A stretch of DNA of 64,000 bases from Prorocentrum cordatum (Eukaryota; Sar; Dinophyceae; Prorocentrales; Prorocentraceae). The notes under the pieces were generated by a model, which made no database searches, was not told the origin of the DNA, and worked only from the letters and a program-made list of their open reading frames with translations. A program made the translations under genes and the position numbers. Positions 1 through 64,000 of this stretch are shown piece by piece. The stretch covers positions 212,921 to 276,920 of the forward strand of contig CAUYUJ010005047.1 of NCBI GenBank assembly GCA_963575745.1. The letters are read 5' to 3'. Position 1 is the stretch's first letter. Every line of letters begins with the position of its first letter.

Positions 1-212
1 CCGGCGTTCCTCTAGCCCCACCAGACAATGTTCTAAGAACCTCTTGTGGTTCCCACGAGATGTTCTGAGACCATTTCTGGCGGAGGCTGTCTTGTTTCAT
101 CACACCGGGCTACTGTTCTAAGAACATGGTTGTTGTTCTTAGAACATTTTTGGTTCTAAGAACATGTCGTGCTAGGACTGTAGGAATGCCGGGGCGGTCG
201 GTCCCTGCTCAA
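1..212 (+). repeat. Family O dispersed repeat, copy 1
   Basis: This stretch matches 28,992-29,187 in the same orientation over about 190 bp. Both copies hold several palindromic TTCTAAGAACA motifs and the shared segment TAGGAATGCCGGG followed by GGTCCCTGCTCAA. No clear terminal inverted repeat or target duplication is visible, so the class is unknown. Confidence 0.7.
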
Positions 213-541
213 TTCCAGGCAGGTCCCCGGGCCGTTGCGGGGCGCTCCGGGGCGGCCGTGGCTCGGTATCGTTTAACCAATCTTATGTCGGGCGTGCCCC
301 CCTACAGGGGGATTTTCGACGAAAAATAAAAACATACCCCAAAAATACCGCAAAAAGGCCAACAAATACTCAAAACATAGTCCCCAGACTATTTTTTGTA
401 TTTTTTTTGTGATTCATTTTGTATTTTTTTTATTTTTCGTCGAAAATCCGGGGACAGGCCCGACTTAAGCCTTCCAGGCAGGTCCCCGGGCCGTTGCGGG
501 GCGCTCCGGGGCGGCCTTGGCTCGGTATCGTTTAACCAATC
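213..541 (+). repeat. 70-bp direct repeats flanking element D1
   Basis: Positions 213-282 and 472-541 are the same 70 bases (from TTCCAGGCAGG to AACCAATC) with about one mismatch. They sit on either side of the inverted-repeat element at 287-464. This is far longer than a normal target duplication, so the locus may be a tandem duplication into which the element went. Confidence 0.8.
287..464 (+). mobile_element. Family D TTAA-type MITE, copy 1
   Basis: Inverted ends run GTCGGGCGTGCCCCCC and ATTTTCGACGAAAA on the left, mirrored on the right by TTTTCGTCGAAAATCC and ending GGCCCGAC. It is flanked by TTAT on the left and TTAA on the right. TTAA targets and short inverted ends are typical of piggyBac-type elements; no transposase is present. 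The second copy is at 11,495-11,680. Confidence 0.75.
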
Positions 542-709
542 CCCATCCCCAGCCCCATCTCCTTCGAGACCCCCACCAAAGTAGCACCCCGAGTGGGGAT
601 ACGCCCCTCGAAGCCCGACGGGGACGACCCGCATCCCGATCCAGGGGGGCAAATCGGCCAGTGGGGCCCAGGCCACGCCGCTGCGGATGGGGATCGGTTA
701 AACGATACT
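524..709. mobile_element. Family E foldback element
   Basis: The left arm GGTATCGTTTAACCAATCCC and the right arm GGGGATCGGTTAAACGATAC are inverted copies about 20 bp long, with about 140 bp between them. A one-sided relic (GGGGATCGTTGAAACGATAC) lies at 869-888 next to a D-like end (TCGTCGAAAAT). No target duplication could be assigned. Confidence 0.6.
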
Positions 710-1102
710 TACTCAGCGCGGGGCGGCCGCGCGCAGAGGGGGGTGCAGTTGAGTCGGGCCTGTCCCTCTAAGGAGGACTGTTCAAAGATAGTCAAACAAA
801 TATGTTGGACCAGTTGGGAGTAGTGTTTTCGACGGGTTCTTTTGTTCTTCGTCGAAAATACGTCTGTAGGGGATCGTTGAAACGATACTCATGTCATTGG
901 CACAGAGCCTTCTCCGTGTCGTCTCGCGTGGCGGTGTCCCGCAGGGGCGCCGCGACGGCCCGTCTGGTTTGACGATCTTTTTTATCCGTAAGGGCTTCGC
1001 CCCATGCCGCCGGCCCCCTGCCTCGGATAATGAGAGATGCACAAGCTAAATCATGAGGTCTGGGCGCCGCCGTGAAGCAGTGTCGGGACCTCTTTGTTTT
1101 TC

Positions 1103-1655
1103 GACCCTGACCCTACGGATCTGCGTGAGGGATGCCACCGAGTTTCAGCAATGTAGCAAATTCCACTGTTTTCGGGCCCTGACCCCGCCGATCTGCGTGA
1201 GGGTGCCACCGAATTTCAGAAATGTGGCAAATCAAGTGTTGTTTTTGGACCCTGACCCCGCCGATATGCGTGAGGGGTGCCAGCGAATTTCAGACATGTG
1301 GCAAATCCTGTGTTGTTTTTGGACCCTGACCCCGCCGATCTGCGTGAGGGGTGCCAGCGAATTTCAGACATGTGGCAAATCCTATGTGTTTTTGCATCCT
1401 GACCCCGCCGATCTGCGTGAGGTTTGCCAGCGAATTTCAGAAATGTAGCAAATCCCATATGTTCTTGAACCCTGACCCCGCCGATCTGCGTGAGGGGTGC
1501 CACCGAATTTCAGAAATGTGGCAAATCCCTTGTGTTTTTGGACCCTGACCCCGCCGATCTGCGTGAGGGGTGCCACCGAATTCCAGAAATGTGGCAAATC
1601 CTGTGTGTTTTTGGACCCTGACCGCGCCGATCTGCATGAGGGGTGTCAATTTTTA
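1103..1655 (+). repeat. 73-bp tandem satellite, about 8 units
   Basis: The anchor GACCCTGACCCCGCCGATCT recurs at about 1103, 1175, 1248, 1322, 1395, 1468, 1541 and 1614, a period of 72-74 bp. Units differ by scattered substitutions. 73 is not a multiple of three, so the open frames on both strands here are rotations of the satellite and not a protein. Confidence 0.9.
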
Positions 1656-2139
1656 CCCACCCCAGCAATTCAGAGCACACGCTCAGGGCGTGCTCAACCT
1701 GCCCGTTTGGGCCTCCAACAGGGAACAGTACGCAGCAAGAAGCAGAACTGTAACAGTGGAAGCTGGAAGCTGCAACTGGTACAGGAAAATGCGAACCTTT
1801 GGCCTGCGCCTGCTGGGCCCGCCCTACCTGCCCGTTATGAGGGTTTGCCGCCCGACCCGCCCTTTCGGGTCCGACGGGTCGATTGACTGAAAGACACGCT
1901 GTCCGTCTTTTGATGTCCCGCTCGTCCGACAGGCCTGTCAGGATCCGCCCGTCCGACCCTCTTTGCATTGATTACCCTGTTGGGGTTCACCCATGAGTTG
2001 GCATGAACACACGAAGCCCACTGAAGGTGATGCGTTCGTAAACGAAAAGGGCGGGAGTCAAGGGCTTGGGTTCTCGCTATCGATAGACACGCTGCCCAGA
2101 CCCCCTCGAGCAATTGAGAAGATCATGACGGGAGGTTTT

Positions 2140-2370
2140 TCGCACCTTTCGGAGGAGGAGGAGGAGGAGGAGGAGGGAGGAGGAGGAGGAGGAGGACGAG
2201 GAGGAGGAGGCGGAGGACGAGGAGGAGGAGGGAGGAGGAGGATAGGAGGAGGAGGGAGAGGACGAGGAGGAGGAGGAGGGAGGAGGAGGATAGGAGGAGG
2301 AGGAGGAGGAGGAGGAGGAAGGAGGAGGGAGGAGGAGGAGAGGAGGAGGAGGAGGAGGGAGGGGGGGCAA
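2140..2370. repeat. (GGA)n purine tract
   Basis: Nearly pure G/A with GGA/GAG units and occasional C or T interruptions (two 28-bp-like blocks with AGGATAGGAGG). Poly-Gly, poly-Arg and poly-Ser open frames here are artefacts. Confidence 0.95.
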
Positions 2371-2551
2371 TGACTAGCAACCAGTTATCAAAGGAGGAGC
2401 AGGGGGAGGAAGGCAGGGAGGGCCTCCCCCGCCCTCTCTGACCTGAGAGTCAAGCGGGCAGCGAATGAGCACGTGGGCCTGGCTAGAGGGCAATTTCCCT
2501 GCCGAGGGGGGATCTCCCAAAATAGTAAAAAAAACATAGTCTGGGGACGAT

Positions 2552-2552
<1 letters not shown>

Positions 2553-2602
<50 letters not shown>
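2553..2602. repeat. Poly-T run of about 50
   Basis: An uninterrupted T run follows ATAGTCTGGGGACGATG, which resembles the middle of family D (ATAGTCCCCAGACTAT). It may be an expanded D relic, or a reverse-strand poly-A of a retroposed copy; nothing upstream decides this. Confidence 0.85.
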
Positions 2603-2603
<1 letters not shown>

Positions 2604-2836
2604 ATCATCTGGGGGTATGTTTGGGAATCTACGATACCTCCTACCCTGCCCCTGCACGAAATCAGAGCGGACCCGTGAACTCCGTGCGACCTACATTGCA
2701 TATAGTTCAGATGCAGTTCGTGACCAGAGAACAGGGAAGGTGAGAACACATGGTTCCTTTCCCTCGTATTCCTCTCTCCATCTCCGCGTGTTGTTGCTGA
2801 TTCTGACCTTAGTGGACGCTGTCATGACGAACAGGC

Positions 2837-2924
2837 ACGCGCGCGCGTGTGTGTCTGTGTGTGTGTGCGTGTGTGTGTGTGTGTGTGCTGTGTGTGTGTG
2901 TGTGTGCGTGTGTGTGTGTGTCTG

Positions 2925-2956
<32 letters not shown>

Positions 2957-3005
2957 CGTTTGCGCGTGCGTGTGCGTGTACGTGTGTGTTGTGTGTGTGT
3001 GTCTG
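2837..3005. repeat. (GT)n microsatellite
   Basis: A GT/TG dinucleotide tract with CG and CT interruptions. Open frames over it are low-complexity (poly-Cys/Val or poly-His/Thr). Confidence 0.95.
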
Positions 3006-3029
3006 TCGAGGATGCACTTTTTATGAGAC

Positions 3030-3260
3030 GATGTTTGCCTCTTGGGACCCTCGCAGCGGCCCTCTGGGAGCACTCTTGGGGCGTCTTGGGGGCCTCGTAG
3101 ACCATCATGAAGCCGTCCTGGACCGTCGCGGGATTATTCTGAGCAGTCTCGACGCTCTCTTGGATTGTTGCGACGCTCATTCAGCCAGCTTCAATGGCAT
3201 ATTTGGCATGTTGGAGGCCACGGAGTGCAGAGTTGGAGGCACTGGAGGCCCCAGGGGTGC
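3030..3260 (+). repeat. CTTGG-array (family U type), degenerate
   Basis: Degenerate units of the type CTTGGGGGCCTCGTAGACC and GGCATGTTGGAGGCCACGG. The same array type occurs at 19.8, 21, 46-47, 49, 51, 54 and 61 kb, always with CTTGG on the + strand. No ends can be seen for this copy. Confidence 0.65.
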
Positions 3261-3574
3261 GCGAGGGAGCTCGTACCCCCCCCCCTCTAACGCAATTTGG
3301 AGCTCTAGGGAAGGGGGGAAGGGGGAAGGGGACAACCAATCATATCACTCGCCTTTGCACCCACAACAAGCGGGGGTCGGCGGATTGAGGTTGCAATCCT
3401 TGAGAGGTCAAGTTCGGCGTCGACGCCATTCATTCCCATCGACGCCAGTATTTCTTGGGTCCACTCCGGCCTGATCGTGCTCAAGCCAGTCGAAGCCCAT
3501 TCAGTATGGGCTTATTCGGGCACAGCCTAGCCTCAGAGCCCCCCAGTCGGCGGTAACAGCCTTCCATCGGGCGA

Positions 3575-3735
3575 AGAGAACTATGCACATGCGCCGGTTC
3601 TGGCAAGGCCCATCCTCGACCCAGGATCGGTGCAGATGCCTTCCTGGCCAGGGCAGGAGGGCGTGTGCACGGATCCTGGGCTTGGGAGGGGCCTGGCCAG
3701 AATCGGTGCATGTGCCTAGTTTTTCTTCCTCTTAT
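3575..3735. mobile_element. Family T foldback element
   Basis: The left arm (AACTATGCACATGCGCCGGT, then TCTGGCAAGGCCC and CCCAGGATCGGTGCA) is mirrored by the right arm (TGCACGGATCCTGGGC, GGGCCTGGCCAGAATCGGTG, CATGTGCCTAGTT). The arms are roughly 60 bp with mismatches. No other copy is seen in the window. Confidence 0.6.
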
Positions 3736-3777
3736 TCAATCGTTCCCACAGCTGCCTCCAGACCTCGTCCTCCTGAG

Positions 3778-3945
3778 AAGGAGGAGGAGGAGGAGGAGGA
3801 GGAGGAGGAGGAGGGTGAAGGGAGGTGGGAGGAGGGAGGAGGGAGGAGGGAGGAGGGAGGAGGGAGGGAGGGGGGAGGGGGGGGCAAGGGAGGGAGAGGG
3901 AGGGAGCGAGGAGGGAGGAGGGAGGAGGGAGGAGGCCCCCCCTTC
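3778..3945. repeat. (GGA)n / (GGGA)n purine tract
   Basis: A purine-only tract built of GGA and GGAGG units. It is continuous with GC-rich unique DNA to 4,150 that holds no recognisable gene. Confidence 0.95.
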
Positions 3946-4150
3946 CCTCCGCGGCGAGACGCGGCCACGGCCTCCTCCCTCCCCGGCGCTCGCCTCCGCG
4001 GGGCGCCCGCTGGCTCGTTTAGCCTGGGGGCGCGCCGGAGCTCCCACCGAGGTGGGGGCGCGCGGGGGAAAAAGGGTCTTGCCCGGGCCAGGAGCAGCGG
4101 CAGCGGCGGCGGCTTCCTCTCTTGTCCTCGTCCTCCTCCTATTTCCACCA

Positions 4151-4306
4151 GGGGGCCCGCATGCGAACCCTACCCCTACCCCCTTCCACGATTTCTGAGG
4201 GGAGGGTGGGGTGCACTTCGTTCGGGAGCTCCTGGGCGAAGTGAAGCCCACCCTCCCCCTCAGAAATCGTGGGGGGGTGTAGGGGTGGGCTTCGCGTGTG
4301 GCCCCC
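4151..4306. mobile_element. Family N near-perfect 156-bp hairpin
   Basis: The left arm starts GGGGGCCCGCATGCGAACCC and continues to CACGATTTCTGAGGGGAGGG. The right arm mirrors it (CCCTCAGAAATCGTGGGGG, ending TGTGGCCCCC), with arms of about 55 bp. Even the centre folds (ACTTCG and CGAAGT around GGAGCTCC), so the whole unit is one hairpin. This is a MITE-like foldback; no target duplication was identified. Confidence 0.75.
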
Positions 4307-4559
4307 AATGCACACCCTCCAGTCCTGCAGCCTCTGCCGCCTCCACGCCTCCTCGGCGTGCTCGGCCTCGGCTCTCGGCGTGGGCGCGCCGCGGGGGGTC
4401 CTCGTCGCAGCTGGAGATCCCGTGTCGGATCGTCCCCGGCCGCATCTCGAGCGTGGGCATCGCGTGGTGGTGTTCTTCTTCATCTCGGCTCCTGGGGGCT
4501 CTTTCTGGAACCCAGCCCCAGGGCAACCAACAATGGATCTGGGATGGACATCACATTGC

Positions 4560-4820
4560 CCTTTCGGGGCCTCAGAGATGGGGGTCAGTGCAAACGGGGG
4601 TCAGCCAGGGCACCGGATCTTGCAGGATCCTGCGAAGACCCCCTCTGGCTGACCCGGGTTAGCGAGCCGCTCGTGACCGCGAGGCGGCCGCGCATATTGG
4701 TTGACCCGGGTTTGAAAAGACCTGCGCTGCAGTTTTTGTTGTCCTGCATTTCAGTTTTTGGGTTTCCTGCTGACCCGGATCTGGATTGGATTGACCCGGG
4801 TCAGAAGATCCCCGACCCTT
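4560..4820 (+). repeat. Family M dispersed repeat, copy 1
   Basis: About 255 bp containing GGGGGTCAGTGCAAACGGGG, TGCAGGATCCTGCGAAGACC and CTGACCCGGGTTAGCGAGCC, ending GACCCGGGTCAGAAGATCCC. The reverse complement occurs at 28,134-28,400, and a related + copy at 28,480-28,760. It is rich in short palindromes (GACCCGGGTC, AGGATCCT). Confidence 0.8.
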
Positions 4821-5666
4821 GGAGAAGCAGTGCCGAGATTTGGGGGGCCGCGGATTGAGAAGACACCTCTCGTCGGAGGTGGGGCGCTTGTTGTCCTGGC
4901 GCTCACGATCCCATCATTGGTTGCGGCGTGTTTAGCCCCCCAGAGGTCACTCCACGGACAGACTGACCACGGGCAGTCTGGCCACGGGCAGACTGGCTTC
5001 CCGAGAATTGTCAGGGCGGCGTCTGGGATGAGGCCCGGGCTAGCTTCGTCTGCGTTCTGGCCAGGATGGGGGATTCGCGGGATGGCATGGACCAGGTCGA
5101 GCGAAACGGTGCTCTGGTGATTTCGTGGATCGTTTTCATTCTGAGTTCGTTTCGCGGCAAAAGCAGAACGAAGGCAGAGCTAAGAGCAGCACCACATCAA
5201 GACGAAAAACGAAAGACCGCGTGCAGCGAGGGACCTCGAGGCTGGCCGCCGCTGTCGCACGACACACTCCGGGCAGAGCAGCCAGCCCTGCAGCTCATGC
5301 CACCGCTGCGCGCCGCTCCCGCGGGCGCCCGTGCTTCGCACCCGTCCTGCTCTGGCGCGGGCCAGTCACCGGGCCGCGACGACCTTTGGCATGCCGACCA
5401 GATCGCGCGAGTTCATGGCGATTCGCCCCTGGCAGCTCCCCACAGCCACCCTCGCAGTCGCCCGTGCATCTCGAGGGGTACCCCCTGCGTCCCAGGACCT
5501 TCCTCCACCTGTCTCCCCAGCTCGTCACTCGTCGTTCTTGTTCGCCGGTTTCTGTCTTCTCTTCGCAGCCCGCCGCTCGTGCATGCTGGCTCCATGAGAG
5601 CTTGCCGCCAGCTGGAAGCAGCACGCCGACCCGCTTGCTGCAATTGTAACGGCGCGCGCGCAACAC

Positions 5667-5829
5667 TCAGGAGGGGAAAAAACGCACAGACACAATTAAT
5701 CGTCGATTTCTCAAAAAATATGGGAACATATGGGAAGTGGTGGGGAAGACAAAAACCAATAACATATAGGAAAATATGGGAAATCTGTTTATTGGTGTGT
5801 ATTTCTTCGTGTGCCCTGGGGCCCCTTCA
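5667..5829 (+). mobile_element. Family A element, copy 1
   Basis: It runs from TCAGGAGGGGAAAAAACGC to GGGGCCCCTTCA and is flanked on both sides by AACAC (5,662-5,666 and 5,830-5,834). The interior has the family features: CAGACACAAT, ATCGTCGATT, repeated AATATGGGAA, and a T/G-rich right third. Non-autonomous, about 163 bp. Confidence 0.8.
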
Positions 5830-5936
5830 AACACATCGCACAGATGGGACACCCCGCCGTGAGAACGCCATGGCACCTGGCCATCGCGCTGTAGGCCGCC
5901 CACTGCGAGTTGGGCTCCACTCTTCAATCCTTCTCC

Positions 5937-6025
5937 TGGCATCGCTCGAGCGTATGCATGTTTCCTTCGGCGAGGGCCATCGAGGAACATCCTTGACCAT
6001 TTGGCGAAAATTAGCCTGGCGAAGG
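5937..6025 (+). mobile_element. Family J element, right-truncated
   Basis: It begins CTGGCATCGCTCGAGCGTAT and keeps TTCCTTCGGCGAGGGCCATC and CATTTGGCGAAAA. It then loses the family J right half and runs into the 77-bp satellite region. Confidence 0.7.
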
Positions 6026-6052
6026 ACCCAACCATCTGCAGTTGTGGGTATC

Positions 6053-7206
6053 GCATTCGGGGGAGCCCCGTATGGGGCCACGAAACGCTGTACTGGGTGG
6101 GGGGGGACGCATGCGAACTGCGCCACTGGGACCTTCGGTGGAGCTCCCTATGGGGCCACGAAACGCTGCCCTGGGTGGGGGGAACGCATGCGAACTGCGC
6201 CACTGGGGCCTTCGGTGGAGCTCCCTATGGGGCCACGAAACGCAGCCCTGGGTGAGGGAACCGCATGCGGGCTGTGCCACTGGGACCTTCGGTGGAGCTC
6301 CCTATGGGGCTACGAGACGCTGCCCTGGGTGGGGGAACCGCATGCGGGCTGTGCCACTGGGACCTTCGGTGGAGCTCCCTATGGGGCCAGGGGGAACCGC
6401 ATGCGGGCTGTGCCACTGGACCTTCGGTGGAGCTCCCTATGGGGGTACGAAACGCTGCCCTGGACGGGGGAACCGCATGCGGGCTGTGCCACTGGGACCT
6501 TCGGTGGAGCTCCCTATGGGGCCACGGAGCGCTGCCCTGGGTAGGGGAACCGCATGCGGGCTGTGCCACTGGGACCTTCGGTGGAGCTCCCTATGGGGCT
6601 ACGAGACGCTGCCCTGGGTGGGGGAACCGCATGCGGGCTGTGCCACTGGGACCTTCGGTGGAGCTCCCTATGGGGCCAGGGGGAACCGCATGCGGGCTGT
6701 GCCACTGGAACCTTCGGTGGAGCTCCATATGGGGGTACGAAACGCTGCCCTGGACGGGGGAACCGCATGCGGGCTGTGCCACTGGGACCTTCGGTGGAGC
6801 TCCCTATGGGGCCACGGAGCGCAGCCCTGGGTAGGGGAACCGCATGCGGGCTGTGCCACTGGGACCTTCGGTGGAGCCCCCTATGGGGCTACGAGACGCT
6901 GCCCTGGGTGGGGGAACCGCATGCGGGCTGTGCCACTGGGACCTTCGGTGGAGCTCCCTATGGGGCCAGGGAACGCAGCCCTGGGTGAGGGAACCGCATG
7001 CGGGCTGTGCCACTGGGACCTTCGGTGGAGCTCCCTATGGGGCTACGAGACGCTGCCCTGGGTGGGGGAACCGCATGCGGGCTGTGCCACTGGGACCTTC
7101 GGTGGAGCTCCCTATGGGGCTACGAAACGCTGCCCTGGGTGGGGGAACCGCATGTGGGCTGTGCCACTGGGACCTTCGGTGGAGCTCCCTATGGGGCTAC
7201 GAAACG
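6053..7206 (+). repeat. 77-bp tandem satellite, 15 units
   Basis: The anchor CTTCGGTGGAGCTCCCTATG recurs at about 6134, 6211, 6288, 6365, 6421, 6498, 6575, 6652, 6713, 6789, 6866, 6943, 7020, 7097 and 7174. The usual period is 77 bp, with deleted units of about 56-61 bp. Deletions recur in the same place (the AACGCTGCCCTGGG part), so a higher-order unit was itself duplicated. The long open frames here rotate with the period and are not genes. Confidence 0.93.
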
Positions 7207-7343
7207 TGTGAGGGGTGTGCCGAGAGCAGAGGCAAGGAGGGGGAGGAGGGAGGTGGGCGAGGAGGGGGAGGAGGAGGAGAGGAGGTGGGACGCGGGGCGC
7301 TGTCTCTTCAAAACGAGGACCCAACACCACAGGATGGTTGGGA

Positions 7344-7402
7344 AACACACGCACGAAACCCCAAAAAACACAAAAAAATGGACGTCCGAGCGATGGCCAG
7401 TT
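7344..7402 (+). mobile_element. Family J element, right half only
   Basis: ACGCACGAAACCCCAAAAAA through ATGGACGTCCGAGCGATGGC equals the right end of intact J copies. It follows a GGA tract (7,240-7,290) and the phrase GAGGACCCAACACCACAGGA, which recurs in variant form near 54,130 and, inverted, near 30,620. Confidence 0.65.
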
Positions 7403-7675
7403 CTCGCTCTGGCTCTCTCTCGCTCTCCATTCGAAAGGCCTCTCCGCGCGAAGCGGTCGGGTACGTCGACCCGTGCGTTCTTCGCAGCCCGGTGCTGACG
7501 AACAGGTGGACAGGTCGCAGCAGCAGGAGAATGGCCAGGGCGAGGTACAGGAAGAGGGGGCAGAGCCGCAGAAGGTCATCGGCGGAAGGAGCAGCAGGCA
7601 GGTGAAGAAGTCGATGACTCAGAAGATCATGACACGCCTTACAGGAAGGCCGAGCCCGAAGGTTGGCTGTCCTCG

Positions 7676-7850
7676 CAGGCTTGCCTAGGGATGACAGCGC
7701 CTTGCAGGTCCTGGCAACTCGCGAGCTTGTCGAGACTTTCGTCCAGGGAGCTCGGGCTGCCGAAGGCAACCTTGCCCCCCAGAGGCTCGCGCGAAACGAG
7801 AAACGTTCGTCTGCAAGTTCCCATCGGCCAGCACCCGCAAGTGCCAAGCA
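7676..7850 (+). CDS. Exon-like stretch, unknown product
   Basis: After TGTCCTCGCAG|G, which would serve as an acceptor, one + frame reads about 55 residues including LPRDDSALQVLATRELVE and NLAPQRLARNEK with no stop. The spacing of E-G...P..QRL is faintly like the middle of a ubiquitin fold, but identity is too low to claim it. No start, stop or donor is evident, and downstream it runs into a CCT microsatellite. It could be unique non-coding DNA. Confidence 0.2.
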
Positions 7851-7928
7851 ACCTCTAAAGGTTTTCAGTTTTGCCGCCCCCACCCCCTTGTTCCTCCGGG
7901 CGGGGAACAAAGTCGCCCCTCCTGCTGC

Positions 7929-8345
7929 TCCTGCTCCTCCTCCTCCTCCTCCTCCTCCTCCCCCAACCTCCTCCTCCTCCTCCTCCTCCTCCTCCTCTTC
8001 CTCCTCCTCCTCCTCATCCTCCTCTGCCCTCCTCCTCCTCCTCCTCCTCCTCCTCCTCCTCCTCCTCCTCCTCCTCCTCCTCCTCCTCCTCCTCCTCCTC
8101 TTGTGAAGACCTTGAGAGATCAAGTCCGTGTCCCGCCCGTTGACCCTACCTGTGCGATTCTGGCTAGACCCCGTTACTTGCGTAGCATGGCGGGGGCGCG
8201 CCATCCGAGCAACGTGAAGAGTCGTGTCTCTTCAGAAGAGGGTCCGCCACTTTTATTATGGGGCCATCTCCTCCTCCTCCTCCTCCTCCTCCTCCTCCTC
8301 CTCCTCCTCCTCCTCCTCCCTCTCCCTCTCCCCCTCCCCCACCGC
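7929..8345. repeat. (CCT)n tracts in two blocks
   Basis: Pyrimidine tracts at 7,929-8,101 and 8,266-8,345 are separated by about 160 bp of ordinary sequence. They are built of CCT/CTC units. Confidence 0.95.
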
Positions 8346-9265
8346 CTCCTCGTTTCCTACCCCCTCCTGCTGCTTCTCCTCCTCTCTAGAAGATGGTCCG
8401 CCAGCTCTCTCTAGAAGAGGGTTCGCTGCAGTGATGGTTGTGGGCCATGGGTTCACATCGTGGGCTGGCATTGTGGCTCCAGCTCTCGACGCAAGTTATC
8501 GATCGCAGAAGCTATGTGGCTATCCCATTGTGATGGCAGCCTTGATGTCAGGGCAACTGGATACTGTTGACGAGATGCGAGGGCCGCCTGGATGACCTGG
8601 GCACCTGTTCAACGTATCGTCCCGCATGCAGCAGCACTGAGAACAAGCAGGGGCGCGACATAAAGGCCGCGTACAGCGCCGTGTTCAGTTGTGAGAAGGT
8701 TGGGGAGCCAGGACGAATCACGAGCTAACGTTGCACGGTGCCCTTTCTGCCGCCAACTTGTCTATTGGCCATTGGTCACTCGTGTTGGCTGCCACTGTCT
8801 TCTGGTCAGTGTTCCGTCGTTTGTTTGAAGCGAGGGGAGGGAGAGCGTTACATGCGACCTTTCTCTACAGGTTGTGCCAGAATGGATGGCGGCCGCCATG
8901 GCTGTCGCGCCACCTGGCGGACCTGGTGCGCGGGGCCGCTGCCTTAGCGGTTGCCAGGTTTGTGGAAAATGGACGACTCGCCGCATCTTGCATCCACAGT
9001 CTGCGATGCCGAGTTTCTAATTGCGGTCCCGACCATGGTAGTTGTTGTTAGATGTTGTGGACATCCCAGTCCTGTAAAGACGCAGATGCTTGCATATGCA
9101 GGACCATAGCTTCTCAGGCGCTGAACAGTTCGGATTGAAGGAGGACGGTGCACGACACCGCCCGCACATTGGTGTGGAGGAAAACGATTCCAGTGGCTTC
9201 CGAATGATACTTCCAGGAATGAGCTTACAGGGAGCCTTCAGGCTACCAGAGGCCTATACGTGGGC
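8346..9265. other. Unique stretch, no gene recognised
   Basis: About 900 bp of mixed composition with no repeat match elsewhere in the window. Open frames of up to 106 codons overlap in several frames, and none shows a family motif or a convincing boundary. Confidence 0.6.
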
Positions 9266-9490
9266 TCCTCCTCCTCCTCGTCCTCCTCCTGCCTCTCCTC
9301 CTCCTCCTCCTCCTCCTCCTCCTCCTCCTCCTCCTCTCCTCCTCCTCCTCCTCCTCCTACCTGTCCTCCTCTCTCTCCTCCTCTCTGCTCCTCCCCTCCT
9401 CCTCCTCCCCCTCCCCTCCTCCTCCTCCTCCTCTCCTCCTTCTCCTCCTCCTCCTCCTCCCCCTCCTCCTCCTCCTCCCCCATCCTCCTC
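9266..9490. repeat. (CCT)n tract
   Basis: A pyrimidine-only tract of CCT/CTC units with CTGT and CCTAC interruptions. From 9,491 to 10,057 there is unique sequence in which I see no gene. Confidence 0.95.
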
Positions 9491-10057
9491 CATGATACCT
9501 GCGGGGTGCTTCCCAGCCGCTTCCATGGATTTTTTTTGGGGGGGCCCGTCTCCAGCTGCGCCTCGGGCGCTGCATGGAGCCCCCAGGGCAACTTTCATAG
9601 GATGCTTCCCGGGACCCACCGCGGCCTCCGCGGGTCGTCTGGGCGCCTCCAGGGTCCCTAGGAGTCTCCAGGACACTTCCAGGCCGCCAGGGGACCCAAA
9701 CCTCTTCTCTGTGGAGCTCCAGGTTCACAGTTTCTGACGGGTTCGTTTCCCGGCTGGTCTGCTGCTTTCTGCGCTTTCTTCGGAGCGGCGCGCGGTTGTC
9801 CTCAGCCTTCTCTTTTTCCTCGTCGTCCACAGTCGCCCTCTCCCCGGTCCCTTTCTCCACCTCCTCTTTGCCCGTTTCCCAGTTTCTGGAAAATTGAGTT
9901 ACGCCGCGCAACAAGTTGTGGGTTGGTGGTCGCGAATTGCCTAGATCACCACTCCATGCGATGGCAGATGCATGAGGATCAGGGCATCAACGAGATCGAA
10001 AGTCGCAAACCTTGGTGCGAAATGCAATGTAGGCCGTCATACAATCAACCCGCATAG

Positions 10058-10215
10058 TAAGAATGAGCAGCTGTCCAAGGTTTCCCCAGTATCCTTCCCC
10101 TTCGGCCCATCCTTGACCCCTTTCGCTGGCCGCGCCCCGCTCGCAGCGTGTCGACATGGCCTTCCACGGCCTTTGCATCCTCATCGTGCGTCCTTCTTAT
10201 ACGGGCTGACTGTGC
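10058..10215 (+). repeat. Family Y dispersed repeat, copy 1
   Basis: Homologous in the same orientation to 57,010-57,175. Shared pieces include GATGAGCAGCT (variant GAATGAGCAGCT), GCATCCTTCCCC (variant), GGCCGCGCCCCGCTCGC and GTGTCGACATGGCC. About 160 bp; ends and class unknown. Confidence 0.7.
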
Positions 10216-10245
10216 CTAGAGAAGCTTATCCCGTGGTGCCTTTCC

Positions 10246-10571
10246 ACCCCTCCTCCTCCTCCTCCTCCTCCTCCTCCTCCTCGTCCTCCTCCTCGGCCTC
10301 CTCGTCCTCTTCCTCCTCGTCTTCCTCCTCCTGTACCTAGAGTAGCTTATCCCGTGGTGCCTTTCAACCCCTCTTCTCCTCCTCCTCCTCCTCCTCCTCC
10401 TTCTGCTCCTCCTCCTCCTCCTACCTCTCCTCCTCCTCCTGCTCCTCCTATCCTCCTCCTCCTCCTCCTCCTCCTCCTCTCCTCCTCCTCCTCCTGCTCC
10501 TTCCCCTCCTCCCCCCTCCTCCTCCTCCTCCTCCTCCTCCTCCTCCTCCTCCTCCTCCTCCTCCTCCTCCG
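10246..10571. repeat. (CCT)n tracts in two blocks
   Basis: CCT/TCC tracts at 10,246-10,335 and 10,370-10,571. A short phrase, AGCTTATCCCGTGGTGCCTT, precedes each block (10,221 and 10,343), so the block and its left flank were duplicated. Confidence 0.93.
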
Positions 10572-10717
10572 CGTCCCTGTCCTCCATGAGCCGTCCCGCT
10601 CGCCCTGGCCGCCCCCTCCAGATCGGGTAGACGGACAGGCGGGGTTGCGGTTCGTGCTCCCCTTCACCCGAGGAGGACAGAGAGGAGGTTGTCGTTCCTC
10701 GTTGCCCTCCCCCCGAT

Positions 10718-10815
10718 CTCTCTCTCTCTCTCTCTCTTTTGTTTCTTTTCTCTCTCGCTCTCTCCCTCTCTATCTCTCTCCCTCTCTCCCTCCCTCTCTC
10801 TCGCTCTCTCTCCCT
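10718..10815. repeat. (CT)n microsatellite
   Basis: TCTC/CTCC tract with a TTTTGTTTC interruption. The segment 10,816-11,210 is unique, with no gene recognised. Confidence 0.93.
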
Positions 10816-11210
10816 CGCCCATCCTCCTGGCGGGGGGAGTGGACAGGAGGGAGGGACGGGGCGGATCGCGAGGTCGAGCGTCGGAAGAGTCGCTCCTTCC
10901 GCCCCTTCCCTCCCCCTCCTCTTCTCCAACAGTATGCAGTACTGCCACAAGCAGATTCTCTCCACTGGTGCCGTCCAGTGCGGGGGCTGCGTCTCCCGCG
11001 TATGGGCTTCGCACAGCATGTCAAACATGTGCGTGTTGTCTGTGTTGTTGTTCGGACGGACCGTTTTCTGCATGGTCTCTCCGTATCTCTTGGTGCTCTG
11101 CTCGCATCTTCTCAGACCGTCCGCCTTCGGCCAGCCCTACCGGCGGTCACGCATCGGCGCTTGCCGCACTCTTGCCCCCCCTCCTCCTCAGCGGCCGCTC
11201 AAAGTACGTA

Positions 11211-11371
11211 CAGTGCCGTTTTTAATACATGCTCCGCGTGCGGATCATGTATTACACATGCAGGGCTTTAGCATTAAAAACAACAACGAGTTCATGCATA
11301 CATTCTTCTATAAATGAACCCTGTCTTAAAATCCAATGTTTTTCAAAATCCTGTGTATTAATGACTGCCAT
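11211..11371 (+). mobile_element. Family I element, copy 1
   Basis: It starts CAGTGCCGTTTTTAATACAT and ends near GTGTATTAATGACTGCC, so the ends are inverted copies of each other. The interior has GCTCCGCGTGCGGATCATGT and GCAGGGCTTTAGCAT. Copies lie at 15.4, 39.3 and 56.0 kb. No clean target duplication is seen here. Confidence 0.75.
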
Positions 11372-11494
11372 GTGCCTTCGGATTCCCGGAGTCCAGTCTG
11401 CTCCCGGCGCCCTCCATCCTCGGGAGCCGACTGGCTGGCGTCGTCCCTCCTCATCGGGGGGCGGGCGTACAGTCCGCTCGCGTCCAAAAATTAA

Positions 11495-11680
11495 GTCGGG
11501 CGTGTCCCCCCACAGGGGGATTTTCGACGAAAGATGAAAAGATACCCCAAAAATACACCACAAAGGTCAAACAATACTCAACAAAATAGTCCCCAGACTA
11601 TGTTTGGAATCTTTTTTGATTATTGTTGGGGTATTTTCTATCTTCCGTCGAAAATCCCCCTGTGGGGGGACAGGCCCGAC
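11495..11680 (+). mobile_element. Family D TTAA-type MITE, copy 2
   Basis: Flanked exactly by TTAA (11,491-11,494 and 11,681-11,684). The ends GTCGGGCGTGTCCCCCCACA and TGTGGGGGGACAGGCCCGAC are inverted copies, and the inverted region continues through GGGGGATTTTCGACGAAAGA for about 40 bp. The A/T-rich middle carries AGTCCCCAGACTATG, as in copy 1. No transposase is encoded; a piggyBac-like relative would have to act in trans. Confidence 0.85.
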
Positions 11681-11828
11681 TTAATCCAAAACGCACACCC
11701 TCGAAAGCAGGGCGGGAAGCGATCTCCAGGCTCCGAAGAGGCCTGCCGCCCAGGTCGGGCACATGCTTCCCCGACCTCGCCCGGGCGTCTCCCAGGATTT
11801 GCCGATCCGCCGCGTCGGGTTTCGCGCT

Positions 11829-11872
11829 CAGTGATCTGTGTGTATTTATTTGTGTGTCCCAGGGCCCCTTCA
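11829..11872 (+). mobile_element. Family A element, right-end fragment
   Basis: GTGATCTGTGTGTATTTATT followed by TGTGTGTCCCAGGGCCCCTT and CA equals the right quarter of family A. No left part is present. Confidence 0.75.
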
Positions 11873-11934
11873 CTCTTCCATGAAGGAAATTCCAGAGGCC
11901 GCGCGAGGCGCGCAATCGTCGTACCATCGGGTCC

Positions 11935-12715
11935 ACACGTCCTCTCCGTAGGGCATGGGTCGACGATCGCGAGATCGATGCTCCGACGTAAGTCCGACGT
12001 GAATCCGATATAAATGCGACCTACATCGACGAGGACCCGACGTACATCCGAGGTTAATTCGACGTACGTGAGCCTCAACTTGCCGCGCCAGTGCTCCAGG
12101 ATGATCCTCATAACTTACTTCGGATCGGATCTCTCCTGCTACCAGTCGTCCTCGATGAGTGCCTGCTCCTTGTCCTTCCCCTCCTCCCCCTGGTTCTCCT
12201 CTTCCCCCTCCGCCAAGCTTTCGCCTGGCCCCTTGTCCCCTTGCGCTGCACGTGCCATTCCAGAATTGGCACCTGGATTTTGCGAAATAGAACCTGTTGA
12301 GCACAATAGGCAGTATATGGGAGGGTGGGATAGACCGGACGGAGCTAGGACGAGGATAATCCCAGAGCGTTCCGCAATGCATGCTCTCAGAGCGCTCCAG
12401 AACGCTCTGATAAGGCCGCGGCGCCCGAGACAGCCTCCAAAGCCGCCGGATCTGGGAGATTCTCGATTTATCCTCACCCGATGTTATCCTCGTCCTGGCT
12501 TCGTCTTACCACGGCGGTGGCCCTGCCCACCCACCGTTACGTTGCATCTTCGGGGTACCTCGCCTGTCCCCCAAATTCGTGTCTTCGTTTGTGCTCGACG
12601 CGGGCTCGATGTGGACTCGACGCAGAGCTTGCGTGGGTTCGGCGCGGATTCGACACGCATTCGACACGGATGCGACGAGCCCGACATAGAGTCGACACGG
12701 ACTCGACGCGGATGG
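11935..12715. repeat. Degenerate short-period GACTCGACRCGGA blocks
   Basis: Two stretches, 11,985-12,075 and 12,590-12,715, are made of loosely repeated CGACGTA/TCCGACGTGAATCC and GACTCGACGCGGATT units of roughly 11-15 bp. The DNA between them (12,080-12,590) looks unique and I see no gene in it. Confidence 0.55.
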
Positions 12716-13269
12716 GGCCGCGACAGGACAGTCAAGGTCCTCCGAGGATGCAGAGCCACCGAGCGGTGGTTCCGCCCACCCTCCGCCAGCCTCCACCTCT
12801 GGCTGGGCGCCAGCTGTTGGTCCTCTCTGGGCGGCGGCCGCCCAGGCCGTGCAGGACTCGGCCCTCCGCGGCCGCGCCGACGACCGGGCCCTCAGGGCTG
12901 GGGGCGGCTGCTCCCCGCGGCACGCCGGCGCCCGTGGCCTAGCGGGAGGCATGCTGCGCGGGCCCTCGACTTGCCGTGGGGGCGCGCCTCAAGACACCAT
13001 CTGCTCTCGTCGGGGTGCCCTGGGTTTCTGCGCTCCGCGCGCTGCGCGGTGACGTCCCGCAGCCGTTTTGCAGGAGCTGCTGCGTTCAGGGCGCTCCGGG
13101 TGTGTCCTCGGGTGCACCTCGCGCACGGGTTCTCAGGGTCGGGTTTCTTGCGAGGGTTTCTTGCGGTCGCGCCCGCACCGTATCCTCACCCCCAGATGGC
13201 CCTCGTCGTCCCCGCCTCCCTGCGCCCCCTCCTCCCCTCCCCCGCTGCCTTGCCTCCGCCCCTCAGTCT
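12716..13269. other. GC-rich unique stretch, no gene recognised
   Basis: Very GC-rich. All frames of both strands stay partly open because stops are rare at this composition. One + frame reads through an alanine/arginine-rich segment near 12,850-13,050, but I found no family motif and no clear boundaries. Confidence 0.5.
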
Positions 13270-13386
13270 CGACACATCCTCCTCCTCCTCCTCCTCCTCC
13301 TCCTCCTCCTCCTCCTCCTCCTCTTGAACAAGCTAAAGCTACGAGGCGCGAGTTCTCCTCCTCCTCCTCCTCCTCCTCCTCCTCCT
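13270..13386. repeat. (CCT)n tracts
   Basis: CCT runs at 13,270-13,325 and 13,355-13,386 with about 30 bp between. A pyrimidine-biased stretch follows to about 13,560. Confidence 0.92.
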
Positions 13387-13789
13387 TCGCATCGTTCCTC
13401 CTCCTTCTCATCTTCGTTCTCTCCACTCTCCCGCTCCGCCGCCTCCCCGCTCGCTCCTCATCCCCCCCACTCCTCCTGAACTCATCCACTTCCTGTTTCT
13501 CCTTATTCTTCCTATTTCCGTCCCTCTCCATTCCCTCCTCCGCACTTTCCGCTCTCTATTCCTACCGCCGTGGCGGAAAGGGAGCTCATATTGTTGGGCT
13601 CCCGCAGGCACACATTGCCTAGGGTCTTGCACGAAGTCGAAGCAGGAAGAGGAGGGGAATGGAGAAGAGGAGAGGAGGAGCTGGAGGAGGAGGGAAGGGC
13701 AGGAGGGGGAGCACAAGTGATGAACAGGAGGGACCAGAGGGAGAGCACTTCAGGAGGAGAGCGAGGATGAGAATGAGGACGGAGTCGGA

Positions 13790-13930
13790 GGGGAAACGTG
13801 GACGACGAGGAAACGAACGGAGGATGATGAGGAGACGACGTGGACGACGAGGAAGCGTGGACGACGAGGAAAGACGAAACGACGAGGAAACGTGGACGAC
13901 GAGGAAACGACGTGGACGACGAGCAAACAC
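13790..13930 (+). repeat. Short tandem array GTGGACGACGAGGAAAC
   Basis: Units of about 15-17 bp (GTGGACGACGAGGAAACGA and variants) recur around ten times. Purine-rich flanks from 13,630 hold no recognisable gene. Confidence 0.85.
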
Positions 13931-14061
13931 AGGAGGATAGCGAAGATGAGGAGTGATGGGCGCAAGAGGCTCGACGAGGTGCCCTGGAGAGTACTCTGTT
14001 GCCAGGCCGGGTGCGGAGCTGGACGTCCAACGGGTGCCGCCCCCTTGAAGGCAAAACATTC

Positions 14062-14185
14062 TGCACGAACGAGATGGGCACGGAAAGAATGGGTACGATG
14101 CGCCCAACAGCGGCCGCTGCTGGTTCGGGACAACATTTGCTGTTGGGCACTGTGCCCATTGTTTCCGTGCCCATTTCGGGCGTCC
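14062..14185 (+). mobile_element. Family L element, copy 1
   Basis: The left end GAGATGGGCACGGAAAGAAT is mirrored by the right end CCGTGCCCATTTCGGGCG. Inside, CCCAACAGC and GCTGTTGGGC repeat the inversion. AAAACAT occurs on both sides (14,054-14,060 and 14,186-14,192) and may be the target duplication. About 122 bp. Confidence 0.75.
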
Positions 14186-14475
14186 AAAAACATGGCTTGA
14201 GGAATTGGGTGCCGTTTTGCTTTCGGGTGCTGCTAGCCTGGGGCAGATGCGTCCAGACAACGATCGCCTTCAAGCGACTGCGCCCTCCTTCAGCACGCAT
14301 CTCTGCTGGCCTCTGCCCTGTGGGTCTTGAGGGCACTACCGCTGGCGGTGGGTTCTTGGTCTCCTGGTCCTCTTCCGTCCAGCGGCCTGCGTCGCCTGAG
14401 GTGTTCGGGTTCGGTAGCCCTCTCTTTTGTAAGCAGCGTACGAGTACCAGTAATAGAGACTGGTTTGCAGGGTCC

Positions 14476-14670
14476 CGCGATACCTTGGGTCATCCGGCCA
14501 GCACCCTCCCCTCCGCCCCCTGGATAACCTGACCTTGTCGGCTGTTGAGGCCCGAAGGAGGTACGCAGTACTCGTGCGCGCGGGCACTCGTGCGGCTGCC
14601 CAGAGCGAAAAGGTTAGTTTATCGGCCGGCGCCTCCCCCTCCCCTCCCACAGGATAATCCAGTTTTCGCG
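14476..14670 (+). mobile_element. Family BB element, copy 1
   Basis: Inverted ends CGCGATACCTTGGGTCATCC and GGATAATCCAGTTTTCGCG. It shares GGATAACCTGACCTTG, AAGGTTAGTTTATCGGCCGG and CTGCCCAGAGCG with 38,167-38,349, in the same orientation. No target duplication was assigned. The 370 bp downstream (14,671-15,039) are unique, with no gene recognised. Confidence 0.7.
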
Positions 14671-15039
14671 AACCGCAAAAAAGCGTGCTCGCACCTTCCC
14701 GCAAGTCGATGCCACATAGTGTGGGGGTGGGCCTGGCGAGCTTCAGGGTCGAAGGTAACTATGTCAGCATGGTCCTCGCATGCTGTTGCACTCTATGCGC
14801 ATCTTACGGGTCCAGGTTGTCTTCTGGCAACGTCTTTGACGTACAAATGGCGGCAAGCGGGAGGCTTTGGACATCACCCCCTGATCACACGCGCACCAGA
14901 ATTAGGAATACGTCTTCCGATTTTGAATAAGCACAGAGGGTGGAGGAGGAGATAAGGAGGAGGATCACCTCTCCTCCCCTCCTCCTGCTGTTTGGCCCAA
15001 GCAATGGAGGCTCGAGAAGTTGTGTCTGCTCGGCATGGG

Positions 15040-15345
15040 ATTCGCGTGTGCTGTGCAGTCGCTGGCCCCGAGAGCAGACGCCGAGGCGACCAGCTTTGCG
15101 GAGGCAGCGACGTCCCCGCCGCCGCCGCCCAGGCCGAAGCCGAAGCCCTTCTGGCTGGACCCTAAGGAGCGAGACCTCGAGTACGTGCTGGGGCGGGCGC
15201 AGGAGGCTGCCGCCGCGGCCAGAGCCGCCGTTGGCCACGCGCAGGCTCTGGCGCGCACCGCCGCGCGGGCGGAGCCGGCCGTGGGCCGGCTGTGCCCCAG
15301 GGTGGCCCCTGGCCGCCGCGCGGGAGCAGCGTTGGAGTACGAGAC
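15040..15345 (+). CDS. Exon-like, alanine-rich helical segment
   Basis: One + frame reads about 100 residues without a stop. It starts hydrophobic (MGFACAVQSLA), passes a proline run (PPPPRPKPKPFWLDPKERDL) and becomes an Ala/Arg-rich helix (EYVLGRAQEAAAAARAAV and onward). I do not recognise a family. It stops being convincing where family I sequence begins at about 15,373. With the stretches at 16.49 and 17.4 kb it could form one + strand gene whose introns hold the intervening arrays and elements, but no splice site is compelling. High GC alone can keep a frame open for this long. Confidence 0.3.
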
Positions 15346-15372
15346 CTCGGCAGCAAATCATGGGGGCCCTGT

Positions 15373-15485
15373 TCAGTGCCGGTTTTTGATGCATGCTCCG
15401 CGGGCGGATCGTGCATCAGAAATGCAGGGATTTAGTATCGGACGCAACGATGAGTTCATGCATACATTTACCTATACGACCACCC
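15373..15485 (+). mobile_element. Family I element, partial
   Basis: It starts CAGTGCCGGTTTTTGATGCA and keeps GCTCCGCGGGCGGATCGTGC, ATGCAGGGATTTAGTATC and GAGTTCATGCATACATTTAC. The right end with AAAACTGCCC is missing. Confidence 0.7.
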
Positions 15486-15527
15486 TTCGGGTGATAAGGA
15501 GGTTCGGGGGGGGGAGGAACCAACGTC

Positions 15528-15682
15528 TCACTCGATCGGTCTCACTATCGATCTCACTATCGATCTCAGTATCGGTCTCGCTCGATCGATCTCCCTCGAT
15601 CGATCTCACAATCGATCTCACAATCGATCTCACTCGATCTCACTCGATCTCACTCGATCTATCTCACACTCGATCTCACTCG

Positions 15683-15683
<1 letters not shown>
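15528..15683 (+). repeat. TCTCACTCGATC short tandem array
   Basis: Roughly a dozen units of CTCACTCGAT, CTCACTATCGAT and CTCGATCGAT, 10-14 bp each, run straight into a CAT microsatellite. Confidence 0.9.
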
Positions 15684-15719
<36 letters not shown>

Positions 15720-15828
15720 GCATCATCGTCCTCATCATCAGCATCATCATCATCAGCATCACCATCATCATCATCATCAGCATCAACATCAGCATCAGCA
15801 TCATCAACAGCATCAACATCAGCATCAC

Positions 15829-15860
<32 letters not shown>

Positions 15861-15893
15861 ACATCATCATCATCATCATCATCTCATCATCAA

Positions 15894-15927
<34 letters not shown>

Positions 15928-15928
15928 G
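15684..15928. repeat. (CAT)n microsatellite
   Basis: CAT units with AGC/AAC interruptions (CATCAGCATCAACATC). Confidence 0.95.
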
Positions 15929-15929
15929 C

Positions 15930-16142
15930 GGGACACCGCGGGACCCCGGCGGGATACCGCGGGGCACCGCGGGACACCGCGGGACACCGGCGGGACACCG
16001 CGGGCCACAGGCCGCCCGGAAGGGAGACATTTGGTCCGGCCGCGCCTCAGCCACACGGGACACCAGCGGGACACCGGCGGGACACCGCGGGCCACCGGCC
16101 GCCCGGAAGGGAGACATTTGGTCCGGCCGCGCCTCAGCCACA
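15930..16142 (+). repeat. CGGGACACCG array with an ~88-bp duplication
   Basis: Units of CGGGACACCG/GCGGGATACC are followed by two copies of a longer phrase (GGCCGCCCGGAAGGGAGACA, then TTTGGTCCGGCCGCGCC and TCAGCCACA) about 88 bp apart. From 16,143 to 16,490 the sequence is unique and shows no gene. Confidence 0.85.
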
Positions 16143-16492
16143 GGAGACTTTCTTCTCGCCCGCCCACGCAGCTTCGCCTCGACCGCACGCACGGCACGCA
16201 CGAACACGAAACCGAAATCGATTTCCCGGTAGGGGGGCTCTCCGTTCCACTTCGATATGACCCCCTCACCTCCGATTCAAGCATTAGTCATGTAATAAGC
16301 ATCATATAGTTTTAAACATCATATGTATTTACCACCTGCCCCGTATGTCCTCGTAATTCCATCTTCAGGGTGCATCCGCGTGCGCGAGCGTCTCGTAAGC
16401 GATGAGGCTGCGCCGATGGAGCATCGGTTGGCGTCGGCAAGCGTCGATGCGTAGGAGCCAGCGAGATGGCATGGGAGGCTCCCATGGGTTGC

Positions 16493-16730
16493 CACCGAAC
16501 GAGACTACCCAGTGCCACCACCTGGTCAGCAGCCTGAAGGCGGCGATCCGTCAGTCTCACCAGGCCGTCGAGGGGGCCGCGCAGTCGCAGCGCTCGCTGG
16601 AGCTGGCCGCCAATGCCACACTACAGGCCCTGCTGAACCCCGCGGTGCTGGCGCGCCCTGCAAAGTACAACGCGTACATGCGCGCCGGCAGCGCCCCCGA
16701 GGTGGCGCGGCGAGATCCACATAGATCCCC
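16493..16730 (+). CDS. Exon-like, helical Ala/Gln-rich segment
   Basis: After GAGACTACCCAG, a possible acceptor, a + frame reads about 75 residues: CHHLVSSLKAAIRQSHQAVE, then an Ala/Leu-rich helix with SLELAANATLQALLNPAV, then PAKYNAYMRAGSAPEVARRD. It looks like an amphipathic helix rich in Ala, Gln and Leu, similar in flavour to the segment at 15.1 kb. No domain is recognised. A donor cannot be fixed; the frame remains open to about 16,838, where family L begins. Confidence 0.35.
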
Positions 16731-17019
16731 TGCTCCGGGCCTGGCCCATTCTAGGCCCCGGAGCGGTGCCCTAGCAGGCACGTGCAATGGTCGCTGGCGT
16801 CCAGCCTGGGCCGGGCCCCGGGGCAGTGGCTGTGCATAGATCGGGACGACCGACATGGGTACAGAAAGAATGGGTACAATGCCCAACAACATTTCCTGTC
16901 CATTTTGAACAGGACTCGCTGTCCGCGCCGCCGCGGACAGAAGTCCATTCGAGACAGAAGGCCGCCTGCCCGACAGCGGCCGCTGTTGGTTTGGGACAAC
17001 ATGTGTTGTTGGGCATTGT

Positions 17020-17369
17020 TCGGGGGTGGACAGACCTCCTACCCTGACACGTCGATTGAGGAATTGGCCGTCTTCGGTCCGCCAGAGGGCGTCGCGGCCG
17101 CCATTTGTGCGGGTCCAGGTCCGTCGGTCTCGGTCCCAGGCCGTTTTGACTAAGGGGAGGTCTGCTAAAGGGAGGTTTTCAGGAGAGGAAAAAGCACACA
17201 GACACAATTAATCCTCGATTCCCCAGAAAATATGGGGAAATATGGGAAGTGGGGGGGAAAACAGAAACCCAGAACATATGGGACAATATGAGGAAAAAGT
17301 TTATTTATGTGTATTTATTTGAAATTTATTTGTGTGTTCTGGGTCCCCTTCAGGTTTGTGCACCGCCGA
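17020..17369 (+). mobile_element. Family B element, copy 1, interrupted by A2
   Basis: Ends TCGGGGGTGGACAGACCTCC and TTTGTGCACCGCCGA are inverted copies. The element is flanked by ATTGT (17,015-17,019 and 17,370-17,374), which belongs to the surrounding L2. Without A2 it is 171 bp, the same as B2 and B4. Interior motifs are CTGACACGTCGATT and GAGGGCGTCGCGGCCG. Confidence 0.85.
17179..17351 (+). mobile_element. Family A element, copy 2, nested in B1
   Basis: It runs TCAGGAGAGGAAAAAGCACA to TGGGTCCCCTTC and is flanked by AGGTTT (17,173-17,178 and 17,352-17,357). Deleting it with one AGGTTT rebuilds the B right end AAAGGGAGGTTTGTGCACCG, which matches the uninterrupted copy at 61,570-61,587. Confidence 0.88.
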
Positions 17370-17412
17370 ATTGTACCCCTTTTTTCCGTACCCACTTCGG
17401 GCGGCCAGAACA

Positions 17413-17572
17413 GATCTCGCCGCCCTGCGAGGGGCTCCCCGGCAGACGGTGCCACATGGAGTGCGCCCACCTGGCGGCGGACGCCCCGCGCCGTGGGGCG
17501 CCGCCGGGCGGCGAGCCGCCGGGGCCCCCGCTGCCCGCCTTCGTGCGCCTGCCGCCGCCCGCCTTCCTGTGA
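17413..17572 (+). CDS. Exon-like C-terminal segment
   Basis: Immediately after the right end of L2 (GGCGGCCAG) a + frame reads about 50 residues to a TGA at 17,570-17,572: ISPPCEGLPGRRCHMECAHL, then an Ala/Pro/Gly tail ending LPAFVRLPPPAFL. The C-x7-C-x3-C-H spacing could bind metal, but no family is recognised. It could be the last exon of the gene suggested at 15.0 and 16.5 kb, with L2/B1/A2 forming the intron. Supporting signals are weak. Confidence 0.3.
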
Positions 17573-17639
17573 CGCCCCGCCCCGCGGCCGAGCGGCCCCG
17601 CCCGAGGGGGCGCGCGCGCGCGCGCCCGGGCGGGCGCGA

Positions 17640-17675
17640 GACCGCCGGTGGGCCGCGGCGCCGACGTCGTCGCCG

Positions 17676-17715
<40 letters not shown>
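17640..17715. repeat. (GTC)n microsatellite
   Basis: GTC units lie between very GC-rich stretches (GCGCGCGC) on both sides. Nothing gene-like is seen to 18,088. Confidence 0.9.
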
Positions 17716-18088
17716 CTGCCCCCGCCCGAGGGGGCGCGCGCGCGCGCGGGCCCGCGGGCCGAGGGGGCGCCGCCTCGGCGCGCGGCCGTGCGAGGGCGCG
17801 GGAGGGCGGCCGCGGTCGCACGGGAGGGGGGGGGGGGGCGCACGGGAGCGGCCGGGGAGGAGCGGCGGGCCAGTTGCTCAATTATTCTCTTGCACAGCTG
17901 TGCTCTAGAGCTCGGACCGCTTTATTTTCGCTCGTTCGTCGTCGTCGTTCGTTCGTTCGTCGTTCGTGCTCCCCCCCCCACGGCCACACAAGTAAACTCC
18001 TGGAGGAAGGAGGCAAAAGCCTCCTGTCCCTCGCAGCTCCTTGGTGCAAGAGCCAGGGCACGCGTGCCACTTGTTTTAGGCGGGGCGT

Positions 18089-18267
18089 GAAAGCGACCAC
18101 AGTGACTGCTTTTCTTCTGTCGTCACCTGCCAGCCCGCAGCAAGGAAGCAGTGGTTGTGGTCACTTTCGTTGAGCTTTGGCACCATGGGAATGACCACAA
18201 CCGCTGCTTCTTTGTCGGCCGGCTGGAAGGCGGCGCAGACAAAAAGCAGCGGCTGTGGTCGTTTTCC
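18089..18267. mobile_element. Family P, two adjacent 80-bp hairpins
   Basis: 18,089-18,168 folds GAAAGCGACCACAGTGACTG onto CAGTGGTTGTGGTCACTTTC. 18,188-18,267 folds GGAATGACCACAACCGCTGC onto GCAGCGGCTGTGGTCGTTTT. The two are diverged copies of one foldback about 100 bp apart (start to start). Confidence 0.75.
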
Positions 18268-18433
18268 CGTCCCGCATCTTTGGCCGTGGGGCAGAGTCAG
18301 GCGCCAGCTCCCTAATTGGCACTCGGGGCCCGGGAGCGGACGACAGCGAGGGCCAAGGGGACCGACCACACGGCGCGGGCGCACGGGAGCGGTCGGGGAG
18401 AAGCGACGGGCCAGAGTGAGGGGTCTGGGCCTC

Positions 18434-18605
18434 CCGGATGGGGTCCGAGCAGACGGGGTCGGAGGATCGCGCCGCATCGCCGATGCACTCACTGATGATG
18501 CGGCTTGATGTGGAGCCCGCGTTTCCCCACGCCGACGTCGCCGATGCATCGCGGATGCGGCGGGATCCTCAGACCCCATCTACTCGGACCTCAGCTAGGA
18601 GGCCT
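18434..18605. mobile_element. Family Q foldback element
   Basis: The left arm GGGTCCGAGCAGACGGGGTC, followed by GGAGGATCGCGCCGCATCGC, is mirrored by GCATCGCGGATGCGGCGGGA and TCCTCAGACCCCATCTACTC. Arms are about 48 bp. One copy is seen. Confidence 0.65.
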
Positions 18606-19649
18606 CGAAGGGGGGGGACACAGGGGAGGAGACGACCGCAGGCTGAGCAGTCCTCGGGGTCCTGAGTCGCCACGGGTGCTCGCTTCGAGGAGGAAGCGTC
18701 CGGGTAGATCTGGGGACAGATGTCCAGCGCCCTGGAAACCGGGGATTTCTGTTGCAAGCCATAACTTTCAAAGACGTGACTGAAGATAATGAAGAAGAAG
18801 AAGGGATAGTCACTCGACCAATGGCACCAGTCTGCTTGGTTGTGCCAATCTCATGGATTGTCAAAGTCCTGATTTACGGTGCCCTGAGGTTTGAGCATTC
18901 TTGATTCTATTACGTTAGAAGGTTGCAGTTCAGAAGTTCACGAGGAGGAGGAGGAGGAGGAGGAGGATAGTCACTGGAGGTCCATGGTTTGGGAAGAAGG
19001 TCAGGAAGGACTAGACATGGGGATATCGGACGATTCTTTTGGGGGAGCAGCCTCGTCTGGTCGAGACCCGTACGTCGGCGGTATGTCTTGGTATCTCCCG
19101 GGGTCTCGGCCGGACTACAGTGGCAGAGCCACAGTGGCACTAATCATGGCCAGTTCAGGGCTTGTGGGAGTGCATAGTTGGCATCTCGCTATGGCAGCAG
19201 GAAGGGGCCAATGAGTGGTGGGATGGGATAGGAGAAACTTCATAATGGGAAAGGCATGAGCAGGAGCAGAAGTAGGGGCCTATAGCCGAGGCTAGGATAA
19301 GAGAGCGCGATGAGAAGCTTCGACGAGCAGGACGATGACGCCGAGCGAACGAGCGAGCCCGCGAGGCGGACGACAGGCTCGAAAGTCCTAGGTAGCGAGA
19401 AAAATCAATGCGCATGAACCGCATAAGATCAAGCATGTCGAGGTCACGAGCTTTCGAGGTACGGGACACGCGTTTTAAACGCAATCTGCACGAACGGGAC
19501 CCAGTGTCGAAGACGCGTTAGGCGAGTCACTTTCCGCCACCTGCCCTTCTGGAAACGGCTCTATGGCCGAACGTAGAGGCCAGAACGCGACAATTCAATA
19601 CCTACACTGGAAAGCCATGGATCGGGCCGTCTGGGTCCTACAGTCGGGC
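18606..19649. other. Mostly unique stretch, no gene recognised
   Basis: About 1 kb of moderate GC with a short GGA run (18,942-18,965). Several open frames of 60-110 codons overlap on both strands, without a motif or a splice pattern I would defend. Confidence 0.55.
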
Positions 19650-19800
19650 TGCTGAAATAAGGGCCGCTAAATAAGGAACGAAGCCCCTCTGTGGCTTCAA
19701 AAACAAGCCTGGGTGCACGAGAAGGGCTAGAGGAATAACCACGGAAGGACGTAAAGAACATTGAGCCTTTTCCGAATCCAAAATGTTCCTTATTTCAGCG
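19650..19800. mobile_element. Small inverted-repeat element
   Basis: Ends CTGAAATAAGG and CCTTATTTCAG with GGAACG/TGTTCC next to them. About 145 bp, less GC-rich than its surroundings. One copy is seen. Confidence 0.5.
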
Positions 19801-19824
19801 TCTTGGCTGTAGTGGAGGTCCCAT

Positions 19825-19990
19825 CCGAGCCCTCTTGGAGTGCCTTGCGGGTCTCTTGGGCCGTGGCCAGGGGGTAGACTTGGGCCATGGTGGGGCTCTC
19901 CTGCAGTTGGCCATGTTGCGTCTTGGCGGCCTCTCGGGACCGTCTTGGAGGCCATCTTGGCTCATCTGCGCCGTCTCGGATACCTTGTTG
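19825..19990 (+). repeat. CTTGG-array, short
   Basis: Units such as CTCTTGGGCCGTGGCCAGGG and CTTGGAGGCCATCTTGG. From 19,991 to 20,398 I see unique sequence with no gene. Confidence 0.7.
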
Positions 19991-20398
19991 GAGCCAACTC
20001 AGGCGGACATGCCCACGGATTCCCATCAGCATCATTGCGCTTGTTGGAGTACAGAAGCTTCGCGCATCCTCATCAGGCCATAGTTGAGTTGCGCTGGTGA
20101 GGGAAATGTAGCAGCATGTTGTGGCGCGAAGAGGGCGGGCAGAAGCTCCTTCAACTCGCGCGTGCCCCGTTCATATCTTCGTCCCGTCGGGACACTGCGA
20201 AAGCCCTCACGGTTGATTCCTGCGTTGTCCGTGACAGTGGACAGGCGCCAAGAGAGTTCGAGTAAGCCACAGGTTTCCGGTTATCGGAGTGATATCACTA
20301 AAGTGACTATCAACCTAAGTCAGCGCAGTAGAAGGAAACGTGTTGACAGTATTGGATGTAGCAGACAAGTGAAGGAGTTTTGGTAGTAGTGGTGATAG

Positions 20399-20660
20399 GT
20401 GGTTGTTTGTAGTACTAGCCCTGGTTGTAGTACTAGCCCTGGTTGTAGTTCGTGTAGTTGGATTAGTATCCTTACGCGCCTCACACGCGAACACTTTCGG
20501 GCGTTCTGTGGCACGCACCTCTGGGACACGTTCAGTAATACGCGCACCTTATGGAACGTACGTCGCACGCACTTTTGGGACACGTACGGAATCTTACATG
20601 CGAGCGTTCTGGGACGTGTCCCAGCATGCATCCTTTGGGACACATGTAGCAGTTGGAGGC
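20399..20660 (+). repeat. Short degenerate repeats
   Basis: GTAGTACTAGCCCTGGTT is repeated at 20,410-20,455. CGCACTTTTGGGACACGTAC-like units of about 35-45 bp follow to 20,660. A weak CTTGG-array relic is present at 20,765-20,830. Confidence 0.6.
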
Positions 20661-21034
20661 GGAGGACGCGTAAGGGGAGGAAGAGTCGGACAGGAGAACA
20701 TGACATGGGAGGAGCAGTAGGAGGATCAGGAGCACAAGGAGGGGGCGGAGGATACGTATTAGAAACATTCCGTGCCATCTTGCGTCATCTCGGGAATTGG
20801 TATGCCATGTTGGAGGCCACCCTGAGTTACAGTCGGACTTGATTGGACAGGACACGCAAAAGGACACAAGACCCTCCCGAGTGCCACATTGCCGTAAGAA
20901 TGTAGGAGGCATGGTTCGCGAGAGACAGGACACAAGGGTACCCTTGAATTGGCAGGATCGGCCTACTAACCAGTGCCGACTGCACCTAGAGTCCTCCTGG
21001 AGTTATGCTTGAGCCTTCTAGGTGGTCCCTTTAA

Positions 21035-21600
21035 GCTAGCTTGGGCTCCCTGGGAAGCCTTCTAGGGCTTTCTTGCAAGCCATCGATCACAGAATGGGGG
21101 ATCCCCATATATCGCTGCCCCTCTGGAAGCCGAGGGCAGCCTCATGGGACCCATTTCGGACGCTATTGCGCACTCTTGGGGCAGTCTCTTGGGCCGTCTT
21201 GGGGCGCTCTTAGGCAATCGTGGGGGCCCTCTTTCTTGGAGGCCTCTTGGGCCTTTTTGGGGTGGTCTTGGGGGCCTAGTGGGCCGTCTTGGAGCGTAGG
21301 GTTGCCGAAAAGGTGAGAACGCCAACAACCCCTAGAATCTACGACCATGCAATGAGTTGGGCCTCTTGGGGCCCTCTTGGGAGACGTCTTGGTGGTATCT
21401 TGGGGCGTCTTCGAGTGATCGTTCGGCGACTCGGAGCCCTCTTGGACCGTCTTGGCAGCCTCCTGAGCCGTCATGGCGGCCTTGGAGAGACCCAGGGAGG
21501 CACCATGGCTGCCCAGGGACCACCTGGGAGTAGGGCTTGTGCAGTCAGGGGGGGCTCCCGGAGCGGGCGGGGGGTCCTTTAAAAGAGTAAAGAAACGTTG
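21035..21600 (+). repeat. CTTGG-array with internal spacer (family U)
   Basis: Two arrays of CTTGGGGGCCTCTTGGGCC-type units (21,165-21,300 and 21,355-21,500) flank a spacer, GGTTGCCGAAAAGGTGAGAA. The spacer matches the position and wording of spacers in the 46, 51 and 54 kb copies. A U-like right end, GCCGCAGGCACGGTGGCGGA, appears at 21,640-21,660. From 21,660 to 22,514 is mixed sequence without a recognised gene. Confidence 0.75.
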
Positions 21601-22514
21601 CCAGGTAGCCCTTGGCATAATTTCACGCCTCTACGTGCCGCAGGCACGGTGGCGGATCTTGAAGCCCCGAAAGTTTATCGGAACTGAAGGCCAGCAGGCA
21701 ACACACAATGTTCCCCTGCAGGTGTTGGAAGGAGTTTGGTCTCTCGGATGCTTCCTCGGGAGGTTCCGTGGTCTTTTGAGGCCGTCTCGGGGTTCCTGGA
21801 CTCACGTTGGAAGCCATCCTGAACTATGTGAGCAATCTTGGAGGCCCTCTTAGACTCTGAGGCCATTGCTCAGCCGACGCTCTGGTCGCTTGTGCCCCCC
21901 CCCCCCATGGTAGGGAGGGCCGTGTAAATCCCTCCCCGAAGGGGGTGGACGGGGTTGGAAGAGGAAACGCATTGCACAACCTCCGCCCTTTCGGGGGGCG
22001 CGCTAACATGCCGTCTGCCCTAAAACATGTGAGAGGGTAGGTGAGACGTTTTCTCGACCATTGGAGCTGACGATTGCAATTTTTGAAATGCATTGCCCCA
22101 CGTAGACTGCGCCACAGAATGTGCACCACATACACTGCACCGCATTGCTTATACTACACCATGTCAATGAGCGTTTCGATCGTCCCGCGCACGATCGACG
22201 TCGACCCTTGCGGGGGGCACCAGCAGTGTAGGAACATCGGCCGAGATCGTCTAGGCGTAGTGCTTGAATTGAGCTGCTGGCGCCGCCCATTTTCAGGCTG
22301 GGCCCAACATGCCTCGCAGAACGTTTGCAACATCCCGATGGCCAGCACGAGGCCGGAGCCGCCGTCCCCGTATTCGGCAGCCGGGGGGTGTCGTGGCATA
22401 CCGACGTCGGAAGTGTCGCCCCCCACGCAGCCTCTGCTCTGGCTCAAAAAGGGCTGCCCAATTCGACTCTGCTGGCGCGCGGGCCCCCGCTGCCAAGGAG
22501 AGCGATGGGGAGGG

Positions 22515-22680
22515 TCACCACCCACCAAACCACCCCAACCCAACCCGAAGGCCTCATTTTGCTTTCCATTTCCACTGGGGGGGGGTCCGGGAACATCGAA
22601 AAAACACATACGGAGCCCATACCCCCCCAACCCGAAATTCGGGTCTTCGGGTTGGGTTGGGGTGGTCTGGTAGGTAGTCA
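22515..22680 (+). mobile_element. Family H element, copy 1
   Basis: Inverted ends TCACCACCCACCAAACCACC and GGTGGTCTGGTAGGTAGTCA, about 36 bp including CCCAACCCAACCCGAAG. Perfect GAGGG duplications lie at 22,510-22,514 and 22,681-22,685. 166 bp. Confidence 0.85.
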
Positions 22681-22740
22681 GAGGGGCACGGTGCCGCAAG
22701 CTCCATGCGTGGTCAGAGGATCATGAGCCGTTGGGCAGGT

Positions 22741-22920
22741 TCTCGGGGGGGTGGACAAGGACCCCCGACAGCGACACGTCGATTCGTGCATTGCCCGTTT
22801 TTTGGTCCTCGAGAGGGCGCCGCGGCCGTCATTTTCCGGGCCTGCGCCCGCCAGGCTTGGGCCTCGGGTCGTTTTCGCGAAACCACGTTTTACTAAAGGG
22901 GCTTCCGTGCATCCCCGAGA
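22741..22920 (+). mobile_element. Family B element, diverged copy
   Basis: TCTCGGGGGGGTGGACAAGG to CATCCCCGAGA, with interior GACACGTCGATT, GAGAGGGCGCCGCGGCCGTC and TTTTACTAAAGGGG matching B. It is clearly older than B1, B2 and B4. No target duplication is left. Confidence 0.65.
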
Positions 22921-23204
22921 GATGAAGGAGAGAGAAGGAGCAAGATGGGGAGACGAAGAAGGAGGGCCTCCTCCTCCGTCTCGTTCTCGTCTTCCTCCTG
23001 GCTTCCCGCCTCTCCCTCAGTAGTTGGGCCGCCGACTTCGCCGGGGTACCCGTTTCGGGGGCGCAGCCGCTTTACCAGAGGGAGGCCTGCCCAGCCCCGA
23101 GCGGTTCGCGGCCTGCCGGCGGGCGGCGGCCCCGGCCGGCGCTGGCGTCCAACGTTGGCCGCCGCCGGCGACCCAGCAGCGGCCGACGGCGGCAGGCCTC
23201 GAGG

Positions 23205-23580
23205 TGGACACCAGCACCAACATCGGCGCTGCGCCTGCACCGAGGGAAGCAGGAGGGGAAAAACACACACAGACACAATGAATCGTCGATTTGCAAGAGA
23301 ATATGAGGAAATATGGGAATTGGCGGCGGGAAGACAAAACACCTAGAACTTATGGGAAAAGATTGGGGGATATTTTTTTTGTGTGTATCTATTTGTGTGT
23401 CCCAGGGCCCCTTCAGGGAAGCAGATCCCGATCTCGGCGATGGTGGTAATATTCCAGCTTCCAAGGTGACCGAAACATTGCCAGCAACACGGGCATCTAG
23501 GATCATCTTCACCCTGCGGAGGCAGCCCCCTGTGTTGGTGTTGGTGCCCATTTCCAGGCCTCCAAGATGTTGAACGATCT
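23205..23580 (-). mobile_element. Family S element, copy 1, interrupted by A3
   Basis: The reverse complement of S2 (38,486-38,687): GGCCTCGAGGTGGACACCAG, then ACATCGGCG and ACCGAGGGAAG, then A3, then CAGATCCCGATCTCGGCGAT, GGTGGTAATATTCCAGC, ending CCCATTTCCAGGCCTCCA. Removing A3 with one GGGAAGC restores a copy like S2. Confidence 0.82.
23251..23415 (+). mobile_element. Family A element, copy 3, nested in S1
   Basis: It runs AGGAGGGGAAAAACACACAC to CCCAGGGCCCCTTCA and is flanked by GGGAAGC (23,244-23,250 and 23,416-23,422). 165 bp. Confidence 0.88.
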
Positions 23581-23599
23581 GAAGTTTCGGAGATGGTCG

Positions 23600-23795
23600 A
23601 TCGGGCCGAACGGGAGGAGGGGACAGGGAAAGGGGGGGTCACAAAATCTGCTGCCTGCAGCCGGTTTCGGCCCCGCCGCCGGGCCCGTTCCTCGATGCAT
23701 GGGCGCCTCCGGCACCGGGTGGCGCCGGGAAAGTCAGCCACGTGAGCTGGTTCTCAAACCCCCCTTTTGCCATCCCCCCCTGTCGCCCGGCCCGA
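23600..23795 (+). mobile_element. Family F element, copy 1
   Basis: TCGGGCCGAACGGGAGG to GTCGCCCGGCCCGA, flanked by GGTCG (23,595-23,599 and 23,796-23,800). The interior matches F2 and F4 (GCCTGCAGCCGGTTTCGGCC, then GGGAAAGTCAGCCACGTGAG). 196 bp. Confidence 0.85.
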
Positions 23796-23902
23796 GGTCG
23801 TCTGAGGTGGGACCATCCCCGCGCTGTCAGGAACCAGCGCCATGGGGCGTCACGACGCGAACCTGACGCACTGGGTGGTGGCAGTTGTCGACGCCTCTCT
23901 TT

Positions 23903-24066
23903 TCAGGAGGGACGAAAACACACAGACACAATCCATCGTCGATTCCCCAGAAAGGACAGGAAAATATGTGAAGGGGGGGGGGAAGACAAAAACCAACAAA
24001 TGCATGAAAATATGGGGAATCCAGTTCTTCGTGTGTATTTATTTGTGTGTCCCAGGGCGCCCTTCA
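23903..24066 (+). mobile_element. Family A element, copy 4
   Basis: TCAGGAGGGACGAAAACACA to CCCAGGGCGCCCTTCA, flanked by TCTTT (23,898-23,902 and 24,067-24,071). 164 bp. Confidence 0.85.
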
Positions 24067-24428
24067 TCTTTGTCTGCAGTTCCAGCATGACTGCGGAGCT
24101 GGTGGCCAGATGGAGGTGCCCAGGCCGGCGGGAGATCCGTAGCAGCATCCACGAGCTGCCCGCCGAATTGGGCACGGCATCCCCGTCGCCTCGCACGCGG
24201 CAGGCAGTGAGCCCAGTTGGATGCCGTGCGCGGGTCGCGGCCTTCTCTACCCCTCATTTTTCGAGGCACTCTGCCTCATCACTTTGCTTTGTCATTCATC
24301 TCAGCGGCGTAATCTAACTCTTCCTTTTCATAGGGTGGCAGAGTGGGCGCGGCCTTCTCTACCCCTCATCTTTCGAGGCACTCTGTCTCATCACTTTGGT
24401 TTGTCATTCATCTCAGCGGCGTAATCTC

Positions 24429-24651
24429 AGAGCCCCGAATTATCAGGGGTAGCTCGGGTCAGGGCTAACTCCGGTTCGCTTTTCGGGAGTCCGAACCCGA
24501 GTTACCCCGGGCCCGAGTTACCCCGGATAACTCGGGCGTCCAGGGCCCCACATCATCAGGGGTAACTCGGGTCAGGGCTCACTCGGTTTCGTTTTTCGGG
24601 AATCCAAGCCCGCGTTACCCCGGACCCGAGTTTCCCCGGAAAAGCCGGGCG
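24429..24651 (+). mobile_element. Family G, two tandem copies
   Basis: Each copy carries TCATCAGGGGTAACTCGGGT, then GTTCG(C)TTTTCGGGA, then CCCGAGTTACCCCGGA and (TAACTCGGGC)GTCCAG. The inverted pair GGGGTAACTCGGG/CCCGAGTTACCCC makes each a hairpin. Another pair is at 29,386-29,594. Confidence 0.75.
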
Positions 24652-24756
24652 CCCAACTCTGCCTCATTACTCTGGTTTGTGATTCATCTCAGCGGCGTAG
24701 TCTAACTCTTCCTCCTCTTCGTAGGGTGGCCGAGGGGGCGCCAGACTGCCACTACC

Positions 24757-24927
24757 TCACCACCCACCAAGCCACCCCAACCCAACCCGAAGGCTCAGGT
24801 TCACCCTCGATTTCCAGTGGGGGGGGGGGTCGGGAAACATCGAGAAAAAACACACGTGGAACCCTTACCCCCCCCAACCCGAAATTCGGGTCTTCGGGTT
24901 GGGTTGGGGTGGTCTGGTAGGTAGTCA
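24757..24927 (+). mobile_element. Family H element, copy 2
   Basis: TCACCACCCACCAAGCCACC to GGTGGTCTGGTAGGTAGTCA, flanked by CTACC and CTAAC (4 of 5 match). About 45 bp of the flanking tandem unit (AACTCTTCCTCCTCTTC and ATAGGGTGGCCGAGGGGGCG) occur on both sides. Confidence 0.82.
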
Positions 24928-25167
24928 CTAACTCTTCCTCCTCTTCATAGGGTGGCCGAGGGGGCGCCAGACTTTCGTTGCCGGTGTGACGGGCAGCCTG
25001 GGGGCTCTTTGGTGCAGTGGTCTCCCATTGCTGTCGTCCTCCTCCGCCGACAGCTGGCCTGGGTTTTTGTGTCTTAGTCCTCCGACTTGTGGTGACGAAG
25101 GAGGAGGGGCAGGAGAAGAGATGAAGGGGGCGAGACGAGGGATGAAGCAGGAAGCGGTGGAGGTGGA

Positions 25168-25363
25168 TCGGGCCGGGCGAAAGGGGGGGATTGGGAAAGG
25201 GGGGGGTACGAAATTTGCTGCATGCAGCTGGTTTCGGCCTCCCCGAGGGGCCCATTCCTCGATACATGGCCGCCTCCCGGCGCCGGGAGGCGCCGGAAAA
25301 ATCAGCTACGTGAGCTGATTCTCGAACCCCCCCTTTGCTATCCCCCCCTTTCGCCCGACCCGA
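25168..25363 (+). mobile_element. Family F element, copy 2
   Basis: TCGGGCCGGGCGAAAGGGGG to CCTTTCGCCCGACCCGA, perfect inverted ends, flanked by GTGGA (25,163-25,167 and 25,364-25,368). 196 bp. Confidence 0.9.
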
Positions 25364-25653
25364 GTGGAGGACGAGGAAGTGGAGGGAGTTGGGGGGGGGA
25401 GCGGGGAGGGAGGCAGGGAGAGGGAGTACAACGGAGGATTGGAGGAGGGGTGGGATGTTGTGTGAATTACGCTGGTGGGAGTGCGTGCCAGGGGAGGGAG
25501 GCGGCAGCTCTTCTTTTCAAAACACTTGACCCCTATGCCCCCTCCAGCTCCTCTGCTTTTTCTTCGTTGCATCATGCCCCTCCCTCCCGCATCCTCCGCT
25601 CCTGTCCTTCTCTTCCCCCCCACCTTGGGAGGGCTCCGTTCTTTCTGTGGCAG

Positions 25654-25754
25654 GAATGCAGATCTTCATCAAGACGCTGACAGGCAAGCGGCCCTCTCTT
25701 GACGTGGACCCTGCTGATACTGTGGACACAGTGAAAGCGAAGATCTTCGAGAAG
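25654..25754 (+). CDS. Ubiquitin-like exon: residues 1-33 (first domain)
   Basis: A pyrimidine-rich stretch ends TTTCTGTGGCAG, then the exon GA-ATG reads [20 protein letters not shown] followed by [13 protein letters not shown]. It aligns without gaps to ubiquitin residues 1-33, keeping Lys6, Lys11, Lys27, Lys29 and Lys33, the T-L-T-G turn and the first helix. At residue 33 the match ends and the DNA goes on GATAGC, a GA donor of the kind reported for dinoflagellates. The next piece of the fold, starting at residue 34, lies at 29,647. Thr12, Ile13 and Thr14 of ubiquitin are changed to R-P-S. This could be a functional first exon or a diverged relic. Ubiquitin-type domains tag proteins or dock to partners; which role applies here cannot be told. 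Confidence 0.65.
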
Positions 25755-26647
25755 GATAGCGATCACCCCTGCTGGGACGGTTAATGTGCTGCGGTTCATA
25801 TCTTGATTGATCGTCTTATCTGGAGGATTGAAGCGGTGACGGAAAGAACAAGGCGTGCTTTTTGGAACAGGATTCGTTGTCAGTGTCGCAGCGGGCGTTA
25901 TCCATGTTGTGAGGGGACAGCCTTTTGCTATTGGACATCGTGCCCACACTTTCTGGGAAGCCAGGACACATGTGATCAGAACGGGCCTTGTTGGGCCTTA
26001 CTGGGGACTGCGGGGCCTCTTGGGACATTCTTGTTGCCCCCTTGGGCAACAATAGTAGCAATTTGCAACGACGTTTGGGCGTTACTTCGACGCTTCTGGA
26101 TGGCACCTTCCTGGTACTCCTTTCGGCCCCCCCCACTCCAGCCAGACAGGCCGAACTGGGTTCCAGGAGAAGGGGTTTCAGGAGGGGTTCTTAATCTCGC
26201 ACTTCGAGACACCTCGGGGTCCAGTGAGTCGTCTGTGCGACAGCCCCGTCTATATTGGACTATCGCTTAACACGGTGACCTCTGCAGAAGGCAGAAATAG
26301 GACACGGCATTGTTTGTCATCGAGTTTGGGTAGGTTTGGCAACGCACGGGCATGATGCATCGCACAATGCTATCGTTCGGTTACGCGGCCATAGTTTACA
26401 TTCCAGCAGATTCACCGTCTTGGGATGATGTCGACCAGAAGCGCGGTAGAACTTGGAAATTGTGTGTGTGTTTTTTAGATTGCTGTCCTCTGCAGGACCG
26501 CTGAACGGGAATGCGCTTCGGGCCTTCTTGATGTAATCTTGATGTGGCACCTCGGCAGGAAGGGCCCGGGGGACTGGGGAAACTGAAGGCTGAGCCAGGG
26601 CCGCCATTCGGCTCCTAACAGTCCTGGGGATCCAGGCTGGAACTTAG
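25755..26647. other. Intron-like stretch with a diverged family L copy
   Basis: 25,838-25,975 is an eroded family L copy (GACGGAAAGAACAAGG, AACAGGATTCGTTGTCAGTG, GGGACAGCCTTTTGCTATTG, CACACTTTCTGGGAAGCC). A short CTTGG-like stretch lies at 25,985-26,040. The rest is unique and I see no gene. Confidence 0.55.
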
Positions 26648-26892
26648 TGGGCCCTGGAAACGACAGGGCCGTTTTTTTCGGGCTCCGTTTTGCCGTTTTT
26701 TTGCCGATTCCGACGCCGTTTTTTTACCGGTTCCGTCGCCTTTTTTTTGACCGGTTCCGGCTCCGGTTCCAATCCTGGAGCTGTTTTTTTGCCGTTTCCG
26801 GTCGCCGTTTGTTTTCCGTTTCCATGTTCAAGGGACATTTTTTTGGAAACGGTAAAAAAAGGGCCCTGCCGTTTCTGGTGGCCCACAAAGGG
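26648..26892. mobile_element. Family Z element with T-rich body
   Basis: Ends GTGGGCCCTGGAAACGACAG and CTGCCGTTTCTGGTGGCCCA are inverted copies. The body repeats CCGTTTTTTTRCCGRTTCCG several times. Poly-Lys/Glu open frames on the minus strand are by-products. Confidence 0.65.
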
Positions 26893-26901
26893 CTGGAAAC
26901 G

Positions 26902-27168
26902 TAGAGGCGTCCAGCCCACGTGGGTCAGGGTCAGGCGATGCCGAGGGGGGTGAGAACCAGGAGTGATGGGCTTGGCATCGCTCGGCCGTGTGCATTCTTC
27001 CTTCGGCGAGGACCCTCGAGGAGCATCCTTGATCATTTGGCGAAAAAACCACGCACGAAACCGAAAAAAACACAAAACATGGACGTCCGAGCGATGGCGA
27101 GTAGAGGTGTCCAGCCCACGTGGGTCAGGGTCAGGAGATGCCGAGGGGCATGAGAGCCAGGAGTGATG
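26902..27168 (+). repeat. 66-bp direct repeats flanking element J2
   Basis: 26,905-26,970 and 27,102-27,168 share GTAGAGG(C/T)GTCCAGCCCA, CGTGGGTCAGGGTCAGG, GATGCCGAGGGG and CCAGGAGTGATGGG. The 130-bp J2 lies exactly between them, the same layout as D1 and H2. Confidence 0.82.
26971..27100 (+). mobile_element. Family J element, copy 2
   Basis: Inverted ends CTTGGCATCGCTCGGCCGTG and GGACGTCCGAGCGATGGC. The interior has TTCCTTCGGCGAGGACC, GATCATTTGGCGAAAA and ACGCACGAAACCGAA. Confidence 0.8.
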
Positions 27169-27225
27169 GGGGGGGGGAGGGCCGCGTCGGGGGGCAGAGG
27201 GAGCCTGTGGCCAGGCTGCAGAGAG

Positions 27226-27377
27226 TCAGGAGGGAAAGAAACACACAGACTTAATCAACCGTCGATCCCCAGGAAAATATGCAAAAATATGGGAAGTGGG
27301 GGGGAAGACGAAAATCCCAAAAATTCGGAAAATATAAGGAATCTTGTTTTTTGTGTGTGTATTTATTTGTGTGTCCC
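27226..27377 (+). mobile_element. Family A element, copy 5
   Basis: TCAGGAGGGAAAGAAACACA to CCAGGGCCCCTT, flanked by CAGAGAG (27,219-27,225 and 27,378-27,384). 152 bp. Confidence 0.87.
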
Positions 27378-27384
27378 AGGGCCC

Positions 27385-28133
27385 CTTCAGAGAGGAGAAA
27401 GCCAGGGGGAACGTGTGAGTGGGGGCATGGGAAGTCGGGTTGGCCCATGGGCGCCGGCCTTCCACAGTCGCGAAAGGATGTCATTTTGAACACGCGGATT
27501 AGCTAGGTCGGGATGCATCGAATGATGAAGAGCATGGCGACTTACACCATTTTCTCTGTTGTGTTTTCCTTTTCTCCTTGTGGGAGCCTGGTGGGGCCCG
27601 GCAGATGACGGCGTGGCGCCAGGAGTGGGTCTTGGGTCCATGGGTCTCGAACCAGTGCCAGCAGCGTCGCGGATATCCTGGGGCGTTCGGTGGCTCCCAT
27701 CCGCGGCTGCAGATTTTGTGTTGTTAATGTTGGCGCTGCCCCCAGCCTGGCCCGATCCAGGAACACCTGACACTGCCTTGAAGTGCAGCTGCATTCTGAC
27801 AGGTACAGTTGCCAAACACAGTAAGTCCACACATGCTGCTGCGAAGCATCAGACACATCAGGCGACCAACCATGCAGTAATGTGTCAGTTCCATCACAAG
27901 GGGAGCGTGCCGCCGCCGTCCCTCCGCGAGCTAACCCGCAAGGGGGCACGGAGGCGGATACCTCTGCGCTCCTGTCGCAGAGGCGCAAACACTGCCTGTG
28001 GCGCGTTGGGTAGCCCGTTTCCCCACAGAAAGTCGGTACGCTCCGTCGCCAGCTTCGGGCGGCAGATTGGCCTCACGACTCGGGGGGGAAGCTGCTCCCG
28101 CTCCGTGGACCCTGGCGCCCACACGCCAGGCCC
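27385..28133. other. Unique stretch, no gene recognised
   Basis: About 750 bp. A pyrimidine-rich run (27,541-27,583) precedes a GC-rich stretch open in several frames on both strands. No frame gives a recognisable protein. Confidence 0.5.
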
Positions 28134-28760
28134 ATGGATCCCGAAGCCATTCGGTTTCCTGCTGACCCGGGTCAATCCAGACCCGGGTCAGCAGGAAACC
28201 AAAAACTGCAATGCAGGAAAAAAAACTGCAACGCAGGTCTTCGCAAACCCGGGTCAGCCAATATGCACGGCCGCCTCGCGGCCACGAGCGGCTCGCTAAC
28301 CCGGGTCAGCCAGAGGGGGTCTTCGCAGGATCCTGCAGGATCTGGTGCCCTGGCTGACCCCCGTTTGCATTGACCCCCGTCTCAAGGCTCCCGAAGCCAT
28401 CGTCCAGCGACCCGGGGCCCTCTCGGACCGTCTTGGGGACCTCCGGGGTCGCCCTGGAAGCCTTTTTGAGTCGGGAGCCTCGAGACGGGAGTCAGTGCAA
28501 GCGGGGGTCGGCCAGAGCGCCCGATCCTGCAGGATATCTTGCAGGGCCAGGGTCGCTGACCCGAATTTGGGTGCAGGATCCTGCAGGATCCTTCGCAGAG
28601 GAGGAGGAGGAGGAGGAGGAGGAGGAGGAGGAGGAGGAAGAGGAGGAGGAGGAGGAGGAGGAGGAGGAGGCGGAGGAGGAGGAGGACAAGATTCTGCGAG
28701 GCCTGACTGACCAGGGTCTGGATTGACCCGGGTCAGAAGATCCCCGAAGCCAGACTGGCG
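28134..28760. repeat. Family M, inverted pair with internal (GGA)n
   Basis: 28,134-28,400 is the reverse complement of 4,560-4,820. 28,480-28,760 is a + copy with GGGAGTCAGTGCAAGCGGGG, TGCAGGATCCTGCAGGATCC, then (GGA)n at 28,600-28,685, then GACCCGGGTCAGAAGATCCC. The microsatellite sits inside the element. Confidence 0.8.
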
Positions 28761-28991
28761 TGTCCCCGATTCTGGCTGCCGATTCTCAGGAGAGGTGCCG
28801 CTTGTCATTCGATACCCTCGTTGTGACCCGCCCGTGCTTCCATGGTCGACCTCTGGACGAGCTCTGGGCGCGAGGGTGCAGAGGCGTGGCCCGCACCTGG
28901 ACGGAGCCAGGCCGGAGTCGCGCTCACGATCCGGCCGCTGGGATCCGCGGAGGCTCCCATGGTCAAGCAGTGGCGAAGCGTCCTGGCTCGC

Positions 28992-29187
28992 CTATAGCCC
29001 TACCAAACACTGTTCTAAGAACCTTTTGTGGTTTCCACGAAATGTTCTTAGACCATTTCTTGCGGAGTCTGTCTTGTGTTATCGTATCTTGTTTTTGTTC
29101 CTAGAACATGTTTGGGTTCTACGAACCTCTCGTGGTATGAGTATAGGAATGCCGGGACGGTGGGTCCCTGCTCAACATGGAGGCTCA
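28992..29187 (+). repeat. Family O dispersed repeat, copy 2
   Basis: Matches 1-212: CACTGTTCTAAGAACCTTTT, CACGAAATGTTCTTAGACCA, TTCCTAGAACATGTTTGGGT, TAGGAATGCCGGGACGGTGG. Confidence 0.75.
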
Positions 29188-29385
29188 CCTGCGAGGCGCT
29201 TCCTCTGCGCTCGCTGCCCCGCGAGGAGGCCGCCCTTACCAGTTTGAGACATATCCCTATCCCTATGGTTGGCATCACCTCACCTCGATGCCGATCTTAT
29301 AAGGATCCCCTCCGTTTCTGAGGGTCTATCCCTAAGATTGTCCTCGCTGTTGGCTCGCCCATCTTATGGATAGGGATAATCAGAG

Positions 29386-29594
29386 CCCCGAATCATCAGG
29401 GGTAACTCGGGTCAGGGATAACTCGCGTTCGTTTTTCGGGAATCCGAACCTGAGTTACCCCGGACCCGAGTTACCCCGGATAACTCGGGCGTCCAGAGCC
29501 CCGAATCATCAGGGATAATTCGGGTTCGTTTTTCGGGAATCCAAACCCGAGTTACCCCGGACCCGAGTTACCCCGGATAACTCGGGCGCCCAAG
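29386..29594 (+). mobile_element. Family G, two tandem copies
   Basis: GAATCATCAGGGGTAACTCG and CCCGAGTTACCCCGGATAAC in two copies, the second lacking part of the left arm. The right end (CTCGGGCGCCCAA) lies about 50 bp before the ubiquitin-like exon at 29,647. Confidence 0.75.
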
Positions 29595-29646
29595 AGAGGC
29601 TGGTGACGCCCGCGCCGCCGGCCGCCCGAGCCGCCCCGCGGGCCAG

Positions 29647-29690
29647 GAGGGCATCCGGCCGGAGCGCCAGCGCCTCATCTTCGAGGGCAG
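29647..29690 (+). CDS. Ubiquitin-like exon: residues 34-48 (first domain)
   Basis: After CGCGGGCCAG| the + frame reads EGIRPERQRLIFEGRPLE, aligning without gaps to ubiquitin 34-51 (E34, G35, I36, P38, Q41, R42, L43, I44, F45, G47, L50, E51 kept). It starts exactly where the exon at 25,654-25,754 stops, in phase 0, so the two are consecutive pieces across a 3.9-kb interval. The exon may end at GAGGGCAG|GC (29,690), the same place and donor type as in the second domain, or read through about ten more bases. Ile44, the usual docking residue, is kept; Lys48 is Arg. The third piece of this domain was not found before 40.7 kb. Confidence 0.62.
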
Positions 29691-29765
29691 GCCGCTGGAG
29701 GGCTGGCGCGCGCCCCGGCCCCTCGCCGCGGGTGGGCCTGTCGGCGGCACCGCAACGGGTACTGC

Positions 29766-29822
29766 AGGAGGAGGAGGAGGACGAGGAGGAGGAGGAGGAG
29801 GACGAGGAGGAGGAGGAGGAGG
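29766..29822. repeat. (GGA)n tract
   Basis: GGA/CGA units between the ubiquitin-like exon and family L copy 3. Confidence 0.92.
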
Positions 29823-29828
29823 CTGCAC

Positions 29829-30033
29829 GAACGAGATGGGCACGGGAAGAATGGGCACAATGCCCGACAGCGGATCTGGTTCATTTTGAGCAGGACTCGC
29901 TGTCCACGCCGCCGCGGCCTGTGTTCATGCAAGACAGAAGGCCGCCCGCACAACAGCGGCCGCTGTTGTTTTTTGGACAGCATTTGTTGTTGGGCACTGT
30001 ACCCATTCTTTCCGTACCCATTTCGGGCGTCTA
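29829..30033 (+). mobile_element. Family L element, copy 3
   Basis: ACGAGATGGGCACGGGAAGA to CCGTACCCATTTCGGGCGTC with internal ACAACAGCGGCCGCTGTTGT and GAGCAGGACTCGCTGTCCAC, as in L2. It is the longest uninterrupted copy, 205 bp. Confidence 0.8.
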
Positions 30034-30699
30034 AGCAACGGGTATTTGGGAGATTTGCCGACAGTTGCCAGTTTTGGGCCTCTGTCTGGCACTGCAGCCT
30101 TGCCCACATCGGAGAGGATTGGCTTCGCCGGGTCGCTGGCCGAAGTGCCCGTCAGTGGAGTCCCCGTGAGAGGGGCGTTTAGCCTGAAGTTCTGGCTCCA
30201 GGTGCTGGTGCGATCTTCGGGAGGTAGCGGGGTGCCACTGACTTGGGCGTGAGGTCCCGGGGCCAACGAGGTGTCCAAGAATACGCTTCCTTTTTTCTGC
30301 GTTTTTCGCTACGTTTTCGTTATGTGCTCCTCTTTGTCAACGGTGGGTCGTTCCAGTTGCGTTCCAGGTCGCTCCTGCCCAGTTTCGCCCCAGAACGAGC
30401 TGTCTCAGAACGATCCTGGAGCGACATTGCAGCGAAAACCAAAAGCGCGTGCACCATCGAGCAGTCTCGTGACCTTGCACATGAAATGCAACGCTGCCGT
30501 TGGAAGCCCGTCACCGTATCACTGACTCCTTCGTGTTTGTCAGCAGGCCTGTCGCTTCTTCGGCAGCGACACAATATCCCCAAGGCGGCGTGCCATTCAG
30601 AAGGCTTCTCCCGTGCATGCTGTGGTGTTGGGTCTTAATCTTGACAAGACAGCTCCCCGCGTTTTCCTTCCTCCTCCCGTTGCCCTCCCCTCCACACGT
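30034..30699. other. Unique stretch with one weak open frame
   Basis: A + frame at 30,046-30,252 reads 67 residues (MGDLPTVASFGPLSGTAALP onward) with even composition, but has no family resemblance and no clear splice sites. The rest shows nothing I can name. Confidence 0.4.
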
Positions 30700-31193
30700 C
30701 CACGTGCGTCTTCCCACACCTGTTTTGGCACAACTACGACGCACACATCTCGTGGCCCCATAGGGAGCCAACGCACAACGGACTCTGGGGGGACTGAAAG
30801 AGCTGGGGAAGAACTGGGCACGAATCAGGCGATCGCAAACATGGAGCAAGGGGGCGTGTGCTAGTGACGGGTCCCGCCTCCGTGGGAAAAATCGCGGTCT
30901 TCCGCCGCCGAACGAGGCAGCACCGGCCGCATTTTGGGGAGGGCACCTCCCCCGATCCCTGGATCTGGCGACCGCGCGCCGAATCCGTGGAGCGCTGAGC
31001 TACGCCTGCGCGCCCCCGAGCGGAGCGGCGGCGCACGGGGCCCCGCGGCAGTGCCCGCACGGCGGCCCCGCCCCCCTCGGCACACCCGTCAAGCCTTTCT
31101 CTTGGCCCCGTAGGCCTCGACCTGCGGCCCCGCCGGCAGCGCCCGCATGGCGGCCCCGCCCTGTTTCGGCACACCCTTCAGACGCTTCGTGGC
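30700..31193 (-). repeat. 77-bp-satellite relatives, reversed
   Basis: GGCCCCATAGGGAGC at 30,755 and TTTCGGCACACCCTTCAGAC, GCTTCGTGGCCCCAGAAGG at 31,162-31,200 are reverse-strand relatives of the satellite edge at 7,190-7,240. An 88-90-bp unit (GGCGGCCCCGCCC, CGGCACACCC) is repeated at 31,057 and 31,150. Confidence 0.6.
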
Positions 31194-31224
31194 CCCAGAA
31201 GGAGATCCACCAAAGGCGACACTC

Positions 31225-31395
31225 TCGGAGGTGGATGGACCTCCTACTTTGACACGTCGATTAAGAAATCGGCCGCTTTCGGTTCGCGAGAGGGCGTCGC
31301 GGCCGGCATTTTTGCGGGTCCAGGTCCGTCGGTTTCGGTCCCAGGCCGTTTTCACAAAGGTGAGGTTTACTAAAGGGAGGTTTGTCCACCGCTGA
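31225..31395 (+). mobile_element. Family B element, copy 2
   Basis: TCGGAGGTGGATGGACCTCC to AGGTTTGTCCACCGCTGA, flanked by CACTC and TACTC (4 of 5 match). 171 bp. Confidence 0.82.
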
Positions 31396-32560
31396 TACTC
31401 ACAAGGATGGTACTCGCAACTGCCGACGGTTGGGTCTTTCGCCAGGCTGCTTTTGGACGTGGCCGATCTGTTGGGCGTTGCCGATCTGGTGGACGTGGCC
31501 GTTCTGGCTCAAGTGCTCGTGCGATTTGGCGGATGTGGCCGATCTGGGTGTGCATTGCGCAGCCTGTTTGGAAGCACTGGCTGGGCCAGTTCTCTCTCGC
31601 CTCGGAAGTCGGTCCCCGAGCCCCAGGGGTTTTCCATTGGGCCAGCGCCTCATCCTGAGAAGTGCATTGACGGCCCTGGTAGAGGACCCCAGGGGCCCCA
31701 AAACGGCTAAACATGTCGCGGACATCTTTCTTGGACCCGCGTCGTGCATGCCACTTCTCACAGGACATCGTCGCCAGGCTAGATTTCAGAATGGACAAAC
31801 ATGTGTATGTGTATGTGTGCGTGCTCGCGGTCGAAGGGAAGCCGTCGACATGTTCAGATTGGGGGAGCGAGACAGCCACCCCGAGCTGTGCCAGAAGTTG
31901 ACGCCTACCAGCGTTCTCTCTGAGCACGTGCACCAGTCGATCCTTTTCTCATTTGAAGCACGGTAAGTCGGGCACTTGGGGCCGAATTATTATCCACGAT
32001 CGACAGCGGTTCCGTCCGTCATGGGAGCGGCGGTTTTCCGCAAGGTATACCATGCACGAGTACAATGTGCAGGACGAGTCGACGCTCTTTATGGTACTCT
32101 CTTCCGCTTGTGGGCTTTCTCAGTCAAGCGCCGTTGGCATTGGTTCTTCTCATATCTCTGGGGTTCGTCCCTGTCTGCCGCTTCCTGCCAGTTCGGTTGC
32201 ATCAGCGCTTCGCCTGCCAGGGGGATGGCGAAGAGCCAGAATGTCGCCTTATTATCCAATCCTCGACTTCACTTCAACACGCGGGAGCCTCCAGGGAGCT
32301 GCTTTGGGATAGTCCTGGGCCCTGCTGTGGCCGCCACCAGTTGGTCTCTTGGCCGGTCCTGGACCATCTCAGGACCATCGGGGTGGATCGGGGACCCGTG
32401 AGACCCGAGTAAGCCGGAGCTCGGGTTCGCCGAAGTTTTGTGGACGAGCGCGTCCAGGAGTTTGACGGTCCGGTTTTCGTGGGCTGTCTGCAGCGGGAGC
32501 CCGCGTCAAAGTTCGGATTGGAGTCCGTTATTTTCATAAGGCCCCCGTCCTCGTCGCGCC
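31396..32560. other. Unique stretch, ambiguous open frames
   Basis: Open frames of up to 195 codons overlap on + and - strands. One + frame (32,065-32,412) includes a hydrophobic stretch (FLSQAPLALVLLISLGFVPV). After a TAA the same frame reads DERVQEFDGPVFVGCLQREP. A weak array of GTGGCCGATCTG units is at 31,455-31,555. I cannot decide whether any of this is coding. Confidence 0.35.
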
Positions 32561-32599
32561 CTGCGTCGTCGTCATTCTTCCGTCATCTGTCGTCGCCGC

Positions 32600-32745
32600 C
32601 GCAGGCGTCATCGTCGTCGTGGTCGTCATCGTCGTCGGTGTCGTCGTCGCCGTCGTCTTCGTCGTCGCCGTGGCCATGGCCGTGCCCGTGCCCGTGGCCG
32701 TCGTCTCCGTTGCCGCCGTCGTCATCGCCGTCGTCTTCGTCGTCA
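32600..32745. repeat. (GTC)n microsatellite
   Basis: GTC/GTG units with CCGTGCCCGTGGCCGTC interruptions. A (GGA)n run follows at 33,076-33,122. The long open frames from 32.4 to 33.6 kb (up to 392 codons) run through these tracts and through element AA, so I do not call them genes. Confidence 0.85.
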
Positions 32746-33350
32746 AGGCGAGTCCCCCGTACCCGAGTCTTACGTCTCCCCGAGCGGAGGGACATTTTTG
32801 GGACCGCTGCGACGACGCCTGTGGGCGGCAGCTCAGGGCCGCGCCGCCCTCGGGCCACACCGAGCCTGCCGAGCGGGTCACCCGGGGGGCCCTCCAGGGA
32901 CGCATCCGCACGCCGAGCTCGCAAGCGGCGGGTGCTCGGGGCGCGGCCTCGGCGCGGCTCGATGCCAGTCGTTGCAATGTGTTTCTCTTGGGGCCCGTGT
33001 GCTGCGCCCCGTGTGGGATCGGGCGGTCTTCGGGGCCAGCTGAGGGCCTCTGGGGGTCCATGGGCCACGAGGTGCTTGAGGAGGAGGAGGAGGAGGAGGA
33101 GGAGGAGGAGGAGGAGGAGGAGCGTGAGGGGGGCGTGCCGAATTGTGACTCCAGGAAGAGAGTGGAAGGACGACCTCGCACGCCGTGGACCCCAGATCGC
33201 TTCGTCGAGCTGTTCTGCCAGAAGGGAGCCCCTGCAGACGACGACCACATCCAGGGGTCTCCAGGGTATCCGTTCGGCCCGCAGGGGCCCCACGACTCTG
33301 GCAGAGTCCCCCCTCGACGCCGAGGCTTCCACAGACGTCCCGCGAGGTCC

Positions 33351-33546
33351 TTGGTACTCCAGATTTCGTGATAAAGGGAGGGGGGTCTCATTTCGGGGGG
33401 GGTGTCTCTTCCAGGCCATCTTGGAGGGCCTGGGGGGGGTCTGGGGACAATGTTTTGGAGGGTTCTCCCACGGGGGAGGTCTGAAATGGCTTGTCTTGGA
33501 GGGTCCAGACCCCCTCCCTTTTATTACGAAATCTGGAGTATCCTTT
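33351..33546. mobile_element. Family AA element
   Basis: Inverted ends GGTACTCCAGATTTCGTGAT and TTACGAAATCTGGAGTATCC, with AAAGGGAGGGGGGTCT mirrored inside; arms about 38 bp. About 195 bp. From 33,547 to 34,092 is unique, partly CAC-rich sequence with no gene seen. Confidence 0.75.
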
Positions 33547-34092
33547 CAGACGCTCGACCGCCCACAAAAGCGGCACCAGCCACAACACCACTACAGAAAC
33601 AATGCTAAACACACGTAGCGCGTTTTTGCGATGTTCCGGGGCTTCTTTGAGTGAGTGGTTTCTGGAGTTCGCCAGGCGAGTATGGTTTGTCATGCTATCC
33701 TCCATAGTCTGATATGGGGCGATTGTTATTTGTGTGACGCCTCCGCCTCACTCTCACCCTCACTCCCGACCCTTCCTCTCCATAATCTGACATACTCATA
33801 CACACAGTCGTGCCCATATTGACCTATAGCCAGAGTCACCCACACTTAGGCTCACTCACGCTTTGACACACTCACACACACCTATTCGCGCACGCCACTC
33901 ACATGCATACGCACTCATTCTCAACTTGGTCATACGCAGACTCGTTGATACTCGGATTCCCTGGCACTCAACCGACGAACTGGGCGAAGAATTTGCGCAC
34001 CCCAAGCAGGGGCACCCACGGAGCACTGCACGTGTCCGTTCGCACCCAAAGTTTTGGATGTCGCACGCGGCTTGCTTGTTCCCGCGCCTCAG

Positions 34093-34267
34093 TCAGGAGG
34101 GGAAAAAACACAGACACAATGAATCGTCGACCCCCAGTCAAATATGGGAAAATATGGGAAGTGGGGGAGAAGACAGAAACCCCGAAAATATTGGAAAATA
34201 TGGGGTATCGTTTTATTTGTGTGTATTTATGGGTGTGTGTGTGTGTGTGTGTCCTGGGGCCCCTTCA
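34093..34267 (+). mobile_element. Family A element, copy 6
   Basis: TCAGGAGGGGAAAAAACACA to TCCTGGGGCCCCTTCA, flanked by CTCAG (34,088-34,092 and 34,268-34,272). A (GT)n expansion makes it 175 bp. Confidence 0.87.
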
Positions 34268-34400
34268 CTCAGGCCCCTCTTCTTTTGGCAGCTCCTGTGC
34301 CACCGCGATGTTACAGGTGCAATATTTGAGCACACCGCGGAGGGCCGCCAGGGAGCGCGAGGCTGGCCCGCTCGCGCCCATACAATGGGGATGTGTCAGG

Positions 34401-34526
34401 CTTGGCATCGCTCGGACGTGTGCATTTGTTTCTCGGCGAGAACAATCGAGGACCATCCTGGACCATCGAGAAAAAACACGCACGACATCGAACAATGCAC
34501 GGGAAATGGACGTCCGGGCCACGGCA
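34401..34526 (+). mobile_element. Family J element, copy 3
   Basis: CTTGGCATCGCTCGGACGTG to GGACGTCCGGGCCACGGC, diverged from J2 and J4 in the middle (GAACAATCGAGGACCATCC). The 820 bp up to 35,344 are unique with no gene recognised. Confidence 0.75.
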
Positions 34527-35344
34527 ATCAGGCGGTTTGTCGGTTTCGGCGCCTGGGACCCCTTCCTTGTGATAGCCTCTAGAGCCTCTTTGCACTTGCC
34601 CATTCGCGCCAAGATTGTGGGGATGCCTCGGGCGGTTCGCTTGTTTGGGCACCCCCGACTCCTCTCCGTTCCGAATCCCATGACCACTGCGATGCAGTAG
34701 GCGCATCCCTTGTGCACCCCGAGGGGGAGCCGCCAGGGAGCGTTCCACTTGCCCGTCGGCACCCAGATCGCGGGACCTCTCATGGAGAACTCTGGTGTAG
34801 GCACTCCCGTTCCCCTACCTCTCCGAATGTAGCGGGCACATCATTCGGGCACTCGGCACTCCAGAGGGGGCGGGAGACGCCAGGGAGCGCTCGGTCGCCA
34901 CAGGCTAAGACGGCCAAGATTCTCTCGCCCGGGCAGTGAGAGACGGAAGTGTCAGGAGCGGAGTGAGGACATGAGCGTCGAATAACTCATACCCATGCGC
35001 AGATGACCTATACATATGAGCTGTGCACGTGTGGATCGCCCCGCGCCCGCTGCTAGGGGTGCAGCACTGGCTGGCCGCCCTGGCCGCCCCACGGCGACGC
35101 ACACCGCCATGTGAGGGCCCTCCCCTACCTCCCTCCTCCCTCGTGGCCGCTCTCGCCTGCCGTCCCGTCCCTTCGCCAGTTAACTGCCTTTTCCGTTGCC
35201 CAGACCGCCTGAGCGCGCGTGTGGGTTGCTTCTGCCGCGCTGCGACGTGAAAAGTGTCTTGAGTCATCAAATCAGTCCAGGTTCGGCATTCGTTATCTGA
35301 TTTTAGCCAGTTCCCAAACAACGATACCCGTGTATTCTTTGCCA

Positions 35345-36402
35345 TCACATCATTTCCACATGCCGGCGGCCGCCTACAGGAGCAACGTAGATGTGTCCGT
35401 GCACCCGGAACGATGCCCATGCCCAATCGTTGTACTTCCAGGTGCGCAGCATCCCGAAAAAGGGTTGCGACCCCTGGGTGTTGGATTTGGAGTGTGGTCT
35501 CCTGTGCCAATTGCGGTAAGCGTAGTAGCTAACCTGCGGACTTGCATACAGCATGCAATAAGCGAGCCATGCCTTGTCCTGGTCACGTTTGCAGCACAAA
35601 TGGCCGTCCATGGGATGGGATGGGGGTCGCTCTGGATTAACCTTCTAATATCTGGGGACTGACCGTAAGCGGGGGGCATGTAGATCGTATACCACCCAGG
35701 CAGCGCATATCCCATCATATAATTTGGGCATTAAGTATTTTGCCAGACCGAAATTGAAACATCGTGCGTGATTCGTGTTTGGTTGGTCATAAAAGTAACG
35801 GGGCGCGTTTCACGCAGATGCGCGTCGCATGTCCGAAAATTCCAGCCGCGGTCGAATGGGACCGGGCTGGAATGTGTGTCTGTGCGCGCATTGGGGTCAG
35901 CTACACAGAACTCATCAGCGGTCATGATGACCGCTGATGTGTTTGCGTTGTGCGGTAACACGCACACGCCATTCATGATGACGGATGTTTGAGCTTGAAT
36001 TTCCGTGGGTTTGTTGCCACATTTGGATTGTGATCCTTGTGCGTAGGTGCCAGCGACCATGCGCCTCACAGTCAAGGCCCCGCATGTGTTCTTGCTGGCT
36101 AGCCGTGAAAAAGGAGAGACCAGTGCTTGGGTAGAGGTCGTCAGGCGAGGACGTGCCTCGCGCAGAGTTTGCATTCCGCCCCCTACGATCGCGGTCCAGA
36201 CCCAGGAGAGGATGTGGCGGTTGGGAGGACAGGTCGGACAGGCAGGCTGGGGGGGCACAGGGACATTGACGTTTTCACATCCTGCGGTACGTTGATGCGG
36301 CGTTGGCGCGCTGGCAACGCCAGCGAAGGCGTTTAAAGTTGAAGTCTGCCACGCGGAAGCACCGAGGGACACGGTAACGCCACTGGACTTGGCGGAATTC
36401 AA
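35345..36402 (-). pseudogene. Decayed protein gene of unknown family
   Basis: On the minus strand one frame reads about 224 residues from 36,402 to a TAA at about 35,731. It contains PQPACPTCPPNRHILSWV, SKNTCGALTVRRMVAGTYAQ, QTSVIMNGVCVLPHNANTSA and RTCDAHLRETRPVTFMTNQT. The same frame continues past the TAA (YMMGYALPGWYTIYMPPAYG, DIRRLIQSDPHP) to a CCCAT CCCAT duplication at about 35,612. Beyond that 5-bp unit the text resumes one frame over (MDGHLCCKRDQDKAWLAYCM, SYYAYRNWHRRPHSK, GMLRTWKYNDWAWASF) and ends in TGA at 35,345. Even composition, aromatic and cysteine content and frame logic all argue for former coding. The family is not recognised, and no spliced leader or poly-A is seen. A perfect palindrome lies at 35,913-35,939. 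It is less GC-rich than its neighbours and runs antisense to the ubiquitin-like exons. Confidence 0.5.
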
Positions 36403-38166
36403 ACTTGAATGATCGGGGGCCGCGGTCGATTCAAGTTTGAACGATCGGAGCCATGCTGGCCAATCAGATCAATGGGTTGTTTGATTGGCCCCGTGTTGGG
36501 TTCTGCCCTGAGTCTCTGGATGTTGCGTCACGCCTCGCAGGCGATCTGATGAGTTGGCAGCAGAAGTTAGCGGTCGGCCAAGTGTTGGATTGATGACGGC
36601 ACATCTTCGCTGGTAGGGAATCGGCATATTGATTTACCAGATCGGCGCTACATTCAGGTATATCGGATATGTAATGAGTTCCGAAACCAGAATCCCCACA
36701 TATCCAGAGTTTGTTTACCCTCTCGTTCCCCTCATCACGTCGTCCGACCCTCCCCCTCATCCCTCTGCACCTCACGTTTGCGCGATGCCGTTTTGTTTTG
36801 GACGTCGCTCCACGGACCGGTAAGTTTGCGGCACCATGATTGTTCGCAATGCTACATCTGGACTTGAAAAGGGGACTTGCTCCTTTACCTTTCCTCCTCT
36901 CCCGAAGGGGAGGAGCGTTGTGCACGGCGTTCGATGTGTGGTTCTTCCCACTCTCCGTTGCGGCGTCGCCCCTGGCGTGATGCCGCTCCTGGCGGAGATT
37001 CCTTCGCTGGCACGACGGGATGCTTCCCTGGCAGCTTGTGTTCTGTGTCCCGGCAGCTTGGTCCACGGCCTCGTGGAAGGGGTGAAACGCCGCAGCGTGA
37101 TCCATCCTGGGCGGTCTCCTGCCCGGGTCTTGGGACCGGGATCGGAGGACCGGGCCCGCACCCCGTGCGCGCGCTCGAGGGAGGTGCGTCCCCAGCTCGA
37201 GCAATGGTGCAGTCGGGGCGCTGAAGAAGGAACCTTTTTTGTTGGGGAGGGGCTCGGTGTTCCTTGACTGTTGCGAAGTTTGCCCCAGGTTTTCCGGAGG
37301 TTTTCCGTGGGGAATCGAGCTTGAGCTTACGGGAAAAGGGGGCCTCGTACCTTATTTAGCGGTTCCTTAGGTCAACGCCCCGACTGTACCTCGCAGGATC
37401 GTCAAAGATGTACTCCGTGCGAGCTGGCTCACACTCTTCTGGCCCGCTGCGATTCGCCTGCGGTGCCCGCCGACAAGAAGTGTGCTTGCTCGAGGATGGT
37501 GCGTCCCTCAGGGGGCAACGATAGGGAGGGGGACGGGCACCGGGGGGGATGCATCGGCCCCCACTGGCCCATCGATCGCCGATGGGGGTCTGCTGACCCA
37601 CCCAGCCCAGGAACGTGCGGATTCGCTATCGGGGGCCTGCCGTCGATCTATTGGCGAGGCATCGTCGATGCCGGGTCGATGTGTCCCCCCTTGTGCCAGG
37701 TCCCCCTTGTCGTCGCCCCTCAGTCCCGGGCCCAGGCCGTGGCGCTTCACAGAGGCGTGCCAGGTACACCGCGAGCGCACTCGATCGAGATCGAGGATGG
37801 TGCGCCCCAGGCACAGGCAGAGGTGCGTCCCCAGGACTGTTCCCAGTGTCTTCTGATTGTCTGTGTGCCTGCGCGCGCGATTGCCCCCTGGAGCACGGGT
37901 CCCCTCGAGGGCGCGAAGTGATTCGCGCTTCGCGGTCCGGCTCCGAATCCTCCTCGTCCTCCTTTCTCCCCCTGGGGGACGCTCGCGAGAACGCCTCCTC
38001 GCCCTCGTTCTGCACAATGGGCGCCCGTCTCCGCGAAGCGCGAAGACAGGCGCCCCTGTGGAGATTGGCCCAGACGATGGTGCGTCCCAGGACCGTTCCA
38101 GTTGTGTTCCAACCCGCTCGATCATGGCGCATCCCTGGTCCACAGACTGCTTTTGTTTAGGGTCCA
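36403..38166. other. Unique stretch; ambiguous open frames, GGTGCGTCC repeats
   Basis: A minus frame (36,464-37,204, 246 codons) and a + frame (36,836-37,267, 143 codons) overlap, and neither shows a family motif. From 37,180 the phrase GATGGTGCGTCCC recurs loosely (about 37,495, 37,797, 38,077), and CTCGAGGGCGCGAAG with GTTCGCGC recurs at 37,905 and 56,628. No gene can be named. Confidence 0.4.
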
Positions 38167-38349
38167 GCGATAACCCGGGTTAGCGGGCTTGCCCCCCATC
38201 CCCCCCCCCTGAGGATAACCTAACCTTGCCGGTTGTGCAGGTCCAGGGTGGGGGGGCGCGGGCATGCATGTGCAGGGCTGCCCACAGCGCGAAGGTTAGG
38301 TGATCGGCCGGTCCCCTCCTCCCCCCCCGGGGAAAACCCGGATTGTCGC
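38167..38349 (+). mobile_element. Family BB element, copy 2
   Basis: GCGATAACCCGGGTTAGCGG to AAAACCCGGATTGTCGCC, with GGATAACCTAACCTTGCCGG and GAAGGTTAGGTGATCGGCCG inside. Same orientation as BB1. Confidence 0.72.
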
Positions 38350-38485
38350 CGATTCGAACAAAAGAAACGGTGAGGAGCCGTCTCAGGACCATCTCGGGTG
38401 CATTCCGGGCCTGGGTCCGAGCATGCACGGAGAAAGGGGAACGCCATGCACGTGGTCTGCGGGTCCCACGTGTGGCAGACGAGAG

Positions 38486-38687
38486 TTGGAGGCCTGGAAA
38501 TTGGCACCAACACCAGCACAGGGGATTGCCTCCACGTGGAAAAAATGATCCTAGATTTCGGTGTTGGTGGCAATATTTCGGCCACCTTGGAAGCCAGAAT
38601 ATTACCACCATCACCAAGATCGGGATCGTCTTCCCTCGGAGGGAGGCACACCGCCGATCTTGGTGTTGGTGTCAACCTTTAGGCCTG
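38486..38687 (+). mobile_element. Family S element, copy 2
   Basis: TTGGAGGCCTGGAAATTGGC (then ACCAACACC) to GGTGTTGGTGTCAACCTTTA (GGCCTG), flanked by CGAGAG (38,480-38,485 and 38,688-38,693). The uninterrupted reference for S1. 202 bp. Confidence 0.85.
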
Positions 38688-38961
38688 CGAGAGAGGGACC
38701 CACGTGTGCCTGGAGGTCCCGAGGCTCACGGGCCAAGGGCGGACCGATGTTGTGGGTCGTGGGGCCGTGGGTCGACGGGTGTCCCTCCCGAGATGCACGG
38801 GCGAAGGGAGGTTGTCGATGCTGCGCGACGCAGTGACGCAGTGCGAGATGAGCACGGTGGGCTTGGTGATTCTCGCGGGGCCCGGGCTCTCTGGCGAAGT
38901 GGCCCCCGGGAACCCCCGCGTGTCTCGAGGTTCGGTTCACGGGCGAAACGGACGCGTGTGC

Positions 38962-39110
38962 TTCAGGAGGGCAATCAGTACAGGCACAGTGAGTCTTCGA
39001 TTCCAGGAAAACATGGGAGCATATAGGAATTGCGGCGGAAGACGAACGTCCAAAACATATGGAAAAATGTATTGGAATTCTGGAAGTTGCTCCGCGCTCG
39101 TACATCTGCC
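38962..39110 (+). mobile_element. Family A element, diverged copy
   Basis: TCAGGAGGGCAATCAGTACA, then CAGTGAGTCTTCGATTCC, GGAAAACATGGGAGCATATA, AAAACATATGGAAAAATG. The T/G-rich right end has been replaced. Confidence 0.65.
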
Positions 39111-39112
39111 AA

Positions 39113-39150
39113 CGCCCCATCGCCAGCGCAGTGACTCTGCCTGGCCGCCG
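39113..39150 (+). repeat. Conserved ~35-bp motif (CC), site 1
   Basis: CATCGCCAGCGCAGTGACTC followed by TGCCTGGCCGCCG. Also at 50,798 and 60,985 in the same orientation, with 0-3 differences in the core. The short stem GCAG-TGACT-CTGC may form a hairpin. Confidence 0.75.
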
Positions 39151-39266
39151 CTGGAAAACCATATTACCTGTGTGTCCCTGGACCCCATCGGTTCTGTGAG
39201 TTTCGAGGGGGTACGGAGGCCTTGAACTTGCGTGTGGCTGCGGGGGCCCGAGGATCCTATCATGTG

Positions 39267-39422
39267 CCGTGCTTAATACATGCTCCGCGTGCGGATCATG
39301 TATTAAACATGCAGGGATTTAGTATCAAAACAACGAGAAGCTCGTGCATAAAGGTATTCAAAAATGAATCGTGTATTAACAATCCCATAGTTTCAACATC
39401 CTATGTATTAAAAACTGCCCTG
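39267..39422 (+). mobile_element. Family I element, copy 3
   Basis: CCGTGCTTAATACATGCTCC to TATTAAAAACTGCCCTG, with the 9-bp sequence TATCATGTG on both sides (39,258-39,266 and 39,423-39,431). Nine-base duplications are typical of Mutator-like elements, but the assignment is tentative because the other copies lack one. Confidence 0.78.
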
Positions 39423-39439
39423 TATCATGTGCGTCAGCA

Positions 39440-40135
39440 GCAGCTGCGGTCTGTCGGTGCCGAGGCTGGCGGGCGTGAGCACAACCATGACGGCATGAGC
39501 ACGTGTTTTGGTTGTTGTTGCCCGAGGTTCACGGGCGCAGGGAGCCCGTGGGCTGTCTGGGGGCCCGAGTTCCAGGCATGGTTGCAATTGGAGCGCGTGT
39601 GTTTTGTGGGCCCCGAGGCTCACGGGCCAAAAGGAGCCCATCTGTTCGGTGGGTCCGAGGTTTCCGTGGCGAAGCAGTGCTGGGAGCATGGGGCCCGAGG
39701 CCCACGGCAAACACGCGCCCATGTTGGCTGGTGGAGCGTGAGGTTCGCGGGCGACACGAGCGAGGAGGCGTACGGACGAAACGGCATGGTGCGTTCACAG
39801 GGCCCGAAGGTCGCGGATGAAATGAGCCCGTGGCAGTTGTGGGGCCCATGTTGGCGGACAAAAGTGCGCAGTGAACACAAGTGTTTTGCGGGGCCCGAGG
39901 TTCCTGGGCCAAATGAACCGCGTGCTTCGTGGGTACGGAGGTCCATTGGCGCAAGGAATCTGTGTGTTTTGGTTGGCCCGAGGCCGTGAGGAGGACAAAG
40001 ACTTGCTTGTTCTGCGTGTCCAATGCTCACGGCGAAAGACGCATCTGTGTTGTGAGGCCCGAGGCTTCTGGACGCCCGTAGCTTGCGTGTTGATGAGAGT
40101 TCGAGGCTCACGGGTCAAAGGGGTCCGTGTGGTTT
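39440..40135 (+). repeat. Degenerate ~46-bp array GGGCCCGAGGTTCACGGGC
   Basis: CCGAGG(C/T)TCACGGGC-type phrases recur at about 39,524, 39,610, 39,656, 39,700, 39,749, 39,806, 39,897, 39,937, 39,988, 40,062 and 40,107. Two outliers lie at 38,723 and 38,925. I see no gene under it. Confidence 0.75.
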
Positions 40136-40289
40136 GAAGGTATTCGCGTTCAGTTGAGTGGCGAGCAATGGTTTCTAAGCTTTCGCTGGAGACAGAAAAA
40201 AACCTCTCAGAAGGCGCGAGGGCTTCTGAGACGTCCCGCCGCCTTCTGAGAAGGCCTTCTCCTTCTCGCTTCCCCTCGCTCGCCGCCGA

Positions 40290-40460
40290 TTCACGGGGAC
40301 GTGCCAGCGGACGCCTCAGGGGATTCGTCAGGGGCCGTGCCAGGGGGCGTGCGAGGGGACGTATCTGGGGACGTGTCTCGGACCGCCCCAGGGAGCGTGG
40401 AAGGTTACGTGTCCAGGGCCGTGTATGGATGTTTGTCAGTGGACGTGCCAGAGGGCACCG
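40290..40460 (+). repeat. Short array GGGGACGTGCC
   Basis: Units of about 12 bp (GGGGACGTGYC, GGGGCCGTGCC). A + frame of 115 codons (40,301-40,645) crosses it and has no recognisable family. Confidence 0.6.
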
Positions 40461-40733
40461 CATCTTGCTTTTCGGGCTCTTTGCTTGGATCTCTCGTTCT
40501 AGTGACAGCAGCTAGGAGCTATAGGGCCCTCAGGCGAACAAGGAGGCATCGCCAGACACTCAACTCTCGTCTGCCATTCCCATACGCACTGCCCCCACCC
40601 CCCTATACATCTGGCCCACCCTTGTGCCAGTCCACTCGGTTGTAATAGTTGCCCAGTCTTTGCTCCACGTCTTCTCTCGCTCTTGTCATCCTATCATTAT
40701 TATCTTGTCCCATTCGCCCTTGGTCCGGCCTAC

Positions 40734-40853
40734 ATGGCCACGCGTACCAGCCTCGCTGGCAGCCCCACCCAGATGATCAGTGGCCGCACGTTCCAATTCG
40801 ACGTGGACCTCTCCGAGACTGTAGCCAGCCTGAAGCTGCGGATTGAGGACCAT
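40734..40853 (+). CDS. Ubiquitin-like exon: residues ~1-33 (second domain)
   Basis: A pyrimidine-rich stretch (40,640-40,728) precedes ATGGCC. The frame reads MATRTSLAGSPTQMISGRTF then QFDVDLSETVASLKLRIEDH. From GRTF on it aligns to ubiquitin 10-33 without gaps (G10, T12, V17, S20, T22, K27, I30, D32 kept). The match stops at residue 33 (CAT) and the DNA continues GCCCGT, a GC donor. The first domain is interrupted at the same codon and phase. The N-terminal nine residues are either MATRTSLAG plus a 7-residue insert or lie in another exon. The continuation is at 44,825. Role not determinable. Confidence 0.6.
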
Positions 40854-41447
40854 GCCCGTCTTGAGGCGAGCGATTAGCAACGCAGGGATGACTGTGGACG
40901 AAACCACCCTTCTCTCGCTAGTTTCTCTCCAGCAACATGCTGGCGATGGATGTCGCATATGAGCAAGACCGAGCGCCAGTCCTTGTAACCTGCTTGCACG
41001 GAGAAGGGAGGAGTGGGAGGAAGGGTCGGAGGGAGGAGAATGAGGGAGGGGTGCTGTACACGTAAGACCTTCCTCCTGCACGGGCTCCTCGGGTGCCCCA
41101 TTTGATGACACTTCTTTCGTGGGCACCTCAGAGGCTCTTTGGGGACAGCCTGGCGTACCCCACTCGCCTCCACCCAGAGTGCATGGCTCGCCAGGCTCTA
41201 CGCCCTTCAGGCATAGCTCTACGCCCTTCTTGCAGATCTGTGTCTCTTCTGCTTGTGACCAATGTCTTAGGCCCCCCCTCAGCTTGAATGGCGTCCATTC
41301 CTCCCGGCTCCGCCCCCATCTCTCCTTCTACACTGCATCCCCACTCGCCTCCTCCCCCTCTTCATGTTGACCCTCGTGCTCATCCCTGTCTGGCATCCTC
41401 TGTGCCTGCCGTCGCAAGCTGTGCTGCTCGTCGGCCCCAGGGTGCGG
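40854..41447. other. Intron-like stretch, nothing recognised
   Basis: About 600 bp of unique, moderately GC-rich sequence. Open frames of up to 99 codons overlap without motifs. Confidence 0.5.
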
Positions 41448-41510
41448 GCAAGGTTTGCGGTATATCCACATCAATATCCATTGCGTCTTGGACTCTCTGG
41501 GAGGGGACGG
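41448..41510 (+). mobile_element. Family V left-end fragment
   Basis: GGGTGCGGGCAAGG followed by TATATCCACATCAATATCC and CATTGCGTCTTGGA resembles the left 55 bp of the V element at 44,991. No right end is present. From 41,511 to 41,879 I see no gene. Confidence 0.5.
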
Positions 41511-41879
41511 CAAACGGCCGAGGCGCAGTGAAAATGGATTGAACAATCTGGTTCTTGGGGGCCAGATGTTTAATCTTCATTCACTGCGGGGCCCAAACAG
41601 TGCACCTGTCTCTCCCCCCCCGCACTCGTCGCCCCCCCCAATAAATGCACGCCCGACCCTGGCGGGCGGACGTCGCGGGGCCTGGCCCGTGTGGCTGGGC
41701 GGGTCTTGCCGAAGCCTGCGCAGAGCACAGGTCACCCTCGTCGGCCGCACCGGCAGTTGAGCCTGCAGCCTTCGGCCTCCTCTCCCCCCTCTTCCTCGAG
41801 AACGGGCGGGGGATTGTGGAGTCGCACGCCTTTCGGAGGGTGTTTTCGTATAGGTGTTCATGAAGTTTTCGAGCACTCT

Positions 41880-42035
41880 TCCGCATCGTCCTTCTCCTCC
41901 TTCTCCTTCTCCTCTTCCTCTTTCCTTTCCTTCTCCTCCTCCTCCTCCTCCTCCTCCTCCTCCTCCTCTCTCCTCCTCCTCCTCCTCTTCCTCCTCCTCC
42001 TCCTTCTCCTCCTCCTCCCCCTCCCTCCCCCAGAA
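41880..42035. repeat. (CCT)n tract
   Basis: CCT/TCC units; further pyrimidine-rich pieces continue to 42,205. Confidence 0.93.
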
Positions 42036-42239
42036 TCTAGCTTTTTGCTTCTCCTGCCCCCCCACCCCACCCCACCCCAAAAAAAACGCGGCGCGGCCTC
42101 CCGTTTTTGTGATTATTTTTTGGGGGGCGAGCTTCTCCTTCTCCTCCGTGCTGCTCCGCTTCTTCTTTCCTCGCTCCCCCGCCCTCCTCCTCCTCCTTCT
42201 TCCTCCAGAATCAAGCTTGTTGCTATTGAGATGCTTCGT

Positions 42240-43880
42240 AAGAAAAAAATACCCCAGTTGGCATTGCAGTGGCATTGGTTTGGCCATGGTTTGGTATCGC
42301 TTGGCAGTGCATTGGCATTGCGCTTGCATGTCGCAAGCATTGCGCTGGCGGGTCCTAATGGAACCCTTCACAAAAGGATTCAGACTGAAACCCTCTACAA
42401 GAAGGACTTCTATTGAAGCCCTCTACAAAAAGGGTTCATATTGAAGCCCTACACAGCAGGATTCCATGCGAAGCCCTCCACAGAAGGATTCCTACTGGAA
42501 TATATCGCACATGCTTTTTCCCATTGGCATTGCATTGACATTGGGTTGGGATCGCCTTGGCATTAGTTTGGCATTGCGGTGGCACTGCTTTGGCATTGCG
42601 CTGGCATTGTGTTGGCGAGTTCCAATGCCTCCCTTCGCAGGATGGTTCCTATTGAACCCCACACAGGAAGGATTCCGATTGAAACATTACACACGAAGGG
42701 TTCATATTGAACCCATTCAAAGCAGGATTCCATTCGAAGCCCTCCATCGAAGGAATCCGATTGAAACCGACCACGAGCATTTCCCCCAGGCAGTTCTGTT
42801 GAACGACTGGAATCATGCCATCGGCATTGCATTGGCATTGGTTTGGTAACGGTTTGGCATCGCATTGGCATTGAGTTGGCATTGCGATGCCCGTGCGTTA
42901 GCAGTGCGTGTTCATCGCGATGGCATTGCGCTGGCGAGTCCCTAACCAAGCGCTCCACATAATGATTCCCCCATTGGCATTGGATTGGGCACTGCTTTGG
43001 CATTGCGCTGGCATTGCGCTAGGGAGTCCTTGTGCCTCCCTTCGCACAACGTTTCCAATTGAAACCCTTCACAGGCAAGATTCCTCTTGGAATGTATACC
43101 AAAGAATTCCCCCCCATTAGCGTTGCACTGGCATTGGGTTGGGATCGCCGTAGCATTGGTTTGGCATTGCGATGGCACTGCTTCGGCATTGCGCTGGCAT
43201 TTCGCTGGCGAGTCCTTATGGCCCCCCCGCAGAAGGACTCCTACTCAACCCCCCACAAGAAGGATTCCTAGTGAAACCCTCCACAGGAGGATCCCCATCG
43301 AAACCCTCCACAAATGTATTCCTATTGAGATCCTCCGAGGAAGGATTCGCAATGACACCGTCCACAAAGGATTCTGATTGAAATCCACCGAGCGAAAGGA
43401 TTCTCCCATTGGCATTGGATTGGGCACTGCGTTGGCATTGCGCTGGCATTGTGCTAGGGAGTCCTTGTGCCTCCCTTCGCACAACGAGTCCAATTGAAAC
43501 GCTCCAGAAATAGGATTCCTTTTTTAAAACATCTACCACAAGGGCTCCTCCCCATTGGCATTGCATTTACATTGGATTGGGATCGCCTTGGAATTGTTTT
43601 GGCATTGCGATTGCACTGCTTCGGCATTGCGTTGGCATTGCGCTTGCGAGTCCGATGGCTCCCTCCGCAGAAGGATTCCTACGGAACCCCCCACAGGGAT
43701 TCCTAGTGAAACCCTCCACAGGAGGATCCCGACTGAAACCCTCCACAATGTCATTCCTATTGAACTCCTCCGAAGAAGGATTCGCCATGACACCGCCCAC
43801 AAACGATTCCTAGTGAAATCCACCGAGCGAAAGGAGTTCCCCATGCACATTGCATTAGCACTGGCATTGGTTGGCCAAGG
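42240..43880 (+). repeat. Higher-order satellite TTGGCATTGC / GAAACCCTCCACA
   Basis: Two short repeats alternate: 11-12 bp TTGGCATTGCG units and 26-29 bp CCCTCCACAGAAGGATTCCT units. Together they form larger units starting at about 42,350, 42,617, 43,025 and 43,460. The last two start identically (AGTCCTTGTGCCTCCCTTCG) 435 bp apart. Confidence 0.85.
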
Positions 43881-44264
43881 GATTGGTATCGCATCGACAT
43901 GCGTTGGCCTGGTGCAGGAGATGAACAGAGACAACGAGAGAGAGAAAGAGAACACGAGATAGCGATATCACGAGATAGTAATATTTTGGGGGGATCACGG
44001 CGAACAGAAAAATGACAAAACAACATCAAAGTTTAACGATGAAGGAGCGTTCCACTAGATGAAGACCATATCAAAACGACGTGCGACTCCACAATCCCCC
44101 GGCCCTTCTTCCTCCTCATCGTCTCCTCCTCCCCCGCCGGGGCTGATCTGACTCCACTGCGCCTCTGCTGATCCGTGCTCCTCCTCCTGAACATTTTCCT
44201 CCTGGAAATCGCCCGAGCTCTCTTTCATGGTGGGGTGTTTCCTCCTCCACATCCTCCTCGTCAT
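43881..44264. other. Unique stretch, no gene recognised
   Basis: About 380 bp leading into the CAT tract, with nothing identifiable. Confidence 0.5.
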
Positions 44265-44800
<536 letters not shown>

Positions 44801-44824
44801 GCCCGGCAGGAGGCCACGAAGCAG

Positions 44825-44880
44825 GAGGGCGCGGAGAATGCCCTCCCGGTCGCCCAGCAGCGCCTCGTGCACGCCGGCAG
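44825..44880 (+). CDS. Ubiquitin-like exon: residues 34-48 (second domain)
   Basis: After CCT repeats and GGCCACGAAGCAG| the + frame reads EGAENALPVAQQRLVHAG plus the first two bases of a codon. It aligns to ubiquitin 34-47 with a four-residue insert after Gly35; Q-Q-R-L and A-G are kept, while Ile44 is Val and Phe45 is His. It starts at the same codon as the second exon of the first domain (|GAGGGC). It ends GCCGGCAG|GCGCGG, a GC donor in phase 2. Its last two bases plus the first base of the exon at 56,526 make Arg48, giving AGRQLDDD across the junction. Family V lies 110 bp downstream. Confidence 0.6.
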
Positions 44881-44990
44881 GCGCGGCCGCGGCCGCGCGC
44901 CGCCCCGGGACCTCCGCGGCGGCCCAGGCCGTCCTGGCCCCGCCTGGGCAACGCGGCCACGGCGACGCTCCCGGCGACGAGCACTCGCCG

Positions 44991-45192
44991 TGCGGGCAAT
45001 GTCTATATCCACATCCAGTGCATCTTGGAGTTTCAGGCTCTTTTCCCCAGAAATATGAAGCGCACTGGATATGTATAAAAATCTGGCCCCAAAAGGCTCG
45101 ATGTTTATCAATATCCAGTGCGCCTCGGCCTTGCGGCGCCTCTTCCAAGAAAGTTCAAGACGCACTGGATATGAATAGAAGTATTGCCCGCA
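44991..45192 (+). mobile_element. Family V element
   Basis: TGCGGGCAATGTCTATATCC to GAATAGAAGTATTGCCCGCA, inverted ends of about 38 bp including CATCCAGTGC and GCACTGGATATG. Perfect CGCCG duplications at 44,986-44,990 and 45,193-45,197. 202 bp. Confidence 0.88.
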
Positions 45193-45229
45193 CGCCGAGC
45201 GCGTTCCTTTACTCTCGGAGGCTGATAGA

Positions 45230-45335
45230 CCTCCTCCTCCTCCTCCTTCTCCTCCTCCTCCTCCTCCTCCTCCTCCTCCTCCTCCTCCTCCCCCTCCTCC
45301 TATTCCTCCTCCCCCTCCCCCTCGTCCTGGCGGGG
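45230..45335. repeat. (CCT)n tract
   Basis: CCT units ending in CCCCTCCCCCTCGTCC. Confidence 0.93.
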
Positions 45336-45387
45336 GCGCCAAGCGCCGGTCCCAGGCCTCGCCGGCCCCAGGCCGACCCTTTGCAGT

Positions 45388-45556
45388 GGCAGTGGATAGA
45401 CCTCCTACCCTGACACGTCGATTGGCGAATTGGCCGTGTTCGGTTCGCGAGAGGGCGTCGCGGCCGTCAGTTTTGCGGGTCCAGGTCCGCGGGTTTCGGT
45501 CCTAGGCCGTTTTTACCGAAGGTTGGTTTATTGAACTGCAGGTATGTCCACCACGG
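45388..45556 (+). mobile_element. Family B element, copy 3
   Basis: GTGGATAGACCTCCTACCCT, GACACGTCGATTGGCGAATT, GAGGGCGTCGCGGCCGTCAG, ending GGTATGTCCACCACGG. It abuts family C, and its right end has been altered there. Confidence 0.75.
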
Positions 45557-45796
45557 GTACTCGCAAAATGCCTACTCGCAAACGTGCGACACGCACGTCG
45601 TGCGTGTCTCTCTACAGGAGGAATTGTCAAAAATAGTGGAAACAAATTGTCAGGCGACGATTTTGTTCTATAATGTTTCACTATTTTGAGCATTTTTGGG
45701 CTGTGCTTTATTTTTCGTCCACCTAAACGTAATGGATCGTGAGTCCCCCGCGGCGGATCCAGGCCATCTGCGAGCAGCTACTTTGCGAGGAGTGGA
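45552..45796 (+). mobile_element. Family C element, copy 1
   Basis: The left arm TACTCGCAAAATGCCTACTC (GCAAACG) is mirrored by CCAGGCCATCTGCGAGCAGC and TACTTTGCGAGGAGTGGAAC. Its A/T-richer middle holds GGAATTGTCAAAAATAGTGG. The best-preserved copy is C3 at the right edge. From 45,797 to 46,090 nothing is recognised. Confidence 0.7.
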
Positions 45797-46099
45797 ACTC
45801 GCTTGTCCAACCACGACGCCGACGTCAGGGCGATTCTTGCCCCCCCATGCCTGAGGCTGGGCGGACTCCCTGGGAGTGTCCCTCGCAGTGCCCTCCTCCT
45901 TCTGGCCCTCCTCGCGGCCTGCGCCGCGCAACGGTGTCGAAGTCGGCGATGACGACGCCGTTGGCGCGCTGCCTGGGGCCAGGGCGGCCCCCTAGCAGGG
46001 TCCATGTGGCCACTTCTATTGGCGACGTGCGCCGAGCACGAGACTAACCAATTTCGCAGGGTGTTAGACGAGTTCTGGAGAGAGGGGTGAGGATAAGGA

Positions 46100-46260
46100 G
46101 AGTACCGAGACAGAGAGAAAGAGAGAGAGAGAGAGAGCGAGAGAGAGGGATAGAGAGAGAGAGAGTTCGCGAGAGAGAGAGAGACAGAGTCAGAGGGACA
46201 TATATCTCTATATATATATATGTATACACACATATTTACACATGTGTCGATGTATGAACA
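46100..46260. repeat. (GA)n then (TA/TG)n microsatellites
   Basis: GAGA tract to 46,190, then TATATATATATATGTATACA and related AT-rich sequence directly before a CTTGG-array element. Confidence 0.93.
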
Positions 46261-46399
46261 CACATATCGAAGACGCCTACAGCGAACCACCGCTGCCCCC
46301 TGTCTGTTTGGAAGCGCCTATGTGGCCGAACGTTGAGGCCAGACCTGCCAAGCCATCGGACCATGTGTTCCCCGAATCGGTTTGGAAAGCCTTCGGGGA

Positions 46400-47105
46400 A
46401 CACGTGGGCATCTTGAAGGTCATATTGGCCGTCTTGGAGGCCTCTTGGGCGATTCTTCGGCGATCTCTGGGGGCTCTTGGGCCGTCTCGGGCCGTCGGAA
46501 GGCCGAAAAGAAGGAACTGTCAAAATCCATCAAAAACCTCAGGAGAATTCATGTTTTTTGGCCTCTTCTGGCCTTCCTGGAGGCCCTCTTGGGGGCCTCT
46601 TGGGCCGTCTTGGGCCGAGCCAACTTCGGCCATCTTGGTGGGTTCCTGGCACGTCTGACGCCGTCGGGAGCCGTCTTGGGGGCCTTTCTGGGCCAACGGG
46701 GGACCCTCTTGGGGCGCTTCGGGGCCGTCTTGGAGGCCATCTTGGGCGTGTTGGAGGCCTCTTGGGCCGTCTTGGGGCCCTCTTGGGGCCATCTTGGAGG
46801 CCACTTGGGCCGTCATGGGGCCCTCTTGGGGGCCTCTTGGGCGATCTTGGGGGCCTCTTGGGCCGTCTTGAGCCGTCGGAATGCCGAGAATGAGCAAATT
46901 CCAAAATCCTTCAAACATCTCAGGACAATTAACCTCTTCGGGCCCTCCTGGAGGACCTCTTGGAGGCCTCTTGGGCCGTCTGGGAGGCCTCTGGGGGGCC
47001 TCCTGGGCCGTCTTGGGCCGTCTTGGACTCTCTTGGGCCGTCTTGGAGGCCGTCTTGGACAGTCTTGGGCGGACTTGGAGGCCATCGTGGGCCATCTTCG
47101 CGATT
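46400..47105 (+). repeat. CTTGG-array element (family U), copy 3
   Basis: Two to three arrays of CTTGGGCCGTCTTGGAGGCC-type units are separated by spacers (46,495-46,560 and 46,878-46,935), both reading CGGAAGGCCGA/CGGAATGCCGA, AATCC(A/T)TCAAA and CTCAGGA. It is preceded by a TA/TG microsatellite. Open frames on both strands follow the repeat. Confidence 0.8.
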
Positions 47106-47309
47106 TGTTAGGATGTCCCGAGCGAAACGGCCGTTTCAGGGAGGATTTGTCGTGGAGTTTGCGCTCCTGGGCAATCCTCCCGGTACCCTGGCGGGACGGG
47201 CCGAAACCCACTGGGAGAGTTCTTTTGGAAAAAGAACCAAAACCAAAACCGAAAGGATCTGGCACGCCAGGCACCCCTACGATGAAGCGACAGGGGGCGG
47301 CGGATCGAA

Positions 47310-47540
47310 TGGCTTTCGGCCCATCCCGCCACCGTCCCTGAGTTGTGGGTATGAAGCCTAGTCGGTGTTCGTTGGAGATGCGGGGAAGCCCTGGGGACAC
47401 GCCGGGAGCCCCGGCGAATTTTGGAAATTGGAGTCTGGGCCCCTGGAAGACTCTGCAGGGCGGGACCGATGCTCCAGGGGTTAGGCGAAGGACCTGAGGA
47501 CACGTCCACTCCGTGCCGAGAGGCATGGTGGCGGATCTAT
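47310..47540 (+). mobile_element. Family U, short form without arrays (copy 4)
   Basis: The left end TTTCGGCCCATCCCGCCACC and the right end CCGTGCCGAGAGGCATGGTG (GCGGATC) are the same ends seen on the long copies, with the CTTGG arrays missing between them. CCCGCCACCGT and (C)ATGGTGGCGGAT are inverted to each other. An ATGT microsatellite follows immediately. Confidence 0.7.
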
Positions 47541-47559
47541 CCATACAGATGTATGCACA

Positions 47560-48085
47560 TACATTTGTATAGATATGTATGTACATATACATATATATAT
47601 GTGTGTGTATGCGTGCATGTGCGTATTCATGATTCATGTGTGTATGCATGCGTGTCTGTATGCGTGCATGCATGCCTGTATGTACATACGTGTGTGAACA
47701 TGTATGTATTCATGCGTGGTTGTGTATGTGGATGCATGCATGTGTATGTATGCATACATGCACGCGTGTATGCATGCATGTTGTTTACATGTATGTATGT
47801 CTGCCTGCCTGTCTTAATGCATATGCGTGTATACGTGTGTGTGTATGTGTGTATGTATGCATGTATCGTATGCATGTATGTGGGTATGTATGTATGTATG
47901 TATGTATGTATGTATGTGTATGTATGTGTATGTATGTATGTATGTATGTATGCATGTATGTATGTATGTATGTGTGTATGTATGTATGTATGTATGTATG
48001 TATGCATATATTCATGTATGCATGCATGCATGCGTGTATGCATGAGTGTATGCATGTATGCATGTATGTATGTGTGTGTGGGGGG
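47560..48085. repeat. (ATGT)n / (TGCA)n microsatellite
   Basis: ATGT units with GCATGCATG and GTGTGT variants for about 500 bp. A GA tract follows at 48,145-48,210. Confidence 0.95.
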
Positions 48086-48269
48086 GAGGGGGGGCACATG
48101 TAGATTCATGTGCAGTGGTGCACACGCTTATTGGGAGATAGGGAGGGCGTGAGAGAGAGAGAGAGAGAGATCGACAGGTAATCGGAGATAGAGAGAGAGA
48201 GAGAGAGCGAGACACACACACACACACTTTACCAACGTAAGGGCATAACCATATCTAGATACATCTACC

Positions 48270-49150
48270 CTCAGGGGCTTTCCACCTTCTACACTCGCGG
48301 AATCCTTACCCACTGAACCCTTAGAAAGGAGTCCTTAAGCCGGCGCTAATACATTCTTGCTAAAGGGACATGTGGTATGGAACCCTTAATAAAGCGATCC
48401 GTACGAAGAAACCCTCGCTAGTGACATCATTCGTGATGAATTCTTACTGGGGGGAATCCCGACTACTGGAAACCTGAATCTTGAAGCCTTGTCCAAGGCA
48501 CCCTCAGTGAAGACATCTTCGCTAAGGAGATCTCTACGTAGGAGTTCTTGCTCAACGAGTTCTTTACTAGGGAACCCGTACTGCTCGAACATTACCAACG
48601 GAACCCTCATCGCGGGACCTTCACAAGCAATTCGTGTGGGGAAGGTCTTCGTAATTCAAAAGGGCCCTTTCCCACATAACACGTGTTGCACAAGTCTTGG
48701 TCCAAGGCGCCCTTATTGAGAAATCCTTCTTACATGCATCCTTACAGGCGCAAGCCGTACAAGAGGACGTTTTATTAATCAATCCGTACTCAGGACAGCC
48801 TCGCCGAGGAGTTTTTACGGGGGATGGTAGATGAAATGCATCCTTACTGAGGCAGCCGTATTGGGAGCAACGGTCTTGAGGATTATTTGCGGCAGGCATT
48901 TTTATGAATCAATCCTCATTGAAGTGCGGGCGTCTAAGGTATTCGCAATGTTGAAATCATGCTTAAGGTTTCCGTATTCGGCGGGATTTTCTAAGGAATT
49001 CTCATTTGACGTACCATTACACATAATTCATCACGTGAGGGTCTTTGAGGAAGAAACCCATGTTAGATACATCCGTATTCATGAGCCCTTTGTCAAGGCT
49101 CTATGATTTGGGGAACCTTGCTGATTGCACCCGTACGAAGGCTTCCTTAC
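48270..49150. repeat. Degenerate ~15/30-bp repeat, low GC
   Basis: Loose units such as GGAACCCTTAATAAAGCGAT and AATCCTTACTGAGG recur with TCCTTA/TTCGTA spaced roughly 14-16 bp apart. It is distinctly less GC-rich than its surroundings. There is no gene; open frames change strand and frame. Confidence 0.6.
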
Positions 49151-49207
49151 GAACGGAACCGTCTTCGATTCTGCACCTCCTTCTAGTCCTGCATTTGCTC
49201 ATGTGTT

Positions 49208-49265
49208 CAGTTCTTCGGCGCCGAACCGCCATCGATGCTGCAAGCGGTTCGGCGCAAGAGAACTG
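49208..49265. mobile_element. Family DD short hairpin, copy 1
   Basis: CAGTTCTTCGGCGCCGAACC(G) and CGGTTCGGCGCAAGAGAACT(G) form 21-bp arms around CCATCGATGCTGCAAG. The loop matches copy 2 at 50,295. Confidence 0.75.
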
Positions 49266-49339
49266 GCCACACATGGCAAATCTTCACGCTTCACGGGCCC
49301 CCACAGGCCTTTTTCACGTGTTGCCGATGAGAGCTGGTC

Positions 49340-50010
49340 TTTTTGATACCCTTTTGGGGCTCTCCCGGGGCCATCTAGGGGCCCATGTGGGTCTTTTTGG
49401 GCGGGTCTTGGTGCTCTCGTGGGCCCCTCTTGGGGTCTTCTTGGGCGCCCAATGTGCCTGTTGGGGCCATCCTAGAGGCCAATTGAGGGTCCCGTATCTA
49501 GGCTCCATTCCAGAGCCTCAAAGCCATCTCTTGGGGGCCATTTGGGGGGGCTCTTGGGGCTTTGGGCCATCCTGGGGCCATCTCGAGGCCTCAGAAGCCC
49601 ATCGGACGCAAAAAGGCGAGAAGGCACCATTCACCGACTGGCCTGAAATCTTTGAATGATGTTGGAGTCTTGGCGATATCCTTGTGTGGCTCCGAGCGCA
49701 CTTGGAGCTGGCTTGTGGCCATCCTGTGGCCTCTTGTTTGTACCGTGGGAGCCCATTCCAAGAAACACCCTGCTTGCCTCCAGGGTGCTCTGGGTTTATT
49801 GGATTCCGATGCTTTCGCCGTGGAAGGTGTGACGTTCCCACACCAAAAATCGATGGACGTCCTGGTGTCTCATGGTCGGGTTTCTTGTGGAGGGTTTCTT
49901 GTGGGCTGGCCTCCGCCGTATGCCGGAAGTTATCATCGACTGTCTTCGGCTATCTTGAGCCAGCTTGGGGGCCATCTTGGAGCATGGGAGGCCCTCGTGG
50001 AGCCATCTCG
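49340..50010 (+). repeat. CTTGG-array (family U), copy 5
   Basis: Units such as TTTTGGGGCTCTCCCGGGGC and CCATCTTGGGGGCCATTTGG. A spacer GCAAAAAGGCGAGAAGGCAC lies at 49,606, and a second short array at 49,955-50,010. Confidence 0.7.
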
Positions 50011-50294
50011 GGCGAACAGAAAGCGCCTGGCACCTCCGTCCCCCTCCCTTCCAGACCTCTGGGTTGGGGGTAGAGGAACGGATCAACCCCTCCCGGATGG
50101 AGAGAACGGGCTGTCGTGGAAAAGGGAGATCTCGTGAGACCACTTGCGCCCAGAGGGCTCGGAGGAGTTGGATTTCATTGTTTGGTTCGTCCGTGGAGCT
50201 CTGGCTCTGGCTCTGGCCCTTGACCCTCTTCGGTGCTGCACCTTTTCGCTGTTGCAGGCGGAACGTGATGCAACATCAATTTCTTCCAGTCTGT

Positions 50295-50354
50295 CCAATT
50301 CACTGGTGCCGAACCGTCTTCGATGCTGCAGGCGGCTCGGCGCTAGAGAATTGG
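50295..50354. mobile_element. Family DD short hairpin, copy 2
   Basis: CCAATTCACTGGTGCCGAAC(CG) and CGGCTCGGCGCTAGAGAATT(GG) form 22-bp arms around TCTTCGATGCTGCAGG. Confidence 0.75.
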
Positions 50355-50414
50355 AAACACAGGAAACATTGGAGCATACCCCATTACTCGTCAGTTGAGC
50401 TCTCTGGTAGCAAC

Positions 50415-50930
50415 GTGGGGCACTATATATATATATATATGCACATATGTATTTACGTATACAAGTGGTATGTGCGTTCCCAGGCTCATACAAACATATG
50501 TGCAGGGTGTGTGCGTCTGCGGTGTGCAAGGTCTGTGGTCTGTGTGTTGTGTGCGTGTGTTGTGTGTTGTGGTGGCTGCGAGTGAAGTGTGTGAGGTTCA
50601 TGTGTTGTCTGCGTGAAATGTTTTTTAGGTGTGTTGAACGTCTGCGTTGTGTGTGTGTGTGTGTTGAGTGTGAAGTTGTAGATGTGTTGTGTGTGCGTGT
50701 GTGTGTGTGTGTGTTTCTCTTGACCGCGACGGGCTTCTTTCTTTCTCCCCCGTGCATCGCGGCTTAATTCGCGTTCGGAGCATCCCGCTTACGCCCCATC
50801 GCCAGCGCAGTGACTCTGCGTAGCCGCCGACGCAAAAGTGTGTGTATGCGTGTGTGTGTGGGTTGCGTATTCTCTGTGTGTTCTGTGTGATGTACGTGTG
50901 CGCGTGTGTGTCTTGTGTGGATTCTGTATT
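50415..50930. repeat. (TA)n and (GT)n microsatellites with motif CC site 2
   Basis: TATATATATATATATG at 50,425, GT-rich tracts at 50,500-50,720 and 50,838-50,930. The conserved motif CATCGCCAGCGCAGTGACTC lies at 50,798, followed by AAAAGTGTGTG as at site 3. From 50,931 to 51,234 is unique with no gene. Confidence 0.85.
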
Positions 50931-51234
50931 TTGTACGTCGGGGCTCGATTATGTATGTTGTACGTCGGGTACGTCGAAACTGCCGTGTTCTCATAATCAT
51001 GCTGAACAGAGGCTCGGTGTTTGGAGGATGTCTCAGGCGGAATTGCAATTGTCGGATAATCGGGCTCAAACGTTGGGGAAGGCTGTACGTTTTGACCGTG
51101 ACGTCGCGATCTGCGAGATGATGCGTCCGTGTTTCATAACAGGGATCATCTCCCGAGCGAAATGGCCAAACAAGAATCGCGACTTCAGAATCAATCGCCT
51201 CTGAGCTCTACTCCCTCGGAGAGGTGCGTATGAA

Positions 51235-51237
51235 TAC

Positions 51238-51303
<66 letters not shown>
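51235..51303. repeat. (TA)n microsatellite
   Basis: TATATA run directly before the left end of family U copy 1. Confidence 0.95.
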
Positions 51304-51307
<4 letters not shown>

Positions 51308-51309
51308 CT

Positions 51310-52100
51310 AATGGCCTTCAGCCCATCCCGCCACTATTGGGTTGTGGGTCAGAGCCTTCAGGGATGTTCTCGAGGACCTCTGGAGGGCAGTTTGGGGGCC
51401 TCTTGGGAGCCTCTAGAGGGCCTCTTGGGATCGTCTTGGGAGCCTCTTGGGGCTTCCTGTGGGGCCTCTTGGTGACATCTTGGGGTCTCTTGGGGGCCTC
51501 TTTGAGGCCGCTTTCTCGGGCTCAAAATGTCCGTTCGGGTACCCTGTCTGGGCCCCTCTTGGAGCCGTCTTGGGGACCTCGTGGGCCGTCTTGAAGGCCT
51601 CTTGGGCCGTCTGGGGGCCCTTTTGGGTTGTTTTGGTGCCCTCTTGGAGAACTATTCGGTCGCCTTGGGGCGAGGTTGAGGGCCCCGTGGGTCGTCTTGG
51701 AGGATTGGGGAGCCGAGAAGGCGAGCACGCCAAATTCATTCAAAATCCAAAGAACATCACTCAATTAATGCCTCTTGGGGCTCTCTTGGGAGTGTTCTTG
51801 GAAGCCTCTTGGGCCTTCTTCGAGACCTCTTGGGCCGTCTGGAGGTCTGGACGTTTTGGAGCGATCGTTCGGCGACTCGGGGCCCTTCTGGATCATCTGG
51901 GCGGCCTCCCAGAGTCTGAGCAAGGGCACCGTCCTGGAAGCTCACGCGAGCAACCCCCAGGAGCGCCCGGTGCCGCCCGAGAGCGCCTGGGCAATTGGGG
52001 ATTTGGGCCCGTAAGAAACTTACAAACCTTCTAATTACCTCTCCCAGGGTAGCATGAGCCTTTTGGCACTTCACTCCGTGCCAGAGGCACTGTGGCATAC
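51310..52100 (+). mobile_element. Family U element, copy 1 (full layout)
   Basis: The left end GGCCTTCAGCCCATCCCGCC (AC) is followed by TGGGTTGTGGG, array 51,360-51,700, and spacer GGGGAGCCGAGAAGGCGAGC. The second array runs 51,770-51,860, then comes the right end TTCACTCCGTGCCAGAGGCA (CTGTGGC). The inverted terminal words are CCGCCAC and GTGGC. Confidence 0.75.
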
Positions 52101-52338
52101 GCTCGGAGAAAAGAATTGGAAACGGAATGCTCCACTTTTCGCATGGAGGTATTTGAGTGCACATCATATCAACGGCAGCTCACATCAGTCACACCCGGCG
52201 CTGTTCGAGCCGACGTGGGCCAAAAGGTTCACTAACATTCTGCACCGCTTGGATCTTGCCTGGGCGGCGGCCCCACCCGCTCGGCGGCGGCCACGTCCGC
52301 GCTCGAACCGCCTTGAGACTGTCCGACCCCTGATTTAG
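52054..52338 (+). CDS. Small open frame, unknown
   Basis: 95 codons ending TAG. After the U right end it reads LGEKNWKRNAPLFAWRYLSA, then SHPALFEPTWAKRFTNILHR and an Arg/Pro tail. Composition is balanced, with Trp and Phe in plausible places, but the start lies in U sequence and no family is recognised. Could be a decayed exon. Confidence 0.25.
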   Translation: MSLLALHSVPEALWHTLGEKNWKRNAPLFAWRYLSAHHINGSSHQSHPALFEPTWAKRFTNILHRLDLAWAAAPPARRRPRPRSNRLETVRPLI

Positions 52339-52449
52339 TATTGTAGAGAATGAGAGTCGGATGAGTCTCAACATGTGCACGACTTTGTATAACTACATAG
52401 ATATAAATTCACACACCGGACGCGTCCGATGACAGTCTCAAAGCGGTCT

Positions 52450-52930
52450 CAAACAGTCTCAACGGGTTTCAAAATGCGCCGAAACCCTCGCTTCCGAGCA
52501 CATCAGCGAGTCTCACATGGACTCGAAGTGCCACGAAACCTTCGGCGCCGAACGCAATCGCGCGACTCACAGGGTTTCGAATGTCCCCGAAACCGTCGTC
52601 GCCGAGCGCATCCGCGAGTCTCACATGTTCTCATAGTGCCACACAACCTTCAGCGCCGAACGCAATCGCGAGTCTTCTAAGCTTTCATCGCCCCGAAACC
52701 TTCGGCGCCGAGCACATCCGCGCGACTCACGTGGCCTCACAGTGCCACGAAACCCTCTGGGCCGAACGCATTCGCGCGTTTCAAAGGGTCTTACAATGCC
52801 CCGAAACCCTCGGCGCCGAGCACATCCGCAAGACTCACATGGCCTCACAGTGCCACGAAAACGTCTGGGCCGAACGCATTCGCGCGTGTCAAAGGGTCTC
52901 ACAATGCCAGGAGACACTCGGCGCCGAACG
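52450..52930 (+). repeat. 54-bp tandem repeat with 18-residue coding-like period
   Basis: Units start at about 52,690, 52,744, 52,798, 52,852 and 52,906, exactly 54 bp apart, alternating two types (a 108-bp higher-order unit). In one + frame each unit reads like PETLGAEHIRKTHMASQC or HETLWAERIRAFQRVLQC. Between the two types Glu (GAG/GAA), Ile (ATC/ATT) and Gln (CAG/CAA) codons differ silently. Older units to the left carry a TAG at about 52,636 and a frameshift. This is either a relic of a repeat protein or a satellite that happens to be in phase. Confidence 0.65.
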
Positions 52931-53299
52931 GGGAAAGCACCATTCCGACATGAACCCGCAAGCATGCGAGGACGCCCGCACGCGACACGCTACCAACCAA
53001 TCACGCGGGAGCTGCATCGCCGAGTGCAGACAGCACCGCTGAACCCCCGATGACGACGCCGCAAACGTCGACATGGCCACGGTTCCTCGCGCGGTTCGGG
53101 CTAGCTCAGAACAAGGATTCGGCCGACGAGCGAGCTCTTGAACATCTTTCAATGCAATGCGAGGGAGGGGGGGGGTCAAGCTAGGTGCGCTCGCGTCATA
53201 GCTGGCGTCCTACATCTCCCTCCCACCCCTTACAAGGCGCTGCTGTTTCTCTATCCACGGACGCGTGTCGTGGCACTTGCGACTCCGACAAATGCCGCG

Positions 53300-53460
53300 T
53301 CTGTCAGGATCATGGGGTAGAATGTGCGTGTGGTGGTGGCGTGCGTGGTGGTGGGTGCGGCCGCGTGTATGTGTGTGCGCGCGTGTGTGTCTGAATGCGC
53401 GCGTGCCTAGTGGTTGGGCGGTGTGCGCGCGTGCGTGCGTGGTGCCATGTGCGTGCGTGT
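53300..53460. repeat. GT/GC-rich simple sequence
   Basis: GTGGTGGCGTGCGTGG and GTGTGTGCGCGCGTGTG-like simple sequence. The 370 bp before it (52,931-53,299) and 53,461-53,714 are unique with no gene recognised. Confidence 0.8.
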
Positions 53461-53714
53461 CAACAGGGCGACGCACCGCAATGCGACCACGTGCGATGCA
53501 ACGCAAGGCCACGCACGGCAATGGAGCCGAAACGGCCGCACGCATTGGACTCAATCTGGACAGTACGCTTTCGCGCAAGGCAGCCCTGCTGGCGACGCCG
53601 CGAAGAACGTGGCCCCCACGCGAGCGTGAAATCGATTTCCACACATTTCTTCTCGGACCGTGTGTCACATACCGGGGACGTTCGACCTTTGGGGGGCCCG
53701 GGGCCGCAGCACAC

Positions 53715-53909
53715 AAGGGTGATGATGTTGGTGATGTTGGTGATGATGGTGATGGTGATGGTAATGGTGATAGTGCTGGTGATGGTGATGGTGATGGTGG
53801 TGCTGATGGTGATGACGCTGATGCTGGTGCTGAAGTTGATGATGATGATGATGATGATGGTGATGATGATGGCCTTGAAGATGATGATGATGCGGACGAT
53901 GAAGATGAC

Positions 53910-53976
<67 letters not shown>

Positions 53977-54035
53977 GTGATGGTGATGGTGACGGTGGTG
54001 GTGGTGATGATGATGATGGCGGTGCTGGTGGAGGT
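53715..54035. repeat. (GAT)n microsatellite
   Basis: GATGGT/GATGAT units. From 54,036 to 54,417 nothing is recognised apart from CGAAGACCCAACACAGGA near 54,132, a phrase shared with 7,310. Confidence 0.95.
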
Positions 54036-54417
54036 GGGATGAGACAAAGACGAGGTTGAGGAAATGGAGGGAACAGTGAGAAGGACTACGATGGGAAGAG
54101 AGGGTTGAGACGAGGGCGCTGCGAAGTAAAAACGAAGACCCAACACAGGAGAGTTTGAAAGCAACACGCGGAAGCGACGGGATATTTCCCTGACAGTTTC
54201 AGCGGAAGAGGGGAAGTAATATTCATAGTGTTCCAATGTAGAGGGAACCATTGAACAAAGAAGGGCAAGTTCGTGTTAGCAAGCGTGACCCCAAACAGTA
54301 GACCTTGACACGCTCCATGTATAGTCAACGTGATGCATTCGGTGAATGCGCAATGCATATGCAATGCATGTGATGTGAATGTGTTGGGATGCGTTTCGCA
54401 TATTTGTGTATACATCG

Positions 54418-55225
54418 AATGCCCTTCGGCCCATCCGCCACCGTACGTGGGTTGCTGGCCATAGGCCTCCGGGATGTTCGTTGGGATGTCGTGGGAGGCC
54501 TTTCGGAGGCCTCTTGGGGTCCGTTTTGAGGCCTCTCTGGGGCCGTTTTGGGGCCTTTCGGGGCGTCCTCGGTGCCTCTCGGGGGTCTCTTTGGGGTATC
54601 TTGGGGGATTCTCGGGGCCTCCTTGGAGCCTCCTTGGGCCCTCTTAAGGCGGAAGACTTCCACTTTCGGTTCGTAGTCCCCTGTGGGGCCCTTCTTCGGG
54701 CCGTCTTGGGGCCCTCTTGGGCCGTCGAGTGCGCCTCTGGGGCCGTCATGGGGCCCTCTCAGGCCGTGTTGGGGCCTTCTCGGGGCCTCTTTGTGCCGTC
54801 TTGGAGGTCTCTTGTAACGTCGGAAAACTGGAAAGGCGAGAAGGCCAATAACCTTGAAAGACACATGGCCAATCAGTGAAGTGTTTCCCCTCCGGGCTCC
54901 CTTGTGAATTCTCTTGGAGGCCTCCTAATGCGTCTTGGACGCGTCTTTGTCCGTTCGGAGGCCATCTTGGACGTCTTGGGGCGGTCGTTCTGCGATTCGG
55001 GGCCCTCTTGGCCCGTCTTGGATGCCTCCTGGAGCCCTCTTGGCCAGTCTTGTGGCCCTCTTGGGCACGGACAAGTCACGCGGGAAGACGACCCAAGGCC
55101 CAGGGGGCACGCCGGGATTTTTTAGGTAGATTTGAGAATTTGGGGGGCCCGCTCACTGATGTTCAGGGGGTGGGGCAACGGACTTGAGGACAAGCCCGCT
55201 CCGTGCGGAGCGGCACGGTGGCAGA
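54418..55225 (+). mobile_element. Family U element, copy 2 (full layout)
   Basis: Left end GCCCTTCGGCCCATCCGCCA (CC), array 54,480-54,820, spacer GGCGAGAAGGCCAATAACCT, second array to 55,070, right end CGCTCCGTGCGGAGCGGCAC (GGTGGCAGAC). AT/TG-rich sequence lies on both sides. Confidence 0.75.
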
Positions 55226-55379
55226 CATCTAGATGCCTATATGTTTGTACATAAGTAGTCGTAGTCAAAGAACACATGTACATGTATATATGTACAGATA
55301 GACGAGATCATATATGTATGTGCATATGTCCATGCATACACACACGTACACATATGCATTGTACACCAAGTGAAATGTG

Positions 55380-55610
55380 ACCTACGTTGTGCAATCTGAA
55401 AAATATGTCACCAATGTTGTGCGACATGCAATATACTAGCTATGGGGTGGAAAACTTGGTGGTGCAACAGATGCGGGGCAATATATGTTTGGCAATCTCT
55501 GGGGCGAACTCGTTATATGGTGCAGTCAGTTTTGTTCAGGAAATGTGGTGCAATCGGCGTGGTGCAATATGTGGTGCAATCTGTGTGGTGCAATATGAGA
55601 CGCGGTACTT
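55380..55610 (+). repeat. GTGGTGCAATATG short array
   Basis: Units such as TGTGGTGCAATCTGTG and TGGTGCAATATGTGG of about 17-20 bp, degenerate to the left. The mirror-image wording (CACCACAT, TGCACCGCATTGC) occurs at 22,115-22,160. Confidence 0.7.
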
Positions 55611-55729
55611 CTACGTGTGAGGAGGGAGAGGGAAACACATGTTTGTACGAGTAGAGTGGCGATAGTGATACACGTGTACGAGTAGATGCATGCATCCATA
55701 CCCGCAAACCGTTGGACACGCAGAACATC

Positions 55730-55830
55730 AGAGAGAAAGAGGGGGGAGAACGAGAGACGTGCACATGTGCCGAGAGAGGGAGAGAGGGATAGAGAGAGCG
55801 AGAGCGAGAGAGAGAGAGAGAGAAAACAGC
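55730..55830. repeat. (GA)n microsatellite
   Basis: GAGAGA tract with GCGAGAGCGAG interruptions. Confidence 0.93.
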
Positions 55831-55949
55831 ACGAGCGAGAGAGACACAGCCAGGCGCCTTGCTGAATACAGCACGTGGATCCGTTGGGAGACGGGTCGGG
55901 TGTGAGACGGGGGAGTGATCACAGAGCTGTAGTTCGGCTATCGGTACCG

Positions 55950-56112
55950 TGCCTTTTTTTCAGTACATGCTCCGCGTGCGGATCATACATTAAAAATGCG
56001 GGGACTTAGTACTAAAAACAACGATGCGTTCATGAATACATTTATTCATAGATAAGTCATGGATTGGAATCCAATCTTCAAAACAATCCCGTGTATTAAA
56101 AACTGCCCTGTA
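55950..56112 (+). mobile_element. Family I element, copy 4
   Basis: GTGCCTTTTTTTCAGTACAT to TATTAAAAACTGCCCTG, with GCTCCGCGTGCGGATCATAC and GGGGACTTAGTAC inside. Confidence 0.75.
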
Positions 56113-56286
56113 ACGTTTGGGGGACGCGGCAGACTACGGCCGAGACGCCGACGAAACGAGGACCACGCTCCGGACGGGCCCCCCGGCCCGCGGGCCGTCC
56201 CTCGTTGGCCGCGGCCTCAACGCTCCGGCTCGTGTGGCAGCGGCTCGCCGCGGTCGGGCAGGCCCCCCCTTTTCTTCGCCCTCGAG

Positions 56287-56463
56287 TGATGGGCCTGTCT
56301 TCCACCACCACCACTCAGAAGTTGGAGGGGGAGGGGGTCCTCCTCCTCCTCCTCCTCCTCCTCCTCGTCCTCCTCTTCCTCCTCCTCCTCCTCCTCCTTC
56401 TCCTCCTCCTCCTCCTCCCTCCCCCCTCCAGCTTAGAATGGTGGTGGTGGAAAACAGGCCCAC
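56287..56463. mobile_element. Family W element carrying (CCT)n
   Basis: TGGGCCTGTCTTCCACCACC (ACCACT) is mirrored by TGGTGGTGGAAAACAGGCCC (A), and AGTTGGAGGGGGAGG is mirrored by CCTCCCCCCTCCAGCTTAGA. The loop is a CCT microsatellite (56,338-56,425). Confidence 0.75.
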
Positions 56464-56525
56464 CACCCTCTTCGGCGCTCCTCGTGGTCGGCACCACGGC
56501 CGCACGGGTCCTGCCGCAGCCGCAG

Positions 56526-56580
56526 GCAGCTGGACGACGACACGAGGGCGCTCTGCGACTACGAGGTCCAGGGGCCGGAG
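56526..56580 (+). CDS. Ubiquitin-like exon: residues 48-64 (second domain)
   Basis: After GCCGCAGCCGCAG| the frame, taken in phase 2, reads (R)QLDDDTRALCDYEVQGPE. It aligns to ubiquitin 48-64 (Q49, L50, D52, L56, D58, Y59, Q62, E64) with two one-residue inserts. It joins the exon ending at 44,880 to rebuild codon 48, and it ends CCGGAG|GCCCTC, a GC donor. The next match (ATLHLV) begins after GCGAG| at 63,701 in phase 0. The Asp58-Tyr59 pair, structural in ubiquitin, is kept. Lys63 is Gly. Large CCT tracts lie on both sides. Confidence 0.58.
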
Positions 56581-56671
56581 GCCCTCGCCCGGCGAGGGGG
56601 CGGGGGGGTGCGCAGGGGCGCACTCGAGGGCGCGAAGCGGTTCGCGCTCCGCGCTTCGGCTCCGATCCCTC

Positions 56672-56871
56672 CTCGCCCTCCTCCTCCTCCTCCTCCTCCT
56701 CCTCCTCCTCTCCCTCCTCCTCCTCCTCCTCCTCCTCCTCCTCCGGTTCCTCCTCCTCCTCCTCCTCCTCCTCCTCTCCTCCTCCTCCTCCTCCTCCTCC
56801 TCCTCCTCCTCCCCCTCCCCCTCGCGCCCTCACGCCGCCCCCCCCACTGGGGGGGCGGCGTGAGGGCGCGA
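56672..56871. repeat. (CCT)n tract ending in a perfect 52-bp palindrome
   Basis: CCT units to 56,815, then CTCGCGCCCTCACGCCGCCC and its mirror GGGCGGCGTGAGGGCGCGAG around a short C/G core (56,821-56,871). Confidence 0.9.
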
Positions 56872-57009
56872 GGTGGGACGCGCTTCGCGCAGCACGCAGG
56901 GCGAAGTCGGGCGGCCCTCTGGGGGTATTTTGCCCTGGCGCTCCTGCGCTCTGACATGTTTCGGGGCCGGAGGGCACTGGCGCACGTCTCCACGAGCACA
57001 GTCAGCCGA

Positions 57010-57175
57010 AATAGTGAGGATGAGCAGCTCTCCGAGGCTGCCCTTGCATCCTTCCCCTGCGGCTCATCCCTGGCCGCCTTGGCTGGCCGCGCCCCGCTCG
57101 CGAGTGTCGACATGGCCTCCCACCTCCCAAGGCCCTTGCATACTTATCGCGTGTCCTAATTATGCGGGTCGACTG
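57010..57175 (+). repeat. Family Y dispersed repeat, copy 2
   Basis: Same-orientation match to 10,058-10,215: GATGAGCAGCTCTCC, CTGGCCGCGCCCCGCTCGC, GTGTCGACATGGCCTCCCAC. It lies 190 bp before the retrocopy. Confidence 0.7.
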
Positions 57176-57378
57176 TACGACACCTGGGTTGAGTTCACAG
57201 GACCGGGCCTGGGAGTGATGTCACACGCTCAGGGGAGGCGAAAAGGTACCCCAGAACAGACGTACCCTGGAGAGGGGGGCCTCAGAGCACACCTCGGAAC
57301 GCCCAAAGGCTTGATTTTGATGCACAACGTCTCTCGAGCCGCTTACCGCGGCGACAACTCTCTGGGGCAACGTCGCGC

Positions 57379-57399
57379 TCCGTAGCCATTTTGGCTCAA
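57379..57399 (+). other. Relic dinoflagellate spliced leader
   Basis: TCCGTAGCCATTTTGG then CTCAA matches 21 of the 22 bases of the dinoflagellate spliced leader (DCCGUAGCCAUUUUGGCUCAAG); only the last G is T. No GT donor follows, so it is not a spliced-leader RNA gene. It marks the 5' end of a reverse-transcribed mature mRNA. Confidence 0.85.
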
Positions 57400-57675
57400 T
57401 GCTTCGGCCAGGCGCAGCCGCGCTCCCGCCTGCGACCGCGTGCGAACCCTGCGCCTACGGGTCCACTCGACGCCTGGGGTGTCGGCGGACACCCCCGCTG
57501 GGGCTCACCTGGCTGCAGGGGCATCCTTCGACTTCTGAGCCCCGGCCCGTTTCCCGCACCCTGACCTGCAACCTCCTGCTCACGTGTGTGCTTGCCTGCC
57601 TCCTGTGGCAGCGGCCGCACTCCCAGAACGTGCTCGCTGCCGCTCCACCTGCCGCCCAAAGGCCTCTCCGGCCGA

Positions 57676-57768
57676 TGAGGAGGAGGAGGAGGAGGAGGAG
57701 GAGGAGGAGGAGGAGGAGGAGGAGGAGGAGGGGGAGCAGGAGGAGGAGGTGGAGGAGGTGGAGGAGGA
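57676..57768. repeat. (GGA)n tract inside the retrocopy
   Basis: GGA units, then GGAGCAGGAGG and GGAGGTGGAGG variants. Confidence 0.93.
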
Positions 57769-59892
57769 AGCATGTTGCAAAACAAATTCCAGATGTCTAG
57801 GACATGTGTTAAAGCTGTTTCAAACATTGGAAAACACGTTTGAAGCATTTCCAGGGCACTTTTGCGACATGTGAAACACATGTTTCATTCGATGATAGGA
57901 CTGTTAGGGTGTCCATTGTCGTGGCATCCACAACACCATTGGCACGGGCCTCCCGGTGGGGAGCAAGCGCGGCAGCATCGTCCGTGTCTCGATGTTCGCG
58001 GCGCCCAAGTTGGACCGCGAGAGGGTCCGGGGCCCATTTCTGGAGGAGAGGGGGGTTCGTTTCTGCGCAGGGGAGCATCGCACGGAGTCTAGCACCAGGA
58101 GTTTGACCCATGACGCCATCTGGCAGGAGGCGTTCCGAATGTCAGATGCATCTGCGCAGCAATGTGTTGCGCTCCTTACCAATGATAGTGGATCCTTACC
58201 TCTGGCTGCTGAGTTGAACAAGCAAGACAAGCGATCAATCGTTGTCTGACCCAAGTCGAATCCTAGGCAGGAATCGCTCTTCTCGCAGTCCGGGTTGCAG
58301 GTGGCCGTTGTTGATCGGTCCTTACCTGAGACTCGAATGAAAGCTTACCTGTTATCAGACGGACCTGCTGGAATCGATTGTTTGGACTCTCCAGAAACAG
58401 TTATGGTCGATAAGCAATGTATGGATTTGGTTTTCGCGTATGTCAAATCTCTTGGCTACCTCACCAAGACCGCGTCGACGTCCACGTCTGCTGAGATTGT
58501 GCCAGCTGTCGCGAAACTGTGGTACACTAACGGTCTGGGCATATTGGATTTGTACCCATCTTGGTATGCCGTGTGGAGTCTGCTGGATCTGATTGGCACG
58601 TCTAGAAAGGTCAAGAATGCCAACGAGCGTGGATGAGCATACGTGATGCCACTACGCAAGAGTGCAAGGATCTAGCCTCTCAGTCGAAGGGCGTCCCAAA
58701 TTGCCTCGGGAGGCGGACCCTTTGTCATGATTGACTCGCCCGGTTTGGTAGAACTATTTTTGAACCGATTGGGTTATCTGGATTCCAGTCTGAACAGGGA
58801 TATGGATGAGGCTTTGCTAGTGTTCATTCAGATGTCAATAAACAGTCTATGCTTGTCAAGCGTGGGGGTCTATGAAACGGTTGGCCCGCCAGGCATCGGC
58901 GAGTTGAAGGTTGCCATCCCGAGTGAAGCCGGACAGGGAACGTGTGCATGGTGTCGAATATTCAGTTGCAAAGAGGATGTTGCTATCCGCAGATGTATCA
59001 AAAGACGAGGTTTATGAAGCGTTGGCGAGATCTTGCGCGGACAACGTCTTGCCTGCAAGGAAAACCTACAACGGGTGTGTAAAGCTCTTTCAGTCGCGTG
59101 TCCTGAACGCCGATGACTCCTCTCTGAGGCAGTGACCTCGCCATGTTTGGTTTTCCGGCGCTGGCGGGTACCAGGAAGTTGTGGTGTTCGTTCTTGTCAT
59201 CGCCAGTTGTGCCACAGGACATGTGTTTCGTTTGTCCGCAAGCTGTGTCAGAGGACAGTCGGGGATACGCGATAGCGAACACGCCTCCGCCTCTCGAGGC
59301 AGCAGAGGCAGGAGAGGGAAGGTCTCGGCCTCGGGTTGGGGCTACCAGCCTGCCACGAGGGTAAACTACTTTTGAAACAACGTGCAGGCATACAGCATGA
59401 GTGCTGACAGAAACGAACCACGACCATGCCCATGAAGGTTAAACGCTCGACTTGAGAAGCAGCAGTTCCGACTGCGACAGGACTGGCAATACCGCTATTA
59501 CGATGGCGGTTCTACCCACCCGCTCGCGCGAGCGAGGAGAAGCGCAGCCATGCAGGGAGAGGCGACGACCATAGCCGCTGCGGCCCAGCATTCGACAGGA
59601 AAAAACAACAACAACAACCAAGCAAAAAAACCGGGGCCAACGTCGCCCCCTGGGGAGACGATTCGCCTCTTCCACCACACTTGGATCCAAAGCCGCGATC
59701 CCTCCGCGCAGGCGCTGTATGACTGGTCACGCCTGCGGTGTGGGAGAAGGGCCTCCGGCGCCCACGCGTCCTCGGGCGCCGTCGCTCGTGGGGCGAGGGT
59801 CGGCGAGGGTCACCGACCCTCGGAAAGCGAGGGCCCGAGCGGACGGCTCGTTGAGCCACCCCGTGTTCCAATTTCTCCCTTCGCCCCTCGTC

Positions 59893-60019
59893 TCGGGCCG
59901 GAGGAAGGGGGGGGATTGGGAAAGGGGGGGTCACGAAAGCTGCCCCTCGTCTCGGGCCGGACGGAAGGGGGATTCTCAACCCCCCCACCTTTGCTTTCCC
60001 CCCCTCTCGCCTGGCCCGA
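59893..60019 (+). mobile_element. Family F element, copy 3 (internally deleted)
   Basis: TCGGGCCGGAGGAAGGGGGG to CTCTCGCCTGGCCCGA, flanked by TCGTC (59,888-59,892 and 60,020-60,024). 127 bp, lacking the GCTGCATGCAGC middle. Confidence 0.82.
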
Positions 60020-60169
60020 TCGTCGTGCGCTGCTTCGTCCGTCCTCTTCTCCGTGGGGCACCGCAGGCGCGTCCAGGCCTCGTGCTCGAGACGCACCCTG
60101 TTCCGAGTTTGGGATCTCGGGATGTTCTGTGTTGTCGGTCGTTGGGCCGAGTCAACCTTGTTTGAAGAC

Positions 60170-60364
60170 TCGGGCCGGGCGAAAGGGGGGGATTGGGAAA
60201 GGGGGGGTTACGAAATTTGCTGCATGCAGCTGGTTTCGGCCCCACCGAGGGGCCCACTCCTCGATACATGGCCGCCTCCGGCGCCGGGAGGCGCCGGGAA
60301 AATCAGCTATGTGAGCTGATTCTCAAACCCCCCCTTTACTATCCCCCCCTTTCGCCCGACCCGA
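60170..60364 (+). mobile_element. Family F element, copy 4
   Basis: TCGGGCCGGGCGAAAGGGGG to CCTTTCGCCCGACCCGA, flanked by AAGAC (60,165-60,169 and 60,365-60,369). 195 bp. From 60,370 to 60,984 the DNA is unique with no gene recognised. Confidence 0.9.
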
Positions 60365-60983
60365 AAGACGCACATTATCGCATCGATCTGTGCTGACTGT
60401 GTTGCCAGTGTCTTCTATAAGTAGAGAGCAGTTGTCTCGCCGTACCACAGTCCCAGAGGACGCGAAAGAGGGGGCCCTGCGATCTGTTTCCACTCGTCCT
60501 CCTTCTTTCCTTTCCTCAGAAGTTGAGTTGTGAATGAGGTGTGGAATGACAGATTTCACGGCACGTCACATCCCCGATGCATCCGTCCATGGAGTGGCAT
60601 GTTCAGCATGGTGCAGGGGTGATAAATAGTCGTTGGGATGGCAGTGCTTTTGTGAGCGAAGGGGGGGAAGTGAAACGGTGATCCAATGGGAGGTGTTTTG
60701 ACAGCCCGGGACATGGGAGAGGGAGAGTTTCGATCTGGGATTGCGAAGTACGTAATTTTGAGATGCAGCGGTGCGCACGGCCTAACGTGGGACAACCGAA
60801 TTCTAGTCTGTTGGCTGGCAAATCGTCAATCGGGCTTCCCAAGACGCCATGGATTCATGGCGCTGTCTTCAAACAGGTGTTACCTTCCCATCCAGGTGCT
60901 TGCTGCAAATCCCTTCCCGTGCCAGCGAAATACTTTGTGTGTTGCGACCCCGATTGGCTCAACCGCAGCCCCGCTTCGCTTCC

Positions 60984-61030
60984 TCGCCAGCGCAGTGACT
61001 CTGCCTGGCCGCCGGCATAAAAAGTGTGTG
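60984..61030 (+). repeat. Conserved motif CC, site 3
   Basis: CTCGCCAGCGCAGTGACTCT then GCCTGGCCGCCGGCATAAAA and AGTGTGTG. The A-rich/GTGTGTG continuation is shared with the 50.8-kb site. Confidence 0.75.
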
Positions 61031-61194
61031 GCGACCCTTCGAGCACCGCCCGGAGGCACAGGTCACACCTCGCGTCTCCACTTTTATGGAGAGCTCGCAT
61101 GTGGACTGTTTGCGCCGGCGTGGCGCTGTTTCGGGCCCCTGTGTGGCATTCATGGGGGTCCCTTTGCGCCGCACTGAGGCCCCATTGAGCTGTC

Positions 61195-61345
61195 TTGACT
61201 GGGGACGCCGTGGGCCTGTCTTCGGGCCTTCTGGAGCCGCCCGGGGGCTCTCTTCGGTCGTCGCGGGTCTCTCGAGAGTCCTTTTTGGCCCAGCTCGGTG
61301 CTCTCTTGGGCCGTCTTGGGCCCCTCTCGGGGCTCTCAGGGGGCC
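61195..61345 (+). repeat. CTTGG-array, short
   Basis: TGTCTTGACTGGGGACGCCG, CTCTCTTCGGTCGTCGCGGG, CTCTCTTGGGCCGTCTTGGG units. No U ends are visible. Confidence 0.65.
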
Positions 61346-61416
61346 CGTTTTGAGCTTTGGGATATCTAAAGTGGACCGACCGTCGGCCGAAGAGCGTGGA
61401 CATCGAGACACATGTA

Positions 61417-61587
61417 TCGGGTGTGGATAGACCTCCTACCCTGACACGTCGATTATCGAATTGACCGTTGTCGGTTCGCGAGAGGGCGTCGCGGCCGTCA
61501 TTTTTGTGGGTCCAGGTCCGTCGGTTTCGGTCCTGGGCTGCGTTCACTAAAAGGATGTTTACCGAAGGGAGGTTTGTCCACCGCCGA
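61417..61587 (+). mobile_element. Family B element, copy 4
   Basis: TCGGGTGTGGATAGACCTCC to GGTTTGTCCACCGCCGA, flanked by ATGTA and ATGTG (4 of 5). 171 bp. It serves as the uninterrupted reference for the A2 insertion site. Confidence 0.85.
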
Positions 61588-61776
61588 ATGTGATACCCTA
61601 AAGAAGAGACGGTGCTGTGGGCTCCGCGGCTGACCTCGGCGAGAGCACCGGGACGCGCCGTGCCGCCCAGGGAGTCCCGGGAGGGGAAGGTTGGTATGCT
61701 GCCGCGCCCCGGCGTGCAGAGGGGCACGGTGGCGGATCAGGGGGGGAGGGAGGGCGAGGATCGGTGCAGGGAAGGA

Positions 61777-61904
61777 CTTGGCATCGCTCGGACCTGTGCA
61801 TTTTTCCTTCGGCGAGGACCATCGAGGAGCATCCTTGATCATTTGGCGAAAACCACGCACGAAACCGAACACAACACGGGGAATGGACGTCCGAGCGATG
61901 GCCA
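61777..61904 (+). mobile_element. Family J element, copy 4
   Basis: CTTGGCATCGCTCGGACCTG to GGACGTCCGAGCGATGGCCA with GATCATTTGGCGAAAACCAC and ACGAAACCGAACACAACACG. A U-type end word, GGCACGGTGGCGGATC, stands at 61,724. Confidence 0.82.
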
Positions 61905-61996
61905 GAGGAGCCGTCCGTGCTTGAGCAGACAGGCAGGGCAGGGCAGGTCCAGGCCAGAAGGACACTGCGCGAGCCCCTGTGGCGCATAGGAGGATA

Positions 61997-62312
61997 TGAG
62001 GGGAATGGTCATGGTGATGCTGGTGATGATGACGGTAATGGTGACCATGATCGTTGGCGATGATTGACGAGGAGGGTAATTCTGAGCATGATAAAGTTGA
62101 TGTTCCTGGCACCGATGGTGGTGTTGTTGATGATGATGGTTGTGATAATGATGGTGGTGACGGTGATAGTCATGGTGATGGTGACGATGAGGATGCGGGA
62201 AAAGGATGATGATTCTGATGATGCTGATGAGGATGATGTTGCTGACGATGCTGATGACGATGACATTGACGATGGCATTGACGATGACAATGCTTATGAC
62301 GGCGATGGTGAC

Positions 62313-62364
<52 letters not shown>

Positions 62365-63160
62365 TTGAGGTTGATGGTAATGGTGATGGTGATGGTGATG
62401 TTGATTGATGCTGATGGTTAGTGGTGAGGATGATGGTGAGGATGGTGAGGTCGATGTTCATGATGCTGATGATGATGAGCATGATGATCATGCTGGTGAT
62501 GGTGATTGTGATGATGACGATAGTTGTGACATTGACGATGCTATTGGCGATGACATTGACGATGACGGCGAACACTGAGATGATGATAACAGGCATGATG
62601 ATGCTACTGTTGATGGTGATGTTGATGCTGATGCTGATTGATGATTGTCACTGATGGCGAGGATAAGGACGAGGATGATGAGGTTGATGCTCATGCTGAT
62701 GATACCGATGCTGATGATGGTGGTGACGGTTTTGGTGATGGTGATGATGATGATGAGGATGAGGATGAAGAGGATGATAATGATGCTGGTGATGATGGTG
62801 ATGATGAGGATGATGATGTGGATTTGGATGATGAAGATTATGTTGATGGTGCTGATAACGATGATGCTGATGCTGATGATGACGGCATCGACGATAACAT
62901 TTACGATGTCAATGATGATGGCAATGATGACGACACGGCGATGATGATGACGTTGATGATGGTCATGATGACGTTGATGATGTTGATGATGGTGATACTG
63001 ATCATGATGATGACGACGATGATGATGCTGATGACGATGATTATGAGGATGGTGATGGTGATGTTAATGATGACGATGATGCCGATGCCGATGACGATGA
63101 TGATAATGATAATGATGATGAGGCTGCTGCTGATGATGATGATGATGAGGATGAGGAGGA
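61997..63160. repeat. (GAT)n / (GATGGT)n array, ~1.2 kb
   Basis: GAT units with GGT, GCT and GAC variants. All Asp- and Met-rich frames here are artefacts. From 63,180 to 63,516 I see unique sequence without a recognised gene. Confidence 0.95.
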
Positions 63161-63516
63161 GGAGGAGGAGGAGGCGTATCAGGATACCGGAGCACAGTTT
63201 TTGCGGCTGAAGAAGGATCTGAATATCGTTTCGATGCGATCCCGCGGGGAGTGTCGAAGACAGTCCTGACGGGAGGGATGCTGGAGCATGTGACAGGGGC
63301 GGGGATTGAAGAGCAGCGTTGGCCACACGACAGAGGGACTCTTCGCCAGCGTGGCCCTGCGTCCGTGCTCACAGAAGTTATTCCCTGGCACCGACCCGCG
63401 CGCACGGATCTGGCCCCCCCCCTCGGACCCCCCCCATTCGGCTTTCGCTTGCTGCGTCGCCGGCAGCAGTGCCGAGAGACGGACGTTCGGGATGGATCTT
63501 GGATTCGACGGGCACG

Positions 63517-63574
63517 TTCCACTACTCGCAAAGTAAGTTACTCGCAAATGGCCTGGAGCACCCGCGGGGGATCT
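63517..63574 (-). mobile_element. Family C end fragment, reversed
   Basis: GTTCCACTACTCGCAAAGTA, AGTTACTCGCAAATGGCCTG and CCCGCGGGGGATC match the reverse complement of the right end of C1. Confidence 0.65.
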
Positions 63575-63700
63575 ACGATGGGCCACATCAAAGCAGACAT
63601 GTTTTTCCGGACGCTTGCGAGGAGGCGTTTTGCGAACTGTGGAACGCGCTCGGCGGCGGGTGTGGGCCTGCTGGGGATGGAACACGCCGTCGCCCGCGAG

Positions 63701-63719
63701 GCCACCCTGCACCTGGTCG
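63701..63719 (+). CDS. Ubiquitin-like exon: residues 65-70 (second domain)
   Basis: After GTCGCCCGCGAG| the frame reads ATLHLV plus one base, then GCGCAC, a possible GC donor. S/A-T-L-H-L-V is ubiquitin 65-70, including the His68 docking residue. It continues the exon ending at 56,580 in phase 0 (QGPE|ATLHLV). Upstream in frame, VARE also resembles ubiquitin I-Q-K-E, so the acceptor could lie further left. The terminal R-L-R-G-G would be outside the window or lost; reading on gives GAPRRRP. A 19-base exon is very small, so this end is the least certain of the set. Confidence 0.45.
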
Positions 63720-63841
63720 GCGCACCGAGGAGGCGGCCCCGCGCTTTTCCCGCCCCTCCCGCCACGGGGAGACCCTGGCAGACCGAGGGGCCGAGCGCGG
63801 ATCGTAGGACGGAGGATCCGGCAAGCTCTTCACCGAGCGCG

Positions 63842-63969
63842 TTCCACTACTCGCAAAGTGCCTACTCGCAAACGTCCGAAAAACACATGTCTGTTTTAGT
63901 GTAATGTATCGGAGATGCCCCGGGAGAATCCAGGCCATTTGCGAGTAGTTTTTGTTTGCGAGTAGTGGA
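63842..63969 (+). mobile_element. Family C element, copy 3
   Basis: TTCCACTACTCGCAAAGTGC to TTTGTTTGCGAGTAGTGGA, with CCTACTCGCAAACG and CATTTGCGAGTAG as an inner inverted pair. Perfect GCGCG duplications at 63,837-63,841 and 63,970-63,974. 128 bp. Confidence 0.85.
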
Positions 63970-64000
63970 GCGCGCCCGTCTAGTTCTGGAAGCAGGCGGA

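Follow-up and report, generated by a model that had tools for sequence, protein, structure and literature searches.

The 64,000-nucleotide stretch of Prorocentrum cordatum DNA analysed here (C5047:212921-276920; hereafter the window) carries, at 57379-59630, a copy of the dinoflagellate spliced leader (SL), a broken reading frame and an A-rich run, and the question that this locus raises is whether it is a gene transcribed in place or an mRNA rewritten into DNA and, if the latter, by which machinery. SL-tagged retrogenes of dinoflagellates were reportedly described by Slamovits and Keeling in 2008. In the available portion of a 2018 paper, such retrogenes are put at 22-23% of genes in two Symbiodinium genomes, and the retroelement mediating dinoflagellate retroposition is called unknown, with LTR elements favoured (PMC6050394); a 2025 paper, in its available portion, names retrotransposons as the mediator, retroviruses not being ruled out, and the term 'target site' is absent from its main text (PMC12014239). 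We assign a probability of roughly 0.88 to the reading of 57379-59630 as a processed pseudogene that derives from a trans-spliced NYN-family mRNA and was inserted by a LINE-type mechanism (target-primed reverse transcription, TPRT) with a 13-18 bp target-site duplication. This reading draws on the leader, the tail, the duplication, the end of homology at the tail, and the broken frame.

The leader copy, TCCGTAGCCATTTTGGCTCAAT, occupies 57379-57400 on the + strand and, as the earlier note had observed, agrees with the dinoflagellate SL at 21 of 22 bases, the single mismatch being a T in place of the last G. It is the sole match at three or fewer mismatches in the window, none occurs in 100 shuffles, and it stands, encoded in DNA, at the 5′ end of the gene copy. 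Alongside the window scan, SL copies were counted genome-wide in the assembly (4.13 Gb, 21,875 contigs): the exact 20-base SL core occurs 14,818 times (7494 + 7324), the window's copy being one of these, and a reversed control pattern 0 times, and the type of copy found in the window is neither rare nor unique in the assembly. A second, partial match lies at 31499-31513, where 13 of 15 bases agree with the 3′ portion of the leader, and is possibly an older relic; the two window matches together are expected 0.11 times per window.

Behind the leader, on the same strand, follow a 5′ part (57401-57942), where the 5′ UTR and first exon or exons would be expected and which contains a (GAG)n run at 57677-57768; a pseudogenised coding part of the NYN-domain family (57943-59135); a 3′ UTR (59136-59599); and an A-rich tail (59600-59630; 23 A of 31), interrupted by C and G. 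A single frame runs from 57908 and is broken by stops at 58247-58249, 58634-58636 and 58673-58675, with a fourth stop (59015) behind a clear frameshift, a net 20-base loss at 58944-58953 relative to the homologous locus on contig C9423 (L037). Given three in-frame stops and one clear frameshift, the copy is dead. The earlier note had claimed three in-frame stops, which stand, and at least two frameshifts, of which one is clear: the other difference, a 4-base indel at 59120-59123, probably arose through a loss in C9423 rather than a change in the window, because the C-terminus of the window copy resembles those of the relatives L038 and L040.

The piece 57908-58246 matches five other places in the genome, on contigs C9423, C16038, C19066, C21264 and C4936. 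The C9423 relative, which has an open frame of 410 aa, shows 73% amino-acid identity to this piece, and 57943-59599 aligns with it over 1.65 kb at about 90% (87.6% when gaps count, by BLAST, and 90.6% when aligned bases alone are compared; 83-98% per 120-base bin), the other four places being more distant matches to the piece. A Pfam scan of the relatives, which covered the C9423, C16038 and C21264 proteins of the five, places NYN (PF01936) above the cut-off in three: L037 at 9e-7 (29.9 versus 24.2 bits), L038 at 3.1e-7 (31.4 bits) and L040 at 1.2e-5 (26.2 bits). None of the window's own broken pieces reaches the cut-off of any Pfam family, and an NYN match is absent from them; their matches below cut-off are PNGase_F-II_N (0.031), PsbN (0.065) and, from the poly-glutamate frame, several of low complexity. 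Piece 58250-58636 gave no relative at E<=1 in a protein search, a weak one with candidates of similar length only, and one chance-level match in the PDB (E 0.94). In the NYN relatives at L037 1474-2706 and L038 1096-2718, DSVF and NADF, respectively, stand where L040 has DQDF. Differences between the window and L037 number 44, 49 and 31 at codon positions 1, 2 and 3 (of 391, 392 and 392 sites), so that the pair carries no sign of purifying selection; the same counts may also reflect a C9423 locus that is itself unconstrained.

The 3′ boundary of this homology is especially informative. The 3′ UTR aligns with L037 up to the A-run, with a 32-base gap at 59528 relative to L037, and homology stops between 59599 and 59603, the latter being the end of the local alignment. 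C9423 shares the first four A of the run and then continues TGCAATCGC; at the homologous place L037 has AAAATGCAATCGC. As C9423 has no A-run beyond these four A, the tail is untemplated. Homology that ends at the A-run is the strongest single argument for the putative mRNA origin, and it supports what the earlier note had proposed, namely a retroposed SL-bearing mRNA with leader, A-tail and duplication.

The 5′ part behaves differently from the rest of the body in comparison with C9423. Comparisons by blastn of 57401-57960 with L037 and L042, and of 57401-57945 with L043, which together represent C9423:1-15165, returned chance matches only, the upstream span of C9423 without a counterpart to 57401-57942 amounting to 13.3 kb, and a tblastn search with the L040 N-terminus found nothing credible in the 5′ part of the window copy. 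Because these 5′ 540 bp have no counterpart in C9423, what we infer about the direct parent is that C9423 may be its sister; alternatively, the first exon of C9423 may lie off the contig. In L038, a stretch ending LIDG about 240 bases before the NYN exon (tblastn, a weak match at E 0.019) suggests, with the caution due to such a match, an intron that splits LIDG/D in members of the NYN family. Also inside the 5′ part, 57802-57883 has 23-nt arms that are 74% complementary; this segment may have been inserted later, or it may be an intron that was retained. Beyond the copy, 60160-60370 shares a short element with L003 1612-1800 that has inverted G-rich/C-rich ends and, by eye, resembles a MITE; the L003 copy follows an SL at a distance of about 90 bases.

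Leader and A-run are flanked by a direct repeat of 13-14 bp, GGGGCAACGTCGC at 57364-57376 and GGGGCCAACGTCGC at 59633-59646, which bears out the flanking duplication described earlier. A diverged repeat end (CGTCGCGC / CGTCGCCC) may account for the two bases that separate repeat and SL, in which case the SL would stand exactly at the repeat edge; by eye, the repeat may extend to CTGGGGC-AACGTCGCGC / CCGGGGCCAACGTCGCCC, the left copy (57362-57378) then meeting SL base 1, and the right copy (59631-59648) the end of the A-run, without a gap. The duplication, which has decayed by one indel, is thus 13-14 bp or possibly 17-18 bp long and abuts both ends of the insert, within the roughly 7-20 bp of LINE-type insertions. 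Flanking repeats extending well beyond 14 bp had been named as a sign of segmental duplication, and the flank comparison in the window found no direct repeat longer than the 13-mer that links the two flanks.

A repeat of just 13-14 bp with one indel might have arisen by chance, the copy having been inserted without a target-site duplication. Similar 13-mers do arise by chance in the window (five with two or fewer mismatches against 2.95 expected, in itself not unusual), and, when the right-hand copy is free to follow any A-rich spot within 6.6 kb, of which there are 110, the score is reached by 45 of 2000 random 24-mers (about 2%). Against this, with the right site pinned behind the A-run, a fit as good as that of the true left flank is seen in 59 of 63,828 overlapping 24-mers of the window, or about 1 in 1000, and it is this independently set position that makes the repeat convincing; among free random 25-mer pairs, 53 of 19,696 align as well. 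The 13-mer occurs at one or fewer mismatches in 0 places among 251,660 + strand positions of the other fetched loci, and duplications recur at two other SL loci, L014 and L004. We therefore consider a chance repeat improbable and retain the target-site duplication.

To place the window copy among other genomic leaders, we sampled 30 SL loci, the first 30 of about 100 places listed, which lie on contigs C1-C3 only and are not a random sample. Of these, 21 immediately follow a (TCC)n/(GGA)n array whose purity in 18 bases is at least 0.72, compared with 4.0% of window positions, and 15 do so at a purity of at least 0.83, compared with 2.6%. Fifteen of the 21 array loci were followed 5.4-9.3 kb downstream, 12 chosen for their arrays and L015, L022 and L028 for stacked leaders, and L006, L007, L009, L013, L017, L019, L026, L027 and L031 were followed for at most 1.5 kb. 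With the exception of L022, all of the 15 (14/15) show LINE reverse transcriptase (RT)/endonuclease homology by tblastn; these are LINEs that begin with the SL, at about position 1500 of L008, L010, L012, L015, L016, L020, L021, L023, L024, L025, L028, L030, L034 and L035. The query proteins came from three of these, L010, L025 and L035, and L010 has a further copy in L023. RVT_1 was identified in all three query proteins, in one below cut-off, and Exo_endo_phos in two of the three: L044 carries RVT_1 (7.1e-16) and Exo_endo_phos (1.2e-6), L054 carries RVT_1 (5.2e-13) and Exo_endo_phos (3.5e-6), and L051 carries RVT_1 at 3.5e-4, below the curated cut-off. LINEs with both endonuclease and RT (L044, L054) are thus present in the same genome as the window copy. 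RT homology was found in one of nine array-less SL loci (L011); Fisher's p for the first 12 array loci versus these nine is 4e-5, a comparison that is not clean, as the 12 were picked for arrays and three of them are queries. Overall, at least 15 of the 30 sampled loci have RT homology, six that were followed have none (L014, L018, L022, L029, L032 and L033), and L013 has one weak RT match (E 1e-4).

Loci L010 and L023 are 5.6-kb copies that share about 92% identity over the span between the SL and ...GGTTACGTTCGC, have no A-tail and are bounded by (TCC)n at both ends in the same orientation. A same-orientation array also follows downstream at L020, L021 and L030, and none was seen at others within the stretch examined. 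One older, shortened leader stands behind the full one in the LINEs at L015 and L020, two do so at L028, and L009 and L022 (the latter without an RT match) also carry a stacked pair. From the 15-base unit of these stacks, we infer that the LINE RNA was trans-spliced again, in earlier rounds, at the AG inside the older leader, and the stack on L015, L020 and L028 is possibly a count of past rounds. An alternative view of the microsatellite SL loci, as repeats into which gene copies had been inserted, was dropped once the LINE domains were found.

To determine how often an SL copy keeps a duplication, the 24 bases before each SL were sought after a downstream A-rich stretch, with the upstream 24-mers of the other loci as control. 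Nine loci were tested: six of the 30 that were judged array-less by eye (L011, L014, L018, L029, L032 and L033), two that had been found via the window's own SL (L004 and L005), and the window itself; L017, L027 and L031, which have other or weaker repeats, were kept out. Own duplication scores were 8 at L011, 14 at L014, 17 at L018, 10 at L029, 8 at L032, 10 at L033, 13 at L004, 7 at L005 and 11 in the window, and none of the 72 swapped-flank scores exceeds 10, leaving four of the nine loci above the control maximum and five with no own duplication above it. The numbers of random 24-mers, of 2000, that reach a locus's own score are 45 for the window, 8 for L004, 20 for L014, 5 for L018, 62 for L029 and 172 for L033. 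The leader-tail-duplication signature is recurrent and, at the lengths examined, not general; the proposition that every non-microsatellite SL locus keeps a duplication is not supported, as five of the nine have none above control.

At L014 1482-2170, the SL (21/22) is followed by a short 5′ UTR, an intact ORF of 102 aa and an A-rich tail, and an 18-bp duplication matches at 16 of 18 positions with its left copy ending directly before SL base 1, which makes L014 a textbook copy with SL leader, tail and duplication. Its ORF matches Bac_DNA_binding (HU-like), a match that goes with the name HCc histone-like protein. The duplication of L004 has 19 matches in 23 columns and likewise ends directly before the SL, with a short A-run only, and at L005 a search without the A-tail requirement found nothing duplication-like. 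L018 was set aside as a duplication case, its high score coming, by eye, from the surrounding minisatellite: the SL copy at 1500 lies inside a minisatellite of about 21 bp, found on both sides of it and again 3.2 kb downstream.

Other origins for the window copy can be weighed against this body of evidence. Insertion after reverse transcription of the LTR-retrotransposon (Ty1/copia) type, mediated by integrase or repair, is unlikely, if the least so of the alternatives. The duplications, 13-18 bp with an adjoining A-tail here and 18 bp at L014, speak against it, integrase duplications typically being 4-6 bp, and a cDNA spanning the A-tail to SL base 1 fits TPRT. In its favour, the available portion of PMC6050394 prefers this route for dinoflagellates and, in that of PMC3942190, 14 of 14 retroelement clusters among Oxyrrhis ESTs match Ty1/copia. 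A functional gene transcribed in place, its leader resemblance being a coincidence or a promoter element, is still harder to sustain than a chance flanking repeat. SL relics have been proposed as promoters (PMC6050394, available portion), yet three in-frame stops and a frameshift break the frame, no 22-mer as close to the SL arose in 100 shuffles, and the homologue has no A-run beyond four A. The alternative raised in the earlier note, that the locus is the parent gene itself, is disfavoured because the leader is encoded in DNA, the tail is untemplated and the frame is broken.

The least probable origin of all is an endogenous RNA-virus element with a captured SL, comparable to those of dinoflagellate RNA viruses (dinoRNAVs). 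It was suspected from the body at 58210-59050, which has a G+C content of about 0.5 in higher surroundings, and from the dinoRNAV literature, in which 6 of the 26 RdRp elements of a Symbiodinium genome have an SL no more than 500 bp away (PMC10235124, in the portion available), and it was dropped once the relatives proved to be NYN-domain proteins. For 57943-59135 it is refuted by these homologues, which exceed the curated cut-off in three relatives. Neither RdRp nor capsid homology was found with Pfam or, for piece 58250-58636, the sole piece searched there, in IMG/VR, where this piece has no relative; among the Pfam families listed, which number 25 of 28 for the poly-glutamate frame of (GAG)n, the only viral name is Pox_Ag35, a match of that frame at E 0.001, below cut-off.

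A processed pseudogene inserted by TPRT would have formed in the following manner. A trans-spliced, polyadenylated mRNA of a gene family with an NYN domain (a PIN-like nuclease) would have been the starting template. Its whole length, A-tail to SL base 1, would have been reverse transcribed and inserted at a staggered break via target-primed reverse transcription of the non-LTR (LINE) type, which would generate the 13-18 bp target-site duplication. Later decay would account for three stops, one frameshift, one change in the SL and one indel in the duplication. The acting enzyme was presumably a LINE working in trans, as LINEs are present in the assembly. The LINE behind the A-tailed gene copies may differ from the microsatellite SL-LINEs, because the latter have no A-tail at the one 3′ end that is defined and their proteins have no match in the window. 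A broader proposal, which we hold tentatively and at somewhat less than even odds, is that genomic SL copies are chiefly the 5′ ends of a large class of LINEs whose RNA was captured by host trans-splicing and which insert into (TCC)n/(GGA)n microsatellites, with stacks of two or three leaders that count earlier rounds of trans-splicing and reinsertion, and that these or related LINEs, acting in trans on SL-bearing cellular mRNAs, made the dinoflagellate retrogenes, including the NYN and HU-like copies.

These observations bear on how SL copies in dinoflagellate DNA are interpreted. In titles and abstracts of the open-licence literature, we found, among the matches listed, neither a complete leader-tail-duplication copy nor SL-bearing LINEs in microsatellites, which does not establish their absence from print, and the available portions of PMC11453091, PMC3942190 and PMC7789003 yielded no further complete case. 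For dinoflagellate retrogenes, the LINE type is indicated by copies in which leader, tail and a duplication of 13-18 bp all survive, and 14,818 exact SL copies in one assembly open the question of machinery to a simple survey. With LINE RT downstream of at least 15 of 30 sampled SL copies, SL counts in DNA may overstate gene retroposition in such genomes. The value of the window copy lies in its preserved ends, which offer a testable answer on the machinery that rewrites mRNA and a lead to a class of leader-bearing LINEs.

Among known systems, the processed pseudogenes made in mammals by LINE-1-type elements are full-length cDNAs with a 3′ A-tail and a 7-20 bp duplication that are dead on arrival, and the window copy resembles them in these features. 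It differs in having a trans-spliced leader as its 5′ end and in its target, which is unlike the TTTT/AA of LINE-1, the duplication starting with C or G. The SL-LINEs described here share their location in microsatellites with the microsatellite-targeted non-LTR retrotransposons of PMC4640811; those elements, in the available portion of that paper, have a restriction-like endonuclease, whereas the SL-LINEs have Exo_endo_phos in two of three proteins scanned and start with the host SL. With the endogenous viral elements of dinoRNAVs, as far as the available portion of PMC10235124 describes them, the window copy has in common the proximity of an SL to RNA-derived sequence inserted into dinoflagellate DNA, and it differs in a body that belongs to the NYN-domain family rather than being RdRp or capsid. 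The closest likeness in kind is to SL-tagged dinoflagellate retrogenes, in which, according to the available portions of PMC6050394 and PMC12014239, a DNA-encoded SL likewise precedes the gene copy and is taken to identify it as a retroposed mRNA; compared with these, the window copy also keeps its A-tail and its target-site duplication, and the end of its homology is defined against a genomic relative.
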